Shown here in pieces: positions 1 to 64,000 of a DNA stretch of 64,000 bases. The position numbers and the translations under genes are program-made. This stretch comes from Liolophura sinensis (lineage: Eukaryota > Mollusca > Polyplacophora > Chitonida > Chitonidae), in contig NC_088301.1 in assembly GCF_032854445.1 (NCBI RefSeq), positions 27,264,402 to 27,328,401 on the forward strand, written 5' to 3'. How positions within the stretch are numbered: the stretch's first letter is position 1; each line of letters starts with the position of its first letter. The notes under the pieces were generated by a model. That model searched no databases. It worked only from the letters and a program-made list of their open reading frames with translations, and was not told the DNA's origin.

Positions 1-2629
1 TATCTGTTGGGCTGTACAAGAAGTAAGGTTTGGCTTCTTTCTCGGACCAATCACACCCTACTTTACCATCATCTACCAGGACAAACCAGGCTTGGTCGTT
101 TGGACAGCCGCCGTAACTCCGGCTCATGAAGAAGTGGCGATTATAGTCGTTATGTCTGAAAAATGTTTCAGTCGCTCAGTATTGGAGATACTCAAAAACC
201 CTGCTCTCTCATATGACGCAAATATTAAAATGTCAACATTTTGACAAGTGTTTAAGTGATACAACATGTGATATAAACAACATAAGACCAAATGTATATG
301 CGTCGAAAGCAGCGACAACAGTGTGGTATAGTTGAATGAGACATGGTCACACCATGCTGTCTTCCTCGTCGGCCGCACGTGGAAAGTCTGACAGCAACCT
401 GCGGATGGTCCTGGGTGTCCGCTGCACTTTGCCCGGTTTCCTCCAACAATAATGCTGGCCGCTGTTATATAAGTGAAATATTCTTCAGCGCGGCGTAAAA
501 CACCCATCAAATAAATAAATAAAACGTATCACCGGCGAAATCTGGTCTCTTGTCAATTAACCCCATTCTAATTGTTAATGCATATGCATCAATAGTAGCA
601 ACGAGAAACGGTTTAAAAAAAATAGGTAAAAAGAATTTTTAGATGTCACGGGTCTAGAGTTACTCAAAATGCTCTGCTTTCACCATATTTGATAAACATT
701 TACATAAATTGAAATGTTGATGTCAACATTTTAAAATGTTACGCAGCGTAATGTTCGCAGGTTGAAACATAATGTTAGATTATTATATAATATTTATAAT
801 TCGTAAGACTACATTTTGAATTTGACAAAGGATGATGTTAATTATTTTGAGAAATGTAAACCTGACATCACGAAAGCTTTCCCTCTTCTGTAACCACTGT
901 CAAAATGATGGATCTAACGTCATTTAATTCCCGCATACCTACTGTATTTTATGACTAAAATATGTTATGAATATAGCAGACTATATCGTAGATAGTAAAA
1001 CTAGAGCAGCGACCACGATGCGCATGGTAGTCACAGGTAACCAGTCAGCATGGCCTCTGTCAGTTTACCTTAGTTCGAATTTGATTGTAACTCCTCCTGA
1101 CATCATGGCTTAAGCAAAATTAGAACTTTTCCCTCAATCATCACACAGGTTTTCAGTTAGGGTCTATACAGCGCCTCACCTTTCTGTCAATTCCGAAATT
1201 GCTATAATAATATGTAAAAGAAATATAGAATTTCTCTGTGCCTCATACGTTCGAGCATATCACTTTTCGATAAATCTTTCCAATCTTGCTGTCTGGAGCT
1301 CTACTTTAGGGTTCTGACACTCATGTAGACAAGACTAAGTGATGAGGAGTCACAGGGATGGTCAAGCTACAAACCTCACAAATAATGCTATATTCCCGTC
1401 ATTCATGGAGATATACATGCTTGAGTACACTGAAAACTCACCCTTTTATGGAGAAATAGTTGCTGGGTTCTGATGACAGATTTGGGTAAGTGGAAGCCAA
1501 CAGCTTGGCCTTGTCGAAAAAGTTCATCTTCGTTGTTTTGCGTCCGTCAAAGATGAAGTAAGCCTTCTCTTCACCTTTGTTGTAGACAGCGACCTTGACC
1601 TATGCACATATTTGTATAACAGTTTATTTAGTCAAAATGAATTTAAGACGTGAGTGCAGGATGCACATAGTGTTTATGCCCAGTCGTTGATTAAAGCAGT
1701 CTTGTGAAAAGTATAGTGTTTTTTTGCCTACAACTTTTTCAAGCTATAATTTACATTTCCTGTTACAAATATATTACCTCCTGGATGTTGAGGCTGCCCC
1801 ATTTCTCGACCATGGCGGATTTGTAGATCCCATCGAAGGTCTTGCTGAGGTCTTGGGCATTTGCAGCTTTGTCCTCGTTGTAGGCATGGTTACCCTCCCA
1901 TTTGTCGACTACGTTGCCACCATCTCCCTTTGAAACTCTCAACAACATCTGCCACTGGTCTCGCTCTGAACAAGAAGATGTGGAGAAAGATTTTTTCTAA
2001 TGGTGTCATTCTAAATCGACTTTTCTACAAACAGATGGCATCTTTCTTGATCTGTCGGTTTTGCTCGACATCTCAGGCTGTTATAGACTGTTATTACAAA
2101 CTGTTAAGGATATTATTAAAGACTTATTATAAACTATTATTATGCAAGCATTCTTTATTAGAAAACAGCAAACGGCGGTTTTTGCAACGTTTAGAACAAA
2201 TTTTAGTGGACTTCTTTAGCGCTCAAAATATTGTAAAAAGCCTGTATCGTCTCCAACATTCATATTTTAGAATATATGATTTTGTGGAATTTCGTAGTAA
2301 AAATGAAATGTAAACAAATAATTTGAATTTTTTTCTGGACTCTGTTTGTTGTTGCTTTTCATATAATTTTTGCCTTTTTGTACACTTAATATAAAAGTTT
2401 CTCTCAGGTTTTTGTTTAAAATTTTGTTTACGAGCTTCCTTCGTACTTTGCAGATCACATACATGTAGCCGACGATTACGCATTACTTACCCTCTAAGGC
2501 GGTGATTCTTTTGTTCAATGCCTCGATCTTTGTCTTACATCCGGGTGCACAGTACTTCTTGTTGCCACCCGCAGCAGCCGATTGGATGGCCACCATGGCG
2601 ACGGAAAAAGCGACGAGAAAGCCTCTCAT
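1..2629 (-). CDS. Secreted coiled-coil protein, unknown family (partial, runs off left edge)
   Basis: Four coding exons on the minus strand join in one frame: 2629-2491, 1965-1778, 1599-1442 and 122-1 (continuing beyond the window). All borders are GT-AG and the phases are 1, 0 and 2. The start at 2629 is chosen because it opens a clean signal peptide (MRGFLVAFSV..., about residues 1-20) and lies 78 bases after a TATA box; a longer in-frame ATG at 2761 lies upstream of that TATA box. After the signal comes CAPGC and a heptad-rich stretch (about residues 29-55, KTKIEALNKRITALEE), a likely short trimerising or dimerising coil. A globular part follows, with an aromatic YFIFDGRKT segment and a later GGCPNDQAWFVLVDDGKVGC segment with two cysteines. 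The architecture (signal, Cys, coil, globular C-terminus) resembles collectin-like secreted oligomers, but I do not recognise the domain. At least 202 residues are visible. Structure is confident; function is unknown. Confidence 0.8.
355..525 (+). repeat. SINE-1 copy, 5'-truncated
   Basis: Plus-oriented copy of the dominant SINE, ending in the shared 'cggcgtaaaacaccca tcaaataaataaat' type tail. It lies in intron 3 of the left-edge gene. The tRNA-like head is missing. Confidence 0.75.
516..1085 (+). repeat. Unclassified interspersed repeat (family R3), two fragments
   Basis: About 524-680 matches 62945-63125 closely (shared 'ctcttgtcaatt' and 'gcataaatagtagcaa'-like words). About 1000-1080 carries the 'gagcagcgac ... 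gtcagtttacctta' part of the same family. It has no ORF and no tRNA-like promoter that I can see. Confidence 0.5.
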
Positions 2630-2706
2630 GATGACGCGCTGTTGTGTCTTCTTTCTTCGCTGTCCGTAATCTTCTATGAGATATGACTGGTGGTCAACTA
2701 TGGTCA

Positions 2707-2714
2707 CTTTTATA
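2707..2714 (-). promoter_or_regulatory. TATA box of the left-edge secreted-protein gene
   Basis: On the minus strand the sequence reads TATAAAAG, 78 bases before the ATG at 2629. A start site about 30 bases downstream would give a 5'UTR of roughly 50 bases. The same octamer precedes the small secreted gene at 48801. Confidence 0.65.
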
Positions 2715-2761
2715 CAGAATGAAAACAATACACAGTGACAAATGGCGCCACAGAGCTCCAC

Positions 2762-3679
2762 ATCTGTTACGAGTCTAAAGCTATTTTTTTTTCTCTTATG
2801 TTTTCAGCAAAATTATATAACAGTTTAATCGATGACGCTCTCCATTGTTTGTCAAATCTTTCGATCAGCTATACGGGTTAAATGTTAATGTCAGTTAACA
2901 GAGTGTGCAATGGATTATGCAATGTGTATTGGGTCAAATAGCGTTTTAACCGAAGCTCGGCATTTGGAAGTTCCACATCATCGAAGCTTTGAAGACAACG
3001 TTGTAGGCCTACGTGGCGAATTTTGCGGGTTAAAACTGAAACAGGTAGGCCTAGTTCTCATCCAGGAACGGACAAGTGGCTCGTAGGTCTCCTAAATTCA
3101 ATGACTCAACATAAGCATAAAAGAATAACACGGGATGATTTATTTAGCCTTTCGATTGAAGTTTTCTGCCACATGTTCATTCTTGTACATGTATTATATT
3201 GTGATGAAGAATAAACGTGTTGTAACTACCTCCGCATACACGTATCACGTAATGATAACTATATTTGCCCTAGACTACTGGTTCATCAGAAACATGAGAA
3301 AGTAGTATTCAATAGCTGATAACAAATTTCATAGCCATATATTGCCAAGTAGCATGAAAATTATTTAACCATTCGTATACATGTATTGTCATCAGAATTA
3401 CACTTTCTGTATATAACTCAGCTAGATTCTAGCTCTGAAAGAAATCAGGCAGCTGATCGCTTTGTTTGTCAACTATGTACATCATTCGATCAACAGGCCT
3501 CCTACAAATACATGTATAGGAGGTATAAATGACCAATAAACTTTACGACGAACATGCATTAGTCCTTATATAGTTGAAAAATATAGTCAAGCCGAAACCT
3601 CACAGTTCTACCCATATCTGATCATATTATATTGGTAAATGTCACTTGGAAAGCAGTTTTAATTTATAATGTTACATTT

Positions 3680-3690
<11 letters not shown>
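2762..3690. other. Gene-free stretch
   Basis: AT-rich single-copy-looking DNA upstream of the left-edge gene. No exon, RNA gene or repeat was recognised in it. Confidence 0.5.
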
Positions 3691-4340
<650 letters not shown>

Positions 4341-4917
4341 AGTGTTTTGTTCACTTTTCTTTCACTTCCATATTAAATGGATAACTGTTCTCTTCCAATA
4401 GGCAGAGGTTTCTCAAATGTTTCTACTTGTAGGCTACATAGTGAAGTGCCATTCAAGGCACCTGTTGCTATTTTTAGATCAGAGTATTGAAGACTATCAA
4501 TTCGTTTTAATTGAGTATTGCAGACGGACTGATAGGCTATTGCGCCAGTCTGTTTTGGAACAGATTAGAATGCGTTAATGTGTACAGACACAATGATAGG
4601 CTGGCAATTATACGATAAAACCATTCCAAAATATGTAACATACTTGTATGGAAGAAACGTACTCGTGCAGCTGCAATAACTCGTACGTTGCCGAATTAAG
4701 CATGTCGGCGTGTACGTCTTTTTACAACTACAACCAGATTTTCAGCTAAGCAGAGCGTATTGCAACTAAATAAGGTCATCCGAGGAAATCAGATTCGTAT
4801 CTTAATTTAGTATTTGTTTCATTCATATGCAGTCAACACGTTCAACAGAAAACAACTGCCAAGCGTCTTCCCTTAACCCTTGTGTGATACGCCATGCTTT
4901 TGTGTATTTACGTCGCA

Positions 4918-4992
4918 TTATTTATTTATTTGATTGGTGTTTTACGCCGTACTCAAGAATATTTCACTTATACGACGGCGGCCAGCATTATT
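4918..4992 (-). repeat. SINE-1 fragment (3' end)
   Basis: It begins with the TTTA-rich tail and 'gattggtgttttacgccgt' read on plus. It is interrupted just after 'cggccagcattat', about 20 bases before the 50-bp satellite starts. Confidence 0.8.
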
Positions 4993-5014
4993 AAAGCAGG
5001 TTGTTCACAAGCGT

Positions 5015-5514
5015 CACAGTGTAACCACACAGCCCGACATCTTTTGCATATGACCTGGCTATGACACAGTGTAACCACACAGCCCGACATCTTTTGCATA
5101 TGACCTGGCTATGACACAGTGTAACCACACAGCTCGACATCTTTTGCATATGACCTGGCTATGACACAGTGTAACCACATAGCCCGACATCTTTTGCATA
5201 TGACCTGGCTATGACACAGTGTAACCACACAGCCCGACATCTTTTACATATGACCTGGCTATGACACAGTGTAACCACACAGCCCGACATCTCTTGCATA
5301 TGAATTGGCTATGACACAGTGTAACCACACAGCCCGACATCTTTTGCATATGACCTGGCTATGACACAGTGTAACCACACAGCCCGACATCATTTGCATA
5401 TGACCTGGCTATGACACAGTGTAACCACACAGCCCGACATCTTTTGCATATGACCTGGCTATGACACAGTGTAACCACACAGCCCGACATCTTTTGCATA
5501 TGACCTGGCTATGA
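5015..5514. repeat. 50-bp satellite, 10 copies
   Basis: Ten head-to-tail copies of a 50-bp unit starting 'cacagtgtaaccacacagcc' and including 'tttgcatatgacctggc'. Copies start every 50 bases (5015, 5065 ... 5465) with only a few substitutions each, so the array is young or homogenised. There are no spacers and no ORF. Confidence 0.9.
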
Positions 5515-5836
5515 CTTGATTTTGTGGAGAAAATGCTTCATTATTGTCCAGATGATATATCAAAAGCATCGGTCATCTGATGAACTGCTCAGTCATCGAT
5601 GAATGAGCATCCGTTGTTTATTTTATGATCACTAACCATCGGACTTTCTCATTCTGTGACTTTGCTCAATATCACAGCGCATTGAATTAATTATCTTACT
5701 GTAAACTAAAGCATATTTATTATGTGAAAATTCTATTGGGCAAGGTACACATTACTCGTAACTCGTAAATCACTCGTCCCATGTGATGAAGCAGTCCTTG
5801 CTGGCTCAGTCAACTCGATGCTAGTTTCAATGACCA

Positions 5837-6610
5837 GTGGATAACCTCTCAGTGCAGATAAAACTCTTAGATTTTCGGATAACCTATGGAATTCTAAATG
5901 CTCTGCTCTTTCCTTCGGATTTAAGACCATTAAGAGCTGTTATATTCACAGATTCTCTCAGTACTTTACAGTCAATGACGTCATTTAAGTGGACAAATTG
6001 CTACCCTGTCCTGTACGAAGTAGTTTTTCTGTCGTCCTCTCTATTCTTTGCAGGTCTTGACATTTGCTTGGCTTGGGTTCCTGGACATTCTAGGGTGCCT
6101 GGTAATGAACAAGCAGATAAGCTAGCCAAACGGGCCCTAAGGCTGCGTGATGTCACCTCTAATCTCAAACCGACCATATCCGAGGCCCTGAATGAAGTCA
6201 TTATCATTTAAACTATGGCAAACTGAGTGGGATGCTTCAGAGAAGGGTCGTTTTTATCACCCATTTAACCCTGTTGTCAAACTTCATAACAGCCTCCCTT
6301 TCTCCTTTTCTAGGAGAAAAGCAGAAATCTTGTGTTTCCGACTTCGGTCAGGGCATCTCCCAGTTAACACGTACTTAAAAAGATTCACGGTAAGAGATTC
6401 ATATCGGTGTAATGTTAGGCTGAGGAGACCATCCATCATGTTTTACTCGTGTGACCGCAGCACACTGCTCAGAGAAAAATCTTCTTTTCTGACCTTGTAG
6501 ACGTTGGAATTGTTAACCCAACTCTGAAGAGAGTGCTTTGCCCACCGAAAAATGCAAGTTTAGTTTTTAAAGCTGTGAGGAATTATTTATGTAGAATCCA
6601 CAGATTTTAG
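5837..6610 (+). pseudogene. RNase H and C-terminal end of a non-LTR retrotransposon, decayed
   Basis: The first segment (5837-6205) reads an RNase H-like core: AVIFTDSLSTLQS with the first catalytic Asp, then WVPGHSRVPGNEQADKLAKRA, the His/Glu/Asp block typical of the RNase H that follows the reverse transcriptase in I/Jockey-type elements. A frame change near 6195 leads to KLWQTEWDASEKGRFYH and RLRSGHLPVNTYLKR, the usual post-RNase H region. A second frame change near 6485 is needed to reach a stop at 6608-6610. No reverse transcriptase domain was seen upstream, so the copy is 5'-truncated and dead. The family name is uncertain. Confidence 0.75.
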
Positions 6611-6902
6611 GCTACATCATTGTGGTAATAGTTCTCTATGGATTGACTACGGTTGATTAAAGCAGCCTGAATCCCTGAAACACATCTCATTGCCTTGGCG
6701 CAAATAATTCCATGGAATGGAGTCGCCATGTAAACTAATATATGTATATATGTATGTCTCAGTGCAGTGGGCTAAGCCAATACTGTTTTTAAAGTAAGAC
6801 CCGACCCGGGTTTATAAGCTCAGGTTCCCGACTTCGAAATAGGCTCTGTAATAATTAAGCCACCAAAGCTGTTGCTCTCGAGAGAATACATGTAGCTACG
6901 TA

Positions 6903-8640
6903 CAGATGGTGTTGTATATACAAATGGTCCAATCAGAATTAGGCTGTGTCTGATGAACGAGAATGGTCAGATGGTGTTGTACATACAACTAATCCAATCA
7001 GAATTAGGCTGTGTCTGATGAACGAGAATGGTCAGATGGTGTTGTACCCACAACTGGTCCATTCAGAGTTAGGCTGTGTCTGATGAACGAGAATGGTCAG
7101 ATGGTGTTGTACATACAACTAATCCAATCAGAATTAGGCTGTGTCTGATGAACGAGAATGGTCAGATGGTGTTGTACCCACAACTGGTCCAATCAGAATT
7201 AGGCTGTGTCTGATGAACGAGAATGGTCAGATGGTGTTGTACCCACAACTGGTCCATTCAGAGTTAGGCTGTGTCTGATGAACGAGAATGGTCAGATGGT
7301 GTTGTACCCACAACTGGTCCAATCAGAATTAGGCTGTCTGATGAACGAGAATGGTCAGATGGTGTCGTACCCACAACTGGTCCAATCAGAGTTAGGCTGT
7401 GTCTGATGAACGAGAATGGTCAGATGGTGTTGTACCCACAACTGGTCCAATCAGAGTTAGGCTGTGTCTGATGAACGAGAATGGTCAGATGGTGTTGTAC
7501 CCACAACTGGTCCATTCAGGATTAGGCTGTGTCTGATGAACGAGAATGGTCAGATGGTGTTGTACCCATAACTGGTTCAATCAGAATTAGGCTGTGTCTG
7601 ATGAACGAGAATGGTCAGATGGTGTTGTACCCACAACTGGTCCATTCAGAGTTAGGCTGTGTCTGATGAACGAGAATGGTCAGATGGTGTTGTACCCACA
7701 ACTGGTCCAACCAGAGTTAGGCTGTGTCTGATGAACGAGAATGGTCAGATGGTGTTGTACCCACAACTGGTCCAGTCAGAGTTAGGCTGTGTCTGATGAA
7801 CGAGAATGGTCAGATGGTGTTGTACCCACAACTGGTCCATTCAGAGTTAGGCTGTGTCTCATGAACGAGAATGGTCAGATGGTGTTGTACCCACAACTGG
7901 TCCAGTCAGAGTTAGGCTGTGTCTGATGAACGAGAATGGTCAGATGGTGTTGTACCCACAACTGGTCCATTCAGAGTTAGGCTGTGTCTCATGAACGAGA
8001 ATGGTCAGATGGTGTTGTACCCACAACTGGTCCAATCAGAATTAGGCTGTGTCTCATGAACGAGAATGGTCAGATGGTGTTGTACCCACAACTGGTCCAT
8101 TCAGAGTTAGGCTGTGTCTGATGAACGAGAATGGTCAGATGGTGTTGTACCCACAACTGGTCCAACCAGAGTTAGGCTGTGTCTGATGAACGAGAATGGT
8201 CAGATGGTGTTGTACCCACAACTGGTCCATTCAGAGTTAGGCTGTGTCTCATGAACGAGAATGGTCAGATGGTGTTGTACCCACAACTGGTCCAATCAGA
8301 ATTAGGCTGTGTCTCATGAACGAGAATGGTCAGATGGTGTTGTACCCACAACTGGTCCAATCAGAGTTAGGCTGTGTCTGATGAACGAGGATGGTCAGAT
8401 GGTGTTGTACCCACAACTGGTCCAATCAGAATTAGGCTGTGTATGATGAACGAGAATGGTCAGATGGTGTTGTACCCACAACTGGTCCAATCAGAGTTAG
8501 GCTGTGTCTGATGAACGAGAATGGTCAGATGGTATTGTACCCACAACTGGTCCAATCAGAATTAGGCTGTGTCTGATGAACGAGATTGGTCACAACTGGT
8601 CCATTCAAAAGTGGACTTCGTGAACAAGAACGGACAGACG
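6903..8640. repeat. 65-bp satellite, about 26 copies
   Basis: Head-to-tail copies of a 65-bp unit containing 'tgatgaacgagaatggtcag' and 'gttgtacccacaactggtcc'. The first units are more diverged ('gttgtatatacaaa'). One copy near 7331 lacks two bases. Diagnostic variants (attcagag, aatcagaa, gtctcatg) recur in blocks of two to four units, so multi-unit segments were copied. Because 65 is not a multiple of 3, short ORFs appear in several frames; I do not regard them as coding. Confidence 0.92.
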
Positions 8641-8784
8641 ATATTGTTCCTGTGACAGAATTAAGAATTTGACCGAGACACAGACAATGCTCTTCCTATG
8701 CATGTAAAGCATATATGTGAGTGAAAAAGCTAAGCCATTATACATGACGTATATGGATAGCCCGAACAAAGTCGTAAGGCGCAT

Positions 8785-8953
8785 CCTTTCTTCTTCTCCG
8801 GCCGTGCGTGGTAAGTTTGTCAGCAACACTAGGGATGGTCGAGGGTTTCCCTGGGGCTCTTCCCGGTTTCCTCCCACCATAATGCCTGCCTCCGTCGAGT
8901 AAGTAAAATATTCATGAGTACCGCGTAAAACACCAATCAAATAAATAAATATG
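8785..8953 (+). repeat. SINE-1 copy, 5'-truncated
   Basis: Plus-oriented, from 'ctccggccgtgcgtgg' to the 'aaaacaccaatcaaataaat' tail. The tRNA-like head is absent. Confidence 0.8.
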
Positions 8954-8959
8954 CACATC

Positions 8960-10820
8960 GGTCGTGAGGTATATAAGTGAGCTACTGAAACATTTGGAAG
9001 GAATTAATGTAAGCTCTTTAAAGTGAAAGACAGCACCTGACTGAAGTTTATGTCCACTGAAAGATTACCATTTAAAATATCTTAAACCGACATTAATTTT
9101 TTTGTTAAGATTTTTTTCAACTCGGTGAAAGCGTAGTGAAACTCCGTCTTGACACAACTTCAGCACGTCTCCATTGTCGAGAGCAAGGTGACGCCAGGTT
9201 TACTCTAGCTCTCTAACATCGAAGGTATTTTACACTGTAATAGTCTGAGCAGTAGCCTATAGCAGGTAAAATTTGTGGAGTTCGACGATGTAGGCTCAAG
9301 TGAAAGCAGTGCTGATCTAATTATCCCGGGGCGTCAGAGAAAGCACCTCGTCTTTAATAATTTTACTGTATTTTATAAAACAAAACAGAAAAAAACCACT
9401 TGTATGTGAGAAAGGTGAAGGAGCAAAATTTCAGTTCTTCAGTTATAATAAATTTAGAGAAAAAAATTATATCATAAGATTTAATTAATTTTAAGCGTTA
9501 TCAGGTGAGATGCCATCATACTTCCATAAGTCGTGGGCACCCCTAATAAATTTTGCACATACTCTGATATTTTTATTTAGAAACTGCTGACTAAACGCGA
9601 AAATGATCGACAAATTATGTATTTGTGGCAGATGAATGCAATTTGGGCCAAGACGGTGTGCCAGTGTCTGACATCATTTGTGATACCGTCGTTGAACATT
9701 ACACCGCTTGTAAATCAACTCATTTTATGTCTGTGGTGGTCCGTATATGACACAGACCTGTCCCCACAACATTTACTTTGTGAAATGGCCCTTTGGCTAC
9801 ACATAACTAAATCGTCGTAAACGATCTAAAAACGATGTAGTTCTGTGTTATCATATGTCACTTCATGGAGTGAATGGGTACCGTAAAGGCTACGTCACAT
9901 CATAGGCCACGCAGTCTGATAGCAATGTTTTTGATTGGATAAAATTCTCAAGATGGCTGCCTCGACTCACACCAGCCATTTGTGTGTTATTTTCATTTTG
10001 TTCTACATGTCATTTGATGAAATCTCATTAAAATAATGAAGTATGATATTTTTTAGAAAGCTTGAGTACCCTACTTTCGACTGAAATATGTTTTAGTCAG
10101 GCGTTGTCCTTCAAAGGATCGAGATATTGATTTGGGTTGCATGTGGTATATTAAACAGTACTGCATTTATACCTGGACTGTCAGCTATATCACTGGAGGA
10201 AACCGGACAGGAAACCAGTTATCATGATATAGGACAAAGCTATAGGACAAAGATAAATGACGTATAAAGCAGCATTCTCTATACAGCGCGATGTAATTGG
10301 TCAAGCGCATGGTTGTCTCATATCATGATACCCTATAAGGCTTTGCCCAGGCAGCGCTGTAAGACAGGCGGTAAACCCGGATGTGTATTAGATATAAAGT
10401 CAATAAGGATAATCACAAGTTCCATATCTGCCATGCTCATTCTTTTGTATGAATACATTTAGTTTTTTCTTAATAGCTGTTAGCTTATATACCTGAAGAT
10501 ATATATCATGGGTTTGTTTTTGTTTGGTCTTATTATAACAATCAAAAACTGCGTGAGCTATGTAGGTACAAGACGGATGTATCCAACATATTTCACAGAA
10601 ACAACTTCATTTCCGTTTATCGTCGTCATATGACTGAAAAATTGTTGAGCACGACGTTAAACCCCAAGCACTCACTCACTCACTCATTTCCGTTTAAATT
10701 ATTTTTGGAAGGACCTTTAATACTTTGAATAATGTGCTTAGTAGCGATCCGACAAATGACGACATGACATGCTGGGACCCAGTTTTGCATAGGGAAGTTT
10801 TTATAGTCCGTGTTCGTCCT
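8960..10820. other. Gene-free stretch upstream of lipase A
   Basis: No exon was recognised. A 27-codon ORF starting in a good context (aagATGGCTGCC) at about 9953 has no supporting feature. The only repeat seen is the SINE-2 tail at 10612-10690. Confidence 0.45.
10612..10690 (+). repeat. SINE-2 3' end with (CACT)n tail
   Basis: Reads 'cgtcatatgactgaaaaatt' then 'gagcacgacgttaaa' and a short actcactcactcact run. The same tail motif is in the SINE-2 copy at 55853-56000. Confidence 0.7.
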
Positions 10821-10824
10821 GTGC

Positions 10825-10831
10825 ATAAATA
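10825..10831 (+). promoter_or_regulatory. Probable TATA box of lipase A
   Basis: cATAAATAg lies 63 bases before the ATG at 10894, close to the spacing of the TATA-like boxes of lipases B and C. Confidence 0.5.
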
Positions 10832-10893
10832 GATCCCGGCGTTAAGTGGAACGTTAGAGGCGAGTCGGCTGTTTGTGGGAAGTGAAAAACACT

Positions 10894-11258
10894 ATGTCGC
10901 TGCACACAGTTTGCCTCGTACTGACAGTTCTGTGGGCTGCCAGTGTACAAGGTGAGTTGGCATCGTCAAAGCCTCCTGATGTGATCACAAAACTTTACAA
11001 GTAACACAGCTGTGGTACGTATACAGGTGTATGAGAACGCTGTATGCTCGCTAAAACCACTGTATGCAAATCCATCCATCCACAAACCCGCGTGTACTAG
11101 TGATATTTGTAATATTTTAATTGTTACTGTGGATCTGTTAGACCTGTTAGACCTGTCTGTGTGGACACAGACAAGTCTATGTGGATGTCCTTTTGAGTGA
11201 CAATATCACTTATGTGTGACTCGTACAAAGACGTTTTTAGGGCGTAAAGCAAGCTTTG

Positions 11259-11337
<79 letters not shown>

Positions 11338-14300
11338 TGCGTCAAATCCAGATTTCCGTTGTACGAGAATTTGATTGCTGTGTAAGTTACAGACAGATTA
11401 TATTAATCTTTTAATCTTATCAGTTGGTTGACTTTTCCATAGTAACCTGATTGATGAATTGAGAGGTATGTAGACCTATAGGCTTATTGGTCTGTTATAC
11501 ATGTATGTGGTAGGCATGGGCACCAAAGAGGTCGCTGTGAGTTCAAGTCCAGCTCATGCTGGTTTCCTCTCCGATTGTACGTGGGGATGTCTTCAGCAAC
11601 TTGCGTAGGTTTCTCCCGGACTCTGTCCGACTTCTTCCCACCATAATGTTGGCGGCCATCGTATAAGTGAAATATTCTTGAGTACGGCGTAAAACACCAG
11701 TCAAATAAAATAAATAAATTCTGTGTGACTCGTACATAGGCGTTATTAGGGAGTACAGCAAGCTTTGATACTATATAAACCGTCAAAATTCATATCTGTA
11801 TCCGAATCCGAACATGATTGCTAGACGGATTATGTTAATCAACGTAAAATGATTGGCAAATTAGATATATATGTAGGTATGAAGACCTATAGGTATATTA
11901 GTCTATTATACATATACAGCAAGCATGGACTGGCTATAGAAAGCCTTGATTAAGCAGTTTGCGTATACGTATGACACGACTGCCGTTTAGTTAGGGCAGA
12001 CGTAAAGAGTGCTGCGATCATGTAGTGGTCAGTCGGAATGGGACGAAAAGTCATATTTTATCGCATCTGTTCTCTAATTATGATACAAATTTATCGAAAA
12101 TGATTAAGGTTTGGAGGTGTTTTATCTCATATCAAACTCAAACACTGCGCCATTTTCGTAAACCTTACGTCAAGATTGTTCATATGAAGGTTTAAAACAG
12201 ACATCCGCTAAAATAAAAAATTACTTGATTTGAATTAGAATAGGTTAGGCCAATAGTTACTGTTGCCCCGCGGGTATAGCATAATTAGAAATACTATTAT
12301 TTATATACCTCGGTTATATCTCCTATTAACTCAAAATTAACCATAAATTACTAATTCTGCTCCACGGAGTCATCTGGTAATTACAAGGGTAATTGTGTGT
12401 ACATTGCATACTTACATTCTATAATAGTGATGATAAACGGCCGGAAAAACACTTTCTCTGCCGGGTTAAGTATTTGTGTGCAAGGTTGCATGACACGACA
12501 GGTGTATGCAATAATTATATGATATAATACCACAGGACATTTTTTTTTGTATGGGATTTTTTTTATGTGAATTTAACGTTCAGGACTATGCGTAGTAAAC
12601 ACATGCTTGACATTTTGTACAAATTACTCTGTATGTTAATGATGGTTATACACGAGATTCAAGTATGTAAGAGTTTACAACTCAGTTCTCCCTTCACAAA
12701 GCATGTACACCAGCTGTGTACACTTTTATGTGTAGTATGCCTTTGGTACACTACTGGATTGAATGGGATGGTATGTGTGGGGGAGGTGGGGCGGGTAGGC
12801 AGAGGCGAGAGGGAAATGGGTAATTTGGTCATGAATGTCATTATATTCTTTAAAAAATTGATATGAAGTAAATTACGGTGAAAAGGTCGAATGCTGGAGA
12901 TCTGTATAAATTATAAGTATTGTAGGCCTTATGATGACAGGTATCATTAAGTATGTGGGTAGTTTCATGTATTTTACAGTCCGTCAAACATGTAAGCAAA
13001 CTGAATATAGGTGTATTGTCACGAAAACTGCGATTATTTAACATGGGTTAGATTGTAACAAAAATTGGCAGTTGTGTCTGACGTGACGGGGAAAATAGTT
13101 CGTGTGAGATTCTCGTAGGCAGAACTTTTAATTAATAATTTACCCTCAGGTCGATCGACATTCCCGGATGTTCTTTGTACATACGGTTTGATAAAAGGCT
13201 TCCGGCCCCATTCCTATAGCCTACAGACCAACTGACCCGGTAACTCTGTGTGTGTACATACAACAAATGTACATCCATGAACACAGGGACGATTAAATGA
13301 CTTCGGCATGGCCTTGTGCGTACATCTTCCCGGACGTTCTCGCGGTCATATTCAAAGAGGGACCTATATTATGAATGGACTGACGCGTCAGAAAAATACG
13401 GCTAATGTATATTGTTTTATGGTCATCCTTTCCGCATCCAAGAATGGATATAAGCCTCACTCTGATTAGTCGGAAAGTAGAGCCAACCTGTTAAATATTA
13501 TACGCCAAGGCTTACTTACAAGAAATTTAGAATTAGTATAGTAAATTGTTTGGGGACTGTTAATGTTTAAATCCCATGCAACTTTTCAAGCTAGTAATTT
13601 TCTCCGCTTTAAATAGCCGTGGTTCTCACTCTGATTTATTGAACTGAGTCAGAGTTGTGTCCTTGCTTCTAAATGCTCGCGTAGGCGTATTGTGTGCGTA
13701 ACCTGTTGTTTTCACTCAGTCAGGCGTTAATGTTTGTACTGTAAGTCTCAGTTACATTCACAAGGAAATAGTTTTTGTGTATATAATTTCACGTTAAATA
13801 ACTAAACAGGAAACACAAAGGCCAATGTTTTTGATTTCTTTACGGCAGATAAATCAAAGCAACCAGTCGTCTTGGATTGTCAGTCTCGGTTACATACACA
13901 TAAAAATAATTTTCGTGTAATTTCATGCATGTGTAACTCTTACGTCTGTAGGTCAATCAGATGCCTGATGAACGTCGGTGGTTTATACCGGGCACTGGTT
14001 TCCACCAGTCATGAACCTGACCGCCGTGATATAAGTGATATATTCTTGAGTACGGCTTTAAACAATAAAAAGCGTCACTGATTCACGTATAACGAAACAG
14101 GAAACACAAAGACCGAATTATTTCCTTTCCGGCCGTAAATAAAACTTTAATATTAGTATGGTCAACAAGGAAGAAAATAAAATACTGTTAATTACCTTAT
14201 ACATCCTGTAGTGATGAATTTCCTCATATTTGTTGGTAGTGTGAATAGACAAGCTTGGCCCGCCATCATGGCTAAACAAGTTCAAGGTCACTCTTATCTT

Positions 14301-17300
14301 TCTTTATAGATGCACTACTCGTTTCAAATCTAAGAAAGCACAAAACAGGAAAATGAAGAGAAAACAGGAAAATGAAGAGAAAACAGGAAAATGCAAACTT
14401 CATATGAAAACCTGCTGTGAAAAGTTATTTAACATACCTCGTGTCTTTCAAACAGCATTGAAAACTGTTGACCGCTTCTCTTTACATGATTTCGGCCTAA
14501 TTTCATACCTTTTATACTTTTTTATTTCTTTGGTGGTTTATGTTATACGTCCTTTTTGTGAATTGGCCTTGGGATGATTGACTTGGAACGTCCCCAATAG
14601 TTGACAGCTAGCATACGAATGTTTTCTTTCGGTGTTTTTTTTTTATTTTTCTTTAAGTACATTGGAAAATAATTTTTGCGTGGGCATTTGGGGCCAAGTT
14701 TTGCTATAATGGATGCGCGCACATTTCTGTATAAGCATAATCTTAATGTTATGTATATGTCTAATGATAAATTTTATTTTTGCTCAAGTTTGTTGTTTTC
14801 TCCAAACTAAAGCGTTGAACGCTTTTATAACATTTTAACGTTTTAATTATAAATTATTATTGTAATTCAGATTTAACACATGTATTTGGATATAAAGAAC
14901 AAATTTGCATTCAAATAAATTTATTCAGAAAATCTGTGATGGAAATCCGAAATACCCGAGAGTCCATATTACCCCACTTTATCGGACCACTGTGTCCTTT
15001 CTTCATTCTATCAAGTATTATGTATTTTCATTTTCAGGTGCAAGAACCAAATGCTACCAGATATTCAACGAGAAACAATGTTTCTCCACGTCTTCCCCTT
15101 TTACAAATACACTGGGGAAGGCCCCCGAATCCCCGGCTGAACAGAGAGTTACCTTCTCCTTGTACACTCCAAAGAACACCAGATCTGCGCAGCTCCTAAA
15201 TGGGGGAAATCCAAAGAGTATTGCCTCCTCTCGACTCAACCCTAACAAGATGATTCGCGTTATCATACATGGTTTCCGGGACAGAGGAAACAAAGCGTGG
15301 GTCAAAACAATGACCAAAGAGCTGCTGAAAACGGTACAAAACAACCAGTTTTTAGTGTCAAAATTGAAACTTGAATTCAGCGCTTATATTTGGACGTTAG
15401 AAGTTACAACTGCGAACACAGTTATGTTTTTACTTCTGAAGACATTAACTGATATTAATCAGGGGTTTTTTGAAGTTCATAGTTCCATTTTACAAATGGT
15501 CATTTTCCACTATAGGCAGTTCGAGAAGAACAGGTTTGAGCCGAGAATTACCACATTTCAGATACTAGAGGACATCTTGTGCATGGATCATAATTACGCA
15601 TGCGGAAATTTCACATTTCGTTTGATCACATGAGAGGTCCATCATGATGTATTATAAACGCTATAAAATCCATTGCTCCTGTGTTCAGGGTACGTTTTAC
15701 CTCGCACAGTTCAGTGATTTTGAAATTTTCTTGGGTTCTCTGTCTATACCAAATAGATTTTGTAGCATTTCATATATTTAAATGATTGGAGTATTACGCC
15801 GTACTCAAGAATATTTCACTTATACAACAGCAGTATAGTGGAAGAAAACCGGACCGAGCCATGGAGAAACCCTCGACCATCTGTAGGTTGCTGGTGGATC
15901 TCCCAAAGTACAGCTGGAGAACAAGCCAGCATAAACACGACTTTGGCTCGGTAGCACGATAACTCCTCGGGCACGGACATCCCGGTTAGTCATTTCAACA
16001 GGTTATAACTAAAGCAGTTCACTGGTCTGGTATTTAGCTGATTTGCACTTTATAGTGTAATATCTCTGGCGTTGATTTTGCTGGCAGCAAACATGGGCAC
16101 ATGTCAGTGTTTGATGCAGTTAGGATCTAATGTTTCCAAACAAACCCGTCAAATATTTAGCTGAAGATGCTGATATCACAATCTGACATACATTAATGAG
16201 GCTTTATTTCTGTTTTACAGGATGGATCAAACGTAATTGTGGTCGACTGGGAAAAGGGAGCTATGAAGTCGTTCTTGAATTATTTCCAGGCTGCAGCCAA
16301 CACGCGCGTGATCGGCGCAATGCTCGCTAAAATGGTGAAAATCATCTCAACCAGTAAAAAGATTTCTTACAACCGCTTTCATCTGATTGGACACAGCCTT
16401 GGCGCTCACATCGCTGGTTATGCCGGACGAAGATTGTCTGGTCAGATAGGGCGAATTTCAGGTAAGCTGTTCTGCTGATAAATTCATGAAAATCCGCATA
16501 ACCTTTTTAAATATTCGCAAAAACTGAAAGTGTTTTAAACCTATTTCACACTTTGGTATTTCACCTGTGGTTAAGATAGACGGACTATCTTAATCTTGGA
16601 CGTCTCACTTACTATTAAATGGATGTTGTACATCTTCAATGAAAATTTCGGAAAGGTAGTAAACACCTAGTATTAAGCAACAAATATAAAAAATGCACGC
16701 CTGAAATTTACACAGTGGAATCAAACGACTTGTGCATCTCTGTATTTTAGGGCTGGACCCTGCAGGCCCGGCTTTCGAGAAATTCAAGGAGCCAGTCAGA
16801 CTGGACAGAGGGGACGCTAAATTTGTCGACGTGATCCACACCGACGGCGACAAACTCATAAAGGGAGGTAAGTTGTGTTCAACGCCTCAGTCCGTCGAAA
16901 TATGTAACTATACCTAACGCTAAGGCAACCGCGGAAAATAAAACACATCAGGATGTGTTTGCAGATATATAAACTTCATCTATCAGTTACTAGCTAATTT
17001 AAAAATGGTTCTAGTAAGACATACTTGGAAGGTGTTTAACGCCGTGCTCAAAAATTGTTTGATTTACATCAAGTAAAGGACGAGAGATACCGGTATTCGG
17101 GAAGTAAGTCGCCACCCTTCGTCATGCAGTTCATTCTAACACGGTCTAACACGGTGTGTTTTTGTGAATATTTCAGGTGCGGGAACCTTAAAGCCTATGG
17201 GAGATGCGGATTTTTACCCTAATGGCGGTCGAAACCAACCAGGCTGTTCTCAGAAGTTTATTGACCATGTTAAAAACTGGTTCCGTGGTGGCTTCAAAGG

Positions 17301-18005
17301 TATGCAGACAGGTTTCGTGTTATCACCCATCTGACTGTTAATAAGAATTTTGTATTTTCATTTCCCATCCATGAACAGCATCTGTGCTTCCTAGGAGCAC
17401 CTGTAGAGCTCCTCATGTGGATTGCAACATAATATGAAAATTGTATACTCATATTTACATAAAAGCAATACCGAACCAGTGCACCAGCGTCACATGTTTA
17501 TCTGTATCAATTCATTACCGCGTTAATTAAAACGGTAACAAATACTGCACTCCTAAAATAGGGTCGGTCCTCCAGCCGCTGAGACTGCGAGGCTAACTTG
17601 GCAATATTGTTGCCCTATAAAAGGAGCCTCCGTAAAGTGTCAAATGTTCGATAATTTCAAACAAAATTTGTATCGCATGGTCCTATATTTGATTCGCCAA
17701 TTCCGGAATAGAAAGAAAGCTTAGCCAATGAAATGGATGGCATATTTTACTATATTTTTCATATATTACATTTTACCCTGTCTTGTTATAACAAGTATCT
17801 TATTCCGATTTTAGGGCTCACCATGAGTATAAGTTGTGACCACATGCGATCGATTGCCTTCTACACAGAGTCTATCAACACCTCCTGCACGTTCCGCGCA
17901 TGCGGTTCCACCGGATGTTCCAGAATGGGCTTCCACGCCAGTCCCAGCAAGAAAGGATCATTTTCACTAAAAACCAACTCGAAGTCCAAATTCTGTAAAA
18001 ATTAA
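10894..18005 (+). CDS. Lipase A: secreted pancreatic-lipase-superfamily enzyme without PLAT domain
   Basis: Six coding exons: 10894-10951, 15038-15333, 16221-16461, 16751-16867, 17177-17299 and 17815-18005. All borders are GT-AG, phases 1,0,1,1,1, sum 1026 nt, 341 aa. Residues 1-20 are a signal peptide ([20 protein letters not shown]). The alpha/beta-hydrolase core has the HGF oxyanion-type motif ([10 protein letters not shown]), GHSLGAH with nucleophile Ser177, GLDPAGP with Asp201, and CDHMR with His288. A cysteine-bracketed lid of about 24 residues lies between PGC and SISC. Family members hydrolyse ester bonds of tri- or diacylglycerols or phospholipids outside the cell; which substrate is not shown. 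The protein stops after the catalytic domain, so colipase-type PLAT binding is absent. Against B and C, its last exon is 45 nt shorter and lacks one cysteine pair. Intron 1 (4.1 kb) holds a SINE and a (TA)n tract. Confidence 0.92.
11265..11334. repeat. (TA)n microsatellite
   Basis: About 35 uninterrupted TA units in intron 1 of lipase A. Confidence 0.95.
11520..11720 (+). repeat. SINE-1 copy with B box
   Basis: Includes 'ggtcgctgtgagttcaagtc', the box-B-like part of the tRNA-derived head, and runs to the 'aaaacaccagtcaaataaaa' tail. It is in intron 1 of lipase A. Confidence 0.85.
13985..14080 (+). repeat. Degenerate SINE-1 3' end
   Basis: Shows 'gatataagtgatatattctt gagtacggc' followed by a decayed tail, within intron 1 of lipase A. 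Confidence 0.55.
14339..14396. repeat. 18-bp tandem repeat, 3 copies
   Basis: Three copies of 'aaaacaggaaaatgaaga', in intron 1 of lipase A. Confidence 0.8.
15780..15990 (-). repeat. SINE-1 copy
   Basis: Minus-oriented, diverged copy in intron 2 of lipase A. The 3' tail is read first on plus ('tgattggagtattacgccgt') and the head is decayed near 15960. Confidence 0.75.
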
Positions 18006-18560
18006 AACTCCGACATATTTTTGTCACATGTAATGCAGCTTCAGTATATTTATGTGTACATTTTATCTATGCAATAAAGGATATTTTAATTAATTTTATC
18101 TATACAATAAAGACTGGGTTTCCACGCCAGTCCCATCAAGAAAGGATCACCCTCACTGATAACCCACTCGAAGCCTAAGTTCTATTAATATTAAAGTACC
18201 TACATGTTTGTATCACGTCATGCAGCTTCAAATTTGGTAATCATTTTATTTATGTGTAAAATTTGATCTATTCACTAAAGGATATTTGAAATAATTTTAT
18301 TACTGTTCAATATTTGTAAATTTTATCTTTTCACTAAAGAATGTTTCAACAAGATTTAACTGTGTAATGTAAGCAAATGATATCTATGCAATGAAGAAAA
18401 TATTTTAACTAATTTTATAGCTATTTAATATGTGTAAATTTTATCTGTTTAACAAAGAATACCGTAACAAGTTTAACTATGCAATGTGTGTACAGTTTAT
18501 CTATACAGTGAAGTACATTTTAACTAATCTTTGTGGTATATGTGACGAATTTGCAGTAAA
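17925..18560. repeat. Duplicated exon 6 tail and 3'UTR of lipase A with repeated AATAAA-like signals
   Basis: The stretch from 'ttccacgccagtccc' in exon 6 (about 17928) to about 18112 is repeated at about 18118-18300. The repeat has a decayed reading frame and a different stop. Further partial copies of the 'tgtgtaaattttatct...' 3'UTR segment follow to about 18540, each with an aataaa, actaaaga or similar hexamer. Confidence 0.75.
18073..18078 (+). terminator. Polyadenylation signal of lipase A
   Basis: AATAAA 68 bases after the stop at 18005. A second AATAAA follows at about 18106 in the duplicated 3'UTR. Confidence 0.7.
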
Positions 18561-18599
18561 GACTAAGCATTTCAAGTCCTTGACTCCTGTTATTTTTCA

Positions 18600-20140
18600 A
18601 AATTGCTGAAAATCGAACAATGTTTACCATAGCTCACCCTTGCTGAAAGCATGTCTTATGATATACAAATGTATGTGAAATCATCGCTTTTATTTGTCAC
18701 GAAAAGATGACAGTTCATAGGCTAAATAGCTGACGACAGTCCACGTGAACATGACGGAGTACGTACATGTATTTCGATAATGCGCAGAACTGCGATAAGG
18801 CCTGGCGTACCAGTAGAGTACAAGCTATCTCCATAAGTCTGGGGTAGACCATGGCGGAGCTTTGTATATTTGAACTTCACTTTGAGCTAATCTTATATAA
18901 TCCAGCAGTTCCACAAGGGTTGAGGCTTTCAGAATAATAGCTGTATGTATGCTGAAATCCACAACAGAACAAAAATGGATTTAACATTATTGAAAACCGA
19001 CGAATCAGCCCCAAAACTTCGAGTTTATTCTCTAACTTGCCTTTGTAAAGTAAGTCAGTTCAGAATAACCAACCGTTTAAAAAAAAACGAAATATCTGGA
19101 AAAGTGTCAAAGTCCATAACTACACAAGAGGGCAACATAATTTATTGAAAATGAACGAAAGAACAGAGTTTCATCTGTAACTTGTCATGGTGAACCCGCG
19201 TACCGAATTTCAGTTTAATATAATACCGTAAAATTCCGAAAAAGGGCAAAACAAAGGCCATTATTTTGTCGAAATTCGAACTTGATTTGTAACTTGTTTT
19301 GAAAAAAATTAGGCTGTTTCTGACTGCAACATACTCGATGCAAAGAAAATTAGAATGCATAAAGACATCAGCATGGAGAGTAAAACCAGAACAGCGAGGA
19401 CATAAATTTAATAGATTGGTGCTTGGTCCAAGGACAACATTTTTTTGCAAATAAGCAGCAGAACAGACAGCTGGGAAGACAGACAGAAAAAGATATACTG
19501 ACAGAAACATGAGCTAGCCTAAATGACCTCAAAATTTCGCCCAGAAAAGTGTATTTTTTGAGGCAAATGAATGTCACAAAATATTATTTTTTTGGTGCTG
19601 AAACTTACAATTTTCCAGCAGAATATCTACTCATGATGCAAGCAACCCTCAAAACACCCTCTAAAATCAATAGAACTCTCAGAATCCAGAGAAATAGGCT
19701 AGTTGTCATGGACGATATTTATGGTCATTTGAGGGTGTTTAGTGGAGGGAAAAATGGTGAATCTGGCTTAAAAATCAAGGAAGTAAGCACACCGCTTAGA
19801 AATGATCTAATCTTCTGCTCAAAGCCACCAGATTGTCAGATGTCAAAAAGGTGACTGGACTGATGACCATATCCAGGATTTTCACACAGACTTCATGAAG
19901 ATGTTCGGTGTGGTAGGCTTCCTGTGTCGTGTAAGTTACGTCATCCCGGGCCGGATTCGGTTGGTGGGGAGATGATTCAGTCAAGTGCATTACTGGGATT
20001 GATTCATCGGGCATTTTCGGTTACCGGCACGGAAATGCTGATATCTGAGTCCATCTCAGATATTCGGATAGCATTCGGAAAAATCGCGAATTGCGTATGC
20101 AAATTAGGTAATGATCCTGTAACAAATCTTTCGCATTTCC
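18600..20140. other. Gene-free stretch between lipases A and B
   Basis: AT-rich DNA without recognisable exons. Open frames up to 122 codons occur on both strands, but show no family resemblance or splice context. Confidence 0.4.
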
Positions 20141-20144
20141 CTGC

Positions 20145-20300
20145 ATAGTCCGTGGCTCAGTTGTATGACCCAGGAGCCCCTCACCAATGCGGTCGCTGTG
20201 AGTTCAAGTCCAGCCCATGTGGACTGGACATCGCTGTGATCGATGACATATATTATTCTTGAGTACGGCGTAAAACACCAATCAAATAAATAAATTAATT
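20145..20300 (+). repeat. SINE-1 copy with internal deletion, head present
   Basis: Starts 'gtccgtggctcagttg' (A box side), has 'ggtcgctgtgagttcaag' (B box), then jumps to the 3' end and the 'aacaccaatcaaataaataa' tail. The middle of the body is missing. Confidence 0.85.
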
Positions 20301-20789
20301 GATTCTTATATTCATGACATGGCTCAAAGAGATACCCTTTTACACATAACTTCTTTGATGGGTCATAGGTCATGTGTTCGCCTGTGGAAGTGTGGGACGG
20401 AGTGTGTTTCAATATTTATCTGTTTATTTTTTTGACTGGTGTTTACCATGCTAACCACCTCGCTCAAGGAGGCCTCTGTTCCCATATTATATTTAAAACA
20501 ATGTGGTTTTCAAATTTTAAAAAGCTTTGAAAATGTCGGTATATTGTTATTGGACTTAGGTTTTCATTATCGCCTGCATCAAAAACTGTATACGGAATGT
20601 TCGTTTAAACATGTTTTTGCCGCGATATGACCGTAACTATACAATAAAAGAGTATTCGTTCACTTTTTGCAGCTCCAGAGTTAAGCAGAATTAGGTGAAA
20701 AAATGGTCCACAATTACTCAAAATACCGAGCTGTCATTTCTGACAAACAATAACGTGAAAACAATACAAGGGACAAGGTCCTTATATAC

Positions 20790-21095
20790 GAGGGATGCTT
20801 ATTCAGACGGTATATGGTTTTATGCAGGTATAAAGCAAACACCACAGCAGCGATCACAGCGTGCTAGTTGCCAAATGGTCACCCGTTACCTGTGAAATCC
20901 AATCTTCTGCCAAGTTACCTCAGTTAGGGATTCTTACTCCACCAACAGAATCACGGTTTACGCAGGCACACGGTACAAAACAATAAAACCAGAGCAGCGA
21001 CAACAGCGTGACAGTTACCAAATGATGACACGTAACTGGTGAAATCAACTTGCACAGCCCAGTACAACGGCTTAAGCATATCTGGTAAAAAAGTA
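20790..21095 (+). repeat. Interspersed repeat R3, two adjacent copies
   Basis: Two head-to-tail copies share 'cagagcagcgacaacagcgt' type sequence followed by 'ttaccaaatgatgacacgta' and 'aactggtgaaatc'. They match 1000-1080 and 62900-62990. Confidence 0.55.
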
Positions 21096-21589
21096 CAAAC
21101 ACAAATTCGCAATGGCGGCGACATCCTCGGGTGTAGAGTTTCGTGTCGTCTTGCACATAGGCCCCTCGTTAAGTGAACGACAAACGTTAGAAGACAGCAT
21201 GCTCAGGTGTAAATTTTAACTGTTTAAGAGTGTTAATATGTGACATTTGTCAGAAAATGTGCAGATCTGTAAATATATCTATCTGTTCCTATTTTTCAGA
21301 GTACAACAACCAGCCCATCAAGACAGCCCTCAGAATGTAGAGAATATTAGCCTGAGGCAGATCAAGAAATGTCCTAATTATATCCTTTTTAATTTGTTTC
21401 AGATTATTATGTAAGGCAATGACGTGGACCAGATCATGGAGAACTTTGTAAATTTGCCACATAACCACTCATACCACAGCCCAAAACAGCCATTTTATAC
21501 TTCTCAGTGGAATCATATCCGACATTTTTAGGGAATTTCTAACAATAGTAGTGTCAAATTAATCATTCAAAATCTAACGCATTTACATG

Positions 21590-21740
21590 AACACGTAGAA
21601 CAAAGTCCTAACTGAAGGAAACTGACAAGAGGCCCCATTTCACCGGTTACGTGTGAGCATTCGCCAATGATCACACTGTCATCGCTTCACAGGGTTTACT
21701 CGCTATGCTCGGTTCCACAGACAGCTACAGTCTGTATTTA
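21590..21740 (-). repeat. Interspersed repeat R3, minus orientation
   Basis: Its reverse complement reads 'cacacgtaaccggtgaaatg' then 'ggcctcttgtcagtttcctt', matching the other R3 copies. Confidence 0.5.
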
Positions 21741-21934
21741 GTATAAATCCACAAATAATATGACTTCTGCAAGTGTTCCTTCAATTTCTTTGTCCACATA
21801 ATGTAAAATATTCTGATTCTAATTCAGAACAAATTCACCGCTTGTGCATGCGCTAAAATATGGAAGCTCTCCCCACTAAACATTCCAGTAAGTTAATTAT
21901 CTGATATTCTTTTTTTTTCTTTTTTTTTTTTGAT

Positions 21935-22080
21935 TGTTGTTTTACGCCGTACTCAAGAATATTTCACTTATGAGTCCGGGGGAAACCCACGACCATCCGC
22001 AGGTTGCTGAAAGACCTTCCCACGTACGGCCGGAGAGGAAGCCAGCATAAGCTGGTCTTGAACTCACAGCGACCGCATTT
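21935..22080 (-). repeat. SINE-1 copy with deletion near its 3' end
   Basis: Minus-oriented. The segment 'acgacggcggccagcattat' is missing, so 'cacttatgag' joins directly to 'tccgggggaaaccc'. It extends to the B box ('gaactcacagcgaccgcatt'). Confidence 0.85.
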
Positions 22081-22089
22081 ATCTGATAT

Positions 22090-23220
22090 TCACATATATA
22101 AAGAAAAATTCCGGTGTCCTTAAATTGTTTGTTTGATTGGGTTCCAACATAATTTTAGTTATATCACCAGGATGTCTCCTTGTAACAACGGGAGCTATCC
22201 CCCCTGGATGCACGTTTTTGCACACAGTCGTTTTTTAAAAAGTATAGTTCCAACAAATGCGGTCCAAAAAATAGCGAATTATTTAAAAAAAAACAAGACC
22301 TCATAAAAATCTCAGCAAAAATTGTAAGTAGCAACGGATGAAAGGATGAAAGTAGTCCTAAGATATTGGATTTTGTAACGATTTTAAATGCATACTTGTG
22401 TGTATACTAATCTTTTGATGTCCAACAGGCACATTGAATTCACGAATCCATCTGAAAACTTTGATCTAACTAACACCCAACAGATGTTCGTTTCTATGAA
22501 CTAACCTATATATCTCCTTATTAGCCGAAGACAATACATATCTCTCAAGGTCACTAAAGAACCGCCAGATATCATTTAAAAAAGTGTTTGTAATGCATCG
22601 ATTACCGTTACCTACAACAATTTCACAAAATAGCAATCAATTCATCGTAAAATTGTACCAAGAAATATAAAATGGAAATTATCGCCCAGCTACATTCATA
22701 TAATCAATAAAAGAGCTTTCTCTCACCCATTTTAACCACAGGCTTAACCTATGTTTACAGTCTTAGTATTTAGTTTTGCGTTTTGGGTCGTTTGAAAAAA
22801 AATGTGCATACTGAGAGCTTCTCTCAGCTTCTAAATGTGTAATGAGGATATTTTCAGGGTGTTATAAAAATACGGTTTATTTCCGATTTTTGTCATTTTG
22901 TACAAAAAGTATATCGGGATGAAATCTAAGCTTTGAGTGCCTTTACCAAATTAAACTGTTTGTTGGATTCTGTGCTTTGGTGATTCGCCAGCAAAGAGTA
23001 TATCACAACAAACATTGGCCAAGTGGTTAGAAGCGCTCACCTCACTATCGCTGTAGGACAAACCAGGTGTGGATTCAAACTAAATATAGGGCAGGGAATT
23101 TGTATATCGGCCGCTCTCGCTGCTTTTTAAGGGGTTAACGATGTTTGTATGGTTGTTTGCTCAGTTTAAATTTCGTTTATGACCATCTAACTTCCACCAA
23201 TATTATGTACATATAGACAT
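22090..23220. other. Gene-free stretch
   Basis: No exon or recognisable repeat seen. AT-rich. Confidence 0.4.
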
Positions 23221-23224
23221 ATAC

Positions 23225-23365
23225 GTTACATGTGTAAAAGTTCGTCAGTACTCGGGCACTCCGGTTTCCATGAAAGTGACCAGCATCGTTTATGAGAAAT
23301 TCTTGAGTATGGCGTTCAACAAGAGTAAATAAATGAACTAATAAATAAATAAATAAATAAGAGTG
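23225..23365 (+). repeat. Degenerate SINE-1 3' end
   Basis: 'attcttgagtatggcgttca' followed by an (AAAT/AATA)n tail. The rest is diverged. Confidence 0.6.
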
Positions 23366-23877
23366 TCTATTACTACTATGGAAGGTGGATGAGGACATAT
23401 CGCCCCGCGGCCAAGGGCTCAACGAGAACGGTACCACTCGCCCACGATTTGCGGGCCGTGCGGCGAGATGTCCTTATCCGGCCTCCATATACTACCGCAC
23501 AGAGGAAGTTTTCCTGTATACATTTGTCTCGTGCAGATGATGTCACTTTTTCCAGCGAAGTATATTGGGAAACGGCTATCAGCGACCAAATGTCGTCTGT
23601 CAAAGAATAGTCTGAACCATGCGAAGAAAAATGGTCAACGAAGACGACATCTGTTATTTAAGCATTGGTTTCCACTAACACGTTGTACTATTTTTTGAAA
23701 ATCTGTGTCGGTAAACTTTCTAGGTCAATAGTTGTTGAATGTATTAAAATAATTTTCGCCAGTGTCAACATGACGCTCACTCAAAACTGCTTTAGATTTA
23801 ATTAATACGGCAATAAACGATCTGTATCGATTAAGGTTTGTTTGCTGAAGATGATCTACTTTAGGAAACAAGAGCCA

Positions 23878-23886
23878 TATATAAAA
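23878..23886 (+). promoter_or_regulatory. TATA box of lipase B
   Basis: TATATAAAA, 50 bases before the ATG at 23936. It argues against the ATG at 23898, which would lie at or before the expected transcription start. Confidence 0.65.
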
Positions 23887-23935
23887 CGTTCCCAGAAATG
23901 AATTTCAAGATATTCGCACTGTCAAGAAGGCGAAG

Positions 23936-26900
23936 ATGTCTCCATTTTGGGCTGTCATTTTTATCCTTGGTTTGTCAAGCGCAAACGGTAATGTATAGTT
24001 GTTCAATCATAACTAGAAAAAACGCAAAAGCTTTTATTATTTCAAAACAGAACTTGGCAGGCTTAGATCAATGCCTGTGGCTTCGTAAGCAGTTGATTCT
24101 AAGCTATATGATATTTGATTTTATAGCAGATGGCTGTCGGTGCGAGCGACATCTCGTAATTTGGAACCCAGTTTCGCATATTTCGGCTTTGTGCTTATAC
24201 AGCAAGCGGAATGTCGGTATCTGGACAATGGTTTACTCTACCCATATATAAACCCACGCATAATCGTCCTCCATGTAGTGTGCTTTCTGAAAGATTAGTT
24301 GTAGTATTTATTTATTCATTTATTTGATTGGTGTTTTACGCCGCACTCAAGAACATTTCACTTATACGACGGCGGCCAGCATCATGGTTGGAGGAAACCG
24401 GGCAGAGCCCGAGGAAGTTGTAGTTAGAGCATTAAAAAGTTTAATTGTAATAAATTGTATATTTTTATCTATAAATTTTGTAGAACGCTCTTTATCATCT
24501 GCCAGTCACACATCCAAACCCTTGAAAAAAGGGTTTGGATGTATTCAGAAATTCTTGTCTCAGCATCGTCATGGGTAATTACCGTTACCGAAACAGGTCA
24601 TTTATTTATCAGTTCTAACATAGATCCAACTCAAATAACAAACAAAACCGTTTTTTTTTATATTTGAGGATGGTGGTTTTTCTCTAATGATAAACGAGAG
24701 GAGGATGAAAAGATATGTCTGGCGGCACCACAGGCAGACCACAAACTTCAGGTTGAGTTTGTCCTCTTTAGCCGCCAAAATAGTGGCGGTAAAGACGTCA
24801 CTTCCAACTCGGATTCCATCCGCCAATCAGGCTTCGACGCTGCGAAAGACACGAAGTTCATCATCCACGGATACACGGATCTGGGATCCTCAGTCTGGGT
24901 TCAGAGGATGGTTCAAGATTTCCTGAAATATGTGAGTATAATTAAATCTTAATTGATGAACTGTTGTAGTTACGAAGATGTTAATGTTTGCTCTATACTC
25001 AATAAAAGCATCTGTGTACAAAAGGTACACAAGATGTGTACAACAGGTACACATTGATTGTGACAAATTTGCACACATTTGCACAAATCTTATGCAATCC
25101 AGCTTTTAATGTGTACTAAATTGTGTACCTGTGATACACATCCTCTTTACATCGCGAACTACCCAAACGCACGTGTACAAAACAGTACACATTTGCTTGT
25201 TGAGAGTAGAAAGTTTATATGTATTGTGGGCTGAAAATTTTCGGGAATAAGTGTTTTTGAGGAGAGCTGTTAACCTGAACATGAGCACGAGAAGATTCAC
25301 TTTGATACTTCAACACCATTTTAACGGTGTAAATTCCTCTGAAATTGTTTAGAACTTTCTCCCTGAAGAGAGTTTGTTGCTCCTATTTTTTGACAAGTGA
25401 TTTCTTTCGAAGTCAAGAATATTTCACTTAAGCAATTAACACCGATCGTGTAGTTTTATGGGTGGGTAGTGGAAAACTAGCTGAGCTCCCAGAAAAAAAT
25501 TACAACTTTCCTTGGCAAATACCTGGAAATAGCCTGACTGAAATCTGCGGCAGAATGAGTTGGCGTTGAGTTCATGCTGATGTTGTGAAGAACATTCGCA
25601 CGAGGTGCGCGTAGATTCTACTCCTCGTGCTGTTACCTTGGTGACAAGCTCCATTGTTTCCGCTAGTGCTTACCTTGGTTGAGCACCTCTTGCCCGCCTG
25701 CCATACATGTAAGTCACATGTGGGAGAGTTCGTTAGTAGCCCGACAAAGCTCGTTGGTTTAACCCGGGCACCTCCCAAAATTTAGCGCCATTGTATAAGT
25801 GAATACTTGACTATGGCATTAAGGAAGCAGCAAATAAATAAATATATTCTAGTGAAGACAAAGAGTAAAAAAAAAAGCGAAACTTATTATCCCCTACTCC
25901 CAAAATAAATTTAAGTTTTGTCCACATCTCTTGTAAGAACTTTCATTCCCATGCACAGATGCGTTACAGTGCTTTCTTTTTTAAACCGTCTGAAGCGAAA
26001 GCTTTTTCGGACAGCGTAATATGGATTTCTCTTTTGACGTTCCCCTAAAGCATGACGTCAATGTCGTGTGCGTCAACTGGCAGAAGGGAGCAGACAGCTT
26101 GTACTACGGTCAGTCGGCAGCCAACACAAGGCGGGTGGGCGAGATAGTCGGGGATTTCATCAGACAGCTGAAGGAAGTGATGGGAGCCCCGTACAACAGC
26201 CACCACCTGATAGGACATAGTTTGGGCGCTCACATTTCAGGTTTCGCCGGGGCAAGTCTTAACGGACAAGTGGCCAGAATTACAGGTGAGCGTGATATCT
26301 TCTGGATAGAACAAACACTTACGTAGAGAATCAAGCCAAATGGTTTTCAGATTCTAAATATTTAACTCACCTGGATATTATCAAGTATAAAACAAGATGA
26401 GGGATGACTTTAAAGGAAAACAATGTAACCTCTGCCACCCAATTATTTGTGGGATTAAGAAACATTCTATACTTCGTATATCTCAGTTTCTACCTCGCTT
26501 TATTTTGATCGCAAATTAATTATTTTTGGTTTCTAACAACCTTATATTATATGATCCTTCATGATAACCTTTTTTGGTGTGAAGTTCAGAATAGGCTGCC
26601 CTCTAAATAACCATACGTTGTAACATGGGTAACGATGCATGCGCATGTCTGTGTGCGTGCCTGTTTCAGGAATGGATCCTGCAGGGCCGTGTTTCCGGTT
26701 TGCGGGCCCCGCTGACAGACTAAGTGACGACGACGCCATTTTTGTTGATGCCATTCACACCGATGGTGACCATCTTCTGCAAGGCGGTAAGAAATAGCAC
26801 AGCTTCGGTTCCGAAAGAGACTTCAGCAATCAAAGACATTGTATATTGTTGTCTACTCCATGTGTAATAATTGAATAGAAGTTAACGTGTTTTTTTTTCT

Positions 26901-28766
26901 CCTTTGCAAGCATATGTTTTCACATGTGGTTTGAACTTGTCCCTGACGACATAAATTTGTTAGCTTTCAAGAAAGATTTAATGCTCTCTAAAAGTTCATC
27001 GAATTAATCTAAAAAAAATAGTCTGTTATTTTTAGAAGAAAGACTGTTGCCTGAGTGATGCTAGGATGTAGTCTGTTATCCCAGCAGATTGCTGTGTTAA
27101 ATATAACACACACATTCTATTAATCAGTTATAAAGATTCTATTAGAAGAATAGGATATTATGTTGAATATGACATAGTATCATGTTATAATAACAGAATA
27201 CACTCTAGCATCACTCAGACAACAGACTTTCTGTTAAAATTAAAAGATTAATTTTTTGAGTGTAATGATTACCGAAAGTTCATCAAATTAATGTATCTAA
27301 TTTTTGTTTAACGTCGTATTCAAGATAATGCCAATGAGCTCCGCTCTCCGTGTATATAGGACCAGGCGTATCCATGAAAGCCGTTGGCGTTTCTGGAGCC
27401 AGATTAAACCTTACTATTCTGTTAAAAAGCCTACAGCAGCCACATCCCCAAGTTACTCTGAAATCGTTGTGTCCTTCAGGTTTTGGAACTGAGTTGCCTA
27501 TGGGAGATGCCGACTTCTACCCAAATGGCGGAGAAAAACAACCCGGATGTGACAGCTATTTTTGGCAGCATCTTGTTGACTTCTTTAAAGGCTGGTTTTC
27601 GGGTAAGTATGCGTCCAAGAGGTTCGAGTTTGGAAAAATGTGTTTGTGACATACTGAGGTAAAAGACACGTATGCTATTGTGACAGATGGATACGTGAGA
27701 ACCAACAGGTGACAAAGTACGACAAAGACATGAGTGAGTTTGTACCATGAAGATACTACAACAGCGCAGCGCCATATAGCTGAGTTTTAACAGTACAGTT
27801 ATTAAAGATTTTTCTTTAGAAAAATAGTGTACCTAATTAACACAATGAGAAAAAGGACAACGATTAGACTTGATTGTTAATATACAATAGAATAATCACA
27901 AAACTCACTAAAGTAATAGCAATATATCATAATTCATTAGAATTAGAATGCACTTAACGGTATCCACAACCTGGCGTAGCGTTATTACATGGCTAGTGCT
28001 AAGCCTTAACACGGTTCAAGAGCAGTCTCTCGCGTAACCATAAACTTGCGTATCTTAATTACATGGCTAGTGTTAGACACAAACACGGTTCAAGAGCAGT
28101 CTCTCGCGTAACCATACACTTGCGTATCTTAATTACATGGCTAGTGTTAAACACTAACACGGTTCAAGAGCAGTCTCTCTCGTATTTATAAACTTGCGTA
28201 TCTTAATTACATGGCTAGTGCTAAACCCTAACACAGTCCAAGAGCAGTCTTCCTCGTAACCATAAACTTGCGTATCTTAATTAAATGGCTAGTGCTAAAC
28301 ACTAACACGGTTCAAGAGCAGTCTCTCGCGTAACCATAAACTTGCGTATCTTAATTACATAGCTAGTGCTAAACACTAACACGGTTCAAGAGCAGTCTAT
28401 CGCGTAACCATAAACTTGCGTATCTTAAGTACATGGCTAGTGTTAAACACTAAAACGGTTCAAGAGCAGTCTCTCGCGTAACCATAAGCTGCCGTATCGT
28501 AATTTTATGTTTTGCGTTAAACCTTAACAGGGTTCAAGAGCAGTTTGTCGTGTAACCATCTCCGAGTTCAGGATCTGTTCCGTGAGTCCATCAACCCGGC
28601 CAACTCCTTCAAGGCTTACCCCTGCGGACATCAGGACGAGTATGACAAGTGTACCAGCTGTGGTTCCCGGGGGTGCTCCCGCATGGGGTACTACGCCTCT
28701 CCCTACCGCCATGGCATCTACACCATGCGTACCCGCAAGGCGTCGCCCTTCAGCTTTGATTATTAG
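23936..28766 (+). CDS. Lipase B: secreted pancreatic-lipase-superfamily enzyme without PLAT domain
   Basis: Six coding exons: 23936-23987, 24669-24931, 26051-26285, 26670-26786, 27480-27602 and 28531-28766. Phases are 1,0,1,1,1, sum 1026 nt, 341 aa. Exons 4 and 5 match lipases A and C in length exactly (117 and 123 nt). Signal peptide MSPFWAVIFILGLSSANG, then GWWFFSN. Catalytic core: FIIHGYTDLG near the oxyanion hole, GHSLGAH with Ser162, GMDPAGP with Asp186, CNHLR with His273, and a Cys-bracketed lid rich in aromatic residues (YFWQHLVDFFKGWFSG). The C-terminal segment has four further cysteines in the CGHQ...KCTSCGSRGC pattern of family disulphides. There is no PLAT domain. Role inferred: extracellular acyl-ester hydrolysis. 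Intron 4 carries a foldback element, and intron 5 carries a 74-bp array made from the exon 6 acceptor junction. Confidence 0.93.
24305..24418 (-). repeat. SINE-1 fragment
   Basis: Minus-oriented 3' half, in intron 1 of lipase B, ending at 'ccgggcagagcccgagg'. Confidence 0.85.
24510..24542. repeat. Perfect 14-bp hairpin
   Basis: acatccaaaccctt / aagggtttggatgt with a 5-base loop, in intron 1 of lipase B, about 125 bases before exon 2. There is no T-run after it. Confidence 0.85.
25012..25190. repeat. Cluster of GTGTAC/GTACAC inverted half-sites
   Basis: Several spaced inverted hexamers occur in intron 2 of lipase B: gtgtacaaaaggtacac, gtgtacaacaggtacac, gtgtacctgtgatacac and gtgtacaaaacagtacac. 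Spacing inside the pairs is 3 to 6 bases. Confidence 0.6.
25395..25855. repeat. Two degenerate SINE-1 relics
   Basis: A minus-oriented relic starts near 25400 ('caagaatatttcacttaagc'). A plus-oriented relic ends near 25850 with 'aaataaataaata'. Both are in intron 2 of lipase B and heavily diverged. Confidence 0.45.
26992..27292. mobile_element. Foldback/MITE-like element with flanking direct repeats
   Basis: In intron 4 of lipase B. The left arm includes 'agactgttgcctgagtgatg' (about 27041-27065); the right arm includes its near-complement 'catcactcagacaacagact' (about 27208-27230). The arms continue outward with AATTAATC-type matches. The element is bracketed by an 18-base direct repeat (aaagttcatcRaattaat at 26991-27008 and 27275-27292) with one mismatch. 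There is no coding capacity. Confidence 0.6.
27965..28558. repeat. 74-bp tandem array made from the intron 5 / exon 6 junction of lipase B
   Basis: The words 'ggttcaagagcag' start at 28013, 28087, 28161, 28235 (variant), 28309, 28383, 28457 and 28531: exactly 74 bases apart. The last is the real start of exon 6. Each upstream unit is about 45 bases of intron tail plus a copy of the first 29 bases of exon 6, ending at the CAT of the catalytic His codon. In most upstream units the acceptor AG is changed to ACG and the Cys codon TGT reads CGT. Confidence 0.9.
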
Positions 28767-28888
28767 GCTGTTTCCGCAGTGAAGGACCGGAGGACGAAGT
28801 CTGAGCTTTTTCTGTTATCTTCAGTTTTACTGTATCTACAATTGATAACATGAATTGATTGTAATAGAATGTTTTTTTCTCCTAACTG

Positions 28889-28894
28889 AATAAA
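28889..28894 (+). terminator. Polyadenylation signal of lipase B
   Basis: AATAAA 123 bases after the stop at 28766. Confidence 0.7.
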
Positions 28895-28956
28895 TATGAT
28901 TTGAAAATATATTTTCTTGTTCTCATAATATCTGTCTCCATTGGTGCCAGTGTTTC

Positions 28957-29190
28957 TTTTTTATTGGTGTTTTACGCCGTACTCAAGAATAGTTCACTTA
29001 TATGACGGCGGCCAGCATTATGGTGGGAGGAAAATAGACGACTATCCGCAGGTTGAAGCCGCACCTTCCCACGTATGAGAGGAATCCTGCATGAGCTGGA
29101 CTTGAACTCACAGCGACCGCACTGGTGAGAGGCTCTCTGGTCATTACGCTGCGCTAGCGCGCTAAGCAACCGAGCCACGGAGCTCCCAAC
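28957..29190 (-). repeat. Near-full-length SINE-1 with A and B boxes
   Basis: Minus-oriented. Read on the minus strand it begins 'gctccgtggctcggttgctt' (A box region), has 'gcggtcgctgtgagttcaag' (B box) and ends in the common tail. It lies directly downstream of lipase B. Confidence 0.9.
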
Positions 29191-29269
29191 CCTCGAGTGT
29201 TTTAAAAAGTACAATACAAAACTAAAACGCAGGGCTCTTTGGGGGCGGGCGTTAGAATGGAATACCAGT

Positions 29270-29487
29270 GCGGCGCAATGATCCACGAGCCTCTCGCCAA
29301 TGCGGTCGCTGTGAGTTCAAGTCCAGCTCGTGCTGGCTTCCTCTCTGGTCTGCCGGCAAGTTGCGGATGGTCGTGAGTTTCCCCGGGTTCTGCCCATTTT
29401 CCTCCCACTTTGCCTGGCCGCCATAGTATAAGTGAAAAATTCTTGAGTACTGCGTAAAACACCAATCAAATAAATAAATGACTAAAT
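29270..29487 (+). repeat. SINE-1 copy with B box
   Basis: Plus-oriented, from 'ccacgagcctctcgccaatg' to 'aacaccaatcaaataaataa'. With the minus copy 80 bases upstream it forms an inverted SINE pair. Confidence 0.9.
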
Positions 29488-29499
29488 CAAAACTAAAAC

Positions 29500-30955
29500 G
29501 CAGGAAGAAGTCATTTCCGTGGATGTTGGGGTAACTGCTCTTTAGTTTGGGACAGCACGTTTATGCTTTTATACACACAAATTGGAAGCGTAAGAATTGA
29601 TGAGAGATTAGGGCAACTTCGTTGAGTAAAACATTCATCAATAGATGCATACGTTACTTCTTGTCAATATTCTTTAGCTTTTTTCAGTTCAAACGTCTCA
29701 ATTTTTCTAACTTATTATGCGGTATAGTTGCTGTGATGTATCAGTTGTCATTGTGCGTGAATTGTATGTGTATATGTGTGCGCACAATACAGTCTATGGG
29801 AGGTAACTGTGTATGTTCAATGAACTAAGAGCGATACCTCCAACATGGTTGTCACGTGTTGCTCAAATCTATCGCTATCCTAGTGTTCTGTTCTGTTCTG
29901 TTTTTGTATTTTTTTTCATTTGTTCTCATTGATTTCAGTGGAAGCAAATGTTTGAACAGTAAGGTGGGCTTTATTGACTATACTTATGCTACATGTCGTC
30001 AATGACGCTACATAACTTTTTCCACAACAAAGGTATAATAGCAGCTGAGCTGTTACACTGATTTACACCCCCTTTTCACGGTAAAAACTACGTGAACGAG
30101 ACTGAACCTTGCAAAACCCACCTACCGTGACTAGAACCACAGATCGTCGTATCGATCGAAACGGCCCGGTCATGTATGTTCTGTATGTGTATACAGACAA
30201 AATACAGACAAGGTCGGAAGTGAAGTTTTGCCCATTTTAGAAGTAAAACCTTTCACCGTTAATTTCGCGCTGACTTTTGTTCCGTGGTGTCCTGCGAGTC
30301 AAACGCCAACAACAGTTAGTCATAATTTCCCAGACTTTAGACACAATCCATCAAAACGTCACCACGTAGGTTACAGCCGAATCTGCTGGACACGGCGCCA
30401 TTCTTTCCTGATTATTCTATCCTGTTATATTACTTATGTAGTATTTTGTGGCTTTATTGGGACTATATGGTGCTCCAAAAAGGTTAGCAGCAACAACATA
30501 AAACATTAGACGTATTTAACACGGCACGTTGAGTTATCTATTTCACTGTTAAAATTTCCATTGACCACATTGCTGGAGGCCATATTGGATTTTTTGCAAT
30601 CGTCATGTACAAATTTGTTGTCCGTCTGGCTTAAACCGTATCTCTGTCCTTGTGATCATACGGCAATAATAACTTGATTACGATGATTTTGGTTCAGATA
30701 AACTTACATGTTCAAGCCAATAAAATATAAATACACCGCGATGTAAATTTGTCCCATTTATGATAACATACATTGAATAATATCTACTACTTTGAATTGC
30801 ATATGAACTTTTGCACATATCAGTATTCATATTATTGCAATAAGATTGTTAGTTATATATTTCAACAACACCTGTTTCTCGTCCAAGCACTGCATGTGAG
30901 CAATGGTAACAGATGTCAGAACACAATACATTACAACTGTTTTATATTACTATTG
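29500..30955. other. Gene-free stretch
   Basis: No exon recognised. Open frames up to 93 codons lack splice or family support. Confidence 0.4.
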
Positions 30956-30999
30956 TATATAATTGCACATAACGTGTTTTTGTGTCACCGAAACATATA

Positions 31000-31605
31000 C
31001 ACCTGAGGGTGTATTTGGGATAAATTAGGGTGTCGATTAGGACGTTAGGACGTCGATCGTGGGAAATGCGTGACGGCGTATATGTGATAAATTAGGGTGT
31101 CGATTGTGTGAAAAGTCTGAGGGTGTATATGGGATAAATTCGGGTGTCGGTTGTGGCAAAAGTGAGGTTGTGTATGGGACAAGTTAGGACGTCAATCTTG
31201 GAAATGCGTGACGACGTATATGTGATAAATTAGGGTGTCGATTGTGCGAAAAGTCTGAGGGTGTATATGAGATAAATTAGGGTGTCGATTGTGGCAAAAG
31301 TGTGATTGTGTATCGGGCAAGTTAAGACGTCAATCTTGGGAAATGCGTGACGACGTATATGTGATAAATTAGGGTGTCGATTGTGCGAAAAGTCTGAGGG
31401 TGTATATGGGATAAATTAGGGTGTCGGTTGTGCGAAAAGTGTGATTGTGTATAAGACAAGCTAGGACGTCAATCGTGGGAAATGTGTGACGGCGTATATG
31501 TGATAAATTAGGGTGTCAATTGTGTGAAAAGTGTGATTGTGTATATGGGATAAATTAGGGCGTCGATTGCGGGAAATTTGTGAGGGTGTACTTTGTAATA
31601 ATTCC
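31000..31605. repeat. 139-bp higher-order repeat built from about 46-bp subunits
   Basis: The word 'tgacgRcgtatatgtgataa' recurs at about 31071, 31209, 31348 and 31487, spaced 138-139. Within each 139-bp unit three related subunits of about 46 bp share 'gataaattagggtgtcgatt'-like sequence. Confidence 0.8.
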
Positions 31606-31854
31606 AGGTATCGACCGCCAGTGGTTAAGTAAACATTGATTATATACAACGAAAGACACCGTGTTACGACGGTATCTCTGATACATGTCACTGATTAAAT
31701 ATTGTTGTGTCCTGTGCATGATTTGCCCAATCTGAATTTTTTCTGTTTTATGTTTACATCTTTCTTTTTGGGTTGAAAATGGTTTTAAACAATGTCAATG
31801 AATAACATACCGGCTATTAACTAAGAAGTTGTTTTTCGTCTGCATGTGTGTGGT

Positions 31855-32440
31855 GTCTAATTTTGTTTCCAGTGAGATTCAAGAGTGTGGTGATTAGCAG
31901 TCCGCAGACTCAGTGCACCGTGAACAATTTTTCCTCTGTCTAATTTTGTTTCCAGTGAGATTCAGAAGTGTGGTGATTAGCAGTCCACAGACTCAGTGCA
32001 CCGTGAACAATTTGTTCCTCTGTCTAATTTTGTTTCCAGTGAGATTCAAGAGTGTGGTGATTAACAGCCCGCAGACTCAGTGCACCGTGAACAATTTTTC
32101 CTCTGTCTAATTTTGTTTCCAGTGAGATTCAGAAGTGCGGTGATTAGTACTCAGCAGATTCAGTGCACCGTGAACAATTTGTTACTCTGTCTAATTTTGT
32201 TTCCAGTGAGATTCAGAAGTGTTGCGTTTAGCAGTCCACAGACTGAGTGCGCCGTGAACAATTTGTTCCTCTGTCTAATTTTGTTTCCAGTGAGATTCAG
32301 AAGTGTGGTGATTAGTACTCAGCAGATTCAGTGCGCCGTGAACAATTTGTTACTCTGTCTAATTTTGTTTCCAGTGAGATTCAGAAGTGTGGTGATTAGT
32401 ACTCAGCAGATTCAGTGCGCCGTGAACATAACAGGTTTTT
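31855..32440. repeat. 84-bp array, 7 copies, each with an acceptor-like 'ttttgtttccag'
   Basis: Units start with ttttgtttccag at 31861, 31944, 32028, 32111, 32195, 32279 and 32363; spacing is 84, or 83 where one G is lost. Each unit is a pyrimidine-rich stretch plus CAG, followed by about 60 bases. The 84-base period keeps one frame open (a 28-residue periodic peptide, VRFRSVVIS...). No gene is supported here. Confidence 0.85.
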
Positions 32441-32449
32441 AATTCATAT

Positions 32450-33535
32450 ATAAATTTTAATGAGTATTAAATCAATATTTCGCAAAAAGTATTTCCTATG
32501 CAATCGAATGATAACATCGATTTACTAGATTCGACCATTAGCTTACAAACACGAGGAGTGGTTTCGTATATTCTCTCGTGCATCAAGTTGGGGAGATTTT
32601 AATAAAGTCCGATAGGTTTGGCAAAGAAATGGTTTATTTTTCTGACTATCATCCAATGTCAAGGTAAAGATCATGTTTATAATTACATTATCATCACTGG
32701 CAGAAATTGGCCTATAGAGAAACTCAATTGATTAAACAAAACAAACTTAGTCGTGACTGCCGGACTCTCACCATGTGGTGTATATGTTATACACTATAGG
32801 TTATATCAGCGTGTTGTCGTGGTATACGGCCTTATCATGGAAACGAAATATCAGACCGTATCCAAAGGCAACACGCTGGTCACTGTGTTGTCACACCGAC
32901 AGCCCGTCGAGACCGACGTCACGGCACATGCGATGAGAAGAAGGGCACGAGGCCCGACTGGGAGCCTTCGTTTAGCTGAGAGAAAAATACTTGCCGGACA
33001 CGACACTGTGTTATAATGTTGTACGGCCTACCATGCACAGTGTAACTTCAGTTTTGGCCTTTATAATGCATTCTCGATAGAAAGGAAGATCGTATTTGGT
33101 TTACTATACTTACAATTCGCGTTCAGTATATGGTCTTGTTATATATATTATACATGTATATATCTATATATATAGGAGTGGTTTCGTATATATATATATT
33201 TGTTGTGTTTAATCCAGGAGCGAACGTTGCACAGTGGGAATCCCCACTTCCTAATTTGCATGTTCTCTCTTTGGGCGGGCAGTTTAGATCAGTGATGGAT
33301 TTCACCTTACAATTCTCTTAATTGACATTTTTCACAAAAATTCCAGGAGGTTTAATGGTGTTGGCTTCAACTTGAGTTTTTGGTGTCTCTTAACATATTC
33401 TGTCTGCGCACGTGAATGTTCCACCGGTAATGACGCCTTCTCATGCTGGTTCGATTTGGACAGCATATAAGGAGGATATCACCTTTTTAAATACAGCTTG
33501 ATTTAATATTCTTTTAGTCGTTTGAGTCAAGAGGA
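32450..33535. other. Gene-free stretch with a GC-richer patch
   Basis: 32830-33010 is notably GC-richer than its surroundings and holds an open frame of 87 codons (32753-33016). I recognise no domain, and no flanking splice partner was found. It may be an unannotated exon or chance. Confidence 0.35.
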
Positions 33536-33536
33536 A

Positions 33537-33806
33537 TTATTTATTTATTTATTTATTTGATGTTTTACACCGTACTCAAGAATATTTCACTTATACGACG
33601 GCGGCCAGCATTATGGTCGGAGGAAACCAAACAGAGCCCGGGTGAAATCCAGGACCATCCGCAGGTTGCTGATAGACCATCCCACGTATGGCCGGAGATT
33701 AAACCAGCATGAGCTGGACTTGAGCTCACAGCAGATGCATTGGTGAGAGACTCCTGGGTCATTACGCTGCGCTAGCACGCTAACCAAATGAGCCACAGAG
33801 GCCCCG
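33537..33806 (-). repeat. Full-length SINE-1
   Basis: The minus strand reads from 'ggggcctctgtggctcattt' through the B box to the body and a TAAA-type tail. It is one of the best full-length copies. Confidence 0.9.
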
Positions 33807-34114
33807 CGTAGTGAGGAAGTAATAATAATGAGATAATTAGAGATAAGAATTAAGGCCATTTTAAAACCGTCAGTCACGACAGCATAACGGGACATAACGG
33901 GACATGCGCAGAAAACCCTAGTTGCGAGGCGGCCAGTGCGTCATCCGCCACACAGTATATAATACTGATCTGGTGAAAACAAATAATAAAGCAGGTCATT
34001 GTGTCGAAGGCAATAAGGAAGTATAATCTTAAACTATTTTTGGAATAGTCAATATCTATTTTTATTTTTTTATTGTTGTTTAATATACTTCATAATTTTT
34101 TGTCTTACCTGATC

Positions 34115-34215
<101 letters not shown>

Positions 34216-34319
34216 TCACCAACGTGTGTCTGAAGTAAAACTCATGGATGCATTTTTGTATCTACCAATACAATTGTCGAGAAGATTGGAGTCTGCGTAT
34301 CTATGATGACTATATACTA

Positions 34320-35900
34320 GTACTCTAATTGCCACTGTTAAAGCAGTCTGCATTTCCTTGCTTGTATACCTGCTAGTACCTGTTTTAGCGACAGTATACC
34401 AGATAACTTTTTATTTTAAATCCATAAATCCTAATGAAGGAGGCTTAATATTCCCTAAATTTTACATTGGCCATTTTTCGCGTTTTGCGTGATTTAGATC
34501 CCACATTTTGTACACAAAAATGTCATTTGGCGGAGAAAAAGTATGAATCTTATCCTAATTATTTCATTAAATACTGTTGCAGAAAAAAAGCAAATCCAGG
34601 CTGTTGACTTTAGCATTTATCATAAGATTTTCTTTGTAAATCTTACAGCTAGGTACATCCAGATTTCGAAAGCCTCAGTGTATTCGTTACTATCACCAAA
34701 AAAAAAAAAAAAAAACCAAAGCTTGTGCTTACCTGTACAGGTTATTCATGCACAAGTAAATAAAATATTACGCAGTGAATCCAGTCTAAATACGACCAAC
34801 AATGTTCTCGTGATAAATAGAAATTAAGGATCCCATGTCCTCGCTTCACGTCACCTGTCCCTTTTTTAATCTCTCCAATTTTTAATCCAGGATTTGAAAC
34901 ATAATTTCGATTTGTTATATCGCTTTATTTATTTATTTGAAGTTTAACGCCGCATTGGAAACCACGGCGATGTGAAACCACGCGGAAATTCACTGCCCTT
35001 TGCAAGAAGCCCCACAAACCTCCTGACCAAGGACCGCTTGTATAAAGCGATCGTAGGCTAAGTTGATGGTATCTGGCATGGTGACACGTGTTAAAAGCAT
35101 ATGTTGTCTTGGTAGTTAACTTACGCTACGATTACTTTTATGCAAGAAACTTCTGAATCCGCAGGCCAACCAACTGGATTCGAGTCGAATCTATTCGAAT
35201 TATTCCAATGCGAATTTTTTTGGTCTTGGGCCAACCTCCATATACCGCAGCCAACGATTTAAGTGTGCTCCACGCTGTGTGCGACTTTCCCACGGGCATT
35301 TATGTAGCATTCTCTATCCGCACAATCACATCAACCGCAAAGTGAGCTGTAAACTTTCTTTGGAGTTGATCACATTGGAATTCCACAACTAGAACATCTT
35401 GGTATATCACCGTGGTGTTTCTACACGCATCTGGGCCATCGTTGGCACAGATGAAAAAAGGGTTCGTATATAAATTATATCCATATACTCAGACAATGAT
35501 ACTTTAAAAGTTTCAAATCGGGTTAATTATAAAAATCTGAGATATATATTTTTTTTTAACCTTGCAGTTCATGAACAATGCTCGTCTGACCTTGGTTCTT
35601 TCTATGCACAGGTGTAAATAATTGGCCTACGTGGATAGGTGTTTTGACGATCCATCTTATCTGAATTGAAATTTGATCAGTGATGAGATCAATGAGTCTT
35701 ATCTTAATTTGGTGCAGACTGGACTAGACTACCCCATTCTATATAAATCAAAACTAGAAAGATCACTCGGTGCAGTAAATTTTGCCAGACCGTGATGAAA
35801 TGTAGTTATACATACCATGTATTCATCCGTAAAAAAATATATCCGTTAGTTAATTATAAACTTTAAATTAACCTTTTTTATTAGCTTATATCCTTAATAA
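34320..35900. other. Gene-free stretch upstream of lipase C
   Basis: Holds a 17-base A run at about 34700 and a degenerate minus-oriented SINE-1 relic at about 34925-35000. No exon recognised. Confidence 0.4.
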
Positions 35901-35926
35901 ATTTCCTGTACTTGGACTGATCGTGT

Positions 35927-35935
35927 TATTTAAAG
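35927..35935 (+). promoter_or_regulatory. Probable TATA-like box of lipase C
   Basis: TATTTAAAG, 53 bases before the ATG at 35988: nearly the same spacing as the TATA box of lipase B. Confidence 0.5.
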
Positions 35936-35987
35936 AGACGGCGAATCTGAGAAATCATCATTGTGAGTTTGTGACAAGCCCGGCACG

Positions 35988-37691
35988 ATGTCTCCGCTTG
36001 GAATCCTCATCGTTTTTCTCGGAGTTCACACGGCTCAAGGTATTAAACATTCTTCCTTCCTTCTTTATTTACTAATTTGTTGGTTTACAAAGTGCACAAG
36101 ATAATTTTATTTCATGTAAAACTTCAGATGTAGTTAAAAAAAATTGTGTAGACACAGGGCCTGTAATAAATACGCACACTTCGCCTTGTAATTCGTTAGC
36201 AGAATTCAGCACGTTAAAACGCAACAAATCTGTGTGTATTCCAATTGTTCCTGTGACGCAACAAGTATTGTATGAAGTATCATTGTATTCACAATGAACG
36301 TATTATTTATTTATTTGATTGGCGTTTCACGTCCTAGTCAAAAATATTACGTTTATACGACTGCGGCCCGCGTTATGGTGGGAGGGCACCCAACTATAAC
36401 CTGAGGAAACCAGCAAGAGCTGGACTTGAACTCACTGTGACAACACTTTCTTTAGATTCCTCAAGTTTGAGATATGTATAGTTGCATAGATTCAGTTTGG
36501 GAATATAGCCGATCTCTTGGATAGACCAGCGCCTCCCCCCCCCCACCCCTCCCAACCTTGTTAAATGAACTCTGATATGCGCGATATGGGATAAAATGAA
36601 AAACAGATGATCCATTATCAAGCAGTTGTTTTATATCTTCTTCAAATTTGAAACCAACGTCATAAATGATTTGCATTTTCAACTTTTCAACTCCCAGTAA
36701 TTTATTTTAACTGGAAAGAACAATGAAAGAAATATTGCCTCTGGGAATTAAGTTTACGCCATTTTCCGGTTTTGTTGAGCTGGAAATTGGCCCGAAATGG
36801 TGAATTTTAATAAAGTCGACCCATGTTTACCTGATGTGACCTCTTCGTACGTCGATCATATCGTGAAAGTGACATCATCCAAAAATATGTCACAACCTTT
36901 CAAAAAGCTCAACGGAAAAACGTGGACAACGATGTTGTCTTAAAAGTTTGTTCTGGAGTATGAAGCATCAGGTACTTTTAAAATGACAAGAAATTGACGC
37001 TTTGACAGCGAGTTGATGTGCAAACATAGGTGGGCATGGGCATGCAGCACGCGAAAACAATAGCTTAACGTGTAAAATATCCTGACAGTTGTGAGTAAAA
37101 GAGAGATATCAGGCAATTTCCTCTCGTATACGTCACGGAACGAGATAAAACTTATTCAGGAGACGAAATAAATCCATGCACCTAACTTTTGTCCACGACG
37201 CGTAAGTTTTGGAAGATATCTTCGTTCCGCCCACTTGATCATAGTGTGGTGTGTGGTGGGGGGGGGGGGGGGGGGGGGGCTCTGTTTGAGTACAAGAATT
37301 TTACTATGGACGTCGTCTAGGCTGTTCACATCTGATTTGATGGTTGAGGTCGCGAGTTCGAATCAAGCTCCCGCTGCTTGGCTGTGGTCTTAAGTTAGTT
37401 TTCTTACAGGTTGGTGGATATTTTCTAACAAGAAAAAAGAAGAAGACAACAAGATATGTGCGGCGACACCACAGGATGATTCCGATCTTCAGGTGGAGTA
37501 TACCTTGTACACAACGGAGAACCCTGACAATGGAGATAATCTGACTCCTGACGCCGACTCTCTCAGACAGTCAAAGTTCAAAGCCGACAGGGACACGAAA
37601 TTTCTCATCCATGGGTACACCGACCAGGGATCTTCCGATTGGGTGAAAAACATGGCCAAAGAGTTCTTGAAACATGTGCGTAGCGAATACC

Positions 37692-37753
<62 letters not shown>

Positions 37754-40643
37754 ATTTATTTTTTATTTATATATATGTTCAAATCAAGCTGGTTATAGCA
37801 TGATATAGAGCAGAGCAATGACTCTATCACTAATGCGACGTAAAACACAAATTAAATAAATAAGTAAACAAATAAATATGTATGGCAATGTACACATACC
37901 GGTACTGCTATATCTGAGTTGAGCATTAGAGTGAGGATCCGTAGGTATTTCCTTACAGATTTGAATCAAGACCCTTTCAATAAAAAGATTGTGGGTAAAG
38001 CACCAATCAAACAGGCCTTGGAACTAAATACACTCCATGAATCCAGAAGCTATCTATAATGCATAATACAGTAGTGGTGCGGGAAAGAACACTTTTCGAA
38101 TATATAATCCTAGACGGAATCCCTTTGGTAGGGTTGTGAGTATCTGCACAGAGACCTTCTCGTACTTGATGCTTTCTGTGAATAATCTTTTCTCAGAAGA
38201 ATTTACTGGAAACCTTGTAGAACATGAGCTTATATGTAAGCTAAGTAATTCCGCAGACATTGATTTTTGAATATCTCAATATTTCGACTTTAATAAAGTC
38301 ATCCTCAGAAGAAGTGTGCCAAGTGGAGCACCTTTTAGCCATATGTACGCGTAGGCTCCCAGAAGAGCATAATTAACAATTTAATTAACAAACATGTCTA
38401 ATAAAATAAGCTTGATATTAAACGAACATTTATGATGTTGTTTCAATGTTACAACCTCTTCGGAGTTAATTTGCTTATTTGGTATGCAAAACTATTCAGT
38501 GGATCAACTAGATTATGGACTATACGCTTTAGATGGTGTGGAAATTTTCCAGTTAGATTTCTTCGTTACTTATGCAAACTGAAAGTATCGTAAGATTGAT
38601 ACAATACCGGTGTGATCTCTGATATATGTATGAACTTCCGGTTATCTAACTGTCTAGCTTTCCTGAGATAGCTGCGCTAATAAAAGAAACCAACAACGTC
38701 TGTTTCCCACACAGGAAGACCTAAACGTTGTTGCTGTCAACTGGCAGAAGGGAGCAGACAGCCTGTACTACGGTCAGTCGGCAGCCAACACGAGGCGAGT
38801 GGGCGAGATGGTCGGGGATTTCATCAGACAGCTGAAGGAGGTGATGGGAGCCCCGTACAGCAGCCAGCACCTGATAGGACATAGTCTGGGCGCTCACATC
38901 TCAGGCTTCGCCGGGGCAAGTCTTAACGGACAAGTCGCCAGAATTACAGGTGAGCGACAGGAATGTGGCACACTTGAGAGAAAGACTACTAACAGAGAAA
39001 TCAGTCGATTTACTGAAGCTAAATTATTTGGAAGAAATTTTTCTGGGGGATCCGATTGTGGCATTGTTTCGAAAGTGGATTAATTTACCTTCGTTTTTTT
39101 TTATCCTTTTCTAATTTGTTTCGCACTGATTCTACTGTTTGCATTTCAGCATATCAGTCCTTTTAAATGGAGATGTACATGCACAGCTGTTACTATGCGA
39201 TGCAGTGTGAACGGAGTCATAGCTTGACATTTGATGTCTTTAAAATCTAGGCCTTAGAAATAGACATTCATATACTAATCGCAATAATGCCGGAAAAACA
39301 CAAGGAATGTTCCATAGGCACATCAATTTAACCGGAATCCAAGTTGTGTACCATGCTAGTACGTAAGCTATCCATTATCAAAACATGTATCTCAGCTGCG
39401 GTTTGATTGCAACTGTTCATACATCCAACTGTGGCGATATAACAAAGCGCCTCCTAGATTTCCAAAAAGTACACCTTCCCAGCTTTTAAATTCTAAGTTT
39501 CATGAAGAACATCAGAATTTATTGTCCTTACGTCTATCTGTACGGTAAGTTTCTAAGATCTTTCATGCTATAACCGCGCGCTGAATCTGCCTTATTCTCG
39601 GAAATAAGAGAGGGCTGTTTTTGCACATTGCACCCTTTTTTTTATTAGCACCCTTGAAGCTCTTCAAACTAATCCTGGTTAATATGAAAGCTCACCCACT
39701 TTCTCCTCTTGTTGAAAGCCCATCGTTTACAAGTCAATACAAACTGGGTATAAGTTAGGTAAAGTATCACACTGTGTTAACTGCATGTTTTTTTCAGCGT
39801 ATACACTATTTGACAGCAGATGTACAGCTGTATTATAAGATACACTTCCTCAGTTTTGCGTTTTTAACAGGGTTGGATCCAGCAGGGCCGTGTTTTCGGT
39901 TTTCTGGGCCCGATGACCGACTTAGTGACGACGACGCCATCTTTGTTGACGCTATCCACACGGATGGGGACTTGCTTCTACAAGGGGGTATATTTGTACT
40001 CTCCTTGGCTTAAGCTTTGAGGGTGTGGGGGCGTATATATGATTGTCGTGGAGAAAATGTGATTCTGTCAAGTTTTTGTGACATTGCCCATTCCTATTTC
40101 TTATCTTTTGAGAAACACATGGACTTCCTAAAGGATAATGCACTAAAAGCCAGTTTCACAAACCAATTTCGGTCTTTAGACTTAAATGTTACTCCAAATT
40201 AAATACAAATAATAAAATTAAATGCATAAAACTGATAAATTTGTGACCGATGATTCTATGTTGTGGTCACACAAGCGTAGCCCACATTGAGCATTCAGTT
40301 TCAATTATTTGCTTTTTAATGAAATTTGAAGTTGACGAAGGACTTCAGCTTTAAAAAAAAAAGCCTGAAACAGATCCCAAATATCGAGTCACATTTATTT
40401 GTCACGAGAAGTTGACATTTATAACATTTTTTTAACATACTTCAGGTTTTGGAACTGAGTTACCTATGGGAGACGCCGACTTCTACCCTAATGGTGGAGA
40501 AAAACAACCCGGATGTGACAGTTGGATCTGGCAGCATCTCGTGGACCTGTTTACCAAGTGGATAGATGGTATGACAGAGGGGGCTTAAAGCCAGTGTTAT
40601 ACGTTGGCAGATATATATAAGGTTTTAGTCTCTATACTGTAGT

Positions 40644-40675
<32 letters not shown>

Positions 40676-41910
40676 ATATCGGGTCTTCACATCGGGTCTT
40701 CACATCACTTTTCGAAAGTATCCCACTTGTGAAAGGCTTTGATACAATACGATACACACCGGTGTCCAGTGTGTATAGATTGCCTTAGTAACCGTTGTTT
40801 CTGTCAACAGCATGGCTGTGTATGTCGGACTCTTGACGGTTGGTTTACGAATGTCTGTTTCGACGTATAGATCCTAGAAATCTGGCACAGTTTCACACGT
40901 TTGTTCAGCTATCATTATCTGACACAATCGCCAGGCTGCACACATCAGCACACTAGCTGTAACATCAGTTAGAGTACTCTGGAGGTGAATGGCTTCAGAC
41001 TGGTGCTATAGTCCGATAGCCTGTGGCTAAGAGGACAGTCCGTTAGAATTAAGCACCGCCGTCATAGCATCGAACTAATGTTAATTACTTAATTAATTAA
41101 TGATATAGTGGCCAGGTTTATGAAGGGTGGAGGAAACCGGAGTAACCCAGAATAAACCATTGACCTTTGGCAAGGAACTGGTAACCCATTCCACGTGTGA
41201 CATACGTTCCAGTGGTGAAAAGGCAGGCGATCCAGTGAATGTCACCAGAACTGGTTTTCACCGGTTATGTACGTGTGATCATTTTTCAACACCACGCTGT
41301 AGTCTTTATTATTATGTCGAGACAAGTGAAATAGGGGTATATTTTTGGAGCCGAGTTGAAGACATAAGGCGATAAGAAATAACTGATGTCTGTACCTTGT
41401 AGTTGCCATTTTTGAAATAAGTACCATTTTTGAAATAAGTACCATTTTTGGAATAAGTTGCACTTTTGAAATGATAAATGATTATCACTGATATAATCCT
41501 GCTGACTACTTTTGAAACAAAAAAAAAATGCACTGTTTTCATAAATGATCAATATGTTTTAAATGTGCAATTTACTTTGATAAAAATGATCTTTTTTATT
41601 CCATTCTATGACATTAATTTTAAAGCTGATATGTTGTTTCAACATTTGTTCCTACGTGCCTTTTTTTGCCACAGGTTTTACAAGCAGTCTTGCGTGCAAT
41701 CACCTCAGGGTGTTAGATCTATTCAGGGAGTCCATCGACCCGGCCAACTCTTTCAAGGCTTACCCCTGCGACAGCTATGATGATTACAATGACTGCAGAA
41801 CCTGTAGGTCTCGGGGGTGCTCCAGGATGGGTTATCACGCCTCTCCAATGAAGCATGGGATCTACACCCTGCGCACACACAGCAAATCTCCGTACTCCTA
41901 CGACTATTAA
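35988..41910 (+). CDS. Lipase C: secreted pancreatic-lipase-superfamily enzyme without PLAT domain
   Basis: Six coding exons: 35988-36039, 37410-37675, 38715-38949, 39871-39987, 40446-40568 and 41675-41910. Phases are 1,0,1,1,1, sum 1029 nt, 342 aa. Signal peptide [18 protein letters not shown], then [17 protein letters not shown] as in lipase B. Core motifs: [17 protein letters not shown] with Ser163, GLDPAGP with Asp187, CNHLR with His274. The lid lies between PGCDSWIW and SLAC. Cysteines in the last exon follow lipase B ([18 protein letters not shown]). B and C share exon 3 almost base for base after its first nine codons, but differ much more in exon 2. No AATAAA was found close to the stop. 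Function inferred from the family: extracellular acyl-ester hydrolase; substrate not determinable here. Confidence 0.93.
36302..36450 (-). repeat. SINE-1 copy, internally deleted
   Basis: Minus-oriented, in intron 1 of lipase C. It starts 'tttatttgattggcgtttca' on plus and reaches the B box side at 'gaactcactgtgacaac'. Confidence 0.75.
36532..36555. repeat. C-rich run
   Basis: About ten consecutive C then ACCCCTCCC, in intron 1 of lipase C. Confidence 0.8.
37258..37279. repeat. Poly-G run of about 22
   Basis: An uninterrupted G run about 130 bases before exon 2 of lipase C. Its length is unreliable in most sequencing chemistries. Confidence 0.85.
37695..37751. repeat. (TA)n microsatellite next to a splice donor
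   Basis: It starts about 20 bases after the exon 2 donor of lipase C (37676). Confidence 0.95.
40640..40670. repeat. (TA)n microsatellite
   Basis: Short TA tract flanked on both sides by 'ctgtagtatat', in intron 5 of lipase C. Confidence 0.9.
41085..41320 (-). repeat. Degenerate SINE-1 relic followed by an R3 fragment
   Basis: About 41085-41220 keeps 'ggtggaggaaaccggag' and 'cccattccacgtgtga' of SINE-1. About 41245-41315 reads, in reverse complement, 'acgtacataaccggtgaaaa' of family R3. In intron 5 of lipase C. Confidence 0.5.
41403..41475. repeat. 18-bp tandem repeat, about 4 copies
   Basis: Copies of 'ccatttttgaaataagta', the last ones diverged, in intron 5 of lipase C. Confidence 0.85.
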
Positions 41911-42047
41911 CCCTACCCGCCAGTCTCATGCTATTCGATTAAGTGCCATACATGGCATCTCTCATGATAAACGGGATTCGTGATCTCTGTCGACAGACGT
42001 CTTTTGTTTTACATTTATTAGTTTTTACAGCACCTATCCATCAATTT

Positions 42048-42290
42048 GGCAGCTTCGATGGCCTAATGGTTAGCGTGTCGGCCTCGAAGTCCCCGGTATC
42101 AAACCCGGGTCGGGTCATACCAAAGGCTTTAAAAATGGTTTATGCTGTTGCCTTGCCTACCGCTCAGCACTGAGAGATTAGAGCAAGGAAACATGACTGG
42201 TTAGCCCGTTGTCAGTATAATGTGACGGGATGAGGTGTTATGTCTGGTGACTTCTGTGGTCCGTTAGCCAATGATAAGGCAGAATTCCGG
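42048..42290 (+). repeat. SINE-2 copy with tRNA-like head
   Basis: The head has an A box ('tggcctaatggttagcgtgt') and a B box ('ggtatcaaacccgggtc'). The body follows with 'agagcaaggaaacatgactg' and 'gtcagtataatgtgacggga'. The body shared with 60700-61200 shows this is a SINE rather than a functional tRNA gene. Confidence 0.8.
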
Positions 42291-42450
42291 GTATCACCCT
42301 CATGTCACTGAAATTGACGTGCACAAAAGTATTCAGCGCTCTACTAATACCTCCATACATCAAAGAGCTCAGGATCCATCCGGTTGTGGTTCTGCCAAAA
42401 GGGGCAACAACCCCAAGTAAATGTGTTTCGTGAACCATTACTTGTGTACA

Positions 42451-42457
<7 letters not shown>

Positions 42458-42533
<76 letters not shown>
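42458..42533. repeat. (CA)n(TA)n compound microsatellite
   Basis: About 14 CA units followed by about 24 TA units. Confidence 0.95.
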
Positions 42534-42536
<3 letters not shown>

Positions 42537-43548
42537 TACGAGCAACAGAAACCTTATAACTTGCATATTTTGGAACAGCGCAGTTATCATACACTCTACG
42601 ACAGAATTTACCGTTGAGAGTTATCTCCCGTGATGAAACATTTTCTTGTAGACGTTGAAACAACGCGGTATATAATGAAAATGCATATCTGCGTCATTCG
42701 TTTTTCTTCTCTTTAGTGACACTAGCAAGCGTATTTTTTCTGAGGTTTCAGTAAAAATCATTCTCTCTTAAGCTGTGTTGGTTGGTTTAATGTGTTTATT
42801 AACCACCTGTTAATGGGGTTGGAATGTGAACAGTTTAAAGTGTTAAAACATTTTATGAAATTGGTCAGATAATTGTTACAAGTGCAGTCACCTCTCTTGA
42901 TCTTTGCAGTGTTAAACACTTTACTGTTAATGCTGATCTTTTGGTAGTCCGTGCCAAAGTCCTTGCGTAGCGTCGTCACAAGTTAATGAACACTGATAAA
43001 TAATTCAGGCGACAACAACGGCAATAGTCCGTTATGAACGGTGCAAACGCTTTGCAAACGCTTTCAACTCCTTCTGCACCTTTTTGCGCCTGTACCTTCG
43101 GAATTCACCTTCTAAATGTTTTTAGAGAAATATTTTCACAATTTTTTTTGAAACGACCGGCTGATGTAAACTTTGCCTTGTCATTCGGCTCGCTGCGCAC
43201 GTGACGTTGCTTAGTAACGGTAGAACTTTGATATCACCAATTTCCCTGGCCCAAAGAGTTTCATTCATAAAATGTGTATTCTGGTGTTTGCGCCGTTCAC
43301 TTTTTGAAAACAATCGACTGCGTGGATTCATACAGTTTGCACAGCAGATATTTCGTTTATACCCCCAATAAACCTAAAAAAATATTACAGTCATTTAATT
43401 ATACATGATGAAAGTGAATTGAAATATTAATGTTGCTAACACATAGACACATGTTTAAACGGCAGAGTAAATAAAATATAGTGGACAATGATTCCGGAGA
43501 AACCGGAAAAGAAACATAACTCACTCAAAAGAAATTGTGATTATTTTC

Positions 43549-43554
43549 TTTATT
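43549..43554 (-). terminator. Polyadenylation signal of the Cys-rich secreted gene
   Basis: AATAAA on the minus strand, 126 bases past the stop at 43680. Confidence 0.6.
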
Positions 43555-43679
43555 TTTAACCGTAATACTATCGATACATTCGCATGTAATTTACACGTAC
43601 ATGCCATTTGTAATAAGCAATCCTCCTGGAAATATTTCCTGTTTTACGCTGAATTTGATGGCTAATACTGGTAGAGAGC

Positions 43680-46600
43680 CTATTTGCTACCAATATTACA
43701 ATCTTCATCAATACGATTAGAGGTGGTGATAATACCGCAGTTCAGGGCGTCCAATTTACGGATCAGCCTCCTGGGGGCACAGCTTTCATCCTGTAATACA
43801 CAGTAAATCGAGATTTAGTAAAAAAAATCCATATTTACACACTGTATTAAATAGCAGTCAAACTTTTAAAATTACTTCGGGCTGGATACGAAATAAACAT
43901 GAAGTGTTGAATAGGAAAGCTCAACGCATCTTCTGATTTGTATTATCAGAGGCCGACAAGGGACACAACATGAATATATACATTTTTTTTTCAAATATGT
44001 CAAACAGTTAAAATTAATTTAAAGATATTAAAGTTGCCTAACACAGATTTACCCCATGAGAAAGGGTACTGACATCCCCCAACATCTATTACTCTATATT
44101 CCATAATGACGGCACTGTAGCGTTAAACCTCTCAAAAACGTTAGATTATAATTGCCACAAGTTGGACACCAACAACTTGTGGGGTGAAGTTGTAAATTTT
44201 AAAGACACCTGTAGCTGCGTTCATCGCCCAAAGTTAAAGTATCAAACTGGTACAAAATGCCTGGTGTCTAGGTCAAGAGAAGATCGAACAATTCAAACAT
44301 TCAGTTGATTTTAATCTCTTAATGGGAAAGAAACTATAAGTAAGTTAGTAGTAAGATAAATAAAATGTGTATCTGAAATTACATTTACTTTCCTAGCTTA
44401 GATTTTTGTTACTGAATTAAATGTAGTCTGAAGTTCATCGTAATGTGACTTTTAGTGACCATATTGACAAAGTATGTCGCCAGTGATGTCACATCCAATT
44501 TTCTAGCTTCCAAGCAGGTATTTACAGTCAGATCCACCTCTAAAACCAGTTTGAAATGCTAACTCTTCTCCTGTGTCGTCACTAAAGAAGCTACAGATTT
44601 TAAGCTCTGTATTACTTCTTAAGGTACTCACGATTTCGTTGGGACATTTGGCAGCCAGTCTGTCGCCTACCCTTCTGGCCTTCTTGATCAGTCGTCTCAG
44701 CAGGCGTACATCCCTGGGGTCAGCACAGCCCAGGTCATTCTGGCTTGTACCAGCGAGGGCAGCTGCGCCTGAACACGGACAGCAAGATGGGATGTTGAAC
44801 TCTAGACTGTATAAGAATTAAACAGATACATACAATAGTCCATCGCCTAAGTGAAGTTTAACCCACATTTAGGCCCCAAAAATCTAAATGAAAGTCAAAG
44901 TTTTTTTCTTCTTCTCTGCAGGAAATACTTCGAAAACGTTTCGCGCTACAAATTAGTTCGACCCATTTACTGGTCAGCCTTGACTGGGTCATCAAATGGA
45001 ATGTCTCAGACATAAACATATCGTTTAAGACAGAAGCTGTGATTGGTCACAACAGATCTAGCTTGTTCTTCAATGGCCCAATCGTACATGTACGTGCTAT
45101 ATCTATTTGAACTAAAGTCGAATTAGCCATCAAAGATAACAGAATAGAAAATACCTATGATATTGCGAGAATGCGCAACTGCGTGCGAGATGTCACCCTC
45201 GTCCTAGACGACAGGAAAATGATCAATAATGTGCCTGGATTCAGTTTCCAACAGTTCAGATACGGTTTGCTTTGATTGTTGTACACAAGAATTTTTCACT
45301 TATACGATACCGGGCAATTTTATGAGTGGAGGAAAACCCCGGGGGATTATTATCGACAAGTGAATGACGAACATCCCCACGTGCTGATATGCATAAACAT
45401 TGGTGGCAGTAGTGGTTTTCAACGAACGTTCCACCGTGAAAAATGGCAACACGAGTGCCGTCCACCGCTTATTGTTGCCAAGACTTCACGAACAGTGAGA
45501 GGCGGGGAATTCCCACAAATTCCCAGCATGCCCATGGCCGGGAATGAACATTGAGTGAAGGACATCTTTCTTAACCACTTGTTTATTTATTTATATATTT
45601 GATTGGTGTTTTACGCCGTACTCAAGAATATTCACTTATATGACGCCGGTCAGTATTATAGTGAAAGGAAACCGGGTAGAGCCCTGTGGAAATCCACCAT
45701 CATGCGTTGCTTGCTGCAGACCTTCTCACGTACGGCGGAGAGAAACCACATGAGCTGGTCTTGAACACACAAGACCGGATTGGTGGGAGGCTCTTGGGTC
45801 AATACGCCGCGCTGGCGTGCTAGTCCCCTCGGCCACGGAGGCCCCCTTAACCACTTGTACACGGCCATCTTCTTCGCGAGGTTATTGTTTTAGCGATCAG
45901 CAGGTCCTACACGAAAGAACGTGATCTCTGTTATAAAAAAATATTTATTTATTTATTTGTTTATTTGATTGGTGTTACTCAATTCTTGGCCGTACTCAAG
46001 AATATATACTTATACGACGGCTGCCAGCATTATGGTGGGAGGAAACAGGACCAGGGGGAGGCCGGGGGAAACCCACGACCATCCGCAGATTGTTGGCAGA
46101 CCTTACTACGTATGGCCGGAGAGGATGTAAAAATTATTTCTTCTATTAATTAGTCCACTCATCAACAAGCCTGACAAAGCACAGTTTTAACTGAAGTTTA
46201 ATATGTAGTTTTAAAAGTCTCCTTTTGAAACACCCCACACAGAATCTGAATAGCTACGCTAATTTAACATCAGGTTAAATATTTTAACAATACACTTACC
46301 CACAGAAGAGGTTAAATGAGAACTGAACCAATTCGGAGTCGAGGCTGCTTAGACAGTTACACCACAGGTCGTCGTTCTCTGTTCCTTGTCCCACACCACA
46401 GCCAGCAATCTCCTGCCCACATTCGGCTAAAGGCATGCCGGCCTCGGAGATCCCAGTAAAAAGAGACGCCACGAAGGCGCACAATAGAAGACACCTGTTA
46501 CAGAAACACGTATCAATAAAAGGCACCCGTTACAGAAACACGTATTAATCCAAGATACATTTACCAAAAAAAAAAAGGTATTAATCCAAGATAAACCTGC

Positions 46601-48148
46601 TTCAGAAACATGCATTGATTCAAGATACCTGTTGCAGAAACACGTTTTAATACAAGATACCTGCTACAGAAACACGCACTGATACAAGATACGGGTACCT
46701 GTTAGAGAGAGCCCCCATCAATATAAGATATCTGCTGTAGAAACATGCATTATTATAATGTGCCTGATACAAAATATGTGGGAAGGCTGTTAAATAATCA
46801 CGGATAAATTTAAGATGTTTGTTACAGAAAAACACTCATGGATGTGAGATACCTGTTCCATAAACACGCATTAATGTACTATATTTGTAGTAGAATGACT
46901 CATTAGTAAAAAATACATGTAATAGAAATGTGTATTAATATATGTGCAGCAGTAATGACACACCTAAGCGATTGAAATATCGCATTTTCAAGTTTCTTAT
47001 GTCGTTGGTCGGATTCGAGCCTTGCCTACTCCCGGCTTATGCTTCCGAATACACTTACAGTGACTGGCTACAATTCTTTATTTATTTATTTATTTATTTA
47101 TTTGATTGGTGTTTTACGCCGTACTCAAGAATATTTCACTTATACGACGGCGGCCAGCATTATGGTGGGTGGAAACCGGGCAGATCCCGGGAGAAACCCA
47201 CGACCATCCGCAGGTTGCTGGCAGGCCTTCCCACGTACGGCCGGAGAGGAAGCCAGTATGAACTGGACTTGAACTCACAGCGATCGCATTGGTGAGAGGC
47301 TTCTGGGTCACTACCCTGCCACGGAGGCCCCCTAATTCTTTATTAAATCAATCATTGTTGATTTCCCATTTTATGTGTTATTCTTAATTTCCAAATTATC
47401 TGCTTAACGCCATGAATTTAAAGAATTATACGACCGTGGTCAGAATTATGGATTCAGAAAATCGGAGTGGTTGGAGTTAACCAACGTCCTTCTGTAGACA
47501 CATGACAAACTTCTTGACTTAAAGCTGGGTTCGAGCTGTAGCCTCATCATAACGAGGAACTAATCGACTGTGACGAATCCAAATGAATAGTCTGGCAAAT
47601 ATAGGTCATGTTATCTTTTCGTCTCTGACGTCAATATTTATACAACGTATCAGATTTACTTTAAATTAGTATATAAAAAAGGATTAGCTTAGTTACAAAG
47701 CATTGCTTCATTCCGAATTAATTGAAATTATTGCATGGCATTTTCATTTGTGCGGGGCTGTCACGATGTAATTAATTTTCACCTTGGCTGCCTTTGAGAG
47801 CGTATGGTATAACAAAGTGTAATCGATTCTTTGGCAGCTTAATGATTTTCATCCAACACGATTTTAAATTAGACCAAATTTGCTTAAATCCGTTGTATAT
47901 GTATACCTGTTGCTCGTATACGAATGACGGCTTCCAGTTACATTGGAGGAGGGAATCGGTGAGTCAAGATCATACCACTGCCTGATAAGTATAATGAACT
48001 TTCCCAGATGTTACGGCACAAATTTCCTCTCACATTGAAAGGTCTCAGTGAACTAGGTGCAACACTGGCAGAGGGCAAGTGCAGTTGACCATTTAAGAGC
48101 ATCTTAGGGAACTTGGGGATTCTCGAAAAAAACTTAAAAATTAAAACT

Positions 48149-48197
<49 letters not shown>

Positions 48198-48801
48198 ATG
48201 GAGTTTTACACCGTAGTCAGGAATCTTTCACTTCTACGACGGGGTTCAGCATGAAGGTAAGACGAAACTGGGCAGAGTAGGGAATCTGCCGGTTGCTGGC
48301 AGACCTTCCCGCGTACTACCAGAAAAAAAGGGTGCACGAGCTTCATGACTTGAACTTACAACGACTTTAATTTTGAAGAAGAAATATATTTACAGAGATG
48401 TATTTTTTTCACATTTATTTATTGGGTCACACTTGTCCAGCAATAAATTATAGGCTGCTAAATAATGTTCAAAATTTAGTGTTTAAATCTCAAGGACACA
48501 AAATAGTCGATTTTTCTACGTCCTAGGTGTGGCCCTAACTGCAAAAGGATGCTCAGTGTTATAGTGTCAGTATACTTTGATAGGGAAATAGTGTTGTATC
48601 TTGAATTATTTAATGTCTAAATCCACAGGAAAAAAAACTGGTAATCTTGGCTAGGCGCTTAGCAAGAAAGGAAAATTGACGTAGACTGATTGATTTGGTG
48701 TCTGTTTACTTTGACTGGGAAATAATCTTAAACTTTAAATAATTTCGTGTTTAAATACCAAGAAAACGACTGCACACAGTGAAAAATACTTACCTGTTCA
48801 T
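43680..48801 (-). CDS. Small cysteine-rich secreted protein, unknown family
   Basis: Proposed coding exons on the minus strand: 48801-48794 (only ATG AAC AG), 46494-46300, 44743-44632 and 43790-43680. They join to 426 nt, 141 aa. Residues 1-22 are a signal peptide (MNRCLLLCAFVASLFTGISE...). The mature part has ten cysteines, an acidic segment, a very basic helix-like segment (VRLLRRLIKKARRVGDRLAAK) and a second basic block (CAPRRLIRKLDALNC). It resembles an antimicrobial or regulatory secreted peptide in composition only; I do not recognise the family. The exon 3 acceptor is uncertain. A stronger-looking site at 44768 would shift the frame and hit a stop after 11 codons, whereas the weaker site at 44743 keeps the frame. 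A TATA box and a polyA signal frame the gene. Confidence 0.72.
45270..45350 (-). repeat. Degenerate SINE-1 3' end
   Basis: 'ttgattgttgtacacaagaa' and 'tttcacttatacgata' remain, in intron 2 of the Cys-rich gene. Confidence 0.6.
45578..45848 (-). repeat. Full-length SINE-1
   Basis: Minus-oriented, from the TTTA tail to 'ctcggccacggaggccccc' (tRNA-like head). Confidence 0.9.
45940..46130 (-). repeat. SINE-1 copy, 5'-truncated with small internal insertion
   Basis: Minus-oriented. The 3' end reads 'gattggtgttactcaattct', which suggests a short insertion or duplication there. It ends near 'atggccggagaggat'. Confidence 0.85.
46500..46900. repeat. Degenerate minisatellite, 'gttacagaaacacgYaTTaat' type
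   Basis: About ten imperfect units of roughly 35-45 bases share 'acagaaacacg' and 'caagatacctg', immediately upstream (in gene sense) of exon 2 of the Cys-rich gene. The first unit overlaps the exon 2 acceptor region ('acacctgttacagaaacacg'). Confidence 0.7.
47073..47335 (-). repeat. Full-length SINE-1
   Basis: Minus-oriented, close to consensus over its length, from (TTTA)n to 'ccacggaggcccccta'. It lacks part of the A-box region. Confidence 0.9.
48145..48370 (-). repeat. Diverged SINE-1 with long (TTTA)n tail
   Basis: A tail of about twelve TTTA units, followed by a clearly diverged SINE-1 body, in intron 1 of the Cys-rich gene. Confidence 0.75.
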
Positions 48802-48879
48802 TGCTGTAAAGAAAACTCGATCCTTACCCGGATGCTGGAATTCTCGATGGAAGACGGTTTTCTCCGCGCACTACTTGGG

Positions 48880-48887
48880 CTTTTATA
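48880..48887 (-). promoter_or_regulatory. TATA box of the Cys-rich secreted gene
   Basis: TATAAAAG on the minus strand, 79 bases before the ATG at 48801. Confidence 0.65.
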
Positions 48888-49604
48888 CGATTGTCTTGAG
48901 CACTATCTCCGATTAGTGGTCATTTTATTTTAGATGGTCAAGACTGATAATGACCAAAAATCTCCAGTCCACAAAGGGCTTGCTGTTAATTATGTTGCTT
49001 AACAAGAAACCTGTTTCTCAACAGGCATAAACCTTAGCGCAATTAAACTTAGCCGGACAACAGCTTGTCCATATTTAACGAAATGTTTTTGTATTCGTAT
49101 ACAACCCGCTACTCGCGCGCAGATAAGATCATCCGGGTTAACTGTCCGAATCAAATATCTCCAGATCGATCAAACTTATTAAACTGTCCTGTTTTGATTT
49201 AAGGTTGTACTAACACCTTTGCTAACATATTTGTTAAACCTCTAAAATAGCCTGCAAAAGTAGTAAATAAAAAAATTTTCATCCTTGAGAAAGTTTTCCT
49301 TCGATCGATTGGCGTGAAATATTTTGCGTGTAGTTTCCGTATTTTACCATTCCATATCAAAAAGGTACAGGCTAATTATTAGTGAAATTATGCAACGAAA
49401 ACTAGGTATTTTAAGGGGCAAAATGAGCGCAGAGAAATCAAATGACATCTTAAAACTTGAAGAAATTCTGCCATTATTTCGCCATTGTTTGACACAACCG
49501 AGGTATACACACATCACAGAATGGTCAGATAGAGAGCAAACTTACGGCTAAACATTCTAGTGCCAGTCGGAATATATCTCAAGTGTATATGAACAACGAA
49601 ACGC

Positions 49605-50085
49605 ATCCTATAAGCTGGGCGGGTTATATGCTGGGTATCCTATATGCTGGGCGTCCTATATGCTGGGTGTCCTATATGCTGGGCGTCCTACATGCTGGGT
49701 GTCCTATATGCTGGGTATTCTATATGCTGGGTGTCCTAGGCGTCCTATATGCTGGGTGTCCTATATGCTGGGTATCCTATATGCTGGATGTCTTATATGC
49801 TGGGCGTCCTATATACTGGGCGTCCTAGATGCTGGGTGTCCTACATGCTGGGCGTGCTGTATACTGGGTGTCTTATATGCTGGGCGTCCTATATGCTGGG
49901 CGTCCTATATGCTGGGCGTCCTAGATGCTGGGTGTTCTATATGCTGGGCGTCCTATATGCTGCTATTTACTGGGTGCCCTGTATGCTGGGTGTCCAATAT
50001 TCTGGGCGTTCCATATACTGGATGGCCTATATTCTGGGCGTCCTATATTCTGAGCGTCCTATATGCTGGGCGTCCTATATGCTAA
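49605..50085. repeat. 16-bp minisatellite, about 30 copies
   Basis: Units of 'tatatgctgggcgtcc' with variants (gtgtcc, gtatcc, tactggg, ttctggg). Sixteen is not a multiple of three and the unit has no stop in any plus frame, so all three frames stay open with a 16-codon period. These long ORFs are a by-product of the repeat. Confidence 0.92.
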
Positions 50086-50099
50086 TATTCGTCGTCTGT

Positions 50100-51193
50100 T
50101 GTGGCAGGAAACAGTTCAGTTTCAATCCTGGCAGTGGTTAGCCGAGAATCCTACCATCAAACACGGCGTTATGCTGCGACATACTCGTGATGAGTAACAA
50201 AGTATTCTCTAACTTAGAAAAAGTGTTAGTTACTATAGGATAAATTGTTGTTATTTCAAAAGTCAGTTTATTATGAAAGAATCTTTTGTATGAACAGGTA
50301 AAAAAATCCATATTGTTAATTGGCATAGATTTCAAATGTATTTTCGTTGTGCGTTATCCTATATATAAAAGAACAAACTTTTCATCAGGAAAAAATATTT
50401 CAGAATTGTTACAAACTGTGTACAAACATTAGAACAGGCAGTAAAATGACATAAATACTACTGAAAAAAATCAACCTATAAACATTTAAACTTGATTGTC
50501 GTGTATACATATACATTCATGTTAATCTTCCGGCCAACTACGGGACTATGTACAGTACGAATTTACTGGTTACCGCTGGAGGAAAACCGCACCGCAAAAC
50601 GACACCTACAGTTACAATTGAAATCAATTCATCGATTAGTCTCCATCCTTTTAGTCCAATGCAATTGATATAATGAAAGCAAATAATTAACAACTTTATG
50701 ATGAATATAAATTAACACTCTTGAGATGGAGAATGGCCCTTGTAAGACATTGTAATAGAAACATTCTCTAATTAGGTGCAAAGGATAGGATATTATTTGG
50801 AGGGCTAGGTTTGTCACAAACGTCCTAGGTATAGATATACACTGCACATCTGTGTCTTTGATGTTCAAGATATAGAAAGAAAAAGAGTTCACATAAAATG
50901 AAAGGGAAAGTGGGGGTTTTTACTTGTTGTTTTGACATCATTGTTTTGCCCTTAGGGACGACTGACCAAACGAGTATCGTTGTCCATGAAAAAAAAATCT
51001 CGCTTTTGTCATCATTTCGGATCGAATCATTCCAGATCAATGTTTGAAGTATAATAGCTTGATGGCCTGCGTTACTTGTGAGTAGTTCATCGATAACATC
51101 TGTCGATATACTGGGTATTGATTTCCGACACACCTGCAGCATTATCACATTTTAAAATCCTTTTCTGGGATAGAATGGTGAGTGGCCGGATAC
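50100..51193. other. Gene-free stretch before the assembly gap
   Basis: No exon or known repeat recognised. Confidence 0.4.
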
Positions 51194-51393
51194 NNNNNNN
51201 NNNNNNNNNNNNNNNNNNNNNNNNNNNNNNNNNNNNNNNNNNNNNNNNNNNNNNNNNNNNNNNNNNNNNNNNNNNNNNNNNNNNNNNNNNNNNNNNNNNN
51301 NNNNNNNNNNNNNNNNNNNNNNNNNNNNNNNNNNNNNNNNNNNNNNNNNNNNNNNNNNNNNNNNNNNNNNNNNNNNNNNNNNNNNNNNNNNNN
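51194..51393. other. Assembly gap (200 N)
   Basis: Exactly 200 unknown bases, a typical scaffold placeholder; the true size may differ. Confidence 0.99.
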
Positions 51394-52235
51394 GAGGATA
51401 CCGATCTTATTCTCAAGAATATATCTATCTAAATCACTCATCTGCTCATTTCACTCGGGCCTTTTCAACTTAAAACGATAAGGTGCTGATCTTTGTCTCA
51501 AAAACAGCTCACAGTATACGAGTGGCTTGCTACAAATTGTGTGTAAAGTAAAACATCGTTATTCAGTTAATGATTTTAGTTATAAATTGCATTTGAGGAG
51601 CTTTTCCCGTGAATCAAAGGCGACATCTGGATGGAATCCATAAATTGAGTATTAAAATAGATTTGTGCGCGTCATTTGTTAAATAGCACCAATAGGAAGC
51701 ACAGTCGCCATACTGCGAAGAGTAGCTGAATGCTTTGGTTATCGGGTTTCTTTGTGGTTAAAGAAATTAGAATAATGGATTCCATTTGTAGAATGAAATT
51801 TTGGTAACAAGAATTTTTTGCTATTTTTGCTAAACACACTTTCTGAGGATAGTAGAGATTTTAACATTGGGAATATTTTGAAACCAATATGATAAGACCA
51901 CTTAGTAAACTGAGCGAGTGGAGTCAGTCAGTCTTCGACACATGAGTGTAAAGCGATTTCGCCCAACTAGCGATAATTAGGTCTTAAAAATACTGGTATT
52001 AGGTTTGATTCAAGGCAGTTTAGGTGTCATTTTCGCTTCGCCCGGAATATGTAGGAGGTCATTTTAGATTTGATGAGAGAAAAATATTCTGGCCAGTATT
52101 AATCACTAAATGGGAAAACTCAGTTCTTTACTAAGCGACAGTTTACCATGATATCATCCTCATTACTTATGTATTTCACAGCCATGATGGCATGATGCTT
52201 CCCCTTCCATGGCTACACCAGGGGTTTCTTTGTTA
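51394..52235. other. Gene-free stretch downstream of the GPCR
   Basis: No exon recognised. A further 3' exon of the GPCR could lie here if the donor-like 'caaggtacga' in the last exon is used, but I found no candidate. Confidence 0.35.
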
Positions 52236-52239
52236 TTCT

Positions 52240-52390
52240 AACTGGTGTTTCATGTAGAATTTCATATCGAAGTTTCATTTATACCACGGAGGCGAAAATT
52301 ACAATGGGAGGAAACAGGACAGAGCTCTGTAGAAGCCCACTGACCATCCGCAAGTTGCTGATAAGCCATTCCACGTACGATTGGTGACAG
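52240..52390 (-). repeat. Diverged SINE-1
   Basis: Minus-oriented. It keeps 'atgggaggaaacaggaca' and 'gaccatccgcaagttgctga'. Confidence 0.7.
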
Positions 52391-52397
52391 GGCCAAT

Positions 52398-52403
52398 TTT
52401 ATT
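52398..52403 (-). terminator. Polyadenylation signal of the GPCR gene
   Basis: AATAAA on the minus strand about 20 bases past the stop at 52422. Confidence 0.55.
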
Positions 52404-52421
52404 TCTTATAATTTGTATGGT

Positions 52422-53131
52422 TCAACAAAATGCATTGAGTGAACGCAGCTTATAAGACAGCGTTAGTTCCATTTTCGTTCGACCATTGACGAATTCGACT
52501 ATGGATACGACTGTAGAATTCGAACCAATGTGAACGTCAAGTGCGCTTCGCAGACAGTGCCCGTGATGTCCAGACTCGTACCTTGACATGCAGAGGTATA
52601 TGAGCGGGTTGAAGAAGCTGTTGCAGTAGGCGATTGTGGTGAGTACGAAGGTGACGTCGGGATGGATGACTCGTTGTGTGATACGGAACAACGTGTACTC
52701 TAGTGATGTGGAAGGCGTCCAGTATGGTGGGAGGCCCCCAGCAGAGTGTAAAAAATGACCAGCACGACGACCAACATCCTGATGACCTAGAAAAAAAGAT
52801 TTTGGGCAAAGAAACAGAGATTAATCTCGTCGCTCCTGTGAACAAAAACTGTCCATATTTTTTCCGTACAAGCCGGCATATGTGAAGACGGCAATACAAC
52901 TAAACTTACTTCTACCAGGGGACCGATTGACTCAGACTGCTAAAAGTGCTGATTCGCTGCAGCTGTCAGGCACTTGACCAATGGGATCATGATCGAATCC
53001 CGCTCTAATTACTTCCGCTGCGAATTTACAGGAGGAGTTTTGTCAGCTGCCTGTCAAAGGTTGGTTTTCACCTTTCACATTCACAGAAGTGAAACATCTT
53101 GAGATCTTGAGAACGGCGTTAAACACCCAGT

Positions 53132-53173
<42 letters not shown>

Positions 53174-53198
53174 ATATATATATAATATATATATATTA

Positions 53199-53233
<35 letters not shown>

Positions 53234-56200
53234 GTATATATAGATATATATCTTTGATTGGAAACAAGTATTTCACTAATACTTAGACGGCCAGCATTAT
53301 GGTGGGAGGAAACCGGAGAGAATCCGGAGTAAATCCACGGCCATCCGCAGACTGCTGACAGACCTTCCCACGTACTAAATATATGTGTAAAAAGATACCT
53401 TTATCAAATATTAACGTATTTACGTCCATAATTTGACCGGTTTATTGAATATTCAACTTAACTGAATAACTAATGAACATAATAAAATTAATGTCATAAG
53501 AAATTACTGTTTATTTTTTTTCTAAATGACATGAAATGATATGTTAAAAAACAAAAAATAAAACTTAAATTTAGCAAATTATGAACATAAATTAGGTTTA
53601 GCAAATTATTATTCAAGAAGATCTGTCTTCGTATCTAGCGTTGGCAGCAGTGGGATACCAAACTCACCTGAATTCTTGTACGAATGTTTTCGTTCTCTTG
53701 TTTGTTATTTGTAGCCTCACCGGTTTCTTTACTACAACAAAAAAATAATAATCATCTACATAGAATATAAGACTGATAGTTTAAGTGGTTTGAGTCACTT
53801 TCAAAAGTAAAGTGTAATTAACATTGTCCTCAACGGATCAAAACTAGTATGCACCAGTTGGAAATTCCAGCACTAGGAAAAAAAGACAGAGACGATACGC
53901 CTTTAATCACGTGAACCTGTCACAGTACCGGTTCCGTCAAGAATTGAACTGTTCTCAAATTTGGCAGTCTTGGTAAGCCCTAGCTGGTCATAGCCGGATG
54001 GTAAAGACGTTTGTTCGGGGGTTCAGTCAGGGTATATGTAGATTAAACAACTCTCAGTTTTTCTGGGACCGCCTGGGTGACAGTCACTACTTGACAACGC
54101 CCATGTGACCGTTTGTACACTCCACATATGTAGAAGGTCATTTGTCTTTCACCAGTATGGTGGGCACACGTGGGTAAGCTCAACAAAAACTTGCCAAAGG
54201 TCGATGGTTTACCTTTGGCACTCCGGTTTCCTCCACCTATAAAAGTGATCGCCACCGTATATGTGAAAAATCAATCAGTATGACCTTAAACAGTAGTCAA
54301 ATAAATAAGAAAATAAATTTAAAAAATATAAATATAAATATAAATACAAATCTAAAAGATAAATAAAAAAATTAATAAAAGGGAATCGGCGTTTCACAGG
54401 TCAGACTGATGTCAATATACCGAAAATAAGGCATCATATATGATGTCAGAATTGAAAGCAACCCATTTCCATAGAAACGCTGTGATGTAATGACTCAAAT
54501 AATGTTGCGAGCGATATAAAAATATAAACAAACTTTAAATTTAAATTAATTTATAGAGACATAACGGCGTCAAATACGAATAAATAAATAAATAAATGGA
54601 GAGAAATAGCCATCAATTTTTTGTCTACAAAGGGAACCTTACCCGTTGGCGTTCTGAAGAGCCTTGGCCTCTGAAGTACTCTTCCACAAGACACAAAAGA
54701 TTTTCAGGTAGGCTGGAACCATCGTCGTCAGGGACACTCCCAGAACCACGAAGAGAATAATTATGTAGTAGGCTATCTTAATAGGTATTGTCCAGTGGAA
54801 AAGCAGGCAATACTTGGCGTTCACACCATCACGTATAATCTGATACGTGTAAAAAAAAAGAGAAAAAAAATTAGAAATTTATGAAATGTTGCCTTTGCAA
54901 GTTTATATCTTAGTTTAACAAGCACGTTTTTAGCTAAATGTGCTAGTTTACAATTGCCAGATTTGTGTTGGGTTACACTGCAAACAGCCTGTTTCAAATA
55001 TACAGCTTTGAAATGTGTATTTATTGGCCAGTAAAAGGTACCCTGTAACCATAACGGTAACTTCTAATGCAAATTCCACAGACAAAAGAACATGGGGATG
55101 CCTGTTTCGACACCTAATGGATGGCCAGGGGCTTCCACGAACCCAGTGAGTAGTAAGGGCCTTAACTCAAGTTCGTCAGAATTAATTGAAAATCGTCTTC
55201 ATCTATGTCATTCCTTCAGCTGGTCACATAGATAATTCCACTTGGAGTGGTAACAAACGCGTTCTTCTGAAAAACCAAATTAGAATGCTAAGATCGAACT
55301 CAGAACTAATTAAAACTTGAGAGTGATGCGCTGAGTGTCTGTCCAGTTTATATCAACCTGTTTGGTTTTTGTCGTTAAAGTGTAGGATATAAAACGGAAA
55401 TAAGTCAATAGTATAAGAGCGTTATTCTCGTCTCACCACAAGCCAAATGACTGGCAGACAAATCCCAAGGGAGAGCACCCAAATGATGATGACGCCATAG
55501 CGGGCATTCTTCACAGTGCAGTAAGATTTGGCCTTAAGGGGGTGACATACAGCTATGTACCTGTGGTGACAACAGAACGATTAGTGGATTCATGAGATAC
55601 GTATCCACACTTGGTTAGTAAACGATGTGTTTTATTTCACACTTTAAAGTTTCTTCCCTGAGCATACTTAAGTAGACAAAATACATTTACTACAAACAGT
55701 TGTTCACTAGAATAAAACCCCTATCGAATCAATCGAAGAACTTACCCAGTTATCACGCTGTCACGTGGTTTACTCCACTGTACGGTTATACATGATTAGA
55801 CACCAATATTATCAGCACAGAGAGGTTCAAGCAAAGTAACAGGACTGGTTGGCCCCAGGTCAGTATAATGTCTGGTGTCAACGGCATGGCACTTCAGTGG
55901 CGGCAGCACTTTGGTGGCATGGACTCAAGAATGCCACAAGAATACACAGCATATGCACACACACACTTAATGACTCCTCGTCGTCATATGACTGAAAAAC
56001 TGAGTATTTACTACGATGTAAAATCCAAAGCATACATACCAAACGATAAGTGACTAACACTCACCGGTCGATGGCCATGGCGGACATTGTTAACGTTGAG
56101 GACACGATAGAGAAATGTTTCACGTAGTACAACAGGCGGCACACTTCCAGGCTCATGTACGCTGTAGGGAAAAATCTGGTCACAACCTGTACGGAAAACA

Positions 56201-59200
56201 GTTACGTGACGTGTTTAGAGCAGGTGCAAACTAAAATCCCCACTTTCCAGGCAAATGATGATAAATTTGGTTCCACAAGTTGGATGATTCCAAAAGTTGA
56301 TACGGCATATTGTAACTGAGTTTTACATAACTTTGTACAAAAGACATCTGGTGACACACAGAGAAATCGGAAGCATGAAGGTTCGTTACAGTTATGATCA
56401 AAAAATCTTTTTTATCAACCTCGTTTTTTATCCATCAAAACAAGTTTTCCCTCAATATTTCAAATCTATGCTTTGAAGATGTGTGTTAGAAGTAAACAGA
56501 ATCAGGGATCGAACACACGAAGCCAGTCTTGGCTTAAGTTGATATGTGAAATTTGATTTATACGCTCGCTTTGGTACCTCAGGGGATAAAACTGGGAACA
56601 TCTAACAAATATTAGGTTAAAATAAATGTATCAGAATTACAACTCCTTGGGTCATAAAATTCAAAACACATTGAAATTTTGAATTTCTAGCTTTGAAACT
56701 TCACTTTGAGGAACTGTTATTATAGTGTCTTACCTGTAAGGGTAAACAGATGACGAGCACAAGGATATCTGAGGCGGCCAGACAACATATCAACACGCTG
56801 GTGGAATTACGTAACTTACTGGAACGTAGTACTCCAACGATGATCAGCAAATTCCCTTCAATATCGTACAAGGTGGAAAATCCATGGATTCATTTCTTCA
56901 GATTTATTTATTTTATTTATTTGAATGACTTTTAAACAGTTATTTGACGTCAGGTACGGATATGGTGGAGACAACCAGAGTTAAAGGTGTAAAATACCGA
57001 CTTGCATCTACTCTTCAGTTGTACGAGGGAATAGCCTTATAACGTCCATTGCTTATCAACTAAACACACTGGCGATTACAGTTTTGGCTTTTAGGGACAC
57101 GTGCAGCTAATTTTGCTTTTTAATATCAAGTTTGGGTTTGTCAGAAGTGTACCACATTTTCATCGGAAAGAACAATGTCCTTTACGAAAAGCTGTCTATG
57201 AATAACCACTTTCGCTACATTTAACCAAGGTTTTCATGATTCTGGTACAGATGTGGATCATTTGATCACCCGTTGTTTTCTCATGCAGTTCCACATTCAG
57301 ACGGTTAACTTCATGATAATATTTTGATTAATTTATCGCATTCCGTTATGATTTCACATGATTTCACTTGACTCAATGTGAACATGCTGCATCATGAGAC
57401 ATCCTGGACTTCCTCTCGATGCGATTTGATCATCTTCTTATAACTTAATAATGAATTCTTATAATGAATAATTAATCATCGAACAAAAAATCTGATAAAT
57501 GGATGATGAAAAACTGTAGATAACTTACCCGTCACACCGGTGAGTATTACAAGGCACACGATGCTAGTCATGACAGCAAAGTTTGTGACCTCGCTGGGAA
57601 TGAGTTTTCCTAGCCGCATCGCTTCTAATTCTTTCATTCTCTTAACAGAGTCTTCGTACGACAAACAAAGATGGCCGACGCAGATTTCTCCCTCGCCTGT
57701 GTGGTTTTTAAGCTTTTCTTTAATCTCTTCTTCAGCCTCTTCCCGACGAGGGAGACCGACCAAATACAAGGTGCTGTTGGAATCCTCAATCATTAGGTAT
57801 TTCCCCTGGAAATAACCGATTATTTTTATTTTGGTGACTTTGCGGAGAGCTGAAAGCTCCACGTAAGAGAGGTGGATAAAGTCGTCGACGGTCCTTGGGC
57901 GGGGCGTGGTCGCGTTGACGTCCTCCATTGTCTCAGTACTGGCAGTGTCATTATCGTATGACGACGTTAAAGCTGAGACTTGCGATGAACAGTGGAAGAA
58001 ATCTGAAAAAACAAAAACAGACGATTCTTAATTTTGATTGGCTGATTCGCTGATCGAAAAGTGCAGTGTGAAATTAACTCCATGACTGACTGATTGAATG
58101 GGGCTAATCTAGATTCATTGGGCTTCTGGCATTACCATCATTTTCGGTCATCGTGTCTACCTGTATAACAGTCTAGTCCTGATATACAGACCGCAACCTG
58201 CGGATAGACGTGGATTTCCTCCGGGCTCTGCCCAGTTTCCTCCCACCATTATGCTGGTCTTGAGTACGGCGTAAAACACCAACCAAACAGATAGGTAAAT
58301 AAACTACCAAACAATTTAACGTGCTGCATCAGGTGAATGCCATGCCAAAGGAGCCAGATATGACGCCCCACCCAATCACGATATATACTCAGTCTCACTG
58401 CCGGATATTTATTTATTTATTTAATAAATTATTTGATTGGTGTTTTACGCCGTATTCAACAACATTTCACTTATGCGACGGTGACCAGCATTATGGTGGG
58501 AGGAAACCGGGCAGAGCCCGGGGGAAACCGACCGCCGAATACGAAAACACCAAGACCGTCTAATCTGAATTCCCAGGCACATAGGCCTACTCGGGCGTAT
58601 CGCTCTTTTCATCTTATACACAGAGAGAGTAAAGGTTGTGGATATTATACTAATGGCCCATGCACAGCTGTCAATGTTCAATACCTTTAATTAGATAAAC
58701 AGTTTATTACCAATAATAAGATGAAACAAATGACATATGGGCAGTTACAGTTATGATTTAATTAGTCAAATATATGGAAACTGATTGAAAATTAATTGCA
58801 AACTTAGAAATGCGCATATTTTAACCAGATTCACGTGTATACCATGTACGTGATATCAACACACTCGAATATCTACTCCGTTTTAATAACGGTATGTATA
58901 AACCAAATCATTCCCAAATAGGAAAAGCAGAATTTGTAATGAGCACGTGGACAGGGAATGTCTCTTTCTGGCCTTTGTCTGAACTCATAATTTGAAGACT
59001 GACTTATTCACTTCCTTATATCACAAATCCGAATCACTCACTCGCAGAATATGGTTCCGCCGAGCCTGCAATTAGGGCGAACAAAAAATGCCGGTCAGAG
59101 GAAGCGTCTGTTTAGGCAGGTGCAAAGGTAGAAAGGGAACCATCCATTCCAAAGTGGAGTATTAAACATCGTGCCTACTTCCCACAGCGATGACGTTTCT

Positions 59201-61782
59201 TAAGACTAGGTCCATTCATGAAAGTGACAGTTAATTTGTTATCCAAAGTATTAGGTTTGGCAAAATTTTTCTTTGAAGCATCGAACAAACGTCTGTCTGC
59301 GAGTAGGAGTTACAGGAAGATCAAGAAGAGCAAACGGAAGGATAGTGACACATGACTAAGATGCATCAAGATGAGACATAATGAACGGAGAGTGTTCCAT
59401 TTTCTTCCTGAAGAACAAACTTGATAATCATCAGGAGGATACACAATTTGAGAAAATAAACCATTCATTAGCAGTGGAATGCAAAGGTTACCGTGACACT
59501 GTCAGATTTTACCGCGATAATTCCGTGCTGGGATAAAATCATGCGGCGAAAGGATGTATAAGGACACAAACACATGTTGTGATCTCAAGCGAATAGCCTC
59601 ATATAGCAGACCGTTGTCAATATTCCAAGTAACGTAAGAGATAAAAATGATGAGATTGGTGCAGAAGCAAACGGGTCACTACTTATCTAACATTACATGT
59701 TGCCAAGCAACTTGTGTGAAAGTTTAGCCACACACCCTCAGCAGGACGCCCTTTTTCACAAAACCTCATGGCGGCCCTCTCTTGAATCTTGTTATTACAT
59801 CTGTGTATTTCATACAAATCATACGAAAATACTAACAGGGTGATCTAAAAGTGATCAATTTTATTTATTCGCCTGGTATTTTACGCAATACTTAAAAACA
59901 ATTTACTTACTGCATTTGTCCTAAAAATTCACATAAAAATATACACTTTTAAAAACAAATATAGGTCATAGAATACTTCGTTTATTGCCGAAATTCACAT
60001 TTTTCCGCTCGGATATGAACCTATCTTCCACATAGAGATTTAAAAATCTATCTAAGAGGAATAAAACTCTCAGAATCAGTCAAAATTATTAAAAATGATT
60101 AACTTTGTCATGGTTCAAATCTTAGGCGAAAACGCCGTAATTTATGGACAGAGCCCTGCCATTATGGACAGAACCCTGACATTATGGACAGAACCCTGGC
60201 ATTACGGACAGAGCTCTGGCATTACGGACAGAACCCTGGCATTATGGACAGAACCCTGGCATTATGGACAGAGCCCTGCCATTATGGACAGAACCCTGAC
60301 ATTACGGACAGAACCCTGGCATTATGGTCAGAACCCTGGCATTATGGACAGAGCCCTGCCATTATGGACAGAACCCTGGCATTTCTCGAGTTACCCTGAA
60401 AAAAGTTCTGACTGAACTAGAAGAAGTTGGATTCGAAATGACAACCTGGTTTGTGAAAGGCTACTCTCGTCTTCCGCGATAACTTTGCAAACCTAATCTA
60501 ACAAGCGCATATATCTGCGGAATCCTGCAGAAGTCAATATCGTCTTGCACTCGGGACATGTGAATAGCACATCTTAGCACAAGGCACTTGGTACTTTGCA
60601 CCAGCATTTGCTTTTGTGTTTTCGTTCCAGAACTGGATTGCTGAGCACTTTAGTGCGGTTTCAACGTGATACTCTATGCACAAAGTGTTCTGTGATCTAT
60701 ATTGCTATCGGGAGACTCGGAATCAAACCCAGGTGGGGTCATACGAATAAATTTAAAAATTGTACTTGTCGCTGCCTTGCTTGGTGCTCAACACTGAGAG
60801 GTTAGATCAAGGAAACATGACTGTTTGGTCCGAGGTTAGATCAAGGAAACATGACTGCTTGGTCCGAGGTTAGATCAAGGAAACATGACTGCTTGGTTCG
60901 AGGTTAGATCAAGGAAACATGACTGCTTAGTCCGAGATTAGATCAAGGAAACATGACTGCTTGGTCCGAGGTTAGATCAAGGAAACATGACTGCTTGGTC
61001 CGAGGTTAGATCAAGGAAACATGACTGCTTAGTCCGAGGTTAGATCAAGGAAACATGACTGGTTGGTCCGATATCAGTATAATGTACCTGAGTGTCTTGG
61101 GCATGATACTTAAGTGGCGGCAGCACTTTGGGGGCATGGACTCGCTCTGCTACACGAAGACACAATTTATATACACACACCTAATGACTTGTCGTCTGAA
61201 AAATTCTTAAGTACGATTCTTCATTCTTTCTATACTGCCAAGATGCCCTAAGGAAATATGCCAATAACTATTGGGTCGGGGCCCAAAAATACAACAAATC
61301 CATGCTGAAAAAAGACCAGTTTCATAAATGAAATTAGAGCATGCAAGAACACTTAATTCTCGTACTATAAAGTTTAAAGTTAGCTATTCGGAAGTAACCG
61401 GTCAGAAGAGGTGATTTATACACTAACAGAATAAAACACTGTGCGCTTTAGATCGGATTAATTACTAGTTTTGAAACTGAAATATTCTGTGTCGTAAAGA
61501 GCCACCAATTTGCCGGTTAATGGAAAACATACCCCGCCTGTAAGAAATCCTCTCAATTAGAGTACTTTTGTTCCTGTCGTCCTTTTTATATAATTGTGCT
61601 CGTAAAACAAAGGTGTTGTTCAAAAGTACTACAGCGTAACATCTGCATGAAACCAGCTTGATTCGACGGGTAATGTACCCCACTGAACGAAAACACAAAC
61701 AAAAAGTTTAAAATATGAACTTACCGATTCCAAACCCAAGAAATATAACCATCAAAATACCAGCGAACTGCCGCCGATCCAT
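52422..61782 (-). CDS. Class A GPCR with signal peptide and long ectodomain; two frame disruptions in last exon
   Basis: Minus-strand coding exons: 61782-61725, 58002-57529, 56855-56734, 56186-56065, 55560-55437, 54839-54643, 53731-53668 and 52786-52422. The first seven join without a break (1161 nt, 387 codons). Residues 1-19 are a signal peptide. Residues 20-159 form an ectodomain with four Asn-glycosylation sequons (NDT, NAT, NST, NHT). TM1 carries GN, TM2 has LAASD, and TM3 has Cys234 and DRY at 258-260 (DRYIAVCHPLKAK). The second-loop Cys311 can pair with Cys234. TM7 has NSFFNPLIYLC. The last exon needs two single-base skips, near the A-run at 52750-52755 and near 52695-52710, to connect VIRMLVVVLVI, FTLCWGPPTILDAF and LFRITQRVIHPDV. 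With both, about 507 aa. The motifs look like the peptide-receptor branch; the ligand is unknown. A 5'UTR splice acceptor probably lies at 61800. Confidence 0.87.
53139..53250. repeat. Imperfect (TA)n microsatellite
   Basis: Long interrupted TA tract. A degenerate plus-oriented SINE-1 3' end (about 53085-53138, 'gaacggcgttaaacacccag') abuts it. Confidence 0.9.
53255..53378 (-). repeat. SINE-1 fragment
   Basis: Minus-oriented. It keeps 'ggccagcattatggtgggag' and 'gacagaccttcccacgta'. In the last intron of the GPCR. Confidence 0.85.
54045..54330 (+). repeat. Degenerate SINE-1 relic
   Basis: Ends with 'cagtagtcaaataaataag'. The body is heavily diverged. In a GPCR intron. Confidence 0.5.
55850..56005 (+). 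repeat. SINE-2 3' part
   Basis: Shows 'ggtcagtataatgtctggtg', 'cagcactttggtggcatgga' and 'cgtcatatgactgaaaaact'. The (CACT)n end is missing. In a GPCR intron. Confidence 0.75.
58195..58300 (+). repeat. SINE-1 3' half with deletion
   Basis: 'gcaacctgcggatagacgtg' to 'aaaacaccaaccaaaca'; the segment between 'atgctgg' and 'tcttgagtac' is deleted. In intron 1 of the GPCR. Confidence 0.8.
58405..58540 (-). repeat. SINE-1 3' half
   Basis: Minus-oriented, from (TTTA)n to 'cagagcccgggggaaaccg'. In intron 1 of the GPCR, inverted relative to the copy 100 bases away. Confidence 0.88.
58550..60085. other. Intron 1 of the GPCR, no further feature
   Basis: AT-rich intron sequence. A weak SINE-1-like tail may be present at about 59868-59905. 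Nothing else recognised. Confidence 0.45.
60138..60385. repeat. 20-bp minisatellite, about 12 copies
   Basis: Units of 'attatggacagaaccctggc' with few variants (gagccctgcc, attacgg). In intron 1 of the GPCR. Open frames over it are repeat artefacts. Confidence 0.92.
60690..61225 (+). repeat. SINE-2 copy with internal 34-bp expansion
   Basis: Head remnant 'ggaatcaaacccaggtgggg' (B box), body, then about eight tandem copies (60808-61065) of 'ggttagatcaaggaaacatg' + 'actgcttggtccga'. The normal SINE-2 body resumes ('atcagtataatgta') and ends at 'cgtctgaaaaattcttaagt'. The expansion happened inside the SINE. Confidence 0.85.
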
Positions 61783-61799
61783 TGCAGAAGTGTTTCCTG

Positions 61800-63530
61800 G
61801 AAATAAACGATAAAAAAAAATAATTTTAAGGTAAACAGATAAAGAACATGTTAGTTAGAAAACTATGCCGTGGAATCATTTTGAAAATGCATGCAAATTG
61901 ATCCCATAAAAATAAACGCATTTTTAGCATTGTGGTTATCCGGATATTTCTCTCTGAGGCCTATAAAGAATCAAAAATGCCAATTTTCAGCACAGGAAAA
62001 GTACCTGAGTAGATGTGAGGTAGATGACGGTATTTCAGAACTCGGCCAAACGACCGTCTTTTATAAATCAAGGGCTTCAATAATGAAGGGTCAATTAGTC
62101 TCCATAGCAACGCCCAGTACGCAGGGAATCACCTGAAGTTCCGGTCGAATAACTCGATGCCTGTAATTATTGGTGAATAATTTTCGATTCTAACTCGTCC
62201 ATGGATGACTAGACCGTCATCTCAGTGAGACGATGCGAACCAGTAAGTATAAAGCGAGAAAAACTTTATCAGACCTGTTAAATACGTCTTCAAATCTAGT
62301 GAAACGTCTTGCTAGTGTTTCCTGTCTCACTTCACAAATTTTCAAAAGCTTCTTGGCAAAACTGTAGCGGATGGTGCAAGAAAGCTAGTAATAATAAATA
62401 AGACGTTATAATCCAACGGTGAAACACAGGGACCAGAGGTTTCTGCAAAAGCCTTGGTGATAGGGTTGACTACAGTGGTGTGTCAATAGTTTTTTTTTGA
62501 ATGAAACTTGCCAGGTACATTTAAAAGGTTCCATACATCTCAAGAATTCAAAACACTTGTTTCACTCTGTGGCTGATGTATTACAGGTGAGAGCTTGATG
62601 TTTACATTTTTCCATGGAAAGGCCATGAACAGGAAACAGGGCAACTACTCGAACTTTTGATTCTCACCTTTCACCAATGCTCATTTTTTTTTGACATGTA
62701 GCTTAATTACAAATCTGATCGATAAAGCGATTTCTCGTGCCCGGTTATTCAGTATCTTGTTGAGAGGAACCTACAGTATTTCGCGCTCAGTTGAGACAGC
62801 TAGATGGTTTCTACTTGGTTTCACATATTGGCAAGGGTTCTTAACCTGGACTTAACAGCACACAGAGCGAAACATGAAATATTACAAAAACGCATAACAT
62901 ATAGAGAGCATACACAGTGTGATAGTGGCAAATGGTAACACGTAAACAAGTGAAATACGGCCTCTTGTCAATTCACCTCAATTAAGGTTTTATTCTAACA
63001 GTTAATGTAAATGCATAAATAGTAGCAAATAACAAATAAAAGACTTATTAGCCGAATTAGGTAAAAGAATGCAGTGAGGTGAACTGCTATTTATTAGACG
63101 TTACTGGTCAAGAATTCCTCAAAATGAATTGTGTTGTCATTACATTTAATATACAATAACATTAAAACAATGCAAAGGGAACGGGCCTCGGAGATGCTTA
63201 GTTCACCAGCAGAATCCTGGTTTATGCAGGAATATAATACTATAAAAAGACGAATGAATCTCTATATTGTAATCTGAGAAAAAATAAATCTTGCCTACAT
63301 GTAAGGCAGTTGCATTCTAATTTTATTCCAACGAATGAATGAAGGATTATGGCTTAACGCCATGTTTCATCCAAACATTTTCTAAAGAAATAATTAGATA
63401 CATAACTCAAATCACAACATAACGGTTATTTTAACTATTATATATCAAGTGGTAAAAAGGCTACTGACAGCCCTTGACATAAGGAATCTCAGGTTCGAAT
63501 CTGGCTAACGTTGCATGGTTTGGCCGCATC
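61800..63530. other. Upstream region of the GPCR with an R3 repeat
   Basis: No exon recognised except the possible 5'UTR boundary at 61799/61800. An R3 interspersed repeat copy (plus) occupies about 62880-63140 and matches 524-680. Confidence 0.45.
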
Positions 63531-63665
63531 CTTATTTATTTTATTTATTTGATTGTTGTTGAAAGCAATACTCGAGAATTTTTCACTTATACAGTGGTGG
63601 TCAGTTTCATGGGCCGGAGAAACCAAATTGCAAGGGATAAACCACTGATCTTTGGCAAGTTAATG
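63530..63665 (-). repeat. Diverged SINE-1
   Basis: Minus-oriented: '(ttta)n ttgattgttgtt', 'gaatttttcacttataca', 'gatctttggcaagtt'. Confidence 0.65.
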
Positions 63666-64000
63666 ATGAACTTTAGCACTGATGATGTACACATTTGCAT
63701 ATTGGTGGAAAACAATTACGTGGTCAACGAACGTTAGACTGCAAAAACGGCCACACGACCGTCTTCAACCGCTTGATCTGACTGAAGGCTCACAAGCATT
63801 GAAAGCGAGTTCTCTATACTGTGATACTCTTTCATTTGTGGGAATGGCACAAAAAAAAGCAGTTCCCAAGTGAAAAGAAAGTAAATCATAAATGAAACGG
63901 ATACGTTATTACATGTAATCATGGTTACATTTTGCTAACTAATAACGTGAAGTGTTATTGGTGAATTTATAAAATAATCCGAAATACATCTCACCGGGCG

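Follow-up and report, generated by a model that had tools for sequence, protein, structure and literature searches.

The last intron of a lipase gene in the chiton Liolophura sinensis ends in a row of near-copies of its own 3' boundary, and this locus raises the question of how a working splice junction came to be amplified and whether the copies matter to the gene. The window, meaning the whole 64,000-nucleotide stretch of DNA that was analysed, contains three lipase genes in tandem, named A, B and C (about 14896-18005, 24668-28766 and 37394-41910), and the array belongs to lipase B. It is very probably a neutral minisatellite of the kind called "mirages" in amphioxus, which would have passed through duplication, decoy mutation, amplification and homogenisation and have little or no function.

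The lipase B junction and its array

The joined exons of lipase B match the Pfam family Lipase (PF00151, E 2.1e-86). Solved structures that they match include pancreatic lipase related protein 2 (1bu8, E 7.7e-62), along with pancreatic lipase (1lpa, E 1.5e-61). The CNHLR stretch of the protein aligns with the CNHLR of both structures, and its histidine is presumably the catalytic one. The use of the true acceptor keeps the lipase reading frame going. The exon behind this acceptor, termed exon 6 in the earlier note, is the fifth of the coding exons modelled here, a count that begins after any first exon upstream. The last exons of lipases B and C are identical in 55 of 77 residues. The features of the junction are as follows:

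27480..27602, forward strand: penultimate lipase exon, with the donor GTAAGT behind it (exon model)
27959..27968, forward strand: faint left margin of the array, aligned in register with the unit's exon part
27969..28486, forward strand: seven decoy units of 74 bp each, made of 29 bases of exon start and 45 others, nearly all intron tail, with AC for the acceptor AG
28235..28236, forward strand: shifted AG in decoy unit 4 (acceptor score -4.47, at the 55.3rd percentile of AGs in the window)
28487..28560, forward strand: terminal unit with the true intron/exon junction (unit alignment)
28529..28530, forward strand: true 3' splice site AG (in-frame join to the preceding exon; distance to the Cys codon as in paralogues)
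28531..28766, forward strand: final coding exon of the gene, stop codon included; His codon at 28557-28559 (PF00151, E 1.3e-10 for the exon alone)

Tandem Repeats Finder reports an array at 27984-28559 with a period of 74, 7.8 copies, 88% matches and 0% indels, and a second repeat finder gives the 74-base spacing all through it. Unit by unit, the array consists of eight head-to-tail units of exactly 74 bases (27969-28560), of which the last is the true junction and the seven upstream copies are intronic. The homologous exon starts lie at 28013, 28087, 28161, 28235, 28309, 28383, 28457 and 28531, the last being the true one. Both repeat finders and the joining of the exons thereby bear out the original reading of eight exon starts at exact 74-base spacing with only the last in a real exon, and the comparison of units agrees that each upstream copy holds the intron tail and the first 29 exon bases (28531-28559 in the true exon, ending at the His CAT codon). 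The slightly earlier array start once given, near 27965, fits the weak in-register similarity to the left of unit 7. Between any two decoys 3-14 of the 74 bases differ, and between a decoy and the true unit 17-22, so that the likeness of the units is not due to chance.

As to other repeats in the window, 12 minisatellites, a list picked by hand from the repeat-finder output, cover 5,183 of the 64,000 bases. A dispersed SINE-like element occurs in 12 places, e.g. at 29011-29027 (core matches within 3 mismatches: 12, against 0.07 expected), and an RNase H domain at 5834-6208 (PF00075, E 1.7e-7) is perhaps a retroelement fragment. An origin of the 74-bp unit from a dispersed repeat or transposon was considered and rejected: matches to the unit in the rest of the window do not exceed 12 bases, and a search of the species' own genome (609,464,459 bases in 632 contigs) with 28190-28600, by a method that skips very common words, returned only the array itself.

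Origin and turnover of the decoy units

All seven decoy units have AC instead of AG at the homologous acceptor, and in all seven the Cys codon two before the catalytic His reads Arg; they share ten differences from the true unit in total. The earlier note was right about both changes but had ascribed them to most decoys only, and its suggestion that the AG is back in the unit at 28235 does not hold, for the AG at 28235-28236 is no reversion, the lost one having stood two bases upstream.

The polarity of these changes follows from the paralogues. Junction scoring covered 15 of 16 lipase loci, L040, whose Cys codon was not located, being left out. The exon starts exactly 20 bases before the Cys codon in 14 of these 15 genes, lipase B included, and the junction is therefore old. 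As the scoring demanded an in-phase AG and placed the rows by the Cys-x-His motif, only the constant 20-base distance counts as a finding; in the row of L035 an AG further upstream was picked wrongly. A working acceptor cannot do without its AG, and the Cys is present in the solved lipases compared as well. AG and Cys are thus the ancestral states, and both losses are derived on the decoy side. For one Leu codon, the decoys with their consensus CTC come nearer to gene C (CTT) than the true exon with its TTG does, a weak hint that the decoys may keep an older state there.

The inner units 1-6 are on average 3.5 bases off the decoy consensus, the edge unit 7 is 8 bases off and the true unit 18, and unit 7 and the true unit have four states in common that are absent from the consensus. 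Alike inner units with divergent edges are the pattern of repeat turnover that spares the edges of a cluster. Divergence between decoys and true unit is also uneven along the unit, with 14 of 44 sites different in the intron part and 3 of 29 in the exon part (Fisher P 0.047), as expected if the true exon alone has been constrained. The view that a real exon border was amplified is upheld, given that the last unit enters the lipase exon in frame and at the distance from the Cys codon common to the family. Unit 7, the outermost, already carries the Arg codon and lacks the AG, so both changes most likely arose before the amplification.

The array thus probably has a simple history. Slippage or unequal exchange would first have produced a tandem duplicate of 74 bp across the border between the last intron and the last exon. 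Of the two copies, the one downstream would have remained the true exon start under selection, whereas the one upstream, now intronic, could have lost its AG and Cys codon through neutral mutation. This mutated copy would then have multiplied to seven, with ordinary repeat turnover keeping the copies alike. Lipase B would be spliced normally, the array being removed with the intron.

Acceptor strength and possible effects on splicing

Acceptors were scored with generic weights, which discriminate poorly, over the 3,513 AGs of the window. The true lipase B acceptor scores 0.48 (90.5th percentile). Other AGs remain in each unit with negative scores throughout, the best one within the decoys at -0.75. 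The AG at 27686, in the same intron but outside the array, reaches 0.83, above the true acceptor, which would thus not be picked out by the matrix alone. Other lipase acceptors tested score 4.68 and 4.75 in gene B and 4.09, 0.59 and 8.06 in gene C, and with a site at 0.59 among them a weak acceptor is not unusual. When the AG is ignored, six of the seven decoy sites score from -1.2 to -6.2 and unit 7 scores 1.02; the loss of the AG does matter for unit 7, while the other decoys are poor even apart from it. The pyrimidine fraction at -24 to -5 is 0.40-0.50 in the decoys and 0.60 in the true unit, and the T differences between decoys and true unit divide 7 sites to 2 (P 0.18), no significant sign of selection on the pyrimidine tract or of pyrimidines having been lost by the copies and not gained by the true unit. 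Were the homologous decoy sites used, the reading frame would close early: for units 1-6 at a stop in that very unit, shortly past the His codon, and for unit 7 at one a unit further on.

These properties bear on the proposal that the decoys have been disabled by selection, either because amplification was tolerated only after the AG was lost or because an AG-less state spread as units with AG mis-spliced to a truncated lipase. The uniform loss of the AG, the early stops and the fact that unit 7 with its AG would outscore the true acceptor all agree with such selection. It is nevertheless unlikely. From the intron divergence, the chance of losing the AG in the founder by drift on the decoy branch is estimated at 0.29, or at 0.52 if all change is placed on that branch, so that drift could suffice and selection is not needed; the other AGs, all of low score, persist in each unit; and the donor-side arrays of two paralogues (see below) keep GT in most of their units. 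Set against the acceptor AG that is gone from all seven decoys, this retention also counts against a neutral origin, but the contrast amounts to very few independent observations, since each array descends from a founder. The earlier note had held that the disabling change was either present before amplification or selected; the former fits best, and the latter is not required.

A far less probable alternative is that the array modulates splicing, its branch-point-like and AG elements or its length tuning a rather weak true acceptor. The lipase B acceptor is the second lowest of the 15 lipase genes scored (the mis-picked row of L035 included), but the lowest, that of L037, is without such an array, as is every other paralogue junction located, and no AG within the decoys scores above zero. 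Expansion of a single junction copy by the assembler is scarcely credible: the authors of the amphioxus work report that the draft genome had one globin mirage wrongly put together (PMC3087553), but the chiton decoys differ among themselves, and the assembly of this chiton, published as Liolophura japonica, is reported to rest on HiFi reads with a mean of 8,347 bp (PMC11068029), far longer than this array of about 600 bp of diverged units. The neutral reading is thus the one retained here.

Exon-border arrays in the lipase family and in other genomes

The survey of the lipase family comprised 13 genome stretches and the window and covered 69 of 70 Pfam lipase matches, with the ends of the Pfam matches, not mapped exon ends, taken as edges. 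A minisatellite lies over an edge in four of the 69 exon matches, namely at the lipase B junction and in three donor-side arrays at the loci L033, L034 and L035. The last-exon acceptor junction was located in 15 of the 16 lipase loci, of which B alone has an array at this place, and none was found at the corresponding junction of the neighbours A and C, both of which were examined.

The arrays of L033 (2157-2961, 16.8 copies) and L034 (2617-3936 on the reverse strand of the locus, 27.8 copies) have a 48-bp unit and lie over the 3' edge of an early exon. The two loci are close paralogues and their arrays probably go back to one event. Exon end and donor are joined in each unit, and GT is kept in 16 of 17 units examined in L033 and 22 of 24 in L034, the true donor included. 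In L033 the lipase frame is open through the first six array units, with a stop in the seventh. The array of L035 (3426-3957, about 46 bp, 11.4 copies, 70% matches) lies at the 3' edge of the exon with GYSLGAH, which we take to be the lipase Ser motif, and several of its units have GTAAGT- or GTGAGT-like sites.

Arrays with a period of at least 20 cover 11,928 of the 174,513 bases of surveyed lipase sequence. From this density 9.36 of the 138 exon edges would be expected within arrays, and 4 are observed (probability of as few, 0.067); the edge-overlap count used a period of at least 14, and the same four edges are found either way. There is no excess of arrays at edges, and nothing points to a targeting of exon borders.

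Mirages were described in amphioxus as minisatellite-like duplications of intron-exon boundaries in the globin genes BflGb6 and BflGb9 and also in Adh3 and TnC (PMC3087553, PMC3902484). The clusters vary in length, and RT-PCR by the authors suggests no interference with splicing (PMC3087553). Like them, as far as these accounts go, the lipase B array shows (i) tandem units spanning the boundary; (ii) the authentic junction within the same array; (iii) homogenised inner units, with the cluster boundaries excluded from homogenisation and divergent; (iv) a unit of 74 bp, inside the reported range of 10-160 bp (PMC3087553). By its published description BflGb6 has the same anatomy (PMC3087553), whereas BflGb9 is of the donor-side kind. 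The retention of splice signals, a non-defining trait, sets the chiton array apart: many, though not all, of the amphioxus repeats described keep them, as do the L033 and L034 arrays with their GT, while none of the seven lipase B decoys keeps the homologous AG and one has a shifted AG. The amphioxus mirages are documented by transcripts and length variation, and the chiton array by the sequence of one assembly.

Two further cases are comparable in part. The potato RdRp gene is reported to have gained an intron by a tandem duplication across an intron-exon boundary (PMC4974935), and human duplicated genes are reported to carry variable internal tandem repeats, likewise minisatellites, at exon-intron borders (PMC2812944). 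The reports describe a new spliced intron in the former and transcript evidence of altered splicing in the latter, in contrast to the chiton array, known from DNA. A literature search found no mirage report from molluscs, which does not prove that none is in print.

The lipase B array is a real, well-preserved and probably inert mirage in a mollusc. Border-spanning minisatellites are thereby placed in this phylum, with acceptor-side and donor-side arrays within one gene family, and a base rate is supplied, lipase exon edges lying in arrays no oftener than array density predicts. Whether arrays of this kind contribute to intron gain or exon variation becomes testable with the chiton examples, as published RNA-seq of the species exists. 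A tentative extension is that gene structures change by way of mirages quite generally in animal genomes rich in minisatellites, and not in amphioxus alone: the idea draws on the recurrence of mirages on both sides of chiton lipase exons and on the in-frame 48-bp array of L033, which could already add 16-residue blocks if downstream donors were used.

Another array of the window, at 31854-32428 between lipases B and C, consists of seven units of 83 or 84 bp, each of which opens with the identical acceptor-like TCTAATTTTGTTTCCAG (score 1.89). The first 26 bases are invariant among the seven units, and the array could mark the border of an unmodelled exon, as a second case of this kind.
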